DNA of 58,348 nt. It comes from Lujinxingiaceae bacterium (GTDB lineage: Bacteria > Myxococcota_A > Bradymonadia > Bradymonadales > Bradymonadaceae). The notes beneath the pieces were generated by a model that worked only from the letters and a program-made list of their open reading frames with translations, searched no databases and had not been told where the DNA came from. A program made the translations under genes and the position numbers. Location of the stretch: the NCBI GenBank assembly GCA_013697635.1, contig JACCWM010000092.1:1-58348 (forward strand), written 5' to 3'. Below, piece by piece: positions 1 through 58,348 of the stretch (position 1 is its first letter; every line of letters begins with the position of its first letter).

Positions 1-60
<60 letters not shown>

Positions 61-1113
61 TTAATCGACGCCCTCTTTGCCTCCGACCTCCAAGCCACCG
101 TCATCGCCGACGGCTGGCCCCGCGCCATGGTCCGCGAGGGCTTCGCCCTGCACCACCGCACCTGGAACCCCGATGCCCTGGCCGCCGCCCTCCACACCGA
201 GCTCGAGGCCCTCGACCCATCGCGCATCATCCTGCCCAACCACGTCGCCCACATCTGGCCGGCCCTGCCCGGCGCCGGCCTGACCCCCGTGCTCTTTGGC
301 CTGCTGCTCGGCGTCAATCAAACGATTCGCCCCTCGCACCGCGGCCAAAACTTCGCCGCGCTCGTCAGCAAGCTCAGCGGCATCGAGCTCGACAACGAGA
401 CCAACCGTTGGCAAACGGCCGACGTCGTCGTCGTCAGCGGCAGCGACGACACCCTCAAAGCCGTGCGCCAACAACTTCGCCCCGGCGCAACGCTCGTCGG
501 CTACGGCCACCGCGTCAGCTTCGGCCTGGTCGTCGACAGCGCCGCGCTCGATCTCGACGCCATTGCCGCCGATCTAGCCACCGACTGCGTGATGTGGCAC
601 CAGCAGGGCTGCTTCTCGCTTCGCGCCGTGGTCTTTTGTGGCAGCGAGCACCGCAGCCGCGAATTCGCCGGCGCGCTCGGCAACGCCATCGAGCTTGCCG
701 AGCAGCGCCTCGACGCCACCCATCTCGACGACGCCACGCTGGGCCAACGCGCCCAGGCCCTTGGCATGGCACGCTTTACAAGTCCGGTATGCGGGCGCGG
801 CCTGGGCTGGGTTCAGCCCCAGACGACGCCCTTTCAGGGCCGCCAGATCTCGGCCCACGTGGTCAGCCTGCACCGCATCGAGTCGCTCGCCGAGCTTGAG
901 CAGGCCGTCGACGTGCCACCCCACCAGTTGCAGGGCGCAGCGCTGGCGATTGCCGCAACAGACGAGCGCTACGCGCTGGCGAGCGAGGCGCTTTTGCGCC
1001 TTGGCGCAACGCGCGTCTGCCGCCCCGGTGAGCTACAGGCGCCGCCGGCCGGCTGGCGCCACGACGGGCGCGCCAACGTGCTCGAGTGGCTGCGCATCGG
1101 CCAGCCCCCGTAA
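61..1113 (+). CDS. LuxC-like acyl-CoA reductase (5' truncated)
   Basis: Probable fatty acyl-CoA reductase of the LuxC/aldehyde-dehydrogenase superfamily, which reduces an acyl-CoA or acyl-enzyme to a long-chain aldehyde with NADPH. Support: an early ILPNHVAHIWPALPGAG segment as in LuxC nucleotide-binding domains, a catalytic-cysteine context HQQGCFS, and the C-terminal WRHDGRANVLEWL block that matches the W-HDG end of this family. The N-terminus is missing: the frame stays open through the AAAACG block to base 1, and the first internal ATG is at 127, so the true start is unknown. It converges on the alkyl-DHAP-synthase-like operon, whose substrate in other organisms is a fatty alcohol, which this type of enzyme could supply indirectly (inference). 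Confidence 0.75.
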   Translation, partial: LIDALFASDLQATVIADGWPRAMVREGFALHHRTWNPDALAAALHTELEALDPSRIILPNHVAHIWPALPGAGLTPVLFGLLLGVNQTIRPSHRGQNFAALVSKLSGIELDNETNRWQTADVVVVSGSDDTLKAVRQQLRPGATLVGYGHRVSFGLVVDSAALDLDAIAADLATDCVMWHQQGCFSLRAVVFCGSEHRSREFAGALGNAIELAEQRLDATHLDDATLGQRAQALGMARFTSPVCGRGLGWVQPQTTPFQGRQISAHVVSLHRIESLAELEQAVDVPPHQLQGAALAIAATDERYALASEALLRLGATRVCRPGELQAPPAGWRHDGRANVLEWLRIGQPP

Positions 1114-1150
1114 CCCGGGCAGGGATGCCTGCCCGGGCTACGGGGGCTGG
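1101..1150. terminator. Long bidirectional hairpin between convergent genes
   Basis: CCAGCCCCCGTA (1101-1112) pairs with TACGGGGGCTGG (1139-1150), and CCCGGGCAGG (1114-1123) pairs with CCTGCCCGGG (1128-1137) around a GATG loop; only the base 1113/1138 position is unpaired. The outer arm uses the last codons and part of the stop codon of the LuxC-like gene. It sits exactly between two converging genes, so it probably stops both transcripts, although no T-run follows on either strand. Confidence 0.6.
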
Positions 1151-1155
1151 CTGGC

Positions 1156-2157
1156 CTAGATCTTGAGCTGGATCGCGCCCGCATGGATGTTCCACATCGC
1201 CGGCAGACGGCCGGGCTGCTCGCCGTCGAGGTCGAGGAGCACGGGTTGCTTGGTGTCGACGGCGCGGGCTGCAACCTGGCGGGCGCGGCGGCGGTAGACC
1301 TTGCGCATGCTGAGGTGGCGGCCGCGGTAGATGCCGGCGATCGCCTCGAAGCTCTCGAGCTTGGAGATGTCGCCCATGACGACGACCTGGAACTCGCCGT
1401 CGTCGATCTCGGCGCCGGGGGCGACCCACATGCCGCCGCCAAAGTACTCGCCGTTGGCGACGACGAGGTTCATCATCTTGTCGCGGATCTCTTCGGTCTC
1501 GTCGAGGCGCACCTCGAGATCGACGTTCTTCCACATCGCGTAGGTGCGCACCGAGGCGGCCATGAAGCTTGCGGTGCCGCCCAAACCCTTCCAGCTGCCG
1601 TTGGTGAAGTGATCGACCTGGCCGGCGAAGCCGGCGCTGGCGATGTTGATAAAATAGCGCGTCGCCAGGTTGTCCTTGTGGTCGAGGTAGGCCAGTTGGC
1701 CGACGTCGATCGGGCGGGTGTGACGCCCGCTCAAGTGCTCGATCGTCTCGCTGAGGCCGCCCATCAGGCCGATCGTGCGCCGAAAGTCGCCACCGGTGCC
1801 AAGGGGCACGTGGCCGAGCACGGCCTTGTCGTGGATCGGGCGAGGCTCGGCATTCTTGCGGGCAATCCAGCCGTCGGCATCGAGCTCGTAGGAGGCGTTG
1901 GCGTCGGGTTTCTCGAAGAAGCCGTTGACGACCTCGTTCAAGGTGCCGTCGCCGCCGACGCTGACGACCATCTCCCAACCGGCGCGAAGCGCCTCGCGCG
2001 CGAGCAAGGTGGCGTGGGCGGGCCCTTCGGTGAAGGCGTAGTCGAGCTCCGGGATCTTCGTGCGTAGCAGGCGCTCGATCAGCGTCCACTCCTCTTTGAC
2101 GGTTCCTGCCCCAGCCCTGGGATTGGCGATGACGAATGTGCGCAGATTGACGGACAT
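1156..2157 (-). CDS. Diacylglycerol/lipid kinase family protein (YegS/DgkB-like)
   Basis: ATP-dependent lipid kinase of the diacylglycerol-kinase catalytic family, acting on a diacylglycerol, alkylglycerol or sphingoid-type alcohol at the inner membrane. The 333-residue length fits the family. The N-terminal ANPRAGAG (about residues 11-18) and GGDGTLNE (68-75) are the hallmark nucleotide-binding motifs; later a PLGTGGDFRR segment takes the place of the family's PLGTGNDFAR. It is the last gene of the operon that begins at 6750, 48 bases after the Fe-S protein gene. Given the alkyl-DHAP-synthase-like gene upstream, phosphorylation of an ether-lipid glycerol intermediate is a reasonable inference, but substrate cannot be read from sequence. 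Confidence 0.88.
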   Translation of the reverse strand: MSVNLRTFVIANPRAGAGTVKEEWTLIERLLRTKIPELDYAFTEGPAHATLLAREALRAGWEMVVSVGGDGTLNEVVNGFFEKPDANASYELDADGWIARKNAEPRPIHDKAVLGHVPLGTGGDFRRTIGLMGGLSETIEHLSGRHTRPIDVGQLAYLDHKDNLATRYFINIASAGFAGQVDHFTNGSWKGLGGTASFMAASVRTYAMWKNVDLEVRLDETEEIRDKMMNLVVANGEYFGGGMWVAPGAEIDDGEFQVVVMGDISKLESFEAIAGIYRGRHLSMRKVYRRRARQVAARAVDTKQPVLLDLDGEQPGRLPAMWNIHAGAIQLKI

Positions 2158-2205
2158 GGCGAGACAAACTCCAGCAATATTGTGGTCAGCATCAACAAAT
2201 AAAAA

Positions 2206-3321
2206 TCAAAGATCGTAGGCCTTGCAGGCGAGCTCGAGGATGTCGATCGCTTCGGCGCCGACGCGCTGAAAAGCTCTTTTGCAGTTCGGGGAGCCGCAAA
2301 TCAGTCCCTTGCCGCCCTCGAGCTCCATCTGTTCGAGGATGTCTTTGGCGCACTGCTCGCTGGCCGCCGGGACGACCTGGTGGTAGTTGCCGCCGGCCCC
2401 GCAACAAGAGGCCTCGGCCCGGTTGAACTGGAACTCACCGGGGTCCTCGGCGCCGAGCGCACGAGCAAGCACGCGGTAGGGCTCGTAGAGCTCGAGCTGG
2501 CGGCCGATGTAGCACGAGTCGTGGATCATCAGCCCGCTCGTGTCGACCTCGTGCACGGGCGCGGCGTAGTCGATGTTCTTGGCCAAAAACTCGATCAGGT
2601 GGACCACCTCGAGCCTGCTCTTCCATCCCCAGCTCGTATCGGTGCGATGCAACGAGGCCATCGAGGCGCAGTCGGTGATCACGAGATCGACGTCGCCAAG
2701 CTCAGCCTCGAGTTTTTCGCGGTGGGCGCGGTAGGCGTCCTTGAAGCCCGCCGAAAGCAGCGGAGAGCCGCAACAGCCGCTGGCCCCATCGCCAAGGCGC
2801 GTGATCAGGCGCACGGGCGCGCCGTTGAAGAGAGCCAGCAAGCGGCCGGCGCGAAGCACGAGCTCGGGATAATGGCGCCGGGTCTCGCAGTCGGGCATAA
2901 ACGCCACGCTGGACCGGGGGTCAAAGACGTCCTCGAGCGAACCAAGCTCGGGGAAGCTGCCAAGCGCTGAGCCGTCGGCCTTGAATTGTTCGACCAGGCC
3001 CTCGAGCGCTTTGGGGACGTGGCCAAGCTCGGCCATCCAGGCGCGCGCCTCCCACATCGACTGGGGCACGTCGTTGTCGTGGCGGCACCAATTCTGGCAG
3101 CGCAGGCAGCCCGTGCAGTGATGGAAAGCCTCGGCGACCTCTTCGGAGGGCTGCACGGCGTCGTCCTTGACCAGCTCGAAGAGGCGCATCAAGGCCCAGG
3201 GCGTGACCGTCTCGCGGTTTTCGGCCTGGGCCGTCGGGCACGAAAAACGGCACATCTTCGGGCAATACGTGCAGTAGGCGGTCATGCGATCGATCGGCTC
3301 GCCGAATACTTTCTTGGCCAT
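2206..3321 (-). CDS. CCG-domain (Fe-S) oxidoreductase, GlcF/HdrD-like
   Basis: Electron-transfer subunit with two N-terminal iron-sulfur motifs, one irregular (Cys 17, 20, 24, 28 in CTYCPKMCRFSC) and one classical CxxCxxCxxxC (Cys 69-79 in CTGCLRCQNWC), followed by two CCG domains (GASGCCGSP and EASCCGAGGNYH) as in glycolate oxidase GlcF, LutA and heterodisulfide reductase HdrD. About 371 residues. I chose the ATG at 3321 because AGAGGA lies just upstream; a longer frame to 3399 would overlap the previous gene and lacks family similarity. It lies 17 bases after the GlcE-like gene, so the two flavoproteins and this protein may form one membrane-associated redox complex. Function of the complex is inferred. 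Confidence 0.85.
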   Translation of the reverse strand: MAKKVFGEPIDRMTAYCTYCPKMCRFSCPTAQAENRETVTPWALMRLFELVKDDAVQPSEEVAEAFHHCTGCLRCQNWCRHDNDVPQSMWEARAWMAELGHVPKALEGLVEQFKADGSALGSFPELGSLEDVFDPRSSVAFMPDCETRRHYPELVLRAGRLLALFNGAPVRLITRLGDGASGCCGSPLLSAGFKDAYRAHREKLEAELGDVDLVITDCASMASLHRTDTSWGWKSRLEVVHLIEFLAKNIDYAAPVHEVDTSGLMIHDSCYIGRQLELYEPYRVLARALGAEDPGEFQFNRAEASCCGAGGNYHQVVPAASEQCAKDILEQMELEGGKGLICGSPNCKRAFQRVGAEAIDILELACKAYDL

Positions 3322-3338
3322 GATTCCTCTTTTTTGGT

Positions 3339-4496
3339 TCAGGGACCCGTCGCGAGCAAACGCCCGGCGTCGAGTTGGGTCTTCAAGCTCTGGGCCCACT
3401 GGGGCCAGGAAACCGCCCCGCCGTCGATCAGCGGGCGAGCATCGAGCGCGCCGGGCACCGCCGTTTTGATCGCGGCCTGCATCTGAGCGTCACTCTCGTA
3501 GGTCAGATAAGCAAGCGCTGCATGCGCGCTCCAGTTGTGGATCTCCAGGCCGGCGGGCAACGCGCCAAGAGCCTTGATGCCTGCTGCAAGACGGGTCAAA
3601 TCGAAGGCGACCGCGAGCGTACGCGAAGCGCTGGACGCCAAGCGGCGATCGGGGTGGTTGTCTTCGAGCACCTGGCGCCGGGCGGCAAGCTCGTCTTGAT
3701 GGGCAAGCGTGAAGTCGGCGCCGATGTAGGTGCGAAGGTGCTTGTCGAGCGAATAAAGCAGGCTCGCCGGCGCGTGCACGGCCATCGACAAGGTGCTGGT
3801 CGCGCCCTCAAAATGGCTCCAGGACGGGCGAACGCCCTGGGCAAAGATTTGGCGCGCGAGCTTTGTAGCGTGGGCGACGTCCTCGACGGCAAAGCTGTAG
3901 AGACGCCCTGGCATCGGCTTGAGTACGACGAGCGTGGCGTCGAGGATGGCGCCGAGCAAGCCCTCGCCGCCGATGTAGAGGTGGCGCAGATCGGGACCGC
4001 TGGCCTTTCGCGGTGCCGGGATGTAGCGGTAGCGGTCCGTGGCCGGCGAGACGGCCGAGAGCGCCATGCAGCCATCGCGCAGATCGCCGTAGAAGAGGTG
4101 TTTGGGCAGCGCCTGGCGGCGCGCGAGCAGGCCGCCGATGGTGGCCGTCGAGGGATAGAGATTGTAGCGGTGCAGCGAAAAGCCGCGCTCGGCGACCACC
4201 TCTTGCAGATCACGCCAGCGCACGCCGGACTCGACGCGCACGATCCCGCTCAAGCGATCGAGCGAGACGATGCGCTGGCACTTCTCGGTGCGGATCACGT
4301 CGAATTTGCGCTCGCCGATAAGCCCGGGACGCAGATGCTGGCCGTCGCCGACGATCACGCGGGGCAGCTCCCCCTTGGCCAGCGGCGCGGTGATCAAGGC
4401 GCGCAGCTCGCGGGCGTCGGCGGGCCAATGCTCGATCACCGGCTGAGGCAGCGAGCGCTTGGTGTAGAAGCTGCGGGCAACGCGCGTCTTCTTCAT
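3339..4496 (-). CDS. FAD-binding oxidoreductase, GlcE-like subunit
   Basis: PCMH-type FAD-binding protein of 385 residues. The FAD-binding half is visible as VIVGDGQHLRPGL (about 48-60), IVSLDRLSGIVRVESGVRW (about 76-94) and a TIGGLLARRQ segment; the C-terminal half resembles the short cap of GlcE-type subunits. The start codon overlaps the stop of the preceding gene by four bases (ATGA), implying translational coupling and stoichiometric production. It is shorter than AGPS- or GlcD-type catalytic subunits, so it is more likely an accessory flavin subunit passing electrons to the Fe-S protein that follows. The substrate is unknown. Confidence 0.72.
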   Translation of the reverse strand: MKKTRVARSFYTKRSLPQPVIEHWPADARELRALITAPLAKGELPRVIVGDGQHLRPGLIGERKFDVIRTEKCQRIVSLDRLSGIVRVESGVRWRDLQEVVAERGFSLHRYNLYPSTATIGGLLARRQALPKHLFYGDLRDGCMALSAVSPATDRYRYIPAPRKASGPDLRHLYIGGEGLLGAILDATLVVLKPMPGRLYSFAVEDVAHATKLARQIFAQGVRPSWSHFEGATSTLSMAVHAPASLLYSLDKHLRTYIGADFTLAHQDELAARRQVLEDNHPDRRLASSASRTLAVAFDLTRLAAGIKALGALPAGLEIHNWSAHAALAYLTYESDAQMQAAIKTAVPGALDARPLIDGGAVSWPQWAQSLKTQLDAGRLLATGP

Positions 4497-6115
4497 GCGT
4501 ACACCTTTCCGGGGTTCATGATCGCGTCGGGATCGAAGGCCGACTTCAAGGCGCCAAAGAGCGCCTGGCCTCCCGGGTGATCGTGGTGGGTCCAGGCCGC
4601 CTTGGAGAGGCCGACGCCGTGGTGGTGGGCGATGCTCGCACCGGACTGGGCCACGGCATCGAGGCCGGCCTTCCAGGTCGCTTCATAGCGCTTGAGCGTG
4701 TCGTCGAGATCGCCGCCAAAGCCAGCGAAGGTAAAGTAGATCGAGCTGCCCTCGGGATAAACATGGCTAAAATGGGCCATAACGAAGACATAGGGGCTGA
4801 CCGCGCGACGAACGCTCTCGTAGAGATTGGAGAGATTGGCCCAGGTCGTGGAGACCTCCATGGTGTCGACAAAGGAGCCGGTGTCGAACATCGGCGACTG
4901 CTTGTAGGAGACATTGAAGCGGTTTTGCAGCCAGTGCATGCCCGGCTCGACGCCCAGATCGAGGCCGTAGCGGCTCAAGAGCTCGAAGGCATAGTTGGCC
5001 TCGTCCTCGACCAGGGCGGTGCCCTCAAAACCGATGACCAGCATGCAGTCGGCGGGCAAGACGTCGATCAGCGCGTTGAGGATCAGCGGCTGGCCGACGA
5101 TGCGCCCGAGCAGGCCCTTGGTCGCCACGTCCACGCGGCGCTTGAGCTGGCCAAATAGCTGCTCGGGCACAACGTCGCTGGCGTGGCGTTTGAGCCGATC
5201 GAAGAGCCAGGGCGCCTCGTTGACGTTCTTCTTGGTCGAGCTGCGCTTGGAGCCGATCAGGCTGTCAAAGGCGTCGTAGAGGCGCACCACGGCCGGGCGA
5301 AGTCCGGCCTGCATCATCTCGCGCATGGCGTTTAAGGCCAGGTTGACATCACCAAACTGAAAGCCGCGATAGAAGCGATGGGTCGCCACCGGCTCGATGC
5401 GAAGCGTCGCCTCGGTGATCAGCCCGAGCGTGCCCTCGCTGCCCACAAAGAGCTGCGTCAAGTCCGGGCCGAGCGCGGGAACGCCGTGGCGCGGGCGCGC
5501 CTGCAGCGGGTCGGCGCCCGTCTCGATCACCTCGCCGCTGCCGGCGACGACGCGCATCGAGAGCACCATGTCCTCGATCTTGCCGTAGCGACTCGAATAC
5601 TGGCCGGCGCTGCGCGCGGCCAGATAGCCGCCCAGGCTCGAACAATAAAGCGAGGAGGGAAAATGGCCCAGGGTGAGCCCGCGCCGCTCGAGCTCTTTTT
5701 CGAGCACCATGCCGATGATGCCCGTCTCGGCGCGAAGCACCATGTCCTCTTCGCGCGTCTCGAGGATGCGCTTGAGACGTTTGAGATCGACGATCACGGC
5801 CGTCTCGTCGGCCAGCGTGCCGCCGCAAACGCCGCTGCCGGCGCCGTAGGGGATGATCGGGGTGCCGGTGCGCCTGGCCCAGGCGACCAGCGCGGCGACC
5901 TCATGTTCGTTTCGGGGCTGAGCGATCGCCGCGGGCAGATGCTGGTGGATGCGCCGCCCGCGCGTCAAGATGATGCCGCGCGGCCAGCAGTCGTTGTTGT
6001 AGGCCAGGCGATCGGTGAGCCCGCTTCGAACCCACTGGGGGCCAACGATTCCAGCCAGGTCGCGAACCAGCGCCGCGCTGGTCTCGGGCAAAGTGCTCAG
6101 GGCGCTCGTGCTCAT
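4493..6115 (-). CDS. FAD-linked oxidase of the alkyl-DHAP synthase (AGPS) family
   Basis: A 540-residue flavoprotein that resembles alkylglycerone-phosphate synthase more than GlcD. Visible family features: FAD loop PYGAGSGVCGG (about 90-100), LGHFPSS then GGYLAARSAGQYSSRYGKIED, the GSEGTLGLITEATLRIEPV block, VRLYD (equivalent to SIRLMD), IYFTFAG, and the histidine triad HHHGVG near residue 497. AGPS enzymes exchange the acyl chain of acyl-DHAP for a fatty alcohol, forming the ether bond. ATG at 6115 is preceded by AGGAG; the reading frame runs further upstream but through the neighbouring gene. Its start overlaps the upstream stop by four bases. Without structure or assay, another FAD-linked oxidase activity remains possible. 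Confidence 0.8.
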   Translation of the reverse strand: MSTSALSTLPETSAALVRDLAGIVGPQWVRSGLTDRLAYNNDCWPRGIILTRGRRIHQHLPAAIAQPRNEHEVAALVAWARRTGTPIIPYGAGSGVCGGTLADETAVIVDLKRLKRILETREEDMVLRAETGIIGMVLEKELERRGLTLGHFPSSLYCSSLGGYLAARSAGQYSSRYGKIEDMVLSMRVVAGSGEVIETGADPLQARPRHGVPALGPDLTQLFVGSEGTLGLITEATLRIEPVATHRFYRGFQFGDVNLALNAMREMMQAGLRPAVVRLYDAFDSLIGSKRSSTKKNVNEAPWLFDRLKRHASDVVPEQLFGQLKRRVDVATKGLLGRIVGQPLILNALIDVLPADCMLVIGFEGTALVEDEANYAFELLSRYGLDLGVEPGMHWLQNRFNVSYKQSPMFDTGSFVDTMEVSTTWANLSNLYESVRRAVSPYVFVMAHFSHVYPEGSSIYFTFAGFGGDLDDTLKRYEATWKAGLDAVAQSGASIAHHHGVGLSKAAWTHHDHPGGQALFGALKSAFDPDAIMNPGKVYA

Positions 6116-6750
6116 GGATTCTCCTGGGACGGGTCGACATGGGGCAAGATCCAGCGCCGGATCGCGCGGTCGAGCAGGCGCTCGGCATGCTCGAGAAACT
6201 CCAACGTCGCCTGCGGCGAGAGCGTGGCCATCTTGGAAGGCAAAAAAGCCAACTCGACGATCTTGGCGATCGCGCGCGAGGCGCGCTCGTTGACCGCGTT
6301 CATGATCGTCGAGCCGACCAAATGTTTGTCGGGGTCGTGCAACACGTCGGCGATGAAGGCGTCGAGCTGATCGATGTCGAACAACAGCGCGGTCACGTCG
6401 GGAAAAGCCTGGGCGAGCTCTCGAAAGCCCTCGCCCAGCTCGATGATCATCTCGGGCGGAAGTGGGTCGGCCAGCTCGTCTTCGAAGTGCTCGCGCACGT
6501 GGCCGGCCAAATGCATGCTGCTTGCACCGACGCGTCGAAGCGCCGCAAGCGCAGGCAGCCAGCGTGCAAACCAGGAGCTCACAGCCGGGCGCCCGGCGGC
6601 AAGCGCGCTCAACTGCTCGATCGCGGCCGTGACGGCTGCCCCAAAGAGCGTCGGCGCCTGCGACGGCTCGTTTGGTTCGTCGAAATTTTGATCTTCTTGT
6701 GACACGTCCACACTCGCGCTCAAACACGCCGGGGTTGCGTTCCACCTCAT
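6112..6750 (-). CDS. Unrecognised helical protein, first gene of flavoprotein operon
   Basis: A 212-residue protein I do not recognise. It looks all-alpha and soluble, with hydrophobic helices such as AAVTAAIEQLSALAAG and a C-terminal segment LEFLEHAERLLDRAIRRWIL; there is no signal peptide, no clear helix-turn-helix and no metal motif. It leads the operon and its stop overlaps the start of the AGPS-like gene (ATGA), so it is probably co-translated and works with it, perhaps as a partner or membrane-recruitment protein (inference). The start is uncertain: ATG at 6750 lies on the edge of the operator palindrome and has no good Shine-Dalgarno; a shorter start within the first 30 codons is possible. 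Confidence 0.6.
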   Translation of the reverse strand: MRWNATPACLSASVDVSQEDQNFDEPNEPSQAPTLFGAAVTAAIEQLSALAAGRPAVSSWFARWLPALAALRRVGASSMHLAGHVREHFEDELADPLPPEMIIELGEGFRELAQAFPDVTALLFDIDQLDAFIADVLHDPDKHLVGSTIMNAVNERASRAIAKIVELAFLPSKMATLSPQATLEFLEHAERLLDRAIRRWILPHVDPSQENP

Positions 6751-6763
6751 GACTGGCCAGTCA
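6750..6763. promoter_or_regulatory. Perfect 14-bp palindrome TGACTGGCCAGTCA, TetR-type operator candidate
   Basis: A perfect dyad at the head of the ether-lipid-like operon, in the 87-base gap after the rlmI-like gene. Length, symmetry and TGAC/GTCA half-sites are typical of TetR-family operators. On the minus strand a CATAAC/TAATCA region suitable for a -10 element lies just upstream, so a bound repressor would block transcription start. No regulator gene of that family is visible nearby. Confidence 0.45.
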
Positions 6764-6837
6764 ACAAACCCGTTATGATTAGGTTCAAACGCCCCAAGTT
6801 GCAAGCGCATTTCGCCGTGTTCGCACGCTCGACGCGA

Positions 6838-8028
6838 TCAGTCCCGCACGACGGTTGCCATCGCGAACTGCAGGTAGTCGCCTTCGGGAAACGCGGGCAA
6901 AAAGCAGTGGTCGACATCAGCGCTCCAGACGCCTGTGACAACCAGACTGCAGCCGGCCTGCTGTGCGGACTCGGCGACGATCGCCATGAAGGCCTCGCGG
7001 CTGACGTGGCTGCTGCACGAGGCCAGCGCGACGGTGCTCGATGTGGGCATGACCGCGAGCAGCGCGCTGAAGAGGCGCACATAGGCCTGGCGCGCCTTTT
7101 TGAAATCCTGGCGACGGTGGGCAAAGCTTGGTGGGTCGCAGATGGCGATCTCAAAGGGGGCGCGCTGGGGCGCAAGCGTCGCCAGATACTCGAAGACATC
7201 GCTGGCGATGAACTCGTGAGCTTCGGGGGGCAGGCCGTTGAGCTCGAAGTGGCGGCTTGCGGCCTCGATCGCCGGGCGCGCGATGTCCACCGTCGTGGTG
7301 CGCGCGGCGCCGGCCAGGGCTGCGGCAAGCGAGAAGCCGCCGGTGTAGCCAAAGAGGTTGAGCAGGCGACGGCCGGCAGCAAGCTCGGCGACGCGCTGGC
7401 GGTTGGCGCGCTGATCGAGGAAGAAGCCGGTCTTCTGGCCCTCGATCGGATCGACGACGAAGGTCGCGCCATGCTCGAGGAAGGTGAGCTCGTCGGTGGT
7501 GGGGGCATCGCCCCACCACATGGCCGCAGGGTTTTGCTGGCGATAGATCTCGGAGCGGCGAACGGCCCAGTGCTCGATCGGCAGCAGTTTCTCGATCACA
7601 CGGCGCGCCGGCTCCAGCCAACGCTCGGCGGCCAGACCGTCGGGGCGCAAGACCGCGATGCGGTCGTATATGTCGCAGACCAGGCCCGGAATCCGATCAC
7701 CTTCGCCATTGAGCAGACGAAAACCGTTGGTTTGGGCCGTGGGAAAGGGGCGACGCTTGAAGGCCGCGCGGATGCGCTCCTCGAGCAGGCGATCGTCGAC
7801 GACGATGTCGGCGCGAAGCGTCCAGATGCGCAGGCGCACATGAGAGTCGGGCTCGAGCACACCGCGCGCGACGAACTCGCCGTCGCGGTTGTGCACATCG
7901 ACCACCGCGCCGGCTTGCAAGTCACGCTCATGTCGCAGCGCGTCGGAGAAGATCCAGGGATGCCCGAGCCGAAGCACCGACTCGAGCGGTTGGGTCAGAG
8001 TGACCCGAGGGTAGGTACGTGTTTGCAA
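6838..8028 (-). CDS. rlmI: 23S rRNA m5C1962-type methyltransferase (RlmI-like)
   Basis: SAM-dependent cytosine-C5 rRNA methyltransferase of the RlmI/YccW family. An N-terminal PUA-like domain starts near LRLGHPWIFSDAL, followed by the Rossmann methyltransferase domain with LLNLFGYTGGFSLAAA (SAM site), ICDPPSF (motif IV) and ALASCSSHV containing the catalytic cysteine. I place the start at TTG 8028, 10 bases beyond the previous stop, because this gives the usual short lead before the PUA domain; the open frame continues upstream but overlaps the preceding Cys-rich gene. About 396 residues, normal for the family. The specific C1962 target is by family, not proven here. Confidence 0.85.
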   Translation of the reverse strand: MQTRTYPRVTLTQPLESVLRLGHPWIFSDALRHERDLQAGAVVDVHNRDGEFVARGVLEPDSHVRLRIWTLRADIVVDDRLLEERIRAAFKRRPFPTAQTNGFRLLNGEGDRIPGLVCDIYDRIAVLRPDGLAAERWLEPARRVIEKLLPIEHWAVRRSEIYRQQNPAAMWWGDAPTTDELTFLEHGATFVVDPIEGQKTGFFLDQRANRQRVAELAAGRRLLNLFGYTGGFSLAAALAGAARTTTVDIARPAIEAASRHFELNGLPPEAHEFIASDVFEYLATLAPQRAPFEIAICDPPSFAHRRQDFKKARQAYVRLFSALLAVMPTSSTVALASCSSHVSREAFMAIVAESAQQAGCSLVVTGVWSADVDHCFLPAFPEGDYLQFAMATVVRD

Positions 8029-8038
8029 GGCGAAGCTC

Positions 8039-9808
8039 TCAACGCCGACGCGCGCGGCGTCCGGCGCCGAGCAACAACAGGCCCAGGGCGAAGAGCCCCA
8101 GCCCGGAGGCATTATTCGACGTGGAGCTCGCAGCACAGGCCGCCTGATTCTCGTCGCCGTGGTTGCCATCGCTGCCCAGGGCGAATTCATCGTCAAAGAG
8201 CGCGGTCTCGCAATGGCACTTGCCGGTGTGGGCAGCAAGATAGGAGGTCAGATTGTCGGCGTCGGCATGTTCATCCTCCGGACCATCAGGACACACGCAA
8301 GCATCACGATTGCGGCAGTTGAGATGCTTCTTGCTGGCCGGAATCGCAGGAAGCCCAGTTACCGTCGTCGAGCTGAGGTTGTCGACCTGGCCTTCGCAAT
8401 CGTTGTCGAGGCCGTTGCAGATCTCGGGCATCGGGAAGAGTGTCTGCTTGCAGTACTCGTCACCGTTGAGATGACAGGCGATCACGCCCTGGGCGCAGCG
8501 GCCACGGCCGCCAAGCACGTTGTTGCAAGCCTTACCGGCGTTCTTGCAGAGCGTGACGATCGCTTCGCCATCGCCCTTGCGAATTTTTCCGCAATAGGGC
8601 TCGGAGATCATGAACATGGTGTTGTTAGGCGGATCGATGAAGTCAATGCCATTGCCGTCGGTGAGCTCGATGCAGTTGAGGCCATCGTTGTCGCAAAAGG
8701 CAACAGTCATGTTTGTCGGATCGGTGCCCAGGGGGGCCTGGCGGATGCAGGCGAAGATTCCGAGCACGTCGGTCGGGGTACGCCCGTTGTTGGTGCACGA
8801 ATTGTTCTCTTGATTTCCGGGGTTGACAGCGCCCAGATGGCAGGACAATCCGAGCGCGGCGCCGTTGCTGGCGTTGGTCGCGTCACCATAATCCATCGCG
8901 CCGGTTGAAAAGAGGGCATCGCCACCGTTGCACCGGTAGCGCGCGGCGGCCATATCGCTGCGAAGTTCTGCCTCGGTGCGCGTCTCGATGTGGGCGCAGA
9001 CGTCGAGACGATGCGCCGGCGTGGTCGGGACGCAATTCGTACCGCCAGCGCCATTTTTGTCACAGCACTCGCCCGTCCCACCGGCAGCCGAGAGCAACCC
9101 GGTAAAGGGCTTGACGCTGCTGGTGTTGTCACGCGCAAGGATGACCCAGGTCGGCATGGGAGGCACATGGCCGGCAATGCCGGTGCGATTGTCGCAAGCG
9201 GCCTTCAAGGAGGTCTTGACGCGGTCAAGGATGGTGTTGCTGGTCTGTGGAAGCGCATCGAGGATCACGAGAGCGAGGTTAGGACGTTTGAACCACTTGG
9301 TCTTTGTCTCGAGGGTGGCCCCCGCGCCACCTGGAAAGCTGAGCGCATTTTGGTTGGTCAGCGCGCTGTCCAGCGGACGATACGGGTGGGAGGAAGCCAC
9401 ATGGCAATAATGTTGCGTGTAAGTCGCAGCCGTGGGGCTATCGAAGAAAGCCACGACGTCAGCGCCACCATCCTCTTTTGCAGCGAAGAATTGATGTGAG
9501 GAAGGCAGACAATCCGTATCGCTCGCTCCTCGTTTGGGAAAGAGCGAGAGGCCAAACCGCAGGTCATCACAATATTGATAGGAGGTTCCAACCGGACAAG
9601 CTCCAGGAGTCCAGGAATTGGTGAAACCCGCGGCACCCTGCTTGAGCCCATTGTTGTTTGACGCCACCGTTCCTCCCATGATCACGGTGACGTTGGGGAC
9701 GTTGTCCGGATTGGAGGTCGAGTAGGTCTGGGCTGCGGCACTTGCCGAAAAAAGCAGGCTTGAGGCCAAGAGGGCTGGAAGCGCAGTTTGGCGAAATAAG
9801 CGATTCAT
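8039..9808 (-). CDS. Secreted Cys-rich protein with MopE-type motif and C-terminal sorting tail
   Basis: A 589-residue exported protein. Signal peptide MNRLFRQTALPALLASSLL ending in an Ala-rich cleavage region. Many cysteines suggest disulfides. Around residue 475 the motif EICNGLDNDCEGQVD matches the MopE-type putative metal-binding motif common in myxobacterial surface proteins. The C-terminus (ASGLGLFALGLLLLGAG followed by RRARRR) is a short hydrophobic helix and basic tail like MYXO-CTERM/GlyGly-CTERM sorting signals, so the protein is probably processed and displayed on the surface. The middle (NLALVILDALPQTSNTILDRVK, then GDALFSTGAMDYGD) resembles the VWA-like proteins of this lineage that lack an obvious MIDAS. 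ATG 9808 has GAGAGAAG upstream. Function unknown. Confidence 0.82.
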   Translation of the reverse strand: MNRLFRQTALPALLASSLLFSASAAAQTYSTSNPDNVPNVTVIMGGTVASNNNGLKQGAAGFTNSWTPGACPVGTSYQYCDDLRFGLSLFPKRGASDTDCLPSSHQFFAAKEDGGADVVAFFDSPTAATYTQHYCHVASSHPYRPLDSALTNQNALSFPGGAGATLETKTKWFKRPNLALVILDALPQTSNTILDRVKTSLKAACDNRTGIAGHVPPMPTWVILARDNTSSVKPFTGLLSAAGGTGECCDKNGAGGTNCVPTTPAHRLDVCAHIETRTEAELRSDMAAARYRCNGGDALFSTGAMDYGDATNASNGAALGLSCHLGAVNPGNQENNSCTNNGRTPTDVLGIFACIRQAPLGTDPTNMTVAFCDNDGLNCIELTDGNGIDFIDPPNNTMFMISEPYCGKIRKGDGEAIVTLCKNAGKACNNVLGGRGRCAQGVIACHLNGDEYCKQTLFPMPEICNGLDNDCEGQVDNLSSTTVTGLPAIPASKKHLNCRNRDACVCPDGPEDEHADADNLTSYLAAHTGKCHCETALFDDEFALGSDGNHGDENQAACAASSTSNNASGLGLFALGLLLLGAGRRARRR

Positions 9809-10118
9809 TTTCTTCTCTCAATTAAAATCCCACTAGCCCAGAATTGGTTCACGATATTGGCCAGTTTGTAGAGGGGTCAACTTCAAGCACCTTAACACAA
9901 GGCAGCGCCATGTGCAAGAATTGGCAAACGACCCATTCTTGCCCATCGCCAGTGATGGCGTCATTTTTTTGACGCCGCTGGTCTGCTTGGAGGTGGTTGG
10001 AGAAAGACTCTTCGGACGCTTAAAAGGCCGCTTAAACCAGGCGTCCTTGAGCGCCGCTGCAGCGTTTTTTCCGTTTGGGAACGCGAGCGCGCTTTGCAAA
10101 ACAGGCAATCGTGCGGGT
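9809..10118. other. Intergenic region, 310 bp, hairpins but no gene
   Basis: Lower-GC spacer between two exported-protein genes on the minus strand. It contains CGCTGCAGCG (10055-10064) followed by six T on the plus strand, and a GGCGTCA/TGACGCC stem (9957-9963 with 9970-9976) around a T6 loop. These are terminator-like but face the plus strand, where no gene ends. A 91-codon minus-strand frame lies here but has no ribosome site or protein character. Confidence 0.5.
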
Positions 10119-11288
10119 TTAATTGAGTGAAAAGATCACTTCCCAGGGACGTGAAGAGTCGCCGAGCGCCTCGAAGACCACGATATAGTCGGCCGTGGCC
10201 GGCACCGTCCAATCCATGAGCACATCGAAGTTATCGTTGTAGGAGCCGCCATCAAGGCATTGCTCGGACGCGCAGTCAGCGAGGATCAAGAAGCCATAGG
10301 CTCCGCCAAGGGACGTGGCGTCGATGGTGAGAGTCTTGCCGGCGGGCAGGCCTTTGAGGCGAAAGAAGGTCTCGCCGCCGGGCGTGGGCGGGCCGACGGG
10401 ATCTTCGTAGAAGCTGCATCCGGTGCGGTCCTCAGCATCCCAAACATTGTTGTAGCCGCGGCGGTGACCATCAAAGCTCACCTGGCTTGCAGCGCTGAGC
10501 TCCACGTCGATGGCCTGGCTGCAAATATCGCCGGCGCAAGAGGTCGGCGTGCCACAAACACTTCCAGCGCAGGCAAAGGCCTCGACGGAGGTGCCACGAA
10601 TGCACTCCTGCATGTGGCCGTCACGGCAAACCGGCACGCCTGGATAGCATGCGAGCTCCTCGATCTTGTAGACGAGCTCGTACTGGGGCAGACCGGGGGC
10701 GACGGTGCGCGCGTCGATCAACACGGTGTAGATTCTGTTGGGCTCGACGATGATACGCCGATTGTTCGATAGGGTGCACTCCAGCGCGTCGTCAGCGGTG
10801 CAGTCACCGCGGTTGAGCTCCATGTAGGTGGTCGTGGTCGGACCGGTGTTCACCGAGAGGTCGATGATCGAGGGCTTGGAGACGCGAAAGCTGTAGAGCT
10901 TTCGGCCCGTGGCCCGAGCGCCCTCAAAACAGCCCGTGATCGAGTCCGGGTCGGCCGTTCGCAGGGCCGGAAAGGAAGCCGAAATCTTGCGCGTATCGCC
11001 CGGCTTCAAGAGGCCCAGGTTCTCGCCCTCGGGGCAAAGACTGATCTCCTCGATCACATCGGCTCCAATGTCGTTGAGCGCGTCGAAGTCAATGTCGACG
11101 TCGGTGCCGATGTGGCCGTCAGGTTGGACGACCACATCGGTGTCGACGACGTTGGTATCGGGCACGATGACCACAGGGTCGCCCGGCTTGGGCTTGGGAT
11201 CATCGCCGCATCCCAGGGCGACCAGACTGGCGACAAGACAAGTCAGGAGCAAGACGTTGAGCGTCGGTCTCAGAGAGCGGTTGCGCAC
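10119..11288 (-). CDS. Cys-containing lipoprotein of unknown function
   Basis: A 389-residue putative lipoprotein. The GTG at 11288 is preferred over the upstream ATG because AAAGGA precedes it and it begins a normal signal peptide (RPTLNVLLLTCLVASLVALGC, lipobox VALGC). The mature N-terminus is Pro/Asp-rich (KPKPGDPVVIVPDTNVVDTD). Two repeated halves resemble pre-peptidase/PPC-like beta domains: a first TGRKLYSFRVSKPSIIDLSV segment and a second GGETFFRLKGLPAGKTLTID, each followed by CTADDALEC- or CASEQCLDGG-type turns. Such domains occur in extracellular myxobacterial proteins as stand-alone modules. No enzyme motif is visible; location on the outer membrane or cell surface is inferred. Confidence 0.8.
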   Translation of the reverse strand: MRNRSLRPTLNVLLLTCLVASLVALGCGDDPKPKPGDPVVIVPDTNVVDTDVVVQPDGHIGTDVDIDFDALNDIGADVIEEISLCPEGENLGLLKPGDTRKISASFPALRTADPDSITGCFEGARATGRKLYSFRVSKPSIIDLSVNTGPTTTTYMELNRGDCTADDALECTLSNNRRIIVEPNRIYTVLIDARTVAPGLPQYELVYKIEELACYPGVPVCRDGHMQECIRGTSVEAFACAGSVCGTPTSCAGDICSQAIDVELSAASQVSFDGHRRGYNNVWDAEDRTGCSFYEDPVGPPTPGGETFFRLKGLPAGKTLTIDATSLGGAYGFLILADCASEQCLDGGSYNDNFDVLMDWTVPATADYIVVFEALGDSSRPWEVIFSLN

Positions 11289-11477
11289 GTGAAATCCTTT
11301 TGAAGCAATTGATGGCACCAATTAAGCCCACACATCTTTTTCTTGAGTGTTTGGCAGCCTTGAGGGTTTCTCAAGAGACAAGGCAGCCTCATCGTATGTT
11401 GCGACCTGACAAAAGGCAAATTCGCTCTGAGACCCTGGCCTTGTTGTGCCCAGATCAGTAGGCTCCATGCCACTTAA

Positions 11478-11749
11478 GTCAAATTCCATGGAAGTACTTT
11501 TTGGAACTCGTCCAAAACTAAAGTAGGCTGCGCGCCATTGAGCAGAGGCGGCGAGCGCTGCCAGAACGTCGGCAGTGATCTCGAGGTTCCGTGCTGCGTT
11601 CCCGGTGCGCGTGGAACGAAGGCAGCGACGCCAACAACGCCGGCCTGCGTTGCTCGCAGCTTTGCGAGACCAACGACGACTGCCCGGCGACGGCCGCAAG
11701 CTGCACCCACGTGCCCTTTGTCGGGCTGGCCTGCTTGCACGAGGGCTGA
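11478..11749 (+). pseudogene. Decayed Cys-rich protein gene remnant (frameshifted, no start)
   Basis: The plus strand has two abutting frames that together read like the end of a Cys-rich secreted protein: GCAPLSRGGERCQNVG and DLEVPCCVPGAR in one frame, then, after a one-base shift near 11610, CSQLCETNDDCPATAASC followed by THVPFVGLACLHEG and a stop at 11747-11749. There is an in-frame stop just upstream (11475) and no start codon or ribosome site. The pattern C-x3-C-x5-C-x6-C is common in this lineage's secreted proteins. I read it as a gene relic opposite to its neighbours; chance cannot be excluded. Confidence 0.35.
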
Positions 11750-11814
11750 TTGAGCCACTCCAACTGGCGAGTGGCCTACGACGCGCCCCAAAAGACGCAA
11801 AGGCATTTCGAGAT

Positions 11815-13203
11815 TCAGGGGTGCTGAGTGCGGCGCACGCCGTGGTCGTCGTCGACGCGCTCGAGCAAAGGCTTGCCGTCCGATCCGACCGTCCAACGGG
11901 AGCGGTGGAACACCCGACCGCGCACGTAGCGCCCCTCGAGCGCGTGATGCTCAAAGGCCTCGAGGTGCATGCGGTACTTGTGGGCGACGATTTCGACGCT
12001 GAAGGGCTCGCCGTCTGCGGGCACGGACAGCTCGAGATCGACGTGCTCTCTGGGAGCGATTCGATTGTCGCGCTCGAGCACGATCTTCGGCCACCATGCG
12101 TACACCGAGCCAAAGCGCTCGCTGACCTGGCCAATCGTATCGCCGTCGGCGTTTCGAGCGGTGGCCTCGACGTCCACGTGGCGCTCGGGATCTCCGGTGG
12201 GAAAGAGATGGCCGGCGTTGGCGTTTCGGATGCGCACGTGCAGCTTGATCTTGGTGTCGTCCTCGTCGTCGGAGCCCGCCAAGAGCTCGATCTCGGCGCC
12301 GCTGCCAAAGATCGCGCGAAGCGGCGCGATCTCCTCCTCCCAATCGGGATGCTTGGGGATAAGCGAGCCGCCAAACCAGTGGCGTCGGGTCACGCGCTCG
12401 GGGCGCTCGAAGGCCGGGGCGAGCCTTCGGGTGACCTCGGGCATGTGACAGGACTGGCAGGTCTGGCCCTCGGCCGGATAGGGGCCGGCCTTCCACTCCT
12501 CGCCGGTGGTAAAGAAGCAGCCGAGGTTCTGGTCGGGAAAGATCGCCTCGGCCTGATGGCAGCGCACGCAGTTCTCCTCGCTGAGCAGAAAGTCGCCCTT
12601 GGCCACCGGATGGGGCGCGTCGGTGTCGCCAAAGGGCCCATAGACGATCCCGTCTTTGACGTGGCAGGTCGCACAGGTGATCGCGTCGAGCTGCAGCACC
12701 GGATCAAAGCTTGGGTTGTCGGCGTAGATAGGCTTGGAGATGTCGCCATCGGTGAGGCCGATCACGAGTTTTTCGAGCTGGTTGACCAGCGGCGTGTGGC
12801 AATTGACGCACATCCAGCTCACGTCGTTCTGTTCGCCCCCGGGGGCGTGATCGCCGCGCGACTTGGCGAGCTCCTCTTGAAACTGGGCGTCATCGAGCCA
12901 GGCGCGCCGATGGGTGGAGAGCTTCCACTCCTCGTAAATCTCGGTGTGGCAGGCGCCGCAGGTCTCGGCGCGCAGATCGGGCAGGCCGGCGGGCACGGCC
13001 GTATAGGCGTGGGGCTGCTCGTAATAGGGGCGCGTCTCATAGAAGGCCGCCGCCTTGGCCAGCACCTGCTCGTCGCTGAGCTTGGCCTCGCGGGCGGGCC
13101 ACAACCACAAGACGGCGGCCGTGGCGAGCACGAAGCCAAGGGCTGCGGCAGCGATTCGCAGCATGCGACGGCCTGAGGCGTTGTTTGGGCTGGTGCTGGT
13201 CAT
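11815..13203 (-). CDS. Membrane-anchored pentahaem c-type cytochrome
   Basis: A 462-residue multihaem cytochrome. An uncleaved N-terminal anchor (about residues 15-35, AAAALGFVLATAAVLWLW) is followed by five haem-binding CxxCH motifs: CGACH (82), CVNCH (132), CATCH (177), CVRCH (212) and CQSCH (249). The last about 170 residues lack cysteines and look like a beta-sandwich. Spacing resembles cytochrome c554-like proteins of anaerobic or microaerobic respiration. Haem attachment implies a periplasmic location. It starts 24 bases after the tricorn protease gene, probably in the same transcript. Electron partner is not evident; no oxidoreductase gene is adjacent. Confidence 0.85.
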   Translation of the reverse strand: MTSTSPNNASGRRMLRIAAAALGFVLATAAVLWLWPAREAKLSDEQVLAKAAAFYETRPYYEQPHAYTAVPAGLPDLRAETCGACHTEIYEEWKLSTHRRAWLDDAQFQEELAKSRGDHAPGGEQNDVSWMCVNCHTPLVNQLEKLVIGLTDGDISKPIYADNPSFDPVLQLDAITCATCHVKDGIVYGPFGDTDAPHPVAKGDFLLSEENCVRCHQAEAIFPDQNLGCFFTTGEEWKAGPYPAEGQTCQSCHMPEVTRRLAPAFERPERVTRRHWFGGSLIPKHPDWEEEIAPLRAIFGSGAEIELLAGSDDEDDTKIKLHVRIRNANAGHLFPTGDPERHVDVEATARNADGDTIGQVSERFGSVYAWWPKIVLERDNRIAPREHVDLELSVPADGEPFSVEIVAHKYRMHLEAFEHHALEGRYVRGRVFHRSRWTVGSDGKPLLERVDDDHGVRRTQHP

Positions 13204-13227
13204 GCGCGCTACAACTCCACGTACGAC

Positions 13228-16200
13228 TTATTTTTTAGTGCCCAGATCGATCCGGCGCGCGCTGGCCAATGCGGCCGACGGGCGAAGGCTGGGATAAGGC
13301 GCAAAGTCGGGCAGCGCCGGGCGCTGCTCGTCGAGCAACTTGGAGGCCAGGGCGAGCGCTGCGTCGAGCTGGGGATCGTTGTCGGCCTGCGGAGGCAGCT
13401 CGACCTCGATGTCAGGCTGGGTGCCCCAGTTTTCGACGCCAAAGCCCACGTCCTTGAACCAGAAGGAGAACTCCGGCTGGGTGGTAATGCTTCCATCGAC
13501 CAGCGCGTGGCGCGGCCAGATGCCGACCACGCCGCCCCAGGTGCGCTTGCCGAGCAGCGGCCCAAGGCCCATGAGCTTGAAGCAGTGGCTGAAGATGTCG
13601 CCGTCGCTGCCGGCGTTCTCGTTGGTCAAGCAGACCAGCGGGCCGTGAACGCTTTCTTGGGGGTAGGGCACCGGCGGCGACCAACGCTGGATATCGTAGC
13701 CGAGGTTTTTTCGGGCGAGTTTTTCCAAGATCAGCTGGCTGACGTGGCCGCCGCCGTTGTAGCGCACGTCGACGACCATGCCGCGCTTGCCGCTTTCGCT
13801 CAAGTAGTTGCGGTGAAACTCGGCAAAGCCGTGCGGGCCCATGTCCGGGATGTGCACGTAGCCAAGCTGGCCGTCGCTGGCGTCGTGCACGCGTTGGCGA
13901 TTCTTGAGCACCCACTCGCGATAGCGCGCGGGCGTCTCGGAGCGAAGCGTCTTGATCGTGTAGGTGCGAAGCTCGGTTGTGGCTTCGGGCGCCTCATCGC
14001 TCGCCTCGACGACGGTGGCAAAGACGAGCTCGACCTCCTTGCCGGCCTGGTTGATCAGGCGCTGCTCGATCGAGACGTGCTCGCTGACGCGTTGGCCATT
14101 GACCGAGACGATGTGATCGCCTTCTTTGACGCGCACGCCGGCGCGCGCAAGTGGCGAGGTCTCCTGGGTGTTCCAGGAATCGCCGCGAACGATGCGCGTG
14201 ATCGTGTAGGCGCCGTGCTCCTCGTCCTCGTCGGCAACATCGCTGTTGCTGGTCCCATCGCTCGAGCTCCAATCAGGGTTCCAGGCCACCTCGACGCCCA
14301 AAAAACCCGGCCGATACTGGGGCGGCACGGAGTAATCGCCGCCAATCTCATAAGCGTGGCTGGTGCCAAGCTCGCCTTGCATGACCCAGACGAGGTCGGA
14401 GAACTCGCTTCGCGTCAAAACGCGCCCGAGCAGCATCTTGTAGCGCTGCCAGACCTCGTCCCAATCGACGCCGCCCATGTCGCTAGACCAGAAGTGGTCG
14501 CGCATCAGCCGCCAGGACTCGCGCAGCATCTGCGCCCATTCGGCACGCGGTTCGACGCAAAGCGAGATACGGCCAAGATCGATCCAGCCGGTCTGGCGCG
14601 AGGGACTGTCGTCGCCGTCGGGCTCGCTCAACGCCGGGCCTTCGCCAGCGGCGCTGACGACCTGAATGCCGTTTTCAGCGAGCAGGGCCATGGTCTTTCG
14701 ATCCGGGCCGATCTCGAAGGTCGAGACCTCGCGTGCAAAAATCTTCTCCTTGAGCGACTTGAGCGAGAAGACCTTGAGCGCGCCGCTTGGAGCCTCAGCA
14801 TCCCAACCTTGCTCGAGGCTGCCGCTGATCGGAAAGACGGTCCAAAAGACGCGATCTTCGGTGGCACCGATGTCGCCATAGCTTGCGTCGCTGACGGGAA
14901 AGACCTCCACGCGCGATTTGATGCCTTCAAAATCGATCACGATCGGCTCGACGCCACCTGCGGGCGCGGCTTCGTCGGCCTTGGCCGTGGCGTTCGTGGC
15001 TTTGGTATCACCATCGCCCGCATCGGCGGAATCGCCGGAATCGGCGGAATCGCCGGCCGTCGGTGCGCTGGCCTCGACGCCATCGCTCGAATCGCTCGAA
15101 TCGCTCGAATCATCGGCATCGCTGTCGCCGTCACCATCCTCGTCACCGTCGAGCGGTCGAGGCTTCTCCAGAAAGGGGCTCTCGATGTCGTCGCGCAGGG
15201 TCACCACGCAGGGCTTCATGCCGCGCGGAAAGCTCAGATCGAAGAACATCTGATCGTAGACCGGATCGAAGTGGCGATACGACAGAAAGTAGAGGTAGCG
15301 CCCGGCCGGATCGAAGTAAGGATTGAGATCCTGAAATTCGCCAGTCGTCACCGCCTCACACTGGCCGCTCTCGAGATTGGCGATCTTGATCGTGCTCGTC
15401 GAGGGGCCCGACGCGAATCCGTAGGCGACCCAACGCCCGTCGGCCGAGATCGAGAGGCCCTCGATGCGCGAGAATTTACTGCGATCGAGCACGCGCGTGA
15501 TCCCGCTTTGCAGATCGAGGTGAACGAGCTCCTGGCGATGGTTGGTGAAGACGAGCTGGTCGGAGGTGGGGCTGACGCTGAGCTCGAGCGCTCGGCCGAT
15601 ATCAAAGCCTTGGGTGTCGATCGCTTTGGGCCGCTTTGCCCCGTCGGCGCGGTGGATCTCGAAGCGCTCCTCGCCGCCCTCATCGGAGACAACGACGAGG
15701 CGCTCACCATCGTTGAGGTAGCGCACGAGCCGGTAGCGAACGCCCTGCTCTTTTCCGCTCTGGCGCACGGCGCCTTCCCAGTTTCCAAAATTGAAGGTCT
15801 TGCCGCGCGAGTTGACCGCCAACGAGTGGCCGCGCGGATGCAGCGCGAACTCGTCGAGATAGGTATCGGCGTCGACGAACTTGCGCTTGAGGCAGGTGCG
15901 CGGCGATGCGTAGTCGACCGCGATCTTCTCGCCAGCGTCGCTCGCGATATCAAAGCGATAGAGCTCGCCGCCCAAGGTGTAGACGATCGTCTTGCCATCG
16001 GTGGACGCAAAGCGCGCGTAAAACCCCACGTGATCGGTGTGCCGGCAGAGGTCTTGTCCCTGCGGCGTACACGAATAGAGGTTGCCATGGCCTTCGAAGT
16101 CGCTCAAAAAGTAGATGCGCTGGCCAATCCACATCGGCCGACACAGCCCGGCCGTGATCTCGGGCAGCAGCCGATTCCAGGAGCCGGCGCCCTCGACGTC

Positions 16201-16755
16201 GATCCAAAGCACGCCGGCGGTGCCCCCGCGGTAGCGCTTCCAGCGGGCCAGATCGTCGGTATGGCGGGCAAGCACGCGCCCGGGCCCGTCGGGCTGGTAG
16301 GTCAGCGCGTGGGCCGGCCCCACCGGCAGGCGTGCACTCTCGCCGCCGTTGGCATCGACCTCGTAGATCACGAAGGTGCGCGAGAAGGGCTCACGAAAGT
16401 TCGACCGAAACAACACGCTCTGGCCGTCTTCGGACCAACCCACCACCGACGACTGCGCGCCGTTGAAGGTCAGTTTTCTGGCCGCGCCGCCGCGCGAGTC
16501 CATCACAAAAACCTCCGGCGCGCCCTCCTCGTTGCTCGTGTAGGCCAGGCGTTTGCCGTCCGGCGAGAAGCACGGATACAGCGCGTCACCGGTCGAGCCG
16601 GTGAGCCGGCGCGCATAACCGCCGCCAAGGGCCACCTCCCACAGGTCGTCCTCGCTGACAAAGACGACGCGGTCACCGAAGACGGTTGGATGGCGATAGT
16701 AGCCCTGATCACTTTCTTCGATGCCGAGAGAGTCAAAGATGGTGTGGTTACTCAT
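13228..16755 (-). CDS. Tricorn-type protease homologue (S41 family)
   Basis: A 1175-residue tricorn-like serine protease. Expected order is visible: N-terminal beta-propeller repeats (PCFSPDGKRLAYTSN, GWSEDGQSVLFRSNF), a second propeller (LSISADGRWVAYGF), a tricorn C1 domain with LGTSHAYEIGG (the Ser-His of the active site), a PDZ domain (about GVRVKEGDHIVSVNGQRV), and an S41 domain with DVRYNGGGH and NENAGSDGD carrying the nucleophilic Ser, then WGTQPDIEVE. Tricorn degrades peptides released by larger proteases. Unusually, a long Asp/Ser-rich, then Ala/Asp-rich linker sits between propeller regions (around GDEDGDGDSDADDSSDSS). The ATG at 16755 has AGGAG close upstream; no signal peptide, so cytoplasmic. 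Confidence 0.9.
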   Translation of the reverse strand: MSNHTIFDSLGIEESDQGYYRHPTVFGDRVVFVSEDDLWEVALGGGYARRLTGSTGDALYPCFSPDGKRLAYTSNEEGAPEVFVMDSRGGAARKLTFNGAQSSVVGWSEDGQSVLFRSNFREPFSRTFVIYEVDANGGESARLPVGPAHALTYQPDGPGRVLARHTDDLARWKRYRGGTAGVLWIDVEGAGSWNRLLPEITAGLCRPMWIGQRIYFLSDFEGHGNLYSCTPQGQDLCRHTDHVGFYARFASTDGKTIVYTLGGELYRFDIASDAGEKIAVDYASPRTCLKRKFVDADTYLDEFALHPRGHSLAVNSRGKTFNFGNWEGAVRQSGKEQGVRYRLVRYLNDGERLVVVSDEGGEERFEIHRADGAKRPKAIDTQGFDIGRALELSVSPTSDQLVFTNHRQELVHLDLQSGITRVLDRSKFSRIEGLSISADGRWVAYGFASGPSTSTIKIANLESGQCEAVTTGEFQDLNPYFDPAGRYLYFLSYRHFDPVYDQMFFDLSFPRGMKPCVVTLRDDIESPFLEKPRPLDGDEDGDGDSDADDSSDSSDSSDGVEASAPTAGDSADSGDSADAGDGDTKATNATAKADEAAPAGGVEPIVIDFEGIKSRVEVFPVSDASYGDIGATEDRVFWTVFPISGSLEQGWDAEAPSGALKVFSLKSLKEKIFAREVSTFEIGPDRKTMALLAENGIQVVSAAGEGPALSEPDGDDSPSRQTGWIDLGRISLCVEPRAEWAQMLRESWRLMRDHFWSSDMGGVDWDEVWQRYKMLLGRVLTRSEFSDLVWVMQGELGTSHAYEIGGDYSVPPQYRPGFLGVEVAWNPDWSSSDGTSNSDVADEDEEHGAYTITRIVRGDSWNTQETSPLARAGVRVKEGDHIVSVNGQRVSEHVSIEQRLINQAGKEVELVFATVVEASDEAPEATTELRTYTIKTLRSETPARYREWVLKNRQRVHDASDGQLGYVHIPDMGPHGFAEFHRNYLSESGKRGMVVDVRYNGGGHVSQLILEKLARKNLGYDIQRWSPPVPYPQESVHGPLVCLTNENAGSDGDIFSHCFKLMGLGPLLGKRTWGGVVGIWPRHALVDGSITTQPEFSFWFKDVGFGVENWGTQPDIEVELPPQADNDPQLDAALALASKLLDEQRPALPDFAPYPSLRPSAALASARRIDLGTKK

Positions 16756-16891
16756 GGCTCCTGAGAGGCTGTGCGCTGCGAGCGATCCGGGGTTGATAAG
16801 GCGGGCGGCCAAAAGGCCGTTTGGTCCTAATGCAGTCGGTGCACAATTGCAACCCGTCACCGAGGGCCACCGCCGGATCTGTCTTCCCAGA

Positions 16892-17842
16892 CTAGGCGAA
16901 GGGAGGCTTCAGGCCGTTGAGCAGCCGGGAAAACCAGAGGTTTTGGCCGTCACGATCGAGCCCGCTGACCGTGAGCTGGTCAAAGGCGTTGGGAAAGGTA
17001 CAAAAAGAGCCGTCGTCGAAGCGGCGAAAGGCGCCCGAGGGCACAAGCAGGGTGTCGACCAGGTTTGACGTGGTGAAATCGACGACGCGGTGGTGGGAGC
17101 GGCCGTCGAGGCCGTCGACCAGATCGTGGGCGAGGAAGACGGGCAGGCCGTCTAAGGCGTTGACATCGAGCGTGTCCAGGGCGTGCTGGCGCGCGAGGCG
17201 GCAAGAGGCGTCGACGACGCCGGCTAGAGCGTCGATCGGATAGGCCTTGTAGGGGGTGAGCTGGCGCAAGGTCGCGACCACACAGGCGGTGGCGCCAAAG
17301 ACGGCGTCTTGCACGGCGCTGAGCGTGTGGGCAGGGAAGATCGCGTCGTCGCGAAAGCCCAGGTTCAGGCCACTGCCGTCGATATGGTCGCTGGCCAGGT
17401 TGACGGCATGTGCCAGGCGAAGGCCCCATACCGGGTGCAGGCCCATGAGAATGAAGACTCCGGCCGCCGACGACGGCGGCGCCAGGTAGCAGGTGTACGA
17501 CTCGAGCAGGCGCCGGCGCGCGGCCTCGGAGCTCCAGGCGGCCACCTCGTCGAGGCCAGACTCCGCGACGAAGCCGTCGGCTACTGCGCGAAGCACGCGA
17601 CAACCCGCGGCCAGGCCGCACAAGCCCTTCCAACCGCCCGGCGGGCTGTAGCCGGTGCGCTCCTCGAGTTCGCGACACTCGCGCGAGTGCAGACGCCAGG
17701 CGCCCTCGCTCACGAGCAGCTTGCGCTCGTGAGCGTAGGAGAGCAGATGAAGCAGGGCCGGGCGCGAGTCCGGGGTGTCGACGCCGTGCACGATCGGGCG
17801 GCCGTGGTCGACGAGGGTATGGTAGCTCGAATATGCGTTCAT
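16892..17842 (-). CDS. Unrecognised 316-residue protein
   Basis: I do not recognise this protein. It has no signal peptide, no nucleotide-binding loop and no Cys-pair metal motif. It is mostly helical with moderately hydrophobic stretches (AAGVFILMGLHPVWGLRLAHAV) and several His residues that could bind a metal or form an active site (SDHIDGSG, GRSHHRVVDF). ATG 17842 is preceded by GGGAG; the frame extends 59 codons upstream without protein character. Its upstream region carries the same unusual promoter-like motif as the DNA methyltransferase gene at 21264-24551, so the two may be co-regulated. A role in the same stress or defence response is only an inference. Confidence 0.65.
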   Translation of the reverse strand: MNAYSSYHTLVDHGRPIVHGVDTPDSRPALLHLLSYAHERKLLVSEGAWRLHSRECRELEERTGYSPPGGWKGLCGLAAGCRVLRAVADGFVAESGLDEVAAWSSEAARRRLLESYTCYLAPPSSAAGVFILMGLHPVWGLRLAHAVNLASDHIDGSGLNLGFRDDAIFPAHTLSAVQDAVFGATACVVATLRQLTPYKAYPIDALAGVVDASCRLARQHALDTLDVNALDGLPVFLAHDLVDGLDGRSHHRVVDFTTSNLVDTLLVPSGAFRRFDDGSFCTFPNAFDQLTVSGLDRDGQNLWFSRLLNGLKPPFA

Positions 17843-17913
17843 GGTGTTATCTCCCAACGCGCGAAGGCCTCGCGCGGATAAGTTTGTCGGACAACCCCGC
17901 TGTCGTGGGGTGT

Positions 17914-17956
17914 ATCTGTTATCGAGAGATCGGGTCGATCTGTTGCCAACAAATTT
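17914..17956 (-). promoter_or_regulatory. ECF-like promoter candidate, copy A
   Basis: On the minus strand GGCAACA (17941-17947) and CGATAACAGAT (17914-17924) are separated by exactly 16 bases, with AAATTT just upstream. The same two blocks with the same spacing precede the methyltransferase gene (24601-24644). The GGCAAC/CGATAA form does not fit a housekeeping promoter and looks like an extracytoplasmic-function sigma site. It lies 71 bases before the ATG at 17842. Confidence 0.5.
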
Positions 17957-18115
17957 GCGCGCGGCCAAAAAATCTCGCCGCTCAAGCCCCTTGGCCGCCA
18001 GCCCGGGATGGATTATCAAGGCGAGGGTTTTAGTTTAAGAGGAGAGAAATTCCTCAGTGTGGTTGCAAAACCGGTTCGTCTAGCGAGTAGGGACGTCATG
18101 TTTGGTGGAAATTCG

Positions 18116-18790
18116 ATGAAGTGGCACCTCTTCACCTTGGGCGGCCACAAGGTGTATCTCGAGCCGTTCTTCTTGCTGCTGATCGCCGTCTTCGTGTTCA
18201 TGGATCTCAACTCGGCGGCGGCTCTACCGCGCCAATTGCTCTGGGCCCCGATCCTCTTTGGCGGCGTGCTCTTTCATGAGTTCGGCCACGCCGTGGCGAT
18301 CAAGGCCTTTGGCTTTGGACCCTCGACGATCATTTTGCAGGGCTTTGGCGGCGTGACGATCAACGAGACGCGCCAGAACAGCAAACCCGGCGAATCGATC
18401 GTGATCAGCCTGGCCGGCCCCGGCGCGAGCCTGTTGCTGGCGCTCTTGTCGTTTGGCGGCCTCGTGGCCTACAAGAGCTTTGCCGGCGAAAACGCCCTGC
18501 TCACCCACTTTTTGTACTTCAATGGCGTGGTCAACGTCTTCTGGGCCGTCTTCAACATGCTGCCGATCAACCCGATGGACGGCGGCCACGTGGTGCTGCA
18601 CGCGCTTCGAAAGTTCATGCCGATGCGAAAGGCCCTGTACTATTCGGCGATAAGCTCGCTCGTGGTGCTAGGCCTCTTGGCCGCCACAATCCTGGCGCTG
18701 GGCCACTTCGGAATCATCTTGATCGTGCTAATCGTGATGTTCGGCATGCAAAACGTGCAGGTGCTCCAGCAGCTCAAACGCGCCTGCTGA
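18116..18790 (+). CDS. Site-2 protease family (M50) membrane metalloprotease
   Basis: A 224-residue intramembrane zinc protease. HEFGH (about 54-58) gives two zinc histidines and the catalytic Glu, and NPMDGG (152-157) supplies the third ligand; between them are several membrane helices (LLLALLSFGGLVAY, FNGVVNVFWAVFNML). No PDZ or CBS domain, so this is a minimal form, like SpoIVFB-type or rhomboid-independent housekeeping S2P proteins. I chose ATG 18116 because MKWHLFTLGG is the usual family start and GGTGGA precedes it; ATG 18098 and GTG 18059 are also in frame. Transcribed divergently from the unrecognised gene and convergent with the helicase. Substrate unknown. Confidence 0.87.
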   Translation: MKWHLFTLGGHKVYLEPFFLLLIAVFVFMDLNSAAALPRQLLWAPILFGGVLFHEFGHAVAIKAFGFGPSTIILQGFGGVTINETRQNSKPGESIVISLAGPGASLLLALLSFGGLVAYKSFAGENALLTHFLYFNGVVNVFWAVFNMLPINPMDGGHVVLHALRKFMPMRKALYYSAISSLVVLGLLAATILALGHFGIILIVLIVMFGMQNVQVLQQLKRAC

Positions 18791-18809
18791 GCCCGGCCGA
18801 GCGGGTTTT
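18791..18809 (+). terminator. Weak terminator after M50 protease
   Basis: Stem CCCG/CGGG (18792-18795 with 18802-18805), extendable by a G-T pair, followed by TTTT. Position directly after the M50 stop codon supports a terminator, but the stem is short. Confidence 0.35.
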
Positions 18810-18882
18810 GGTGTGGGTGACACGGCCTAGGTCGGGTCCCCTGAGGCCACGACCTTTGGCGTCGTTGCTTGATGAGACGCCT

Positions 18883-21267
18883 TTAACACCCGTTGATCTG
18901 AAGACCAAAGACAACCGACAAACGAACAGGGCTGGCTGGCAGCGCGAGGCTGAGCTTTGAGAGGCGGCGAAGCAGGCGCTGGGGTTCGAGGTTCTGGGCG
19001 ACGAGCTCGGCCAATTGGCGCTCGATGCCGCGTGGAAAGGGGCGAAGCAGGCGCTGGCGCAGGTTGTCGAGGTCGTGTTCGAGGGCCTCGTGAGGGTGGG
19101 CACGGCTCCAGGCCACGAGATTGTGCCAGATGCGCAGTTGCGGCGCGCCCTGGCCAAGGGGCATGGGAGCCAGGTGTGCGGCTTGCAAGAATTGCTCGCG
19201 GCTGAGCAGGGCGTCTGTGGCGGCAGCGAGCTGCAGGGGCGCGGCGGCGCCGGGGCGAACTGCATGGAGCAGATCCGAGAGGGCGACGAGCGCGCGAACG
19301 AGCTTTGAGAGGCGCCATTCGACCCGGGCTGTGTGGTCGACCATGCACCAGCCGGCCAGGGGTCGATGGCCGCCCTCGAGCAGGGTGCGAAGCCAGAGCT
19401 GGGCTTGGGCCCCGGGCACGTCGGTAACAAAGTGGCGAGGGCATTGATCGTCTGGTGGTGGCCATGATTCGGCGCCAAGACGGCGAGCCAGACGATCGAG
19501 GGTGGTCAGGGCGGCCAACGGCTCGGCCTCAGGGGCCTCGCGCTCTCTGGGCGCGCCGTCGAGCACGGTGGCGTGGGCGTAGGTTGCACCGGCGCCGTGG
19601 GCGTGCTCGAGCTTATGGTTGAGGCGGCGGCGAAGCCCCAGCGTGTCGTTCCACTCACGGGGGCGCGGCAGGTAGACGAGCACCTGGTTGTGAGCGCTGC
19701 CAGGGCGTACCAGGCGCCCGATGCGCTGCTCGACTCTAAGCGGTGTATAGGGCAGATCCGCCATGACGACGCGGCCGCAATCTTGAAGATTGATGCCTTC
19801 ACTCAAACAATCGGTGCACACCAAGACGTCGAGCTGCTGATGCAGCGCCATGGCCGGCTCGCCAGCGGCGCGCGGGGCGAAGCGGCGGATGATTTCGTGG
19901 GCTGCGACCTTGCCAAGCCCGGTGGCCTGGGCGCCTCGGCCCGTCACCAGGCCCACGCGCGCCTGAGCACCGAGCTGCTCACAGATCGCATCGTAGAGTC
20001 CCTGGGCGGCGTGCTGATAGCTGGTGAAGATCAGCAGTTTTTCGTCCGAAGAGGCACTGAGCAAGCGCGTGATCGCCTGGACCGAGCCGGATCGGGCCTC
20101 GACGAGGCGACGCGCGCGCGCGAGCAACGCTTCGAGGTGCCTCCGATCCGCTCGCACCATTTCCAGGTGATCCTTGTCGAGCGAGACGAGCTCGCTGTCG
20201 TCGCGCTCTTCGTAGACAAAGGCGAAGACCGTCTGGTTCTGGCTGGCGGCGGCGTCGAAGAGGCGATGAAAATCCGGCCTGGAGAGGATGCGGCCAAGCG
20301 ACTGAGCCTCGAGCCAGCGGCGGTGGTAATCGACGAGCATCTGCAGTGTTTCGCACAAGGCCTCGGGGCCGCTCTCCCAGCGCTTGAGCACAAACTCGAG
20401 GAAGAGTCCGCGCGGCCAGTCGTCACGAAGTAGCACCAGCGAGAGGCGCGCAATCTCCGAGCCGAGGTTGTTCCACATCCAGCGCTCGTCGACGTGGGGG
20501 TCGTAGTCCAAGATCTCGAGGCGAACGCTGGGCTGTGCGCCAAAGTCGACGCTCGCCAACGCCGCGCTGCGCCGGATGACCAGGCGCTCGACAAGCTCGG
20601 TGAGGTCGTACTCGCCGGCCTCGGCCGCGACGAAGGCGTCGTGCAGGTTCATGCCGATCGTGTCGCGCAGGTCGTGCTGGGCCAAGAACAGCGCGAACAG
20701 GTGGTACAGATCCCAGATCGAGTTGCAGATCGGCGTGGCCGTAAGCAAGACGATCGGTGCGTGGGTGGCCAACTCGGCCAGGTTGCGGCTTCGCTGGCTA
20801 TCGGGGTTTCGAAACTGGTGGGCCTCGTCGACAAGTATGACAGCCGGCGGCGCAAGCGAGGTGTCCAGCGGGCGAAGGCTAAGCTCGGTGTGCGAGAGCA
20901 GGCGCAGCTCGCCGGGGATCTTCCATCCAGCGCTGGCTGCGGCGCGCTGCCAGGGCTGTCGAAGCCTCGAGGGCACACAACCATAGACGGCGCGCCCGGC
21001 GCCGCTTGTCCAGCCGGCGTCGCGGGCCAGGGCCTGGGCGATGGCCAGCCCCATACGCGTCTTTCCCAGACCGACGCCGTCAGCGAGCACGACGCCGCCG
21101 AAGCGGCGCGCGATGTCGACGGCGCGCTCGACGCCGGCCAATTGAAAGTCGGCTAACTGAAAGTCAGCCAATTGAACGTTGGCTGTCGGCTCCCGGTTTG
21201 CGCCCCCCTCGAGGCCCACAGCCAGGGCCTGGGCGAGCCAATCGTGGATGGTGGCAGGCATGTTCAT
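18883..21267 (-). CDS. SNF2-type helicase, DrmD-like, paired with DNA methyltransferase
   Basis: A 794-residue superfamily 2 DNA translocase. Walker A GVGLGKT (about 64-70), DEAH box (147-150), LTATP (175-179), then a helicase-C half with SEGINLQDCGRVVMADLPY and arginine-finger motif QRIGRLVRPG. The DEAHQFRN and QRIGRLVRPG forms resemble the SNF2/HepA-like helicases of defence loci such as DISARM DrmD. A C-terminal about 250-residue region has no motif I know. The ATG at 21267 overlaps the methyltransferase stop (ATGA) and has GGAGGT five bases upstream, so the two proteins are made together. Just before Walker A the segment QLADF is tandemly repeated, an apparent micro-duplication. Confidence 0.85.
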   Translation of the reverse strand: MNMPATIHDWLAQALAVGLEGGANREPTANVQLADFQLADFQLAGVERAVDIARRFGGVVLADGVGLGKTRMGLAIAQALARDAGWTSGAGRAVYGCVPSRLRQPWQRAAASAGWKIPGELRLLSHTELSLRPLDTSLAPPAVILVDEAHQFRNPDSQRSRNLAELATHAPIVLLTATPICNSIWDLYHLFALFLAQHDLRDTIGMNLHDAFVAAEAGEYDLTELVERLVIRRSAALASVDFGAQPSVRLEILDYDPHVDERWMWNNLGSEIARLSLVLLRDDWPRGLFLEFVLKRWESGPEALCETLQMLVDYHRRWLEAQSLGRILSRPDFHRLFDAAASQNQTVFAFVYEERDDSELVSLDKDHLEMVRADRRHLEALLARARRLVEARSGSVQAITRLLSASSDEKLLIFTSYQHAAQGLYDAICEQLGAQARVGLVTGRGAQATGLGKVAAHEIIRRFAPRAAGEPAMALHQQLDVLVCTDCLSEGINLQDCGRVVMADLPYTPLRVEQRIGRLVRPGSAHNQVLVYLPRPREWNDTLGLRRRLNHKLEHAHGAGATYAHATVLDGAPREREAPEAEPLAALTTLDRLARRLGAESWPPPDDQCPRHFVTDVPGAQAQLWLRTLLEGGHRPLAGWCMVDHTARVEWRLSKLVRALVALSDLLHAVRPGAAAPLQLAAATDALLSREQFLQAAHLAPMPLGQGAPQLRIWHNLVAWSRAHPHEALEHDLDNLRQRLLRPFPRGIERQLAELVAQNLEPQRLLRRLSKLSLALPASPVRLSVVFGLQINGC

Positions 21268-24200
21268 GCGACCTCCGCCTGGCGGCTCCAGCCGCCGCTT
21301 GGAGCAAGCTGGGCCAAACGCCAGGCGCGAAGTATTTGAACATCGGACTCGTCGAGGCCAAACCACCGGGTCACCTGGTGAGCATCGAGCGGGCCAGCAG
21401 CAGCTTGGGCGGCGAACAGCGCGTCGGGAATGGGGAGCATGCGCATCACCCAGGCGAAGTGGCGACGCCAGCCGCCCCGGGCGCGCTCGGCGATCGCAAA
21501 GGCGATGGCGCGCATCGGCTCGCTGTTGAGCACCAAGGCCAGTCGGCGCGCGTCGGCGTCGGCCTCACAGGCGATAAAATAGACGGTGTTGAGCGGAATG
21601 CAGGCCGCCGGTGCGACGGCCGCCTCGAGCTGGCAGGAGAAGTCGCGCCAGACCACGCGCGGGCGCCCCAGCGCCTGGTGGATGCGAAAGAGCTGCCAGA
21701 TGGGCGCCTCACCGCTGTGATCGGCGCGTCGTCGCAGCCGCTCGCTGTGGCCTTCAAAATACGCCGCGAGGCGCGCGGGCAGATCCAGTCGAAGAGTCAA
21801 TTGTTCGTCGTAGGGCCACAATATGCGGCGCGTGGGCTCGAGCAGGTCGGCGCGGATCTCGCGCCCGCACAGCGCCGGTCGGCTCCAGGTTTCGAAATCG
21901 TCGGCGAGCAAGGCACGTGCCTCGTCGTTTGAGACCAAAAAGACGTCGTTGCAGCCGGTGAGCACGCCGCGATGCGGTTGGAGCCTCGTGTTCGCGCCCA
22001 GCGGCGAGGTGTGCGCGCGCATTTTATCGAAGATGCGCCGAATGTGCGGCTCGACGAACATCCACGGCTCGGCCGGATGCTCGCCAAGCGCGCGCAGATG
22101 GACCGGACTGGAATGCCAGCGCGAGGGTTTTGGGCCGCGCCAGACGCTGATCGCGATCGGGGAGTCGGCCTGCTCGCCCGTGGGTGCGGCCGACATGGCC
22201 TTTTGCACCTGCAGCACGGCCGGATAGGTCGTCGCGTCGAACATCTGGCGCTGGGCGTCGGAGAAATCCTCGATCGAGACGACGTGGTGCGTGCTCAAGA
22301 CAGCGCGAAGCGCGCTGCCATGCAACGAGCGAAACAGCTTGACGGGCAAGAGCGCGCAAAGCCTGCCGCCGGGGCGCAAGAGCTCCAGGCAGCGCTCGAC
22401 GAAGAGGGCCGCGAGGTCGACCTGGGCGCCGAAGGTCGCCTCGATGCCCAGGCGTTCGGCTCCTGGCCACAGCGTGTGGTCGTTGCAGGTGTAGCGTGCG
22501 CGCAGCACGTCCTTGAGGCCCGGATCGATGCGGCTTGCGCGCACCCAGGGCGGGTTGGTGATCACGATGTCAAAGCCGCCACCTTCGAGCACGGGGCCAA
22601 AACAGGTATCGTAGCAAAAGGCCACGCTCTGGGCGCGCGCGTTCTCAAGGTCCGAGAGCGCGGCGTCGAGGGCGGCCTGTTCGCGCTCGGCGCGCTGGGC
22701 CAGCGCGCGCTGGGCGCCGGTGAGCTTGACCGGGTTGCCAAACAGGTCGCGCGAGTCGCCCAGGCTTCGAAGCGGCACGAGGCGGCGCTCGAGCAGGTCG
22801 CGGCGCGAGCTGAGCAGGCCGGCGAACATCGCCGCGCGCTCGGCGTCGATCTCGGACTGCACGCCGGCCTTTTCATGCCCATGGGCGGTCAGGTAGACGC
22901 GCTGCAGCTCGTCCATGCGCTCGGTGTGCTCGCGCTGCGCGCCGCTTTGCCGGGCAGGCGCCCAGCCGTTGCCATCGACGCGAAGCGAGAGCAGGTCGAC
23001 CGGCGAGATGAGCGAGTTGCCCACGGCGATGCGCTGGGAGAGGTTGGGCAGCGGCGCCATCTTGTGCGGGTCGGCCTCGGGCAAACTCGGCAGCATGGCG
23101 AGCCACAGGCGCAGCTCGCACAGGCGCACGGCCGTGTGGTGGATGTCGACGCCGAAGAGGTGCGCGTGGATGAGCTCGCGGGTCCAGGCGTAGGCATCGG
23201 CTGCGGGCGGTGCAAAGCCGAGGTTATGCCAGCAGCGCTTGAGTGTGTGCAACGACTCGAGCAAAAAGGCCCCGGTGCCCACGGCCGGATCGAGGATGCG
23301 CACGCACTCGAGCGCTGCGCGACAGGCGCGGGCCAGTGAGGCAGGCAGCTTGGCAGGCTGGTCGCCGTTGACGCAGACGACGCAGCGAGCCTGCTCGAGG
23401 CTCGCGCCGGTCTGGTCGACCAGGTAGCCGAGCAGGGCATCCTCGACCATGGCGCGCACGACGTCGCGCGGCGTATAGAAGCTGCCCGAGGTCGCCCGCG
23501 CATCGCCGTACATCAGGCCTTCGAACACCTTGCCGAGCATCTCGGGATCGACCGCGCGGCACTCGTCACCGCCTTCGGACACCTCGACGGTGAAGTGAAA
23601 GCGCTCAAAGAGCTCGTCAACCACCGTCTGCCAGGCCTCGGCGGGCCAGTCGAGCAGGTCGTGGCGCGCCTCGGCAGGCAGCGGCTCAAACAAACCACCG
23701 TTTAGAAAGGGAAGCCGACCCAGGCGCGTCGCTTCGGCCGTGCGCTCGTCGACCGGGCGATTGAGCGCGCCAAAGAACAGCGGGCAGAGCACCTGGCGAT
23801 AAAAACTCTGGTCTTGGTATCGGCAGGCTCGTAGCTGACGGATGACGAAGCGCCGGTCGCCGTCGAGCGCGCCGCGCACCTGGAGAAAGTAAATGAACAC
23901 CAGGCGAAGCAAGGTGGCCAGGCTGATGTCGTGGCGCTCCTGGGCGTCGCTGGGGCCGTGCTGCATCGAGGCTTTGAGCGTGTTGAGCGCGCCCGTGAAG
24001 CCGCGAAAGAACTCGCGCGTCAGCCCGTCCTGGCGAAGCGCGTCGTTGATGTGGCGGCGAAGGCCAAAGATGCGCTCGGCAGCATCGGGCGCGGGTAGAT
24101 CGTGGACCGCAAGGGCCAGCCACTGGAGCAGACCGACCGGGTCGGGCTCGCTTCGGCCGGTGATCATGCGCCGCACGAAGGCTCGCCCCTCGTCGCTCTC

Positions 24201-24551
24201 GTCGACGATCGCCACGGTGACGTCGCAGCCGCTCACCCACCACCACATGATCAGTTCGCTGGGGTTTCGTCTGTGTACGGCCAACATGATGCGCCGGCGC
24301 GCGCTCTGGGGCACGGCGTCGGCCTGGGCGACCAGCAGGCGAAAGCCGGGCTGAGCGCTCAACAGCTCGACCTGGCCGAGTCCCTCACAGCCGGTCTCTG
24401 GAAAACCCCAGGCCACAAAAGCCTTGGGCACGATCGTCAGACGACAGGGCGCATAGCCCAAGCGGGCAGCGAGCGCGGGCCAATCGCCTCGGCTCAGCAG
24501 TTCGCAGAGCTCTTCGGGGCTTAGGGGTAAATAGGTAAGGTCGTGGCTCAT
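21264..24551 (-). CDS. Large class I N6-adenine DNA methyltransferase (Eco57I/DrmMI/PglX-like)
   Basis: A 1095-residue DNA methyltransferase. The core shows PFLNGGLFEP (about 281-290), GSFYTPRDVV (356-365), SAM motif DPAVGTGAFLLE (421-432) and catalytic NPPW (666-669), the order of gamma-class N6-adenine enzymes such as Eco57I, BREX PglX and DISARM DrmMI. A target-recognition-like region follows (ends near residue 1060). The 330-residue N-terminus could hold a nuclease as in type IIG enzymes, but I see no PD-(D/E)xK motif, so cleavage would need another partner. It is first in a two-gene operon with the SNF2 helicase and has its own promoter-like motif 50 bases upstream. No drmA, drmB or drmC lies in the window. 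Confidence 0.88.
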   Translation of the reverse strand: MSHDLTYLPLSPEELCELLSRGDWPALAARLGYAPCRLTIVPKAFVAWGFPETGCEGLGQVELLSAQPGFRLLVAQADAVPQSARRRIMLAVHRRNPSELIMWWWVSGCDVTVAIVDESDEGRAFVRRMITGRSEPDPVGLLQWLALAVHDLPAPDAAERIFGLRRHINDALRQDGLTREFFRGFTGALNTLKASMQHGPSDAQERHDISLATLLRLVFIYFLQVRGALDGDRRFVIRQLRACRYQDQSFYRQVLCPLFFGALNRPVDERTAEATRLGRLPFLNGGLFEPLPAEARHDLLDWPAEAWQTVVDELFERFHFTVEVSEGGDECRAVDPEMLGKVFEGLMYGDARATSGSFYTPRDVVRAMVEDALLGYLVDQTGASLEQARCVVCVNGDQPAKLPASLARACRAALECVRILDPAVGTGAFLLESLHTLKRCWHNLGFAPPAADAYAWTRELIHAHLFGVDIHHTAVRLCELRLWLAMLPSLPEADPHKMAPLPNLSQRIAVGNSLISPVDLLSLRVDGNGWAPARQSGAQREHTERMDELQRVYLTAHGHEKAGVQSEIDAERAAMFAGLLSSRRDLLERRLVPLRSLGDSRDLFGNPVKLTGAQRALAQRAEREQAALDAALSDLENARAQSVAFCYDTCFGPVLEGGGFDIVITNPPWVRASRIDPGLKDVLRARYTCNDHTLWPGAERLGIEATFGAQVDLAALFVERCLELLRPGGRLCALLPVKLFRSLHGSALRAVLSTHHVVSIEDFSDAQRQMFDATTYPAVLQVQKAMSAAPTGEQADSPIAISVWRGPKPSRWHSSPVHLRALGEHPAEPWMFVEPHIRRIFDKMRAHTSPLGANTRLQPHRGVLTGCNDVFLVSNDEARALLADDFETWSRPALCGREIRADLLEPTRRILWPYDEQLTLRLDLPARLAAYFEGHSERLRRRADHSGEAPIWQLFRIHQALGRPRVVWRDFSCQLEAAVAPAACIPLNTVYFIACEADADARRLALVLNSEPMRAIAFAIAERARGGWRRHFAWVMRMLPIPDALFAAQAAAGPLDAHQVTRWFGLDESDVQILRAWRLAQLAPSGGWSRQAEVA

Positions 24552-24600
24552 GGGGTCCTCCGATAACGAGATCGAGCGGTGTCAGTCAAAACACCAGATG

Positions 24601-24644
24601 ATCTGTTATCGAAGCGAGCCCATTGTTTGTTGCCTACTAAATTT
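24601..24644 (-). promoter_or_regulatory. ECF-like promoter candidate, copy B
   Basis: On the minus strand GGCAACA (24628-24634) and CGATAACAGAT (24601-24611) with a 16-base spacer and AAATTT upstream, identical in blocks and spacing to copy A at 17914-17956. It ends 50 bases before the methyltransferase ATG and touches the stop codon of the upstream lipoprotein gene. An inverted CGATAAC lies again at about 24571, near the start codon. Confidence 0.5.
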
Positions 24645-24981
24645 ACTCGACGGTGGCTTCGCAGTCCTCCTCGGAGCTAAAAGTCTTCCAATTAAAAGGG
24701 GTTACGCACGGATTGGGATACATGCAACAGGTGCCGGTTTCAGGATCGCGGGCCCAGGCAATCACCTGCACGCAAACCCCGTCAAAGTCGGCAGCCGGCG
24801 CGCATGCGGGGTCGTTGGTGCCAAAGGGAGTCTCGACGGGCGCCTGATCACCTTCGCCGCTGGCCTTAGCAGGCGGCTGCTCGGCTTCGGTGGCCTTGGG
24901 GGTGGTCGTGCAGGCGGTCATCAGAAAAACGCTCAGAAGCAGCATGGTAACGAGGTGAAGGTTGACGTTTTGCAAGGTCAT
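24643..24981 (-). CDS. Small Cys-rich lipoprotein
   Basis: A 112-residue lipoprotein. The chosen ATG (24981) has GGGAG eight bases upstream and starts a signal peptide with lipobox FLMTAC. After an Ala/Glu/Pro-rich spacer comes a compact Cys module (GVCVQVIAWARDPETGTCC, then YPNPCVTPFNWKTFSSEEDC) seen repeatedly in lipoproteins of this bacterial group; its spacing is loosely like Kunitz or Kazal inhibitors, but I cannot assign that. Its 3' end abuts the methyltransferase promoter. Probably an outer-membrane surface protein; function unknown. Confidence 0.78.
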   Translation of the reverse strand: MTLQNVNLHLVTMLLLSVFLMTACTTTPKATEAEQPPAKASGEGDQAPVETPFGTNDPACAPAADFDGVCVQVIAWARDPETGTCCMYPNPCVTPFNWKTFSSEEDCEATVE

Positions 24982-25138
24982 AATCGGTCTCCCAGAAGCG
25001 AGGTGCAAAAAGAGCGAGGCCAGAGCCCGCGAAGCCCACGATTTTCGCGTCCCTGCCATCAATGTCAAGCGCGAGCCGGGCCGGTGGGGGCCGCTATCTG
25101 GCGTGCTTAGGTACTGAACATGATTATCGCCTAAACAT

Positions 25139-25166
25139 TTGACAAGTTCCTGGCATCTGATCTAAT
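25139..25166 (+). promoter_or_regulatory. Sigma-70-type promoter for first DUF3494 gene
   Basis: TTGACA (25139-25144), 16-base spacer, TCTAAT (25161-25166). A perfect -35 and 5/6 -10 match. It would give a leader of about 135 bases containing hairpins CCGGC/GCCGG (25193-25205) and CCCAAA/TTTGGG (25217-25232). Confidence 0.65.
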
Positions 25167-25183
25167 CTTCAGCACTTCAACAC

Positions 25184-25214
25184 ACAACCTAACCGGCGGT
25201 GCCGGATGTTGAAG
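25184..25214 (+). repeat. Leader element, copy 1
   Basis: ACAACCTAACCGGC through GCCGG, ending in GTTGAAG. A second, slightly longer version precedes the next paralogue (26223-26259). Both contain a CCGGC/GCCGG stem and lie in the 5' leader, so they are either a duplicated regulatory hairpin or leftover from tandem gene duplication. Confidence 0.6.
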
Positions 25215-25306
25215 GGCCCAAATGACTTTGGGTTCCAAGCGTGTTCATGCCCCAACGCGACGGCAACGATGCCGCAAGTCGCGAATCTGCAACAGGACAA
25301 AACAAA

Positions 25307-26170
25307 ATGAAGAACTTGATGATTGTTTTATTGGCGTCAGTCGCAATTCTTGCGACGGCGTGCGGCGATACGACCAATGACAACAACGCCACGACCAACA
25401 ACAACGCCACGACCAACAATGACAACAACTCCACTGCGGACACCGGCGACAACTTCGACGCCGACTCCGATGATACGACGACCAATCCGGGCGGGCAGGG
25501 GCCTCAGGCCGTCAACCTGGGCTCGGCAGGCAACTACGTCATCTTGTCCAAGGCCGGCATCTCGACGACCGGCACGACCGCGATCGTGGGAAACATCGGC
25601 GTGAGCCCCAACGGCGAGCCCTCGATCTCGGGCTTTGACCTGTTAACACCATGGTCGACGTTCACGACCTCGGCGCTGGTCACGGGAAATGTCTACTCGG
25701 TCGACTTCTCTGAGCCGACGCCGACCAATTTGGGAATCGCCGTGCTCGCCATGGAGGCAGCCTACACCGACGCGGCCGGGCGCACCCTGCCTGACGCCAC
25801 CGAGCTTGGCGACGGCACCGGTAATATCAACGCCATGACGATCAGCCCTGGTCTCTACAAGTGGAGCACGGGCGTCAACATCCCGATCGTGGTCACGCTC
25901 AACGGCGGCGTCAACGATGTCTGGATCTTTCAGATCGCCCAGGATCTCACAGTCGGCGACGGCGCGATCGTGACGCTGACCGGTGGCGCACGGGCCCAGA
26001 ACGTCTTCTGGCAGGTCGGCGGCCAGGTCACCCTGGGAACGACCTCGGACGTCAAGGGTATCCTGCTCTCTCAGACGCTGATCGAGATGAACACCGGCGC
26101 TAAGTTGCTTGGCCGTGCCTATGCCCAGACCGCGGTCACCCTTGACGCCAACGCCATCACGCAACCCTGA
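25307..26170 (+). CDS. DUF3494 ice-binding-like lipoprotein 1 (Asn/Thr spacer)
   Basis: A 287-residue lipoprotein. Signal peptide with lipobox ILATAC, lipidated Cys 19, followed by a roughly 50-residue Asn/Thr/Asp-rich spacer (TTNNNATTNNDNNS) and a C-terminal DUF3494 domain of about 200 residues. Family signature segments are clear: YVILSKAGISTTGTTAIVG, NIGVSP, ATELGDGTGNINAM, GLYKWSTGV, VWIFQIAQDLTVG, NVFWQVGGQVTLGTTS and GRAYAQTAVTLDANAITQP. In studied DUF3494 proteins the domain is a right-handed beta-solenoid that binds ice, but many homologues occur in non-cold bacteria with unknown ligands. AGGA precedes ATG 25307. Gly at +2 favours outer-membrane sorting. First of five tandem paralogues. 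Confidence 0.9.
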   Translation: MKNLMIVLLASVAILATACGDTTNDNNATTNNNATTNNDNNSTADTGDNFDADSDDTTTNPGGQGPQAVNLGSAGNYVILSKAGISTTGTTAIVGNIGVSPNGEPSISGFDLLTPWSTFTTSALVTGNVYSVDFSEPTPTNLGIAVLAMEAAYTDAAGRTLPDATELGDGTGNINAMTISPGLYKWSTGVNIPIVVTLNGGVNDVWIFQIAQDLTVGDGAIVTLTGGARAQNVFWQVGGQVTLGTTSDVKGILLSQTLIEMNTGAKLLGRAYAQTAVTLDANAITQP

Positions 26171-26176
26171 ACTCTC

Positions 26177-26217
26177 GAGGCGGCCAGCTCGGATCGTTTT
26201 CTGGCCGCCTCTCTTTT
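26177..26217 (+). terminator. Rho-independent terminator after DUF3494 gene 1
   Basis: GAGGCGGCCAG (26177-26187) pairs perfectly with CTGGCCGCCTC (26201-26211), followed by TCTTTT. Placed 6 bases after the stop codon, it separates gene 1 from gene 2. Confidence 0.8.
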
Positions 26218-26222
26218 GCATG

Positions 26223-26259
26223 ACAACCTGACCGGCGATGGCGATGCCGGACGTTGAAG
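26223..26259 (+). repeat. Leader element, copy 2
   Basis: ACAACCTGACCGGCGATGGC continuing to GCCGG and GTTGAAG: the counterpart of 25184-25214 with six extra bases in the loop. It sits just after the gene 1 terminator and about 90 bases before gene 2. Confidence 0.6.
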
Positions 26260-26349
26260 ACTCCAAAGGGCTCTTAAGGGAGACCTCTGCACCAAAGTCG
26301 CAAGCGGTATAACCGCAGGCAATCAACGCTTAACTGAGGAAAAAATATA

Positions 26350-27660
26350 ATGAAAAATCTAATGATTATCCTGATCGCATCGGCCGCACTTCTGGCGACG
26401 GCGTGTGGAGAAGATCCGACCAATGAGCAGAACAACCGCAACAACGGTGGCGATACCTCGACTGCCGACACGGTTGACCAAAACAATGACAATAATGACA
26501 ACAACGGCAACGACACCGGCGATGCCTTTACGGGCGATGACACGACCACGGGCGACACGGCCACGGGCGATGACACGGCCACGGGCGATGATGCTGGGGA
26601 CGACGCGATTGATGACGCAGGCGACGCCACCAACGACGATGCTGACGGCGACGCCAGCGAAGACGCCTCGCCCAGCCCGCCGAAGGTGACCTCCACCTTC
26701 CCGCGAGACACGGCGACCAAGATATCGCTCAACGTGTCGGTCACCGTGAGGTTCAGCGAGCTGATGGAAGAGGCGACCCTCAATGATGTGAGCTTCGTCT
26801 TGATGGACGGGCTGACCCTTGTGGAAAGCACAGTCACTTACGCGGGCAAAATGGCGACCCTGGTGCCGGACATGCTGCTGACTGCCAACACCACCTACAC
26901 CGCCACGGTCTCAACCGATGCGACGACCATGGCCGGCCTGGCCTTGGAGAATGCCAAGACATGGAGCTTCAAGACGATTGAAGCACCTGGCAGCGGCCAA
27001 CAGGCCGTCGATCTAGGATCGGCCGTGGACTATGTCATCTTGTCCAAGTCCGGCATCTCGACGACCGGAACCACGGCAATCGTGGGCGATATCGGCGTGA
27101 GCCCGGCCGCTGAGCCGGCGATCACCGGCTTCGACCTGGTCTCGCCATGGTCAACCTTTGCGACATCGGCTCTGATCGAGGGCAAGGTCTGGTCAGTGAG
27201 CTTCGATGAGCCGACGCCGACCAATCTGGGCGTCGCCGTGCTTGACATGGAGCACGCCTACGACGACGCCGCCGGGCGCACCCTGCCCGACTCCACCGAG
27301 CTTGGCGACGGAGACATCAATGGCATGACGCTCACCCCTGGCCTGCACAAGTGGGGAACGGGAGTCTCCTTTGCCAATGGCGTGACTCTCGACGGTGGCG
27401 CAAACGACGTCTTTATCTTCCAGATCGCCCAGAACCTGACCGTCGGAAACGGCGCCATGGTAACCTTGGCCGGTAACGTCAAGGCGGAGAACGTCTTCTG
27501 GCAGGTCGCCGGCGAGGTCACCCTGGGCACGACCGCAGACTTCAAGGGAATCCTGTTGTCCAAGACTCTGATCGCCATGGAGACCGGCGCCAAGCTGCTT
27601 GGCCGTGCTTATGCCCAGACCGCCGTCACCCTCGACGCCAACGCCGTAACCCAGCCGTAA
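26350..27660 (+). CDS. DUF3494 ice-binding-like lipoprotein 2 (Asp/Thr spacer + Ig-like domain)
   Basis: A 436-residue paralogue of the preceding gene. Lipobox LLATAC, Cys 19, then a long Asn/Asp/Thr-rich low-complexity spacer with repeats such as TGDDTATGDD, then a Big_5/SbsA-type Ig-like domain (about residues 112-210: VTSTFPRDTATKISLNVSVT, FSELMEEATL, VTYAGKMATLVPDMLL), and the C-terminal DUF3494 domain (about 220-436). The DUF3494 part is very close to that of gene 1, including its nucleotide sequence at the 3' end, implying recent duplication. GAGGA precedes the start. The Ig-like domain adds length and rigidity and would place the DUF3494 domain farther from the outer membrane. Confidence 0.9.
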   Translation: MKNLMIILIASAALLATACGEDPTNEQNNRNNGGDTSTADTVDQNNDNNDNNGNDTGDAFTGDDTTTGDTATGDDTATGDDAGDDAIDDAGDATNDDADGDASEDASPSPPKVTSTFPRDTATKISLNVSVTVRFSELMEEATLNDVSFVLMDGLTLVESTVTYAGKMATLVPDMLLTANTTYTATVSTDATTMAGLALENAKTWSFKTIEAPGSGQQAVDLGSAVDYVILSKSGISTTGTTAIVGDIGVSPAAEPAITGFDLVSPWSTFATSALIEGKVWSVSFDEPTPTNLGVAVLDMEHAYDDAAGRTLPDSTELGDGDINGMTLTPGLHKWGTGVSFANGVTLDGGANDVFIFQIAQNLTVGNGAMVTLAGNVKAENVFWQVAGEVTLGTTADFKGILLSKTLIAMETGAKLLGRAYAQTAVTLDANAVTQP

Positions 27661-27682
27661 TTACACCGGCGTGCGGTCGTGA

Positions 27683-27707
27683 GCCCTTGTAGAACGAGGG
27701 CCGGTTT
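27683..27707 (+). terminator. Terminator-like hairpin after DUF3494 gene 2
   Basis: GCCCTTG (27683-27689) and CGAGGGC (27695-27701) pair around TAGAA with one G-T pair, followed by CGGTTTACT. A second possible stem GGCCGG/CCGGCC (27699-27731) overlaps. Moderate evidence for termination. Confidence 0.4.
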
Positions 27708-27768
27708 ACTAGCTCCAAAGCGCTGCCGGCCTTTCGACAGACGCCTACTTTCAAGAGGAAAGAAGTAA

Positions 27769-29124
27769 ATGAAAAATATCATCATCATCTTTGTCGCGTC
27801 TCTAGCCATGCTCACCACGGCATGCAATGAGACCTCAAGCGACAAGAAAATTGACAATACTCGGCCCGAAAACAACTACGACTTTTGTGAGGACATCAAC
27901 TGCCACATACCGGACGTCGGCGTGGTTGATGTCGGCGAAGACGTCATTGTCATTGAAGACGTCGCTGACGACGTCACCGAGGACGTGAGCGAAGACGTCG
28001 CCGAAGACGTGGGCCAAGACATCGTCGAGGAAGTGGGCCAAGACGTCGGCCAAGACATCGTCGAGGAAGTGGGCGAAGACGCCAGCCAAGACATCCTCGA
28101 AGATGTCCTCCCCGACGTTTCGATCAACGCGCCCTTCGTGCTTTCCACCGATCCCGAGCACGAGCAAGAGAATGTGCGATCAAACACCTTGATCAGCGCA
28201 ACCTTCAACGAGGAGATGGAGCCCACGACCTTCAATGAGTTCTCCTTCTTTGTGACGGACGGCACCGATTCGGTAACCGGTGAGATCAGCTATCTTAACG
28301 ACACGGTGACCTTCACGCCGGATATGCTCTTGGTGCCCGGCGCCACGTACATCGTCACAATCACGACCGGCGCAACGAATCTGGCCGGTGAGCCCATGGC
28401 TCTTGACGAGGAATGGGAGTTCACTATCGCTGCCGAGCCGCGTGGACCGGGCATGATCGATCTTGGCCTGGCGGGCAACTTCACGCTGTTGTCCAAGACC
28501 GGAATCACCGCCACGGGCGCAGCCGGTACCTCCGTAGAGGGCGACATGGGTGTCAGCCCGATCGATCACACCTCGATCACCGGATTTGGCATGCCCAACC
28601 TTCCCGATCCCAACCTGGTCACCTCTACGACCTCGCCGCTGGTGACCGGTGACATCTATGCCGCCAACTTCGGCGAACCGACGCCGGCCTATTTGACCAC
28701 CGCGATCAGCGACATGGAGACGGCTTTTACCAACAAAGCCCACGGCACACCGGACACCACGGAGTTGGGTGCCGGCAAGCTCGACGGCTTGAGCTTTAGT
28801 CCCGGCCTGCACGTTTGGAGCACAAATGTCACGGTCGACACCTTTTTCACGCTCGAAGGTGGCTCCAACGACACCTGGATCTTCCAGATCGAGCAAGAAC
28901 TGATCGTCGGCGACGCTGCCACGATGCTCCTGGGACCGGGGATCAAGGCTGAGAACATCTTCTGGCAGGTCACCGGCCAGGTCACCCTGGACACCAACAC
29001 GGAGTTCCACGGCATCCTGATCGGTAAGACGGCGATCGTCATGAAGACCGGCGCCAAGTTTCAGGGCCGCGCCCTGGCGCAAACCGAGATCACGCTCGAC
29101 GCCAACGAGATCAAGGAGCCCTAA
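27769..29124 (+). CDS. DUF3494 ice-binding-like lipoprotein 3 (Val/Asp/Glu repeat + Ig-like domain)
   Basis: The longest paralogue, 451 residues. Lipobox MLTTAC with Asn at +2. The spacer is a striking periodic acidic-valine stretch (EDVSEDVAEDVGQDIVEEVG repeated with variations, about residues 55-118), encoded by recurrent GACGTC units. Then a Big_5-like Ig domain (LSTDPEHEQENVRSNTLISA, TFNEEMEPTTF, VTFTPDMLLVPGATY) and a DUF3494 domain that is more divergent than those of genes 1 and 2 (NFTLLSKTGITATGAAGTS, HVWSTNVTVDTFFTLEGG). AGAGGA precedes the ATG. The spacer is likely an extended acidic, possibly calcium-binding stalk (inference). Confidence 0.9.
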   Translation: MKNIIIIFVASLAMLTTACNETSSDKKIDNTRPENNYDFCEDINCHIPDVGVVDVGEDVIVIEDVADDVTEDVSEDVAEDVGQDIVEEVGQDVGQDIVEEVGEDASQDILEDVLPDVSINAPFVLSTDPEHEQENVRSNTLISATFNEEMEPTTFNEFSFFVTDGTDSVTGEISYLNDTVTFTPDMLLVPGATYIVTITTGATNLAGEPMALDEEWEFTIAAEPRGPGMIDLGLAGNFTLLSKTGITATGAAGTSVEGDMGVSPIDHTSITGFGMPNLPDPNLVTSTTSPLVTGDIYAANFGEPTPAYLTTAISDMETAFTNKAHGTPDTTELGAGKLDGLSFSPGLHVWSTNVTVDTFFTLEGGSNDTWIFQIEQELIVGDAATMLLGPGIKAENIFWQVTGQVTLDTNTEFHGILIGKTAIVMKTGAKFQGRALAQTEITLDANEIKEP

Positions 29125-29132
29125 AGCTCACA

Positions 29133-29179
29133 CCAGGTGCTGGGCGGGCGGTTCTCCGCCTGCCCCGCCCAGCACCTGG
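29133..29179 (+). terminator. Strong hairpin after DUF3494 gene 3
   Basis: A 16-bp perfect stem: CCAGGTGCTGGGCGGG (29133-29148) with CCCGCCCAGCACCTGG (29164-29179), 15-base loop. An alternative inner stem GGCGG/CCGCC also exists. No T-run follows, so it may slow or stop transcription or protect the mRNA end. It starts 8 bases after the stop codon. Confidence 0.6.
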
Positions 29180-29243
29180 GCATCACTTGCCTGGCACACG
29201 AATAAAATAATCCGCTCCACATCCGTTGAGAGGACAAAATCCC

Positions 29244-30266
29244 ATGAAAAACATCCTGATTGTCCTGATCGCCTCGCTCGCTCTTGGGGCTGTGGCCTGT
29301 ATTGACGACCCAAAAGCCAGCCAGTTCGACGATATTTCCTATACCACGGACATCGGCGATACTACCTCGGACTCGCCAGACACCGACGCCCCCAACGGCG
29401 ACGACATCGGCGATGTGTTGGTTGGCGCCGATACCGGCCCGGATACCGGGTCGGATGCCGACCTCGATGTCGGCGATGATGCTGGCAACGATGCCGACGA
29501 TGATGCCAGCAACGATGCCGGCGACGATGCCGATGCCAGCGCTGACACCAGCACGGACACCGGCAATGATGCCGGTGACGACCCCGCGCGCGGGCCGCTC
29601 ATCGTCGATCTGGGAACGGCCGGCGACTACGTCATTTTGGCGAGCACGGGGATCTCGGCCACCGTCGGCACCACCATTGTGGGCGATATCGGCGTGAGCC
29701 CGATCGCCAGCCCCGCAATCTCGGGCGCCTTTGCGCTGGCCGAGCCTCCGACAACCTTTACGACGTCGCCGATCGTGACCGGCAAGGTTTATGCCGCCAA
29801 CTTCGACGCGCCAACGCCCGATAATCTGCTCACCGCAATCGGCGCCATGGCGACAGCCTTCACCGACGCCGCAGGGCGCGCCACGCCGGATTTCGTCGAA
29901 CATGGCGACGGCACAGGAGACATTGACGGTCTCGATCTCGAGCCCGGCCTCTACAAGTGGAGCACGGGCGTCGAATTCGCCAACGACCTCACTTTGACCG
30001 GTGGCGCCAACGATGTCTGGATCTTCCAGGTCGCGGGAAATCTGCTGGTGGGAAGCGACGCGATAGTCACGCTGGCCGGCAATGCCCAGGCCAAAAATGT
30101 TTTCTGGCAGGTTGCCGGCAACGCAACCCTGGGTTCGCACTCGGACTTCAAGGGAATCCTGATCTGCATGACCGAAATCGTGATGCAAACCGGCGCCAAG
30201 TTTCACGGCCGCGCTCTGACCCAGACCGCGGTAACACTCGATGCCAACACTGTAACTCAACCCTGA
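29244..30266 (+). CDS. DUF3494 ice-binding-like lipoprotein 4 (Asp/Ala spacer)
   Basis: A 340-residue paralogue. Lipobox LGAVAC (Cys 19), then a roughly 90-residue Asp/Ala-rich spacer with units such as DDAGNDADDDASNDAGDDAD, and the DUF3494 domain directly after it, with no Ig-like domain. Domain landmarks: GDYVILASTGISATVGTT, TELGDG replaced by EHGDGTGDIDGL, VWIFQVAGNLLVG and GRALTQTAVTLDANTVTQP. ATG 29244 has GAGAGGA upstream; a start six codons earlier lacks a good site. Only 14 bases separate it from gene 5, so the two form an operon. Confidence 0.9.
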   Translation: MKNILIVLIASLALGAVACIDDPKASQFDDISYTTDIGDTTSDSPDTDAPNGDDIGDVLVGADTGPDTGSDADLDVGDDAGNDADDDASNDAGDDADASADTSTDTGNDAGDDPARGPLIVDLGTAGDYVILASTGISATVGTTIVGDIGVSPIASPAISGAFALAEPPTTFTTSPIVTGKVYAANFDAPTPDNLLTAIGAMATAFTDAAGRATPDFVEHGDGTGDIDGLDLEPGLYKWSTGVEFANDLTLTGGANDVWIFQVAGNLLVGSDAIVTLAGNAQAKNVFWQVAGNATLGSHSDFKGILICMTEIVMQTGAKFHGRALTQTAVTLDANTVTQP

Positions 30267-30280
30267 ACTCCGGATAAAAA

Positions 30281-31024
30281 ATGAAGAATATTACGCGTTT
30301 ACTTTCGATATCTCTTGCCACGGTCGTGCTCTCTGCTACGGCCTGCGGCTCCAACGACGGCCCGGACAACGTCGAACTCGGCAGCTCCGGCGATTTCGCC
30401 ATTTTGGCAAAATCGGGGATCTCAGTCACCGGCGCCAGCTTGATCGTGGGCGACGTGGGCCTGAGCCCGGCCGCCGCCGACGACATCACAGGCTTTGGTT
30501 TGACCGCCCCGGCGACCACATTTACGACCTCGGCGCTCGTCACCGGAAAGGTCTGGTCGGCCGACTACACCGCACCGACGCCGGCCAAGCTCACGGCCGC
30601 AGTCAGCGCCATGGAGACGGCCTACACCGACGCGGCCGGTCGCACCTCGCCAGACCACACCGAGCTTGGCGCCGGCAACATCGACGGGATGACCCTCAGC
30701 GCCGGCCTCTACAAGTGGGGCACGGGCGTCTCGATCCCCACGAGCGTCACCCTCGAGGGCGGCTCGAACGATGTCTTCATCTTCCAGATCGCCCAGAACC
30801 TCACGGTCGGAAACGGCGCGCGCGTCAAGCTCAGCGGCGGCGTCAAGGCCGAGAACGTCTACTGGCAGGTCGCCGGCCAGGCCACCATCGGCACGACCGC
30901 CGACTTCAGCGGCATCATCTTGTGCAAGACGCTGATCACGTTGAACACCGGCGCCAAGATGACCGGCCGCGCCCTGGCCCAGACCGCGGTCACCCTCAAT
31001 GCCACGGCCCTGACCAAGCCGTAA
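30281..31024 (+). CDS. DUF3494 ice-binding-like lipoprotein 5 (no spacer)
   Basis: The minimal paralogue, 247 residues. Signal peptide with lipobox VLSATAC (Cys 22) followed after only about ten residues (GSNDGPDNVE) by the DUF3494 domain: DFAILAKSGISVTGASLIVG, GLYKWGTGVSIPTSVTLEGG, VFIFQIAQNLTVG, NVYWQVAGQATIGTTAD, and GRALAQTAVTLNATALTKP. Lacking a stalk, it should lie flat against the membrane, unlike its four siblings. Transcribed with gene 4; its ribosome site is weak (GGATAAAAA). Ends the array; a small CCACG/CGTGG hairpin (31060-31072) follows. Confidence 0.9.
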   Translation: MKNITRLLSISLATVVLSATACGSNDGPDNVELGSSGDFAILAKSGISVTGASLIVGDVGLSPAAADDITGFGLTAPATTFTTSALVTGKVWSADYTAPTPAKLTAAVSAMETAYTDAAGRTSPDHTELGAGNIDGMTLSAGLYKWGTGVSIPTSVTLEGGSNDVFIFQIAQNLTVGNGARVKLSGGVKAENVYWQVAGQATIGTTADFSGIILCKTLITLNTGAKMTGRALAQTAVTLNATALTKP

Positions 31025-31138
31025 ACACTCAGGGATCAACGCAGGCGCCCGTTCCTGGACCACGCATCGTGGGTCATGTTAGCCTCGGGGGGCTACTTGG
31101 CCCGCTGATCGCTTGCTGATATTCCAGGATTAACCATC

Positions 31139-32203
31139 ATGAAGCTCTCTTGGTGCGTGCTTGCAGCGCTGCTCTTTGTTGTGGGCTGCGGCCCGGCCAC
31201 ACCGTCGCCGCAGCCCAGCGATGACTCCGGCTTACCCGACGCCGCGCACTCACCCGACATCGACGACAACAACAACTCAGCGAGCTGGAGGTGGATCGAG
31301 ATCGAAGGCAGCGCCTGTGGAAACGGCACGCCCACCGGACTTGGCATCTCCGAGGGCTCCGATCCATCACGCATGATGATCTTTTTTGCCGGCGGTGGCG
31401 CCTGCTGGGACACAGCGAGTTGTTATGTCTTCAATGCCGCCTCGCACATCGAGACGCGCTACGGCGAGCAGCGCTTTGCCTCCGATCTGGCGGCGATGCA
31501 AAACTCGGGGATTATCGACCGGGCAAGCGGCCCGTTTGCCGAGGCGACCTTTGTGTTTGTGCCCTATTGCACAGGCGATCTGCACGCCGGCGACGCCATC
31601 GGCTCCTACGACGCCTTCAACCCCAATCGCCTCGTGCATCACAAGGGCGCGGTCAATGTCGCCGCCTACTTGGGCCATCTCACGGCTGCCTATCCCGACG
31701 TCAGCGAGCTCTACGTGCTCGGCGTCAGCGCCGGAGGCTACGGAGCGGTGATCAACCAGCCGCGCATCCAGGCCGCCTACCCCGGCGCGCGTGTGCACGT
31801 GCTCTCGGACTGCTCGCCGATGGTGCAACCGCGCGACGGGCGCTGGGGCATGTGGAAGAGCGCGTGGAAGATGGCGTTTCCCGAGGGTTGCGACGGATGC
31901 GCCGACTCCTTTCCCGAACTCGCCGCCCATATCGTAGAGTCGAGCCCTAATAGCCGCTTTGGCCTGCTCGCCTGGCACGACGACGCCGTGGTCGCCGTCT
32001 TTTTTGCCTACCAGTCCGGCCTGGGCGCGGCCACTCGCAAGCTCATCGAGGACGTCTATCCCGGCCAGCCAGGCAGTCAGGCCTCGGCCTTTCACATGCC
32101 CGGCACCGAGCACGTCATGCTGCCGGACTACGAAACGCTCAAAGATCCCGATGGCCAGTCACTGCGAAGTTTCGTGCAGGCCTGGGTCGACGGGACCCAT
32201 TGA
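31139..32203 (+). CDS. Pectin acetylesterase/Notum-like lipoprotein hydrolase
   Basis: A 354-residue alpha/beta hydrolase of the pectinacetylesterase-Notum family, exported as a lipoprotein (LLFVVGCG lipobox). Family motifs: early MIFFAGGGACWDTASCY (oxyanion region), nucleophile GVSAGGYGA, a late Asp in LAWHDDAVVA and the His in MPGTEHVMLPDY. Conserved Cys pairs suggest disulfides. Relatives remove O-acetyl groups from pectin or a fatty acyl group from Wnt; here the substrate is unknown, possibly an acetylated polysaccharide. AGGA precedes the ATG. It lies 114 bases after the DUF3494 array in the same orientation and could be read through from it. Confidence 0.85.
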   Translation: MKLSWCVLAALLFVVGCGPATPSPQPSDDSGLPDAAHSPDIDDNNNSASWRWIEIEGSACGNGTPTGLGISEGSDPSRMMIFFAGGGACWDTASCYVFNAASHIETRYGEQRFASDLAAMQNSGIIDRASGPFAEATFVFVPYCTGDLHAGDAIGSYDAFNPNRLVHHKGAVNVAAYLGHLTAAYPDVSELYVLGVSAGGYGAVINQPRIQAAYPGARVHVLSDCSPMVQPRDGRWGMWKSAWKMAFPEGCDGCADSFPELAAHIVESSPNSRFGLLAWHDDAVVAVFFAYQSGLGAATRKLIEDVYPGQPGSQASAFHMPGTEHVMLPDYETLKDPDGQSLRSFVQAWVDGTH

Positions 32204-32225
32204 GAACTCGTGGGTGTTGAAGCGC

Positions 32226-32259
32226 ACCTCGGCGACGCAACTTCCCACCTCACCGAGGT
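32226..32259. terminator. Possible bidirectional terminator
   Basis: ACCTCGG (32226-32232) pairs with CCGAGGT (32253-32259) over a 20-base loop in the 71-base gap between two converging genes. No T-run. Confidence 0.35.
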
Positions 32260-32274
32260 TCTGAAGAAACGCCT

Positions 32275-34788
32275 TTATATCGAACGCCGGGAGACTTCTT
32301 CGCGATCGGTGATGTCGAAGAAGGTGATCACCACGCCGTCGATGCGGTCGTCGATCGTTCGATAGGGCAACAAGCGCATGATGAACCACTTGCCCTCGTC
32401 CGATCGCACGGTGCGCTCAATGGCGCGCAGATCTTTGAGCACCGCGCGCGCGTCGTCGATCATACCGTTGTATTCCAGCCGGTGCGTGATGTGATCGAAG
32501 GGCCGGCCCAGATCGACGCTGAGCAGGTTGAAATAGCTCTGAATCGGGGCGGTGAAGCGGCGCAAGTTGAGCTTTCGGTCCAAAAATATCGTGCCGATAT
32601 TGGTCGCCGAGAGCAGGTTCTTCAAATCGTTGTTGACGTCGTCGAGCTCGGTGAGCTTGTGGCTGAGCTCCTCATTGACCGTGATCAACTCCTCGTTGGT
32701 CGACTGCAGCTCCTCCTTGCTGGTCTCGAGCTCTTCGCTTGTCGACTGCAACTCCTCGTTGATCGTGAGCAGCTCCTCGTTGGAGGTCTTGAGTTCCTCG
32801 GTGGTGGTCTCGTAGCGCTCGATCGTACGGTCTAGCGTGCGCCGGGTCTTCTCGTTCTCCTGCTCGAGGCGCTCGACGACGGCCTGCATCGAGGCGTCGG
32901 CGTCGGCAATCTCGATGGTCTCCTGGATGCTGAAGGGGGCGTTCTCCCCTTCCGGCTCGAAGATCACCATGGCGTACTCATGGCTACTCTCGTCGGGCGC
33001 GCCGACAGGCTGTACGTAGATTCTCACGCTATGAGGCTTGGCGCTCTCGGCGAGGTGAATCGGTGAGGTGGTCGTGTTTCCCTTTCGCTCAAAGGCGGTG
33101 CCCATCGCCGTGCGCAACCTCAGGCGTAGATCGGGGTGGGCCATATGAAGAATATCCGCCGTCAGATGACCCGGCGCCATGCGCAAATAGGGGGAGACGT
33201 CACCCACGATATGACAGATCGCGCCGGAGCGGTCGATCAGCACGCTGGCAGGCGCATAGCGCGCGGCCAACAGCTCGTTGTGCAGCCGATCGACCGTGGC
33301 GCTTTGCTGAAAGGCGAACCTGGAACTTTCCGCGTGCACCGGGTCCTGGGTCGAGCCCGAGCCGGTGATGTTGTTCAACGGCAACCTGCGCCGGCTCAAA
33401 GACTTCGGCCGGTAGAGGCGATGAGCGGAGCTTATCGTGGAAAAGTACTCTTTGGAGCTTCCGATAAATTCCGAGGCCCCCAGAAACAAGAAGCCCTCCG
33501 GGCGCACCGCGTAGTGGGCGATCTCCAGGACTTTGCGCTGGGCCTCGTCATCGAGATAGATCAACAAATTGCGACAACTCATCAGATGCTGGCGCCCAAA
33601 GGGCGGATCTTTGAGGATGTCGTGAACTGCAAAGAGGGTCCTGTCGCGCAATTCCTTGACCACGCGATAGTCTCCGCCCTCGGCCGTAAAGAACCGGCTG
33701 AGGCGCGCGCTGGAGATGTTGGCGCAGGCCGCCGCCGAGTAGACGCCGCGGCGCGCGCTCTCGACGGCGCGGGCATCGAGATCGGTGGCAAATATCTTGA
33801 AGTCGGCCACGACCTTGCGTCGCGACGCCTCTTCCCACAGCAGCATCGCGATCGTGTAGACCTCCTCGCCGGTCGAGCAGGCCGGTATCCAGACGCGGAT
33901 GGGCTCCTCATCCTCCTTGGCGTCGAAGAGTTTGACGATCAACTCATCTTGCAGCGCTTCAAAGGCCTCCGGATCGCGAAAAAAGGCTGTGACACCAATC
34001 AAGACCGCGTTGAAGAGCGCGCTGGCTTCGTTGCGATCGGAGCGCAGGCAACTGAGATAGGCCGCAAGATTTGGCTGCTGAAGGATCTGGCGGCGGCGAT
34101 CGATGCGCCGCGACATGGTCGCGCGCTTGTAGTGCGAGAAATCGTGGCCCGTCGAGCGGTGCAACTGAGCGATGATCCCGCGGTAGACAGCTTCGGACTC
34201 GGGCAGGTGGTCCTCACGGTCGTCTGCGGCTCTCTCGTGGCTGAAGTCGCCTGCGGCAAAGCTCACCAGCCGGCGCGCGATATCGCCAGCGGTCAGGATC
34301 AAATCAACCCGGCCGGTATCGATCGCGCACTGCGGCATCGAGGGGTATTCCGCATCCTCCGGAGCCTGGGCAAAGGTCAGGCCTCCGCGCTCCTTGATCG
34401 CGATCACGCCGTTGGAGCCGTCGCGTCGGGTGCCCGAGAGCACGACGCCTATCGCGCACTCGTGCAGATCTTCGGCCAGGGACTGAAAAAAGTGGTCGAC
34501 CGAGCTGATCGAGCGGCGATCCTCGGAGGGCTCGCTCAGATGCAGCATCCCAGCCTTGAGCGTGAGCGCGGCATTGGGCGGGATGATATAGACGTGGTTG
34601 GGCGCAAGTGAAGTCTTCTCTGTGAGCTCGATGACCACCATGCGCGTGAAGCGCTGCAAGATCGCCGCGAGGTTGCTCTCCTGGTTGGGCGCGAGATGCT
34701 GCACCACCACAAAGGCCATGCCTGTGTCGTCGCTTACAGCCTCGAAGAAATGCCTCAGCGCTGTCAGGCCGCCGGCCGACGCCCCCAA
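32275..34788 (-). CDS. CheB-CheR-PAS chemotaxis-type signalling hybrid
   Basis: An 837-residue fusion. The CheB methylesterase domain (1-180) has the catalytic triad Ser 4 in GASAGG, His 31 in VVQHL and Asp 123 in RRDGSNG; the CheR methyltransferase domain (about 195-460) has GVTAFFRDPEAF, ACSTGEEVYTIAML and SCRNLLIYL. A Glu-rich coiled coil (TSNEELLTINEELQSTSEEL, about 640-720) and a C-terminal PAS domain follow, with no kinase domain. Such hybrids tune sensor signalling beside histidine kinases, here the divergent one at 35188. The start is odd: the frame begins only at TTG 34788, while an ATG at 34798 is out of frame by one base in a G5 run; removing one G gives MLWVGASAGGL, the normal family start. 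Confidence 0.9.
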   Translation of the reverse strand: MGASAGGLTALRHFFEAVSDDTGMAFVVVQHLAPNQESNLAAILQRFTRMVVIELTEKTSLAPNHVYIIPPNAALTLKAGMLHLSEPSEDRRSISSVDHFFQSLAEDLHECAIGVVLSGTRRDGSNGVIAIKERGGLTFAQAPEDAEYPSMPQCAIDTGRVDLILTAGDIARRLVSFAAGDFSHERAADDREDHLPESEAVYRGIIAQLHRSTGHDFSHYKRATMSRRIDRRRQILQQPNLAAYLSCLRSDRNEASALFNAVLIGVTAFFRDPEAFEALQDELIVKLFDAKEDEEPIRVWIPACSTGEEVYTIAMLLWEEASRRKVVADFKIFATDLDARAVESARRGVYSAAACANISSARLSRFFTAEGGDYRVVKELRDRTLFAVHDILKDPPFGRQHLMSCRNLLIYLDDEAQRKVLEIAHYAVRPEGFLFLGASEFIGSSKEYFSTISSAHRLYRPKSLSRRRLPLNNITGSGSTQDPVHAESSRFAFQQSATVDRLHNELLAARYAPASVLIDRSGAICHIVGDVSPYLRMAPGHLTADILHMAHPDLRLRLRTAMGTAFERKGNTTTSPIHLAESAKPHSVRIYVQPVGAPDESSHEYAMVIFEPEGENAPFSIQETIEIADADASMQAVVERLEQENEKTRRTLDRTIERYETTTEELKTSNEELLTINEELQSTSEELETSKEELQSTNEELITVNEELSHKLTELDDVNNDLKNLLSATNIGTIFLDRKLNLRRFTAPIQSYFNLLSVDLGRPFDHITHRLEYNGMIDDARAVLKDLRAIERTVRSDEGKWFIMRLLPYRTIDDRIDGVVITFFDITDREEVSRRSI

Positions 34789-34798
34789 CCCACAACAT

Positions 34799-35187
34799 GA
34801 AAGCCCAAAGACGTGGTCGGCAAGCGCGTACCTGAACTCGAGGTTACGCCACTTTCTGGTGACATCGGCTTCTTTCCCAAAAGATCGTTTGTGAAAACTC
34901 TTTACTCAGGATGTGACCTGAAAACGTACACCTCGCTGGCGCGCTTTGCAAAGATTGATCACCCTTTGCCGGAGCTTGCCCCAACGCGTGATCTGCCGCA
35001 AAAAGAAAAACTTCGAGGTCGCCCAAATTCCAGAGATCGACCAATTGCCGCAAGACCGTGCGTCTGTGCGCGCGAAGAAAGAGTTCGAGCGATTCATGTG
35101 TTTTGTTCGAGCTTGGGTGGTCTAGAGCGGACCAAAAATGCGGCCGGTAGACACTTGACCACACAACTGCCACTCTGACATTGGACC
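34799..35187. other. Divergent intergenic region, 389 bp, one short open frame
   Basis: Lower-GC region between the CheB-CheR gene and the histidine kinase gene; it must hold both promoters, but I see no convincing -35/-10 pair. A plus-strand frame from 34922 to 35125 reads protein-like near its end (KNFEVAQIPEIDQLPQDR, then KKEFERFMCFVRAWVV and stop) but has no start codon or ribosome site until very late. It could be a gene fragment; I do not call a gene. Confidence 0.4.
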
Positions 35188-37719
35188 ATGATAACGTTGA
35201 CTACAAAAGCCGGGGCCCGGGCAAAACCAAGCCTCGATGACGCTTTTCGTGCGCGCGTGGTGTTGCTCTTCTCGTGCATGCTCGCCATTTGGGCGCCGAT
35301 TTACTCCGCAATCATGTACGGATTGGCGGCCAATTGGGCGGTGGTCGCCTCCACAATGCTCTGCATGGTCTTGGTCGGGATCAGCCCGCTGCTGCTGCGC
35401 TGGGGCGCATCGTTTTTGGTCGTTGGCAACTGGCTGGCGTTCAACGTCTACTGGGAGATGCTCTTTGTCGGCGGCTATGCCGGCTTTGGTACGGCGCCGT
35501 TTTTGTGGCTGGCCGTGGTTCCGATGATCGCCCTGGTGATCGCCGGGGCGCGCTCGGCGCTCGGCTGGTTGGGCGTCAACCTGGTCAGCACGGCCCTCTA
35601 CTATCGCTATCTGTACCACGGCGGGGCCGACGCGCTGATCTTGTCGCCCGAGGGCGCTCTGATCTTCGAGGGCACCGTGGTCGGTGGCCTGTTTATCCTG
35701 GTGGTCTTGCTCTCCTTGTCCTTTGAGACCGCCAAGAACACGGCCATGGCCCAGCTCAAGGCCAGCGAGGAGTGGGGTCGCACAATCGTCGAGAAGGCCG
35801 CCGACGCGATCTTGACCGTTGATGGCGAGGGCCTGATTTGCTCGGCGAACGAGGCCTCGACCACGATGTTTGGCTACGATCGACGCACGCTCGAGGGCCG
35901 GCCCTTCGATCTGCTCGTGGCTGCCGTCGGCCAGATGCCGCCGCTCGTGACCGCCGAACGAGAGATTCCATTTGCTGGCTTCGATCCCGTGGCCGGCCCG
36001 ATCAATAAGAGGGACGCGCTTCGCGCCTGGGCTGGCAGCAGCTTCGAAGCCGAAGGCACACGCGCCAACGGTCAGCGCATCGCCGTCGAGATCGCGATCG
36101 ACCGGCTCGAGATGAACATGCAGGAGCGCTTTGTGGTGGTGCTTCGCGATCTCACCTACCGCAAGAAGGTCGAGGCCCAGAGCAAGATCGCGCTTCAACA
36201 AACCAAGGAGAGCTTTCGGGCGCTGATCGAGAATCTGCCCAACGGCGTCATCGTTCACCGCCAGGCCGAGATCCAATATCTCAACCCGGCCGCCAGTCGC
36301 ATGCTTCGCTGCGAGGATTGGACAGATCTGGTCGGCAGCCAGATCACCGATTTGATTCCCCCCGACGAGCTCGACCGATTCGCCGCCCATGTCAGCCAGG
36401 TCAGCGCCAGCACGGAGTTGGTCTCACTCAACGAGCACCACTTCCAAACCCTCGGCCATGAAAAGATCCCCGTCGAGAGCACCACCTTCCGGGCGATGTT
36501 TCAAAACGAGAGCGCCTTGATCTCGATCGTGCGCGACCTCACGGAGAGCCGCATGATGCGCATGACGATGATGCAGATGGAGCGCATGAGCGCCGTAGGC
36601 ACGCTCGCCGCCGGCGTCGCCCACGAGATCAACAACCCGCTGACCTTTGTCAGCGTCAACTTGGAGTTCATCGCCCACGCGCTCCAAGAGCTGCTGACGG
36701 CCGGCGAGCAGGCAACCACGGTCAATGCAGGCGAAGACTTGCAGGATTGGAGTGACGCCCTCGACGATGCCCGCGATGGTGCCGAGCGCATTCGCAAGAT
36801 TGTCTCCGATCTGCTCACCTACTCCCAACAAAACGAGGCCAAGGCCGAGCCCATCGACGTTGAGAAGGTCATCGAGACCACGATCAACATCGCCTGGAGC
36901 GAGATCAAGCACCGCGCACGGCTGGTGCGCGACTTCGAGCCCGTCGAGCCCGTGCTCGGCGAGTCTTCCAGCCTGGGACAGGTGGTGCTGAACTTGCTGA
37001 TCAACGCTGCCCACGCGATCCCCGAGACCCACGACGACGAACAGGAGATCCGCATAGGGCTTCGCCAGATCGACGAACAGGTGATCATCACCATCAGCGA
37101 CACGGGCACCGGTATCCCCGACCACATATTGCCCCAGATCTTCGACCCGTTTTTTACCACCAAGAGCAACAACAAGGGTACCGGCCTGGGCCTGGCGATC
37201 TGTCGCAATATCGTCAATAAATTGAACGGCCAACTGACGGTGGAGACTCAACTCGATAAGGGTACGACCTTTACTGTGACCCTGCCCATCACCCAATCGC
37301 GCACGAGCTTGGCCTCAACAGCAGCGCTCAAGGACGATGCCCAATTGACCTGGAGACCACGCGTTCTGATCATCGATGATGAACGCCTCGTGCGCTTGGC
37401 CATTCGCCGCCAGCTCACCAAAGACTTTGAGATCGACGACGTACCAAGCCCCAACGAGGCGTTCGCCCTGCTCGCCCAAGGTGCGCACTTCGACATCATT
37501 TTGTGCGATATGATGATGCCCGAGGACAGCGGTATCGAGTTCTTCGAGCGTCTGAAAATCAATCGCCCCGAGCTCGCCGACCGCGTGATCTTCATCACCG
37601 GCGGCGCCATGAGCGAGCACTCGGCGAAATTCTTGGAGACCACCGACGCCCCCGTACTCAACAAACCCTTTGATACCAGGGAGTTGCACAACCAGATCCA
37701 CATCCTACTCAAGCTCTGA
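35188..37719 (+). CDS. Hybrid sensor histidine kinase (membrane-PAS-PAS-HK-REC)
   Basis: An 843-residue hybrid kinase. The first about 185 residues carry roughly six membrane helices ([57 protein letters not shown]). Two PAS domains follow ([40 protein letters not shown]). The dimerisation domain has phospho-acceptor His 479 in GVAHEINNP, the ATPase domain has [11 protein letters not shown] and [20 protein letters not shown], and a C-terminal receiver has Asp 774 in LCDMMMPED and the Lys in LNKPFD. The phosphate is thus passed within the protein. Divergent from the CheB-CheR-PAS gene, so they may share a pathway. Ligand unknown. Confidence 0.93.
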
Positions 37720-37729
37720 TCGACGCACT

Positions 37730-38749
37730 CTACTCGGCGGTTGAAGCCGTCGCGTTGGGGATGGCAAAGCCTGTGCCGATCGTGAGCGAGTGCACCGCAG
37801 CGGTGTTTCGTCCCCAGGCGGTGTAGCCGTAGTTGACGGCCAGCTCGATGGTGCCTAGCCGAATCAGCGCACCGCCTTCGAGCGTGAGCTGGTCGGAGTC
37901 CAGACGAAGCGGCACGGCGCGCACGTTGGCCAGGCTAAACTGAGAGCGCGCGACCGCGGGATCGACGGCGACCATTGTCACCCCGATCTGCTCGCCCTCG
38001 GTGAGCGTGTAATGTCCGCGGGCGCCAGCGAAGACCACCAGATTTGAGCCCAGAGGCTGGCCGATCTTCGCACCGGCCACGGCCTGGTGGCCCGGCGAGC
38101 CAAAGCGCAGCCGCAATCCCATGTCAAGGCGTGCAAAGCCGCCTGTGGCCGGCACGTAGGCTCCAACGAGCAGGCTCTGCGTCAAATCCGTCTGGCCATC
38201 GCCCATCGTCGCCTGACCACGCACCTCGCCGGTCATCTCATCGAAGGTGCCCTGGGGTTGCTCGTAGCCGGTGGGCAGCTTGATGCTCGTCTCACTCGTG
38301 ATCATCACCAGGCCACGACGCAGGTTATAGCGGCCGTGGAAATGAAAGTCTCCCGCCCCCAAGCGCACCGTATTGAAGTCGATGATCGAGTCGTTCCAGG
38401 CGCTGAGCGCGCTGCCTTCGTCGGGGCCCCCAAGGATCAAGGGCAACGCCTGATACGTGACCTGCTTGAAAACTAGATCGACGGCCCCCTCAAAGCGTGG
38501 CGTAAAGCCGTAGCGCGAGCCGATGTGCATGGTGTGCGAGAGAAACTGACCCTCGAGCGGAAAGTCCTGATACGTCCCATCGGCCAGATACTCGCTGGTC
38601 GCGCCTTGATACGTGTAGTTAAAGCCGATGACGAGCTCGTCTTGAGGCAAGGTCCAGGGTGATGCGCTCGCAGGCGCTGCGTGGGCCAAGACCGCGAGTG
38701 CGACGCCAGCGGCAAAGAGTTGGGACAGGGAGCGCGAACACATGAGCAT
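37730..38749 (-). CDS. Outer-membrane beta-barrel protein, putative
   Basis: A 339-residue exported protein with a signal peptide (LFAAGVALAVLAHAAPASAS). The mature part alternates polar and hydrophobic residues in short strands ending in aromatic residues (LVIGFNYTYQG, FTPRFEGAVDLVF, DFHFHGRYNLRRGLVMITSE, IELAVNYGYTAWG), which suggests a beta-barrel resembling phenol-degradation meta-pathway (MetA-like) barrel proteins. It is 15 bases downstream of the Ser/Thr kinase gene, so probably its operon partner, and ends 10 bases from the converging kinase gene at 37719. Transport role is an inference. Confidence 0.72.
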   Translation of the reverse strand: MLMCSRSLSQLFAAGVALAVLAHAAPASASPWTLPQDELVIGFNYTYQGATSEYLADGTYQDFPLEGQFLSHTMHIGSRYGFTPRFEGAVDLVFKQVTYQALPLILGGPDEGSALSAWNDSIIDFNTVRLGAGDFHFHGRYNLRRGLVMITSETSIKLPTGYEQPQGTFDEMTGEVRGQATMGDGQTDLTQSLLVGAYVPATGGFARLDMGLRLRFGSPGHQAVAGAKIGQPLGSNLVVFAGARGHYTLTEGEQIGVTMVAVDPAVARSQFSLANVRAVPLRLDSDQLTLEGGALIRLGTIELAVNYGYTAWGRNTAAVHSLTIGTGFAIPNATASTAE

Positions 38750-38764
38750 GGGAACTTCGTCTCA

Positions 38765-40369
38765 TCAGAAGAATCGGGGGATCGCTGGCTCGGTTTTCTT
38801 TTCAGGCTTGGGCTCAACCGTGGGAGCCTTCTTCACCGGCTCCTCTTTGGGCTCTTCGACAACCACCTTCTTGGTGGACACCACGGCGGTTTCCGGCTTG
38901 GGTTCGACGGCCAACCGCTCCACGGGTTTCTCCGCCACAGGTGCCACATCGGCAACATGGGTGGGCTCGATCGGCTTTTCGGCAGGTTTTTCGGCAGGTT
39001 TTTCGACAGGCCCCGCGGCCTGTGGCCTCTCGGCGCGCGACTTTGCGCGTTCGCTGAGCGGCCTGGCCACGGGCTGAGCGCTCGCGTTCTCAAGCGCGAC
39101 GCCGACATCTGGGACAGCTTCGCCGCTTTGCTCGACGGGCTCGACGGGCTCAGCGACCTCAACAAGCGCCTCTTCAGCCGCCACGACCTCAGCCGCCACG
39201 ACCTCAGCCGCCACGACCTCGGCCGGCACAGCCGCAGCCTCGAACTGCTCAGCGAGGCCGGGAGACTCGGCATCAGGGCTCCACGCGATATAGGCCACAA
39301 GGGCTACCGCAGCCACGATCGCCACCACGATGGCGCCCAGCACTAAGATCAAACTCTTGGGCGCTGCTGCAACCTCCAGACCCGCCTGCGGCGAGAGCGT
39401 TTGCGCCACCACCAGCTGTGACCCTATCAGCGCCGGCCGAGAGCGGTGGCGCTCGGCGCGCAGCGCGGCAAGTGGCCCCGAGGAGTTGCCCATCATGGCC
39501 AGCGGCGCCGCGTCAGGGAGCTGCTCGTAGACATCGATCAGGCTCGCAAGCAGCGCACGCGTCGAGGGACGCGCCTGTGGATCTTTGACCAGACAGGCTC
39601 GGATCGTCTCACAAAGCTTTGCCGGCAGCCCCGCAATGCGCTCCTCGAGACCGATGATCTTGTTCTCGTAGATGTGAGCCCAGGGTGCTTTCTCGTTGAG
39701 CTCGAAGGGAAACTCACGGGTGAGGATCATGTAAAACGTCACGGCCAACTGATAAACATCGGTCGCCTCGCTGGGCCCCGGACCGAGCAGTTGCTCCGGT
39801 GCCATATAAGCCGGCGTACCGCGCGCCTGCGTGCCCTTTTGCATGACTTGATCGAGCGAGCGCGCCAGCCCAAAATCGATGAGCTTGATCGCCCCGTCGG
39901 GCTTGAGCATAGCGTTAGCCGGCTTGATGTCGCGGTGAATCACACCCTGATCGTGCAAGTAGGCGATGCCCTCGGTCATCTGAATGGCCACCGACAACGC
40001 CGTGATCAAATCGAGCGGCTCCCGAGCGAGCAGCTCGTCGAGGTTTTGGCCCTCCACGAGCTCCGAGATCAGCACATCTTGCTCACCCTCGGTCGTAACA
40101 TCGAAGATCGCCACAAGATTAGGATGCGAGAGCGTCGCGAGCTGGCGGCCCTCCTCAATGAACAAATCGCGCGCCTCGGCATTGGAGCGAAGCGTCTCAC
40201 TGAGCGTCTTGATCGCGACCAGCCGTCCCAGCCGCTCGTCGCGCGCCCGGTAGACAACGCCCATTCCCCCGCGGCCAAGCTCGCTCAGAAGCCGGTAGCG
40301 GCCACCGATCATTCCCAGCTCCGGTGCCGCTACTTTATCTTGGGTTGTGTCAGCCGAAGCATCAGTCAT
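38765..40369 (-). CDS. Transmembrane Ser/Thr protein kinase (Hanks type)
   Basis: A 534-residue eukaryotic-like kinase. Kinase domain at 24-280: GRGGMG (32-37), Lys 54 in VAIK, HRDIKPAN (145-152), DFG (165-167), APEQ. A single membrane helix (about 345-367, ILVLGAIVVAIVAAVALVAY) leads to an extracytoplasmic tail of about 165 residues that is Ala/Glu/Pro/Val-rich with repeats (VVAAEVVAAE; VEKPAEKPAEKP), with no PASTA domain. The repetitive tail may span the periplasm or bind peptidoglycan (inference). Co-transcribed with a beta-barrel gene. Upstream lies a strong inverted repeat at 40418-40446 shared with the divergent RND gene. Confidence 0.92.
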   Translation of the reverse strand: MTDASADTTQDKVAAPELGMIGGRYRLLSELGRGGMGVVYRARDERLGRLVAIKTLSETLRSNAEARDLFIEEGRQLATLSHPNLVAIFDVTTEGEQDVLISELVEGQNLDELLAREPLDLITALSVAIQMTEGIAYLHDQGVIHRDIKPANAMLKPDGAIKLIDFGLARSLDQVMQKGTQARGTPAYMAPEQLLGPGPSEATDVYQLAVTFYMILTREFPFELNEKAPWAHIYENKIIGLEERIAGLPAKLCETIRACLVKDPQARPSTRALLASLIDVYEQLPDAAPLAMMGNSSGPLAALRAERHRSRPALIGSQLVVAQTLSPQAGLEVAAAPKSLILVLGAIVVAIVAAVALVAYIAWSPDAESPGLAEQFEAAAVPAEVVAAEVVAAEVVAAEEALVEVAEPVEPVEQSGEAVPDVGVALENASAQPVARPLSERAKSRAERPQAAGPVEKPAEKPAEKPIEPTHVADVAPVAEKPVERLAVEPKPETAVVSTKKVVVEEPKEEPVKKAPTVEPKPEKKTEPAIPRFF

Positions 40370-40417
40370 GGAAAGAGTATCTCAGCGAACCGATCAAGGA
40401 ACAAATTAAACCTGTCC

Positions 40418-40446
40418 AACAAGATGCCGACAATCGACATCTTGTT
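40418..40446. promoter_or_regulatory. Inverted repeat in divergent promoter region (40370-40678)
   Basis: AACAAGATG (40418-40426) and CATCTTGTT (40438-40446), perfect 9-bp arms around an 11-base centre. It lies 49 bases upstream of the kinase start, within the 309-base gap shared with the RND gene. Either an operator or an RNA hairpin. The rest of this gap holds only short frames without ribosome sites. Confidence 0.45.
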
Positions 40447-40678
40447 TCAAAAGAGTGCAACGCCACAAGACCACGAGGATCAAAAGCAGCGGGCAATACG
40501 ATCGTCATCTGCTCGGTTTGTCTATCCATGGGCAGCCTCCTTGCTCAAATCACCGCGGACTTGCACGTGGCTTTAAACCAACGGCCAAGAATGCTATCGA
40601 CCAGAGCATGGGCATCGCTTCATGCAAGCCGAGAATAGCCCGGTCTTTGATGTACCGACACTTTGAGAAAATTTGACG

Positions 40679-43309
40679 ATGAATTCCTTTATCGATCGCT
40701 ACATTCGGCGCCTCATCGCCCGATTCCACATGCTGATAAGCGTCGCTAGCTTACTCGTCACCGCCCTTGCGGTGTGGGTCATCGCCACGCAGTGGAACAT
40801 CAACAGCGACTTCAAGGAGCTCTTGCCGAGCACGTCGGCGGCGGCGTTGGCCATGGAGGAGGTCGGCCAGAGGGTAGGCTCGGGCTCCTCGCTCTTCGTC
40901 GTGATCGATTCGCCTGACGGGGCGGCCAACCTCGAATTCGCCAAGGTTTATGCGCAAAATCTTCGTGAGATGCCCGAGATCGCGCTCGCCCACTTTCACA
41001 ACGACAAGGAGTTTTTCGAGAAACATCGCCTGCTCTACATGGACGTCGAGGACATCGAGACCTTGCACGAGCGCATCAAAAAACGCATTCGCGACGAGAA
41101 GCGCCAGGCAAATCCGCTCTTCGTCTCGCTCAGGCCCAGGGCCAGCACGCCGTCGCCGGGCATCGACACCTCCGATATCGAGAAGAAGTACGAAGAGCTC
41201 GCCCACCAGGACTACAAAGAGTATCTGGTCAGCGACGACGGCTACTCGCTGACCATCGTCGTGCGCTTTGTCGAGACCTCCACGGATCTGTCGGCGACCA
41301 ACCGTCTGCTCGACCGCGTACGACAGATCGGCGAGGATCTCGCGCCGACCACGTTTCATCTGGAGATGAAGCTCGAGTTCGGCGGCGGCCTGGTGCATCG
41401 TCAGGCCGACTACACCTCGATCGTCGATGACATCAAGACTTCGGCCGTCTTCACGGTGGTCGGCCTGTTTTTGGTGATCGCGCTGTATTTTCGCCGCGCG
41501 CGCGCGATTATCATCGTGCTCAGCCCGTTGGCCATGGGTGTCGTCTGGACGCTGGCGCTGGCATTTTTGTTCTTCGGCGCGCTGACCACCGTCTCGATCT
41601 TTATCTTCGCGATTCTGCTCGGCCTGGGCATCGATTTTAGCATCCACCTGCTGAGCGGCTACGACCACGAGCGCATCGACGGCCTCGAGCCGGTCGACGC
41701 GCTCGTGGGCTGCTTCAACAGCGTGGGACGCGCGACGGTGATCGGTGCCGTCACGACCTTTGCGACCTTTGTCGTGCTGTCTTTCGCACAGTTTCGCGGG
41801 TTGGCGCAGTTTGGCCAGGTAGCAAGCATCGGCGTCTTGTGTACCTTGCTCGCCATGGTCACCGTCTTGCCCTCGCTGATCTTGACCTTGCATCGCATAC
41901 TGCCGCATACGCCCAACCCCAAACTGATGCTCGCCTCGCACGCGGCCTTCGATCGCATCTTCAACCCCCGCACCCTGGCGCGCGCCGTCCCGGTGGGCCT
42001 GGCCCTGTCTGCATTGTTCAGCGTGCTCGCCATAATGCATATCGGCGAGCTCAAGTTCGAGGAGAACTTTCGCCTCGTCGGAAAGGTCGAGGCGCCCTGG
42101 GAGCGCAACAAAAACGAGGCAGACGCAACCCAGACCCAGACCGTTCGCGCCGCGCGCGTGGCCGCGCGTTTCACCGAGTTCAGCGCACTTGCGGTGCGTG
42201 AGCGCATCGAGCCGGACAGCTTCGTGCCCGATCGCAAGCAGCTCTCGACGGGCGCAAAGTACTCCAGCGCGCTGAGCAACAAGCACTCCTCGACGCCCAC
42301 GATCCTGCTCTTTGACAGCGCCGATCAGGCGGCCAAAGTCTACGATCACATGAACGCCAAGCACAAAGACGGCGGCCTACAGACGGTCGCATCGATCGCC
42401 GCCATCCATGCCTTCTTGCCTGGAACCCCCGAACTGCAAAAGGAGCGCCTCGCCGAGATCTGGCGCATGAAAGAGACCCTCGAGAACGAAGACCTGAGCA
42501 TCCTCAAGGACGATGACCGCAAGAAAATGGAGGAGTTTCGTGACTTGCTCGACATCGATCTGGTGAGCATCTACGAGCTGCCCGACTGGACCAAGCGCCT
42601 CTTTCGCGAAGCCGGTCCCAAGGCCCGCGAGGCCGCGCCAGGCCAAGAGTTCGCCTTCGAATACTTGATCTACGTCAACGAGCGCATCGACCACATGATC
42701 GGCGAGCAAGCACGCCGCTTCTTGGGCGAGGTGCAAGATGTTGCCAACCAGACCGAGGTCGATCTGCGCATTGGCAGCCAGTCCTACATCTACACGGCCA
42801 TGCTCGACGAGATTAAAGATGACGGCGCCAAAATGCTCGGCATCGCCGTGGTGATCGTCTTCTTGTTGCTCATGATCTTCTTTCGCAGCGCCTTTCGCGC
42901 CATGATGGCGCTCACACCGCTGGCCGTAGGCGCGCTTTGGATGTTTGGCTTTTGCGCCTGGTTTGGCATCAAGCTGGACTTCTTCAACGTGATCATCTTG
43001 CCGGTGGTCATTGGTCTGGGCGTCGACGACGGCGTGCACTTCTATTACCAGTATCTGGCCCGCGGACGCGGCTCGATCTTGCACGTCGTGCACACGGTCG
43101 GCTCGGCCGTAGCCATGACCACCGTGACCTCGATCATCGGCTTTGGCGGTCTGGCGATCACCAACTACGCGGGCTTGCAGTCGATCGGCTATCTGGCGAT
43201 CGTCGGCATCGCTTCGGCCTTTGCTGCGACCATCCTCTTGATGCCTCCGATCCTGTGGCTGGCCGAGAAATATGACCTGCGCTGGCTGCTGCCCAGAGTG
43301 AAATCCTGA
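40679..43309 (+). CDS. RND/MMPL family exporter
   Basis: An 876-residue RND-superfamily transporter with the typical two-fold layout: one membrane helix near the N-terminus, a periplasmic loop of about 200 residues, five helices (FTVVGLFLVIALYFRRARA ... CTLLAMVTVLPSLILTLHRI), a second loop and five C-terminal helices (MLGIAVVIVFLLLMIFFRSA ... TILLMPPILWLAEKY). Motifs GLGIDFSIHLLSGYDHER and GLGVDDGVHFYYQY are the paired RND helix-4 sequences whose Asp residues carry protons. Resembles HAE3/MMPL lipid exporters. ATG 40679 is chosen; a TTG two codons earlier is also in frame. Followed by an exported lipocalin-like protein that may receive its cargo. Confidence 0.9.
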   Translation: MNSFIDRYIRRLIARFHMLISVASLLVTALAVWVIATQWNINSDFKELLPSTSAAALAMEEVGQRVGSGSSLFVVIDSPDGAANLEFAKVYAQNLREMPEIALAHFHNDKEFFEKHRLLYMDVEDIETLHERIKKRIRDEKRQANPLFVSLRPRASTPSPGIDTSDIEKKYEELAHQDYKEYLVSDDGYSLTIVVRFVETSTDLSATNRLLDRVRQIGEDLAPTTFHLEMKLEFGGGLVHRQADYTSIVDDIKTSAVFTVVGLFLVIALYFRRARAIIIVLSPLAMGVVWTLALAFLFFGALTTVSIFIFAILLGLGIDFSIHLLSGYDHERIDGLEPVDALVGCFNSVGRATVIGAVTTFATFVVLSFAQFRGLAQFGQVASIGVLCTLLAMVTVLPSLILTLHRILPHTPNPKLMLASHAAFDRIFNPRTLARAVPVGLALSALFSVLAIMHIGELKFEENFRLVGKVEAPWERNKNEADATQTQTVRAARVAARFTEFSALAVRERIEPDSFVPDRKQLSTGAKYSSALSNKHSSTPTILLFDSADQAAKVYDHMNAKHKDGGLQTVASIAAIHAFLPGTPELQKERLAEIWRMKETLENEDLSILKDDDRKKMEEFRDLLDIDLVSIYELPDWTKRLFREAGPKAREAAPGQEFAFEYLIYVNERIDHMIGEQARRFLGEVQDVANQTEVDLRIGSQSYIYTAMLDEIKDDGAKMLGIAVVIVFLLLMIFFRSAFRAMMALTPLAVGALWMFGFCAWFGIKLDFFNVIILPVVIGLGVDDGVHFYYQYLARGRGSILHVVHTVGSAVAMTTVTSIIGFGGLAITNYAGLQSIGYLAIVGIASAFAATILLMPPILWLAEKYDLRWLLPRVKS

Positions 43310-43412
43310 CGCTTTGGCCGCGCGCGCGGATTGAATATTGATGAGCAACAAGGCGTCTTATGCTACAAGTTGCTGACTGACTTTGTTTTGCATGCGCAAA
43401 TGCCGAGGCCCC

Positions 43413-44516
43413 ATGTTTTTACATCGAAGCTCGATCTTCTCAATCGCCCTGTTATCTGCTGGCTTCGTACTCAGCGCCGGCATCGACGACGCTTCGGCGC
43501 AAGCCAAGGGTTGGGCGAGCGGTGCAAAGGCCAAAGCGCCAACGATGCTCGACTTGATCCCGCGCATGAGCTCGGGCCAGTCCTATACCGAGCGCTACGG
43601 CTTCTCGGTCGATCTCGAAGGCGGCGGCCACATCGGCGTCGATTTCACGATCTCGAATCTGGGCTTTGGCAGCGGCTACGGTGCAGCGGGCGTGCGCGTC
43701 AACGTGCCCGGTGCCAAGCGCTACGAGTTCTCCGAAAAGATGAACCGGGGCAAGTGGAGCTATGCCACGGATCGCTTCTTTCTCGACATCGCCAACACCA
43801 GCGTCGAAAGCAAGGGCAACGACACCTTCGTGGTCAAGCACGACGGCGACGTCAAGTTCGAGTTGGAGTTCAAGAATACCATTCCCATGTGGCGCCCCGG
43901 TGACGGCGAAATCACCGTTGATGGCGGCTACTACAAGTTCAACCTGATTTCGCCGCGCGCCGACGTCACCGGCAAGGTCTTCGTCAACGGCGAATGGCGC
44001 GAGGTCAAGGCCGCGCGCGGCGGCTACGCCGACCACGTGGCCACCAACATCGCGCCCTACGATCTGGCCAAGCGCTTCTCGCGCTTTCGCCACTACAACG
44101 ACGACGTCTTCATCATCTGGCGCGAGATCCAACTCGAAGAAAAGTTTGGCGGCGAGACCTTCACCTGGGTGATGGTCGGCTACCGCGACCAGATCGTCTT
44201 TGCCGACGCCAATGCCACGATCAAGTTTGGCAACGTGCGCCCCGATGCGTCGACGGGCTACAGTGTCCCCCACTCGCTACAGGTCGAAGGCAAGAATGGC
44301 CACGACACGATCACCCTGGTCATGCGTGGCAACAAGGCCGACAAGCGCGACTTGCTCGCAAGCTACGGCCGCGCGGCGCGCCTGGTCGCTTCGGCCGTCA
44401 GCAAGCCTTTCCAGTACACGGTCAAATCGCAGTACACGATTCAGATGAGCATCAAGGGCACCACCGCCAACGTGGCTGGCAAGACCCACTACACGATCGA
44501 CTTCGTCAATCCGTGA
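43413..44516 (+). CDS. Exported lipocalin-like (Svf1-like) protein
   Basis: A 367-residue protein with a signal peptide (SSIFSIALLSAGFVLSAG, cleavage near SAQA). The mature protein resembles the lipocalin-like Svf1/tocopherol-cyclase-type fold: ERYGFSVDLEGGGHIGVDF near the start, a central HDGDVKFELEF and a second half with GGYADHVATNIAPYDLAKR and FRHYNDDVFIIWREI. Such proteins bind lipids; the assignment is by pattern, not firm. ATG 43413 has GAGG upstream; earlier starts have none. It follows the RND exporter by about 100 bases, and lipid-binding proteins next to MMPL transporters are common. Its last 11 bases overlap the converging cytochrome gene. Confidence 0.6.
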   Translation: MFLHRSSIFSIALLSAGFVLSAGIDDASAQAKGWASGAKAKAPTMLDLIPRMSSGQSYTERYGFSVDLEGGGHIGVDFTISNLGFGSGYGAAGVRVNVPGAKRYEFSEKMNRGKWSYATDRFFLDIANTSVESKGNDTFVVKHDGDVKFELEFKNTIPMWRPGDGEITVDGGYYKFNLISPRADVTGKVFVNGEWREVKAARGGYADHVATNIAPYDLAKRFSRFRHYNDDVFIIWREIQLEEKFGGETFTWVMVGYRDQIVFADANATIKFGNVRPDASTGYSVPHSLQVEGKNGHDTITLVMRGNKADKRDLLASYGRAARLVASAVSKPFQYTVKSQYTIQMSIKGTTANVAGKTHYTIDFVNP

Positions 44517-45033
44517 CCTTGATCTCCTCGGGCGTCCAGGGCCCGCGCAGCGCGTCGGTGCTCTCACGCACCATCGCCACCTCCTCGGTGCTGATCGCCT
44601 CGGCCTCGTTGCCCCAAGAAGCGCGTATATGGCTCAAGAGCGCCGCGATCTCGGCGTTGCTCAGCTGATGGCCAAAGGCCGGCATCATCGCACCATACGG
44701 TTGACCGCGCACCTCAATGCGACCCGATAGCCCGTGCAGGACCACGCGAATCGGCACGTCTTTGTCGGCGACCACCCAGGCCGTTTGCACCAGCGGTGGA
44801 TAGCGCCCCGGCACGCCCTGACCTTCAGCCCCATGACAGGCGGCGCATTGGCGCTGATAGAGCGCAGCGGCGTCGATCGGACCCTCAGGATCGGGCGGAA
44901 CGAAGTCGAGCGGAGTGCGCTGGGCCAACGCCCCATAGACCAGGAGCACGGCCAGAATCGACACCCCACCCACAACCAGCGGGATGATCCAGGTGTTGCG
45001 TTTGGGTTCGGGAGGCGCCTCGGGAGTACTCAT
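44506..45033 (-). CDS. Membrane-anchored monohaem cytochrome c
   Basis: A 175-residue cytochrome. The ATG at 45033 overlaps the rapZ stop (TGATG), giving a short Pro-rich start and one membrane helix (WIIPLVVGGVSILAVLLVYG), then a single haem motif CAACH in YQRQCAACHGAEGQGV and a distal Met region (GAMMPAFGHQLSNAEIAALL), as in class I cytochromes. It would sit on the periplasmic face. Last gene in the kinase-phosphatase-rapZ transcript, an unexpected place for a cytochrome; it may be there simply by read-through. Its 3' end overlaps the converging gene by 11 bases. Confidence 0.85.
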   Translation of the reverse strand: MSTPEAPPEPKRNTWIIPLVVGGVSILAVLLVYGALAQRTPLDFVPPDPEGPIDAAALYQRQCAACHGAEGQGVPGRYPPLVQTAWVVADKDVPIRVVLHGLSGRIEVRGQPYGAMMPAFGHQLSNAEIAALLSHIRASWGNEAEAISTEEVAMVRESTDALRGPWTPEEIKVTD

Positions 45034-45980
45034 CAGCCGCGCCCGACATCGCGGTGGCGTACGCCACACTTCCAGCCGCGCCCGCGCAGCCGCTCGGCGA
45101 TCGCCTCGGAGACGGCCACCGAGCGGTGACGACCACCCGTACAACCGATACCAATCGTCAGATAGCTCTTACCCTCGCGCTCGTACATCGGCAGGATGAA
45201 CTCGCCCATCTCTTGAAATAGCGAGATAAAACGGCCCGTTTCGGGAAAACCGAGCACGTACTCTTTGACCGCCTCGACGAGGCCGGTCTTCTCGCGCATG
45301 CCCTCGACAAAGTAGGGGTTGGGCAAAAAACGCAGATCGAAGACCAGGTCACACTCAACGGGCAGCCCGTATTTGTAGCCAAAACTGAGCAGGGTGATCG
45401 TAAAGCTCGCGCTCGCTTCGCTAGAAAAATAGGCGTGAAAGAAAGCTTTGAGGCTGTGCACGTTGTGCGGCGTGGTGTCGATCGTCAAGTCGGCCTTCTC
45501 GCGAAGCGCGGACAATGTCTCGCGCTCGAGACGGATGCCCTCGCGCACCGTGCCGCCATCGCTGAGCGGATGGCGCCGGCGCGTCTCGCTGTAGCGACGC
45601 ACCAAGACGTCGTCGTCGGCCTCGAGAAAGATCACCTGCACGTTGACCCCTTCGCTTCGCAGGCCATCGATCATGTCGGTGGCCTGGTCGAGGAAGATGC
45701 GCTCGCGCGTGTCGACGACAAAAGCCAGGTTTTGCAGGGCGTTGCGCCCGCTGACGCCGGAGCCGGCAAGCTCGAGCACCTTGGGCAACAGAGGCACGGG
45801 CAGATTGTCGATGCAGAAAAAACCGATGTCCTCGAGCGCGCGGATCGCCGTGGATTTTCCCGAACCGCTCAGGCCAGTGAGCACGACCACGCGCGAAGCC
45901 GGCGTTGGAGCCGACTCCGAGCGCTCCTCCAAACTCGGGCTCGCGGCATCAAAGGGAACTATGGGGTGGTCATCGTTCAA
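45033..45980 (-). CDS. rapZ: RNase adapter protein RapZ (YvcJ-like)
   Basis: A 315-residue RapZ/YvcJ family protein. The N-terminal P-loop GLSGSGKS (36-43) binds nucleotide, and the C-terminal domain has the conserved YLTIGIGCTGGRHRSVAVSE segment. In enterobacteria RapZ senses glucosamine-6-phosphate and guides RNase E to sRNAs that control GlmS; in Gram-positives YvcJ is a GTPase next to YvcK. Here it has an extra N-terminal 28 residues (Pro/Ser-rich). Its neighbours are a PP2C phosphatase (29 bases upstream), a glycosyltransferase and a Ser/Thr kinase, which points to cell-envelope precursor control by phosphorylation (inference). Confidence 0.93.
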   Translation of the reverse strand: MNDDHPIVPFDAASPSLEERSESAPTPASRVVVLTGLSGSGKSTAIRALEDIGFFCIDNLPVPLLPKVLELAGSGVSGRNALQNLAFVVDTRERIFLDQATDMIDGLRSEGVNVQVIFLEADDDVLVRRYSETRRRHPLSDGGTVREGIRLERETLSALREKADLTIDTTPHNVHSLKAFFHAYFSSEASASFTITLLSFGYKYGLPVECDLVFDLRFLPNPYFVEGMREKTGLVEAVKEYVLGFPETGRFISLFQEMGEFILPMYEREGKSYLTIGIGCTGGRHRSVAVSEAIAERLRGRGWKCGVRHRDVGRG

Positions 45981-46009
45981 TGGACAAGCCTTCCATGCGG
46001 GTGCAGAGG

Positions 46010-46783
<774 letters not shown>

Positions 46784-46832
46784 GATCACACCTTGTAATA
46801 CGAGGGTTTTTCCACACGCACATCTTTGTGTG

Positions 46833-46845
46833 CCATAGCCTATGG
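46833..46845. promoter_or_regulatory. Palindrome CCATAGCCTATGG in 102-bp gap
   Basis: A perfect 6-1-6 dyad between the glycosyltransferase stop and the PP2C start. A CACAC/GTGTG inverted repeat (46813-46832) adjoins it. The gap may contain an internal promoter for the phosphatase-rapZ-cytochrome part of the operon, with the palindrome as operator. Confidence 0.35.
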
Positions 46846-46885
46846 AAAGCAATTAACACAATGGGATCGCCATGACAACACGCAG

Positions 46886-47959
46886 CTACAAGAGCAAAGC
46901 CTCGCGCTGGTCGAGCAGCTCATCGAGCTTGGCAAAGATCAACGTGTTGTCCTGGCGCGGGTAGCTGCCCAGCGCATCGCGGTAGCGCGGCAGGTTGTCG
47001 CAGAAGTGGCGCAGGCTGCTCTCGTCAAGGTGGCTGTCGTAGAGGCCAAAGCCAAGCTTCTCGATGTAGCGCGCGTTGAGCGTTTGCTCGAACTGGTTGC
47101 CCACGGGCGTGGCCAGATAGGGCTTGTGCAGGTGCAAGGCCTCGCCAATCAACGTAAATCCCGCTGAGCCGACCACGCCCTTACAACTGGCCAGATCTGC
47201 GATGAATTGCGTCTCGCTAAAGGGGCGATAGACCAGGTTGCCGTCGTGCTCGTCTTGCGTGAGATCGCGACGCATGCCGTAGACATAGACCGGGCAGTCA
47301 AGGCGCTTGAGCATCGCCGGCAGATTCTTGAAGGTATCCGAGGTCTGGTAGACGAGCAGATGATCGCCCGAGGTCGAGCGCGCGTCGAGCACGTTTCGGC
47401 GCAAAATCGGAGGCACCAGCGTGGTGCGACTCTTGCGGATCTCGGGGTAGAAAAAGGTCGTAACCAGGTAGTGGCGAGCCTTGGGGCACTTGGCCTTGAC
47501 GATCGACTTGGTCAGACGAAATGCCTGGGCGTCGCCGGCGATGATATCGCGCTCATGGCGGCAGCGGTTGATGATCTGGATGTTGTCGATGCAGATAAGC
47601 GGGATGCGGTTGACCTTGGCGAAGAGCCAGGTCCAGCTCTCGAAATCACTGATCACGACATCCGGCGCAAATTCGGCCATGACCTCAAAATACTGGCGCA
47701 CATTCTGGGGCCAGCCCGCCAACGCGCCGCGAATATTGCCGGCGGCCGTGCCCAGAGTCTTGACCTCGTTGTCGGCCATGACCATCGTCAAACCCCAGAT
47801 GCGTCGCACCTGGGGAAACTGGCGCTCCAACAGCTCATAGGCGCGCCCGGAGGCGACGATATGGATCGCGTGGCCGTCGGCCAGCAGTTTTTCCAGAATA
47901 ACCGAGCTTCGGATCGCGTGGCCCATGCCCTCGCCGACAACGCCGTACAGGATCTTCAT
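46886..47959 (-). CDS. Glycosyltransferase, MJ1255/VC2487 family
   Basis: A 357-residue GT-B type glycosyltransferase. The start MKILYGVVGEGMGHAIRS is the typical glycine-rich opening of this family, with VVISDFESWTWLFAKV in the N-terminal domain and SCKGVVGSAGFTLIGEALHL plus KPYLATPVGNQFEQTLNA in the C-terminal nucleotide-sugar domain. Related to MurG-like and GT28 enzymes, so it probably adds a sugar to a lipid or cell-envelope acceptor. The substrate is not predictable. Transcribed 17 bases after the kinase gene, suggesting its activity could be tied to that kinase. Confidence 0.85.
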   Translation of the reverse strand: MKILYGVVGEGMGHAIRSSVILEKLLADGHAIHIVASGRAYELLERQFPQVRRIWGLTMVMADNEVKTLGTAAGNIRGALAGWPQNVRQYFEVMAEFAPDVVISDFESWTWLFAKVNRIPLICIDNIQIINRCRHERDIIAGDAQAFRLTKSIVKAKCPKARHYLVTTFFYPEIRKSRTTLVPPILRRNVLDARSTSGDHLLVYQTSDTFKNLPAMLKRLDCPVYVYGMRRDLTQDEHDGNLVYRPFSETQFIADLASCKGVVGSAGFTLIGEALHLHKPYLATPVGNQFEQTLNARYIEKLGFGLYDSHLDESSLRHFCDNLPRYRDALGSYPRQDNTLIFAKLDELLDQREALLL

Positions 47960-47976
47960 ACCTTGACTACTCTTCT

Positions 47977-50250
47977 CTAGTTGGCGCGACTGCGTGCGGC
48001 GATCTCTTGGAGGTCTTCGACGGCGGCGCGGCCGTCTTGTTCAAAAAAGGCCATGGGCGTACTCATGGCCGAAAAATACAGACCGAGCAGACGACGATCT
48101 TTGTGGTCGATCGTCATCACGGCCTTGCCGGTGAGCACCTGAAAAAGCACGACGGTGTTGTTCTCCAGGGCCGCCGCGAGCAGGTAGTTGTCCGGCGAGA
48201 TCGCCATGGCCGTGACCGCAGCGTCGACATCAAAGGTGAGCGCAGGCGCGCGGGGCGTGGCCATCTGGTAGATCTCGATTTGCGTGCTGTCGCGGGCCAC
48301 CGCCAGGCTCTCACCGCCGGCGCTGAGCGCAACGCACTGCACGGGCTCGCCGCTTCGAAGCCGCGTCCAATCGGATTGAGCGCGCTGGGCTGCGCGCATG
48401 TAAAGTCGGCCCGAGCGCGATCCGGCGACGATTATCCGGCCATGCGCGTCACTACCCACGGCCGAAATCGCCACCTGACGCACGTCCTGAAAGAGCTGCT
48501 CGCAGCCCGAGCCGTCAAGCGCACACTGTGAGAGCGTGCCATCGTCGTGGCCGAGAACCACATGACTCGGGGTCAACGCCAACGCGCGCACCTCCAAGCC
48601 TTGGGCCAGCGTGACGGTGCGCGGCGCGGCGCTGAGCTCGCCAAAGATCCTCAGTGTCCTGGAGTCGGGCTCGAGCAGCGCAAAGAGCGGGGTCTGAGAG
48701 CACGCACCAAGCGTCTTGGACGAATCTACCGGCGGCGCCTCAGGGCCAGGATTCGAAGCGGCTACAGCGGTGCTGACGGCGCTCGCGAGCGGCTCGACCG
48801 CGTAGGTGATCCGTGCGGGCAGCGGCCGAAGCGGCTGACCTTGCGTGGGTGTGATCTGGCGCACGAAGAGGGGCGTCTCCACAGGCTCGCGAGGCGTGGG
48901 TATGGACTCGCGCTTGGGGTGCCCACCCTCGCGGGCAGCAATACCGATGATCGTTGCTGCGCTGTCGTGTTGGCCGCGCTCAAACTCCGACTCTGGCGCC
49001 GGAGAAGCCGGCGGACGCCCCAGGTTGGTGCTGCGCACCGAGGGTTCCGATAGCTCATGCCCGCCCGTCTCAGGACCGATGTCGGACGACTGAGACGGCC
49101 GAAACGGATTGGACGGATCAAACGGCTGAGATGACCTGGATAGCTGGGCCGGCACGGTTGCATGCATGCCGCTCGACTCTTGAAGCTGCGCTTCGAACTG
49201 ATTGATCAACGCAAGATGATCGAGCTCGTCGATCACCCTGGACAGATCCGTCGGGCGATCACCGGGCGACTTGGCCAACATGCGGCGTACGAGGTCTTCG
49301 AGCTCCTCGGGAAAGTGCTTCTCCGGGCTGACATCGCTCAAGCGTGGTGCTGGCGTTCGCACCTGCATCTTGAGTACTTCGTAGACGTTGTTGCTCACGA
49401 ACGGTGGCCGCCCCGTGAGCATGAAGAACAAGACGGCGCCCAGGCTATAGATGTCGCTGCGATGATCGACGCTGCCCGCACCGGCCTGCTCGGGGCTCGC
49501 GTACAGCGGCGTGCCGATAAAGCCGTGGGTCATGTTGACCCCGGCCTGGTTGTCGAACTGCACGATCCCAAAGTCGAGCACGTAGACAAAATCGTCGCCA
49601 GCCGGAAGCCGCTCGACCATGATGTTCTCCGGCTTGAGATCGCGGTGGATCATGCCGGCCTGGTGAGCCTCGTAGAGGCCATTGGCGATCTGGCGCAGCA
49701 AGGTGCAGGCGCGCGCAACGCTCAAAAAGCCGCGCGCGTGAACGAGCGCCTCGAGGGTCAACCCGTCGATGAAGTCCATCAAGGCGGCTACGAAGAAGCC
49801 CGGCAGCTCGAGCACCTCATAAAATGAGATGATGTGCGGATTTCGAAGCCGACCCAGTGCCTCGACCTCGCGGTTGAGCCGCTCGACGACATGCTCGGAG
49901 TTGCGACCCTGGCCGGTGCTGATGATCTTGACGGCGAACTGGCGCGAGATCGACAAAGACTCCGCGCGGTAGACGGCCGCGCTCGAGCCCTGGCCAAGTT
50001 GCTTGACGATCAGGTAGCGACCGTCAATGACCTTGCCCAACCAGGGATCGGGAAAATCGCGCAAGGCTGGCCAGCCACTGTCCTGGCGTTTGCTCTCACA
50101 CTCCAGGCAGCTCTCTTCCTCGGCAAAGACCACCGACAAGCAGTTGCCACAGAGACACTCGGGCAGACGCGTGCGAAATTCACGGCGCCTGCGCTCCATA
50201 AGCATGCGTTTTGTTTGGGCGGCACCGTTCACCGAGCCCTGATCGGACAT
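47977..50250 (-). CDS. Ser/Thr protein kinase with N-terminal zinc ribbon and C-terminal WD40-like region
   Basis: A 757-residue soluble kinase. Residues 30-52 form a zinc-ribbon-like Cys cluster (CGNC at 34-37 and CLEC at 48-51). The kinase domain (78-340) has GQGSSA (86-91), Lys 108 in FAVKI, HRDLKPEN, DFG and SPEQ. After a Ser/Pro/Arg-rich low-complexity linker, the last 230 residues look like WD40-type repeats (SHVVLGHDDGTLSQCALDGS, LTFDVDAAVTAMAISPDNYL), a likely protein-interaction platform. No membrane helix, so cytoplasmic. First gene of the run with glycosyltransferase, PP2C phosphatase, rapZ and cytochrome c. Confidence 0.92.
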   Translation of the reverse strand: MSDQGSVNGAAQTKRMLMERRRREFRTRLPECLCGNCLSVVFAEEESCLECESKRQDSGWPALRDFPDPWLGKVIDGRYLIVKQLGQGSSAAVYRAESLSISRQFAVKIISTGQGRNSEHVVERLNREVEALGRLRNPHIISFYEVLELPGFFVAALMDFIDGLTLEALVHARGFLSVARACTLLRQIANGLYEAHQAGMIHRDLKPENIMVERLPAGDDFVYVLDFGIVQFDNQAGVNMTHGFIGTPLYASPEQAGAGSVDHRSDIYSLGAVLFFMLTGRPPFVSNNVYEVLKMQVRTPAPRLSDVSPEKHFPEELEDLVRRMLAKSPGDRPTDLSRVIDELDHLALINQFEAQLQESSGMHATVPAQLSRSSQPFDPSNPFRPSQSSDIGPETGGHELSEPSVRSTNLGRPPASPAPESEFERGQHDSAATIIGIAAREGGHPKRESIPTPREPVETPLFVRQITPTQGQPLRPLPARITYAVEPLASAVSTAVAASNPGPEAPPVDSSKTLGACSQTPLFALLEPDSRTLRIFGELSAAPRTVTLAQGLEVRALALTPSHVVLGHDDGTLSQCALDGSGCEQLFQDVRQVAISAVGSDAHGRIIVAGSRSGRLYMRAAQRAQSDWTRLRSGEPVQCVALSAGGESLAVARDSTQIEIYQMATPRAPALTFDVDAAVTAMAISPDNYLLAAALENNTVVLFQVLTGKAVMTIDHKDRRLLGLYFSAMSTPMAFFEQDGRAAVEDLQEIAARSRAN

Positions 50251-50524
50251 TTGTGTTGCTCCGTCACTCTTAAATAGCGCCCACTTGCGCCCTTGAGATG
50301 AGGATTCTCGAACCCGGAGTATAACGCCAAACTCTGCCGTTACAAACAGGCAAATGAAAATGTTTTAGTCCGCCACATGAGCAATTACAGCACTCGACGG
50401 CCCACTGTGGGAGGCATCGCCCCTTTCACGCATTTACAAAAAAACAAACGGATTGTCCATCCGGCGTCAAAAAGACAGCCAACAGATAATCCGCTGATCA
50501 CTTCTTGGAAAAAACTGTACGCGC

Positions 50525-52231
50525 TTAGAGCGCCTCAACGGGCAATTGAGCGTAGCGAATCTGAATCTCCAGGCCGCTCAATATGTTTTGGAACTGATCG
50601 TCGGTCCAGACGAGCTTGAGGCCAGCGCCGCCGCCAGGGCAACCATCCCAGCGGTATTGCGAAGTGCTCACGACGCAGCCGCCTTTGAACTCCACCGTGT
50701 TGATGCTGCCGGGCTCGCAAAAACCCGTGTCCGTCAGGCGCTGCACCGAGTCGTCGTCGCTGCTCCTGAGGCGCACCTGCACTCCGCTGTTACAATAGCG
50801 CCCGCCGCCGTTGGGATAGGCCGTGCAGGTACCCTCATCGCCGGAGTGCGGGAAGGGCGGGCAGTAAGACCCGGCCTCCTCACAGCGATAGATGTTGTTG
50901 ACGCAGCCACCGCCCTCGACCTTGAACAGGTTGGCGATCTCTTGGAGGGCCGGCCCGAAGTCACCGCAGATCAAACCCTCCGGATTTCCGTTGGTATCGG
51001 TCGACTTGGGAAAGTACTGGGGAAAGGAGCTCACGAAAGCGCCGTAGCGGTGACCCGAATAGGCAACACCCTTGGTGCTCGCGCAGCTGATCGGGATGTT
51101 CCATCCAGCCTCGCACTCGGCCGGGCGAGCCTCTTTATAGCGCTGGTCATCGCCATGGATCGAGGCGACGAGCACGTCATTGGGCGAAACCGTGCTCAGA
51201 CCCTTGGACGAGGCGAGATTCTCGAGCAAATTCTTCTTGAGCGTCTCGATCGGCACCAGCGGACTGTTCGGGTCATTCTCCCGAAACGTGCACTCGGCCA
51301 CACCACAGGAGGTGCGCTCGTTGACGCCACCGTCGTGGGTGCAGTCGTTCTCGTCGGTGACGATGATGATGCCCGTGCGCGCATCCGGGCGAAGAAAGCC
51401 CGCGTTGGGATGCGTCGCCGGATCGCCATCGGGCCCGCCGGTCAAGTCGACATTGACCGCGCGAACGATCGCGCCAAGACCCTTCTCGATGCCGTAGCCC
51501 AGCGTGCCGACCATACTGATGCAGGCAAAATCGCCCTGCAGGCGCGCGATGTCGAGGCGGCCCGCTGCATCACGAAACTTGCTCGACTCGAGGAACTTGG
51601 GGATGTCGCGGTAATCGGCCGGACGCGGAAAAAAGTCGCTGCGCGGCTTGATATCGGCCGGTGCGCATCCCCAACGTGCATCGTCAAGTGCACAGCGAAG
51701 CTCATTGATGTTGGGATTGAGCAAAGCCGAGTGACTGGCAGGATTGCGCGTGCAAGAGACTGCCGTGCGAATGGCATCGAGCACCGGCTCAAGGCTGCTG
51801 TGGTCCAGCGTGCCGTCGGCATTGACCGCGTAGTAGCAGGAAGGATCGTAGCCAGGAATCGGCTGGGGCGTCGATTGAAGATGTCCCGGCAGAGCCACCG
51901 GCTCAAACAGATATTCTTCCCGAGTCAGCATGTGCGTGGTCGTGACGCCGATATGAAAATCGAGATCGATCTCACCGAGGATCTCGATGAAGCTCTCGAA
52001 ATTGTCGCGCAGACCCTTTTGCTCCTGACACATCGAGCCCGAGTTATCGATCATCCAAAGAATGTCGAGTTTGGGTGAGGCGTCGAGCGTCGTCGTCACC
52101 AAAACCTCGATCGCGCCCGTTGAGCGCGCGAACTCCGCAGGGTGGGTGTTGCACGCCACAACGAGTCCGGCCGCAGCCACGCCCGTCAATAAAATCCCAC
52201 TCAAACGCAGACCACTATGACCCAGACCCAT
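50525..52231 (-). CDS. VWA-domain Cys-rich lipoprotein
   Basis: A 568-residue lipoprotein (lipobox GLVVAC, Cys 27). A von Willebrand A domain follows with MIDAS DNSGSM (62-67) in DILWMIDNSGSMCQEQKGL and an interior Asp in TGIIIVTDENDC. Later there are many Cys residues (SCGVAEC, GGGCVNNIYRCEEAGSYC, WDGCPGGGAGLKLVW), a type common on the surface of Myxococcota. It may bind metal or protein ligands outside the outer membrane. Start ATG 52231. The 274-base gap downstream (50251-50524) toward the kinase gene holds no gene. Function unknown. Confidence 0.85.
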   Translation of the reverse strand: MGLGHSGLRLSGILLTGVAAAGLVVACNTHPAEFARSTGAIEVLVTTTLDASPKLDILWMIDNSGSMCQEQKGLRDNFESFIEILGEIDLDFHIGVTTTHMLTREEYLFEPVALPGHLQSTPQPIPGYDPSCYYAVNADGTLDHSSLEPVLDAIRTAVSCTRNPASHSALLNPNINELRCALDDARWGCAPADIKPRSDFFPRPADYRDIPKFLESSKFRDAAGRLDIARLQGDFACISMVGTLGYGIEKGLGAIVRAVNVDLTGGPDGDPATHPNAGFLRPDARTGIIIVTDENDCTHDGGVNERTSCGVAECTFRENDPNSPLVPIETLKKNLLENLASSKGLSTVSPNDVLVASIHGDDQRYKEARPAECEAGWNIPISCASTKGVAYSGHRYGAFVSSFPQYFPKSTDTNGNPEGLICGDFGPALQEIANLFKVEGGGCVNNIYRCEEAGSYCPPFPHSGDEGTCTAYPNGGGRYCNSGVQVRLRSSDDDSVQRLTDTGFCEPGSINTVEFKGGCVVSTSQYRWDGCPGGGAGLKLVWTDDQFQNILSGLEIQIRYAQLPVEAL

Positions 52232-52389
52232 ATCTTCCTCTTTATCGAAGCGTGATGCCTGCTCGATGAATTAAAAACAAAGACCAACGCAGCAGAGACT
52301 AACCAATTCGTTGGGTGCTGTCTACCAACCCTGGGGCGCTCTTGCCTGCATTCGACACATTATGCCTATTTCATGCTCACCACAAGGGG

Positions 52390-52411
52390 TATTTGTTAAA
52401 ATTTACAAATA
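52390..52411. promoter_or_regulatory. AT-rich inverted repeat upstream of VWA gene
   Basis: TATTTGT (52390-52396) and ACAAATA (52405-52411) flank TAAAATTT. It lies in the 314-base non-coding stretch 52232-52545, about 160 bases before the VWA start and past the rpsR terminator. Could be an operator or AT-rich promoter-region element. Confidence 0.35.
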
Positions 52412-52450
52412 AACCAGCGTAGTTCTGCGCGCGCCCCACACCGACGGCTG

Positions 52451-52509
52451 CAAAAACACAACAAGGCCCGAAATCTCGCAGCTCATCAAAGAGCGCGGAT
52501 TGGGCCTTG
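52451..52509 (-). terminator. Terminator of rpmG-rpsR unit
   Basis: On the minus strand CAAGGCCC (52509-52502) pairs with GGGCCTTG (52469-52462) with an inner GCTC/GAGC stem, followed by TTGTGTTTTTG. It lies 36 bases after the rpsR stop codon. Confidence 0.65.
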
Positions 52510-52545
52510 GCATGGTGACCACCAATGCAGCGTGGAGGGCGATGC

Positions 52546-52788
52546 TTAGGAGCTGTGTGTCGTGTACGGCAGCAGCGCGATCTGGCGAGCGCGCAAGATC
52601 GCACGACGCAGGCGACGCTGGTTGCGCGCGTTGACGCCGGTGATGCGACGAGGAAGGATCTTGCCCGTCGTGGTCACGAACAGCTTGAGCAGCTCAGGAT
52701 TCTTGTAATCGAGGCGCCAGGAGGGGTTCTGATCGAAGGGATCGACCTTGCGGCGGCGACGCCAGTTAATCTTTCCGTACTTGGACAT
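52546..52788 (-). CDS. rpsR: 30S ribosomal protein bS18, cysteine-free form
   Basis: An 80-residue bS18. [20 protein letters not shown] is the start, followed by [19 protein letters not shown] and [20 protein letters not shown], the conserved core that binds S6 and 16S rRNA. No Cys: it belongs to the zinc-independent form. The gene is 53 bases after rpmG, not in the usual rpsF-rpsR-rplI order, so it may be a second copy. ATG 52788 is preferred over the TTG five codons upstream. Confidence 0.95.
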
Positions 52789-52841
52789 GTTTTTTCTCTT
52801 CAAAGTTTCTAAAAGAAGGCGAAAGCGAAGACCCGGACTGC

Positions 52842-52997
52842 TTATTTGAGTTTGGTTTCAACAAACTCGACGTGCTTGCGCACTACGGGATCGTATTTCT
52901 TGAGACGCAGCTTATCGGGCGTCTTCCGCTTGTTCTTCATCGTCGTGTAAAAGAAGCCGGTTCCGGCCGACGACAACAGCTTGATTTTCTCGCGCAT
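52842..52997 (-). CDS. rpmG: 50S ribosomal protein bL33, cysteine-free form
   Basis: A 51-residue bL33. It reads [20 protein letters not shown], then [20 protein letters not shown] and [11 protein letters not shown], which is the E. coli-like, zinc-free type without CxxC pairs. GGAGAG lies just before ATG 52997. It is followed by rpsR; two cysteine-free ribosomal proteins next to a metal-binding protein gene suggests a link to metal supply (inference). Confidence 0.95.
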
Positions 52998-53022
52998 GGT
53001 ACTCTCCAAAGGTTCTCGACCG

Positions 53023-53046
53023 CAAAAAATCCCGCACCTTTCGGGG
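53023..53046 (-). terminator. Terminator or attenuator before rpmG
   Basis: On the minus strand a CCCG/CGGG stem (53045-53042 with 53034-53031) is followed by ATTTTTT. It lies between the metal-binding gene and rpmG, 26 bases before the rpmG start, so it either ends the upstream transcript or acts as a leader attenuator. Confidence 0.45.
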
Positions 53047-53093
53047 GGAGCATTTCATAACGGTCTTTGTTTCAAAAAACAAGTCTTTTCGAT

Positions 53094-53312
53094 TCAGAGC
53101 GTCTCGGCTGCAAAGCCCTGTTCCTGCAATTTGGCAAGCACCGCCTCGAGCACACCCGGATCGGGCGCCTCAAAGCGCGCCCGGCCTGCCTCGAGATCGA
53201 CCTCGACCTGCTCTTTTTCGACGCCCAGGGTGCTGCTGATGATCGAGGTCACCGATCGCACGCACCCTCCACAACTCATCCCGGACACAGACAATTCAAC
53301 CGGTCGCGACAT
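53094..53312 (-). CDS. Heavy-metal-associated (HMA) domain protein
   Basis: A 72-residue CopZ-like metal chaperone. SVSGMSCGGCVRSVTSI holds the metal-binding Cys 14 and Cys 17 of the ferredoxin-like HMA fold. It would carry copper or another soft metal to a P-type ATPase, though none lies in the window. AAGGAGAT precedes ATG 53312. A promoter-like pair lies at 53363-53391. It is upstream of the cysteine-free rpmG-rpsR genes. Confidence 0.85.
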   Translation of the reverse strand: MSRPVELSVSGMSCGGCVRSVTSIISSTLGVEKEQVEVDLEAGRARFEAPDPGVLEAVLAKLQEQGFAAETL

Positions 53313-53362
53313 TTCCTTATCTCCTTGGGTTTGACAAAGCACACTTGATCAACGCGCCACCC

Positions 53363-53391
53363 GGTATAGTAGACGGCCGCGACTTGGTAAA
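53363..53391 (-). promoter_or_regulatory. Sigma-70-like promoter for HMA gene
   Basis: On the minus strand TTTACC (53391-53386), 17-base spacer, TATACC (53368-53363), each 4/6 to consensus. It lies about 50 bases before the HMA ATG and after the end of the DUF2795 gene. Confidence 0.4.
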
Positions 53392-53411
53392 GCGTGCTCG
53401 TATCCCCCAAC

Positions 53412-54014
53412 TCACGGGCTTTGCGAGCGCCCCTCGTCGTCGCTGGGCCTGTACTGATCGCGCTCCTCCTCTTCTTGGTCGCGCCCGTTGTGGCGCTGCC
53501 CGAGGCGCACGTCGAGCTCCTCATCAAAGTCACGCTCGCCCTCGGCCTGAGAAGGCTTCGAGCGCGTCGCGGCCAGGGCGTCGAGCTTCTTGTGGTCGCT
53601 TGAGGGCTTGAGCAGCTCGGTGGCCGCTTTGTGTCGCTCTTCGTCCGAGATCTGATCATGCTTGGCCGAGTCCCCGATCTGGCCGCTGCTCTCCATTCCC
53701 GCCTTCCACTCGCCCTTGCCCTGGTGCAAATCGTGGCTGGTGCCCAGCACGTCGTCTTGCATTGGCCCTTCGGCTCCACCGCCAAAGCTGCGCTCTCCGA
53801 CACGTCCTCCGGTGAAGTGGACCATGACCTCGTCAAAGCTGTTGAAGAGCGTGTCTGGAAGCTGCTGCAGCGTCCGCACGATGCGATCGCCGGCGTCCTG
53901 ATTGCGCGCCACTTCGATGAGATGTGCCTTGTCCGTCGGATAGCTGATCTTGCCCAGATATCCGCGCACATGGGCCGTGATCGAGCCTCCGTATTCCCCA
54001 TGTTTTTGTGTCAT
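53412..54014 (-). CDS. DUF2795 domain protein
   Basis: A 200-residue protein. The first about 70 residues match DUF2795: VRGYLGKISYPTDKAHLIEV, a following NQDAGDRIVRTLQQLPD and FNSFDEVMVHFTGG. The rest is a polar, Gly/Asp/Glu/Lys-rich tail with little structure (ISDEERHKAATELLK; DQEEEERDQYRP). The domain resembles a small DNA- or protein-binding helical unit of unknown role, often present in stress-related or membrane-protein gene neighbourhoods. AGAGG precedes ATG 54014. No close operon partner. Confidence 0.7.
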   Translation of the reverse strand: MTQKHGEYGGSITAHVRGYLGKISYPTDKAHLIEVARNQDAGDRIVRTLQQLPDTLFNSFDEVMVHFTGGRVGERSFGGGAEGPMQDDVLGTSHDLHQGKGEWKAGMESSGQIGDSAKHDQISDEERHKAATELLKPSSDHKKLDALAATRSKPSQAEGERDFDEELDVRLGQRHNGRDQEEEERDQYRPSDDEGRSQSP

Positions 54015-54160
54015 GTCCTAACCTCTATGGACTGCGGTGGCGCCTTGCGCGACACCCCAAGATGCTGAATTGTCTTACGTTTCCCCGACGCATCCAGCGC
54101 CGGCGGTATGGGGTAACATAGAAACAAAGTGCGCGATGGCCGCATTTTCCTGGCTGGCGC

Positions 54161-56209
54161 TCACTCGTTTCGCTTCACGATCACCCGTCCGCGCTCGAGA
54201 CTCAGCGTCATACGCCCTTCGCCCTCTCGCTCGATCTCGAGGGTGACCGGCGAGCCCTCCTCGCCGCGAATCATCTCGACGACGCGAACCAGATCCATGT
54301 CCGAGGTGTTCTCCCGATCAACCGCCCGAATGACATCGCCGGCCTGCAAGCCAAACGCCTGAGCCGGCGTGCCGTCCATGATATTGGCCACCTCAATGCC
54401 GCGCTCGCCCGCGCGCAACACGGCCCCGATCCCATGAAAGGAAAACGCCTGGCCCGCCTGGCGAGCGGCCAGCGCCACGTCTCGGCGCACCTCGCCACGC
54501 GACGGAATGGCTAAACCGCCCGAGAACTCGCTCAAATGCTGGGCGTGCGTAACCCGCAAGCTGTGCCGGCCAGCCGGCGCGCCCTCAAGCGTGTAGCGCC
54601 CGTTGGCATCCGTGCGTGTCGTGTTCGGCGGAAGCGCCGACGTCGGCTCCGAGAGCGTCACCGTGGCCCCCGCCAGCGGCTGGCCCGTCGCCGCCGAGGT
54701 CACCGTGCCCACGAGCGTCGCTCCCTCGCCAAGGCGAATGAGCACGTTGTCGCGCCGCTCACCGGCGCGCACGACCACGCGCTCGGAGAGGCCCGGAGCC
54801 AGGCCTGGCGCCTGGGCGCGCAGCGTGTACGTGCCCGGCTGTAGCGGGCCGAACTCAAAAACGCCGTCGGCGCGCGCGACCTGGCGGTTGCCGATCGCAG
54901 CATTGCCAAAGGGGCGAGGACCGGCGGCGTCGAAGCGCTCGACGGCCAGCGTGTAGGTTACGACGGGGTTTCCACGAGCGTCGACCACGCGCCCGGCGAG
55001 CGTGCCGCCGGCGCCGACCTCCAAGACGAGCTCCTCATCGAGCACGACGCGCGTATTGGGCGAGGCCGTATTGAAGGGCGTGGTCGCCGTGGCCATCCAG
55101 GCCGCCGGCGGTGGGTCCTGCCACTCGAAGCTACCATCGGGGTTGGCGCGCAGCAATTTGTCGGCCTGGCCGGGCGCGGTGACGATTATGAAAGCGCGCG
55201 GTGCAGGCTCGCCGTCCGCGTCGACCACGCGACCAAAGATCCCGCTCGCCACTTCCAGTGTGATGTCGCGCCGGCTGGGCTCGCCATGCTCGACGACGAC
55301 GTCTTTAACCCCGACGGTTCGGTAGCCGCGCGCGCGAACGCTCAGCGCGAAGCTACCCACGGGCACATTCGAGAAGGCAAAGCGGCCCTGCACATCCGAT
55401 TGCATCCGCCGCGCGCGCCCAAGCTCGGCGCTTCCCAATAGCACCACCTCGGCCACGAGCGGCGCGCCCGAGTTCGACGTGATCGTGCCGGTCAGCGAGC
55501 CGCTCGAAACCAGATCGATGATCACGCCGTCGCGCCTATCGCCACCACGCAGATAGAGCTCCTTGCTCTCGGCAAAGGCGTAGTCGCCCGAGGCGACCAT
55601 GATCCGAAGCCTGCCCGGCCCGACGTCGGTGAGCGAAAAGTCGCCCGTCTCATTGGTTTGGCCCACATCGCTCAGCGCAAAGGGCTCGAGCTGGCGTCCG
55701 TCCAAACCCTCGGCGAACACGTAGTAAAGACTGAGCTCAGCGTCGGCTACGGGCTTGCCGGCGGCCACCACGCGGCCCGAGATTGTGCTCGGGCGATTCA
55801 AGATCAGGTCCACGCCGTGCACGCCGAGACCGCCTGCGAGCACCGTGACCTTCGGAGAGCCGACGCCCGGCGGACCGGAGCGCACAAAGCCCTCGGCCTC
55901 GGCCTCGAGCCGGTAATCTCCAGGTTCCAGCGTGTCAATGGCGAAGCTGCCGTCCTCGAGTGTGCGCACAAAGCTCGCGCCAGCGAGAACCTTTGCGCCG
56001 CTGACCGGCTCGCCGCTCGGCAAGAGCACGCGGCCTTGAATCGCCGACTCACGCCCGCTCAAAGCGCCGGAGGTTGCTTCGATGAGCTCCGTTGACGCGC
56101 TTTCGAGCGGGAGATCTGCGTCGTTTTGCTCGCCCGGGCGCACCATCAAGAAGACGACGATGAGCAAGGGGATCAACAGCAACGGGACAAGGAATAAGGC
56201 TTTCTTCAT
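54161..56209 (-). CDS. Membrane-anchored protein with carboxypeptidase-regulatory-like repeats and C-terminal PDZ
   Basis: A 682-residue protein. The N-terminus has one hydrophobic helix (ALFLVPLLLIPLLIVVFLMV) that is a signal anchor. Then follow about six carboxypeptidase-regulatory-like beta-sandwich repeats, each with a G-V-x-D-x-x-G-x-P-V opening (IQGRVLLPSGEPVSGAKVL; ISGRVVAAGKPVADAELSLY; IFGRVVDADGEPAPRAFIIV). The last about 80 residues are a PDZ domain (GIEVANIMDGTPAQAFGLQ, AGDVIRAVDREN). Repeats of this kind bind sugar or protein ligands. ATG 56209 has no clear Shine-Dalgarno. Regulation may involve the operator-like repeat at 56234-56251. Function unknown. Confidence 0.8.
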   Translation of the reverse strand: MKKALFLVPLLLIPLLIVVFLMVRPGEQNDADLPLESASTELIEATSGALSGRESAIQGRVLLPSGEPVSGAKVLAGASFVRTLEDGSFAIDTLEPGDYRLEAEAEGFVRSGPPGVGSPKVTVLAGGLGVHGVDLILNRPSTISGRVVAAGKPVADAELSLYYVFAEGLDGRQLEPFALSDVGQTNETGDFSLTDVGPGRLRIMVASGDYAFAESKELYLRGGDRRDGVIIDLVSSGSLTGTITSNSGAPLVAEVVLLGSAELGRARRMQSDVQGRFAFSNVPVGSFALSVRARGYRTVGVKDVVVEHGEPSRRDITLEVASGIFGRVVDADGEPAPRAFIIVTAPGQADKLLRANPDGSFEWQDPPPAAWMATATTPFNTASPNTRVVLDEELVLEVGAGGTLAGRVVDARGNPVVTYTLAVERFDAAGPRPFGNAAIGNRQVARADGVFEFGPLQPGTYTLRAQAPGLAPGLSERVVVRAGERRDNVLIRLGEGATLVGTVTSAATGQPLAGATVTLSEPTSALPPNTTRTDANGRYTLEGAPAGRHSLRVTHAQHLSEFSGGLAIPSRGEVRRDVALAARQAGQAFSFHGIGAVLRAGERGIEVANIMDGTPAQAFGLQAGDVIRAVDRENTSDMDLVRVVEMIRGEEGSPVTLEIEREGEGRMTLSLERGRVIVKRNE

Positions 56210-56233
56210 GGTGTTTTCGATACAGTAAATGAC

Positions 56234-56278
56234 ACTGAGCTTGCGTTCAGTAAATTCAACGGGCGCCCCTGTTGTCAA
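56234..56278 (-). promoter_or_regulatory. Promoter and operator-like repeat upstream of PDZ protein
   Basis: On the minus strand a perfect TTGACA (56278-56273) is followed 16-17 bases on by an ATTTAC/AATTTA -10-like sequence. Immediately downstream ACTGA (56234-56238) and TCAGT (56247-56251) form an imperfect dyad with a TGAGC/GTTCA-type centre, a usual TetR-operator shape, where a bound repressor would block initiation. Confidence 0.45.
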
Positions 56279-56349
56279 CGACGACAAGCAATGCTATCTG
56301 CTACTTCGTTTTAGCAATGGCTTAATGGCTCCCCAGACAAGGCGTATTC

Positions 56350-58348
56350 CAATGACCGCAGAGATTCACGAAGTCCCTCTGCACGAGACGGCGCAGGAAC
56401 GTTACCTCAACTATGCGATGAGCGTCATCACGAGTCGGGCACTTCCCGACGTGCGTGACGGCCTCAAGCCGGTGCAGCGCCGAATTTTGTACGCGATGTT
56501 CACCAATTTGCGCCTCACCCACGACGCCCGCTACCGAAAGAGCGCGGCGATCGTCGGCGAGGTCATGGGTAAGTACCATCCCCACGGAGATCAGTCGATC
56601 TACGACGCGATGGTGCGCATGGCCCAGCACTTCTCAGTGCGCTACACGCTCGTCGACGGCCACGGCAACTTCGGCTCGGTCGACGGCGACGGCGCCGCCG
56701 CGATGCGCTACACCGAGGCCAAGCTGCGCGCCCTGTCCTCGGAGCTGCTCGACGAGATCCGCAAGCAGACCGTCTCCTTTCGACCCAACTACGACGGCAC
56801 CGTCTTTGAGCCGGTCGTGCTGCCCGCCCAGTTTCCCAACCTGCTGGTCAACGGCGCAACCGGCATTGCCGTCGGCATGGCGACCAACATTCCGCCCCAC
56901 AACCTGACCGAGGTGCTCGACGCCGCCCTGGCCGTAATCGCCAAGCCCGGCCTCGAGATCCAAGATCTCGTCCCCCACTACATCAAGGGCCCGGACTTCC
57001 CCACCGGCGGCGTACTGCTCAACACCGTCGAGGAGCTGCGCTCGATCTACTCCGAGGGCTCCGGCTCGCTGGTGACCCGCGCCGAATGGGAGATCGAGAA
57101 AGAAGGCTCCAAGCGCCAGATCATCGTCACCTCGATTCCCTACATGGTGAACAAGGCGACGCTTATCGAGAAGATCGCAGACTACATCATCAGCGAGAAG
57201 CTGCCCCAGATCATCGACGTGCGCGACGAATCGACCGACGACGTGCGCGTCGTGCTCGAGCTCAAAAAGGGCGCCGACGAAGAGGCCGCCATGGCCTTTT
57301 TGTTCAAGCACACCCCGCTCGAGGACCGCTTCCACGTCAACCTGACCTGCCTGGTGCCCTCGGACAATCCCCAGATCCCCTCGCCGGCCAAGGTCGATCT
57401 CAAGGAAATGCTGCGCTACTTCCTCGATTTTCGCATGGACGTCGTCATCAAGCGCACCGAGTTCGATCTCGAGGCGCTGCTTCGCCGAATCCACATCCTG
57501 GAGGGCTTCGAGATCATCTTCGGAGATCTCGACACCGCGATCCGCCTGATCCGCGCCTCCGAGAGCAAGCGCGACGCCGCCGACAAGCTGATCGACCACT
57601 TCGGCATCGACGACGAGCAGGCCGAGGCCGTACTCGAGACCAAGCTCTACCGCCTTGCCCGCCTCGAGATCGAGATGATCCGCGCCGAGCTCGCCGAAAA
57701 GCGCGGCGAGGCCGCCGGCCTCCAAAAGCTGCTCGACAGCGACGACATGCGCTGGAAGCTCATCGCCAAGGAGCTCGCCGAGATCCGCCGCGCCTACGGC
57801 GACCCCCGCCGCACCCGCGTCGACGTCGAGCTCAAGACGCTGGCCTACTCCGAGGAGGCCTACATCGTCGCCGAGGACACCTGGGTGATGGTCTCACGCG
57901 ACGGCCGCATCAAGCGCCAGAAGTCCTACTCCGATCTCTCCACGATCCGCGTTCGCGACAACGACCAGATCGGCTGGGTCTTGCCCGGCATCACCCGCGC
58001 AACGGTGATCGTCTTCTCCAACATGGGCCGCGCCTACACCGTACGCATCGCCGAAATCATTGCGACCACCGGCTACGGCGACCCGATCCAGGCGATCTTC
58101 GACTTCGTCGACGGCGAAAAAGTCGTCGGCGTCATGACCAACGACGACCGCGTCCTCATGCGCGCCGCCCCCGATCAATCCAGCCTCGTCCCCGAAGAAG
58201 ACAACGGCGAGCCCCAGATGGTCGCCCTCTCCGAGCACGGCCAGTCAATCCGCTTTGGCATCGAGGCCTTCACCGAGCCCTCCACCGTCAAAGGCCGCCT
58301 CTACATGCGCCTCGACGACAAGGACCGCATCGTCAACTGCGAGCCCTG
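56350..58348 (+). CDS. Type IIA DNA topoisomerase subunit A (GyrA/ParC family), 3' truncated
   Basis: The breakage-reunion subunit of DNA gyrase or topoisomerase IV; 666 residues before the window ends, no stop. The N-terminus [20 protein letters not shown] and the active-site Tyr 120 in [15 protein letters not shown] are diagnostic. The quinolone region reads [19 protein letters not shown]: Gln 81 replaces the Ser common at GyrA 83, and Asp 85 takes the place of Asp 87. Later come GSTGIAVGM-type [17 protein letters not shown] and the pinwheel strands [12 protein letters not shown]. Without the C-terminal tail I cannot say whether it is gyrase or topoisomerase IV. AAGG lies upstream of the ATG. 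Confidence 0.93.

Follow-up and report, generated by a model that had tools for sequence, protein, structure and literature searches.

A tandem array of five lipobox-bearing DUF3494 proteins, probably surface-tethered and ice-binding, in a Lujinxingiaceae bacterium

The window, a stretch of 58,348 bases of DNA, encodes five consecutive DUF3494 lipoproteins that probably constitute a lineage-restricted, tandem-duplicated family of surface-tethered ice-binding proteins, diverging under purifying selection. The five intact, co-directional open reading frames (P1 to P5) lie at 25307-31024 on the forward strand, each bearing a lipobox and each ending in a PF11999/DUF3494 domain (Table 1). The initial annotation had described such a run of lipoproteins on variable spacers, which is confirmed by the reading frames, lipoboxes and profile matches, except that it placed the start of the array at 25139, ahead of the first start codon at 25307. 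Ribosome-binding-like GAGG or AGGA sequence precedes each frame, the P5 site (GGAT) being weak.

All five C-terminal domains match the PF11999 profile (Ice_binding, formerly DUF3494) in an HMM search with 193-237 bits over profile positions 1-208 or 2-207, far above the curated cut-off of 28.7 bits, and the domain family first proposed is thus upheld. A chance match is excluded by the E-values of 1e-57 to 1e-70. Within the array, PF13205 (Big_5) occurs in P2 and P3 only, and in the domain search these two alone have the order of anchor, Ig/beta-sandwich extender, and ice-binding-type domain. Searched in full, the genome (6.2 Mb, 99% complete) contains no PF11999 domain beyond the array.

Table 1. 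Coordinates of the array, its domains and adjoining features in the window.
Feature	Position	Strand	Remarks
P1, lipoprotein, 287 aa	25307..26170	+	signal and lipobox LATAC
P1 tether, 49 aa	about 25364-25510	+	Asn/Thr/Asp
P1 PF11999 domain	25541-26161	+	
Terminator-like strong hairpin, then T-rich stretch, after P1	26177..26211	+	-23.6 kcal/mol, z -3.64, 0/200 shuffles equally stable
P2, lipoprotein, 436 aa	26350..27660	+	lipobox LATAC
P2 tether	about 26407-26673	+	Asp/Thr/Asn
P2 Big_5 Ig-like domain	26674-26976	+	
P2 PF11999 domain	27037-27651	+	
P3, lipoprotein, 451 aa	27769..29124	+	lipobox LTTAC; most divergent copy
P3 tether	about 27826-28125	+	Val/Asp/Glu, 4-residue period
P3 Big_5 domain	28126-28425	+	
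P3 PF11999 domain	28489-29112	+	
Very strong GC hairpin between P3 and P4	29133..29179	+	-41.9 kcal/mol, z -6.30; no obvious T-run
P4, lipoprotein, 340 aa	29244..30266	+	lipobox GAVAC
P4 tether, 101 aa	about 29301-29603	+	Asp/Ala
P4 PF11999 domain	29634-30257	+	
P5, lipoprotein, 247 aa	30281..31024	+	different signal peptide, lipobox SATAC
P5 spacer, 8 aa	30347-30370	+	
P5 PF11999 domain	30401-31012	+	
Lipoprotein-like pectinacetylesterase/Notum-type hydrolase, 354 aa, next gene downstream	31139..32203	+	PF03283, 49.8 bits

The N-termini read, by pattern, as those of Sec/SPII lipoproteins: a charged n-region, a hydrophobic stretch, and a lipobox ending in Cys, in signal sequences that begin MKN and end ATAC, ATAC, TTAC, AVAC, and ATAC from P1 to P5. 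Previously called near-identical, they are only similar (15/19 residues shared by P1 and P2), and the signal peptide of P5 is different and longer. The +2 residues are G, G, N, I, and G, and as sorting rules are not established for the phylum, the location of P1-P5 at the outer membrane or cell surface is putative. Each protein would be exported by Sec, lipid-modified at the lipobox Cys, and then anchored in the outer membrane. In P1-P4 the beta-solenoid would be held off the surface by a disordered acidic tether, to which P2 and P3 add one Ig-like domain each, and P5 would stay close to the membrane. The flat b-face of the solenoid could then adsorb to ice beside the cell, by which recrystallisation would be inhibited or the cell kept in a liquid ice-adjacent pocket.

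In the AlphaFold models of P2 and P3 the tether is of low confidence (pLDDT mostly below 50) and is probably disordered; the Ig-like domain is confident and the beta-solenoid mostly so, with both domains of P2 mostly above 80. Both models contain the discontinuous beta-solenoid with a long alpha helix that the DUF3494 fold requires. Their best Foldseek matches are ice-binding proteins, led by 9LHN and 9LI0 of Candidatus Cryosericum odellii and followed by 4NU3, LeIBP, and TisAFP, with 5B5H also among the matches; target TM-scores reach about 0.95 for P2 and 0.87 for P3, and the best E-values are 1.4e-22 and 2.1e-18, respectively. The ice-binding proteins of Candidatus Cryosericum odellii SMC5 (PDB 9LHN, 9LHS, 9LI0, 9LHR) are the closest solved structures, sharing the DUF3494 beta-solenoid with at most 65% domain identity and at most 66% ice-site identity. 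P1, P2, and P5 are 60-65% identical to 9LI0, which is an engineered form, and their ice-binding-site positions match it on par with the whole domain (66%, 60%, and 66%). Unlike the proteins of the array, the solved constructs are single domains, and the comparison is of domains alone.

The putative ice face was located by mapping the ice-site positions given for TisAFP7 (PMC7966756) onto TisAFP8 and thence onto P1-P5. A flat b-face was taken as six strands with an inward hydrophobic residue and an outward residue that is small or Thr, Ser, or Asn. The inward hydrophobic residues are retained in all five domains, with one Ala exception each in P4 and P5, but the outward faces differ. Outward positions occupied by T, S, A, G, N, or V number 10/12 in P2 and P5, nine in P4, and eight in P1 and P3. 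P2 and P5 have a clean flat face, mostly Thr, Ser, Ala, Gly, and Asn; the flat face carries a Glu and an Asp in P1 and two Glu each in P3 and P4. These acidic residues leave ice binding possible, because LeIBP, which is moderately active, likewise has them on its flat face. Compared among the five copies, ice-face positions are neither consistently more nor consistently less conserved than other positions of the domain. The PF11999 domains are 51-76% identical to one another, P1 and P2 being closest, so the array is not one domain repeated, and with putative ice faces that differ the five need not present the same binding domain.

Ice binding by the array is favoured by the profile scores, the identity to 9LI0, the Foldseek matches, the inward face residues, and the outward residues of P2 and P5. 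Against it, DUF3494 proteins are also known from hot springs, from the tropics, and from non-icy habitats around the world, and other repeating substrates have been suggested for them (PMC7783341); genomes from groundwater, deep mines, and peat are among those of the nearest relatives; and the faces of P1, P3, and P4 are partly acidic. The same observations, together with the pectinacetylesterase-like gene directly after the array, would suit an adhesin family whose DUF3494 domains bind some other repeating surface, such as a mineral, a polysaccharide, or another cell's envelope. This alternative is rather unlikely: relative to a solved ice-binding protein, the ice-face positions of P1 and P5 are as conserved as the remaining domain, and the esterase-like gene has no homologue at any DUF3494 locus examined outside the window. 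An operon shared by the array and this gene was rejected on the same comparison of loci. A genome search for pAdhesive_15 (PF20597) gave no match, with its control equally silent.

The second component of these proteins, the tether, had been interpreted as a graded length ladder. From P1 to P5 the spacers between Cys and domain measure 49, 200, 210, 101, and 8 residues, those of P2 and P3 including Big_5. They do vary from gene to gene, as first described, but P4 has about 101 residues and not about 90, and P5 has eight and not none. Given this order, they are not graded along the DNA. Five spacer lengths drawn at random from the phylum have a range at least as wide as the observed one in 53% of draws (P 0.53) and at least equally even spacing in 29% (P 0.29). 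A functional ladder, with spacers selected for different heights through a capsule or O-antigen layer and perhaps differing in expression timing, could call on their span of 8 to 210 residues, on a P5 spacer shorter than that of all 39 comparable same-phylum proteins (minimum 35), and on the hairpins between some of the genes. It is nonetheless improbable, as the lengths are unordered, their spread and evenness match random draws, the tethers are generic in genome and phylum, and the PF11999 domains themselves have diverged. The differing lengths probably reflect loose constraint on low-complexity sequence combined with gain or loss of the Ig domain.

That the tethers are generic is seen across the lipoproteome. 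A pattern-based search for lipoprotein-like open reading frames covered 713 kb of the genome, the window included, and scored as a tether at least 30 residues directly after the Cys that are largely D, E, N, T, S, G, A, P, Q, or V. Tethers of this length were found in 11/51 lipoprotein-like frames versus 9/1257 control positions, P1, P2, and the downstream esterase-like gene being among the 11. The count is conservative, because P3 and P4 scored zero under the strict rule, a handful of residues such as K, R, F, and Y lying close to their Cys. Long tethers rich in Asn/Thr, Asp/Thr, or Val/Asp also follow the lipobox of unrelated lipoproteins in this genome, at L131:1451-2242 (TNNTNNTNNTNN...DASGDDASGDDAS), L124:10191-10877 (DTGVEDTGAEDTG), and L076:3631-5292 (VVDVVTQDVGPGEEVGLDVVEDAVVEDVG). 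As these parallel each tether flavour of the array, the array draws on a tether common to the lipoproteins of this organism and not on a device of its own. With similar tethers on unrelated lipoproteins genome-wide and on 39/51 phylum relatives, the notion that they were purpose-made for the array is not supported. Elsewhere in the window, at 50525-52231 on the reverse strand, a predicted lipoprotein contains DNSGSM, a motif of the kind found in von Willebrand A domains.

Among relatives, the array is a lineage-restricted set. PF11999 is absent from 19/20 same-family genomes, the twentieth having one copy; it is found in 5/57 genomes of the class, that of the window included, and in 58/379 of the phylum sample above the cut-off. 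The plan of lipobox, spacer, and C-terminal PF11999 recurs in 39/51 distinct same-phylum proteins, with spacers of 35-449 residues. One genome (G031) has three tandem copies with spacers of 229 (two Ig domains), 120, and 223 residues (one Ig domain), and G022, G088, G307, G374, and G182 have two tandem DUF3494 lipoproteins each. These sets share with the array the lipobox, a variable Asp/Thr- or Gly/Ser/Thr-rich spacer, an optional Big_5 domain, and the C-terminal PF11999, but they have fewer copies, and those placed on the tree sit apart from the window's domains. Tandem DUF3494 genes are thus present as pairs and triples in the phylum and have been published (PMC9957290), so that the arrangement is in part already described; the run of five in the window is the longest among the 379 genomes. 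The G182 pair (L103, on C76) consists of two adjacent lipoproteins whose near-pure Asp/Thr/Ala/Gly repeat tethers (DTDADTD...) differ in length, and it shows tether-length variation more cleanly than the window does.

The five copies likely arose by in-place tandem duplication and divergence of one gene, since the AU test does not reject a tree that unites all five in a single clade (p 0.52); this tree improves on the free search by 1.2 log units. P1 groups with P2 as its sister (100/99). DNA repeats echo the duplications in the signal regions and, for P1 and P2, also in part of the upstream region. The dN/dS among copies, about 0.23-0.53, indicates purifying selection and speaks against decay. 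The nearest sequences on the tree come from Chloroflexota, Micrarchaeota, Nitrospirota, Desulfuromonadales, Rhodoferax, and one Myxococcota MAG, with the main same-phylum group farther away. Horizontal acquisition of the array is possible. The domains of highest identity belong to other phyla, yet a tree that constrains the 14 out-group rows to a clade excluding the window is not rejected (p 0.405), and an earlier transfer test (p 0.001) was confounded by nested Verrucomicrobia rows; no horizontal transfer is therefore claimed.

Tandem copies might mainly serve to raise the amount of ice-binding protein or to diversify its ice-plane specificity, with tether length incidental. Bulk production has been proposed for tandem ice-binding genes (PMC9957290), and the flat faces vary among copies, but divergence of 24-49% and the long branch of P3 exceed what pure dosage would lead one to expect. 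Such a role is conceivable if not especially likely; it is a sub-case compatible with a family of tethered ice-binding lipoproteins, and the two estimates overlap. A far bolder proposal, and a doubtful one, is a functionally divided set in which tether length and ice-face chemistry covary, so that the ice plane or substrate, and the envelope depth at which it is bound, would differ between copies, P5 lying next to the membrane and P2 and P3 reaching out on their Ig domains, and with parts of the array transcribed separately.

Given the hairpins after P1 and between P3 and P4, the array is unlikely to be transcribed as one uniform unit. P4 and P5, only 14 nt apart, are probably co-transcribed. 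A promoter scan gave no excess over shuffles. Near the array are genes for a CheB-CheR-PAS fusion protein (32275-34788, reverse strand) and a PAS-containing hybrid histidine kinase with a C-terminal receiver domain (35188-37719, forward strand), possibly a sensory pair adjoining it. The window, which is the entire contig C78, opens with ten perfect AAAACG copies at 1-60, probably the site of an assembly break.

Each ingredient of the array has already been published: ice-binding genes in tandem, Ig tethers, and lipid-anchored members. In the central Arctic, 46/79 MAGs have more than one ice-binding gene, often adjacent, with a maximum of nine in one MAG, and some of these genes include BIg domains, which are known as ice-adhesin tethers; unlike in the array, architectures are often identical within a MAG, and lipoproteins and linkers go unmentioned (PMC9957290). 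Flavobacterium sp. PL002 makes a lipoprotein ice-binding protein, PL002-1792, with ice-recrystallisation inhibition and freeze-thaw protection, and FfIBP is described as membrane-anchored; both resemble the array in lipoprotein signal and ice-binding beta-solenoid, but PL002-1792 is reported as one gene, with no low-complexity tether ladder described in the accessible part of that account (PMC13413566). The Shewanella frigidimarina ice adhesin SfIBP_1 (PDB 6BG8) also bears its ice-binding domain on Ig-type beta-sandwich domains, whereas the array is anchored by a lipobox and disordered acidic tether, with an Ig domain in 2/5 proteins only; domain identity to SfIBP_1 is 30% for P2 and 26% for P3. 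The published literature searched holds no report combining all these ingredients in one five-gene run, and no Bradymonad-, Myxococc-, or Cryosericum-related ice binding was found in it.

These observations suggest that the DUF3494 proteins of this phylum are typically cell-bound lipoproteins on long disordered tethers and not free secreted antifreezes, and that some of its genomes multiply them in tandem. Typical cell-bound tethering points to a role at the cell surface, with ice near the cell or in attachment, more than to the conditioning of bulk brine. The array, with its related domains on five natural tether lengths, would also make a handy test set for relating anchoring height to whole-cell ice recrystallisation inhibition.
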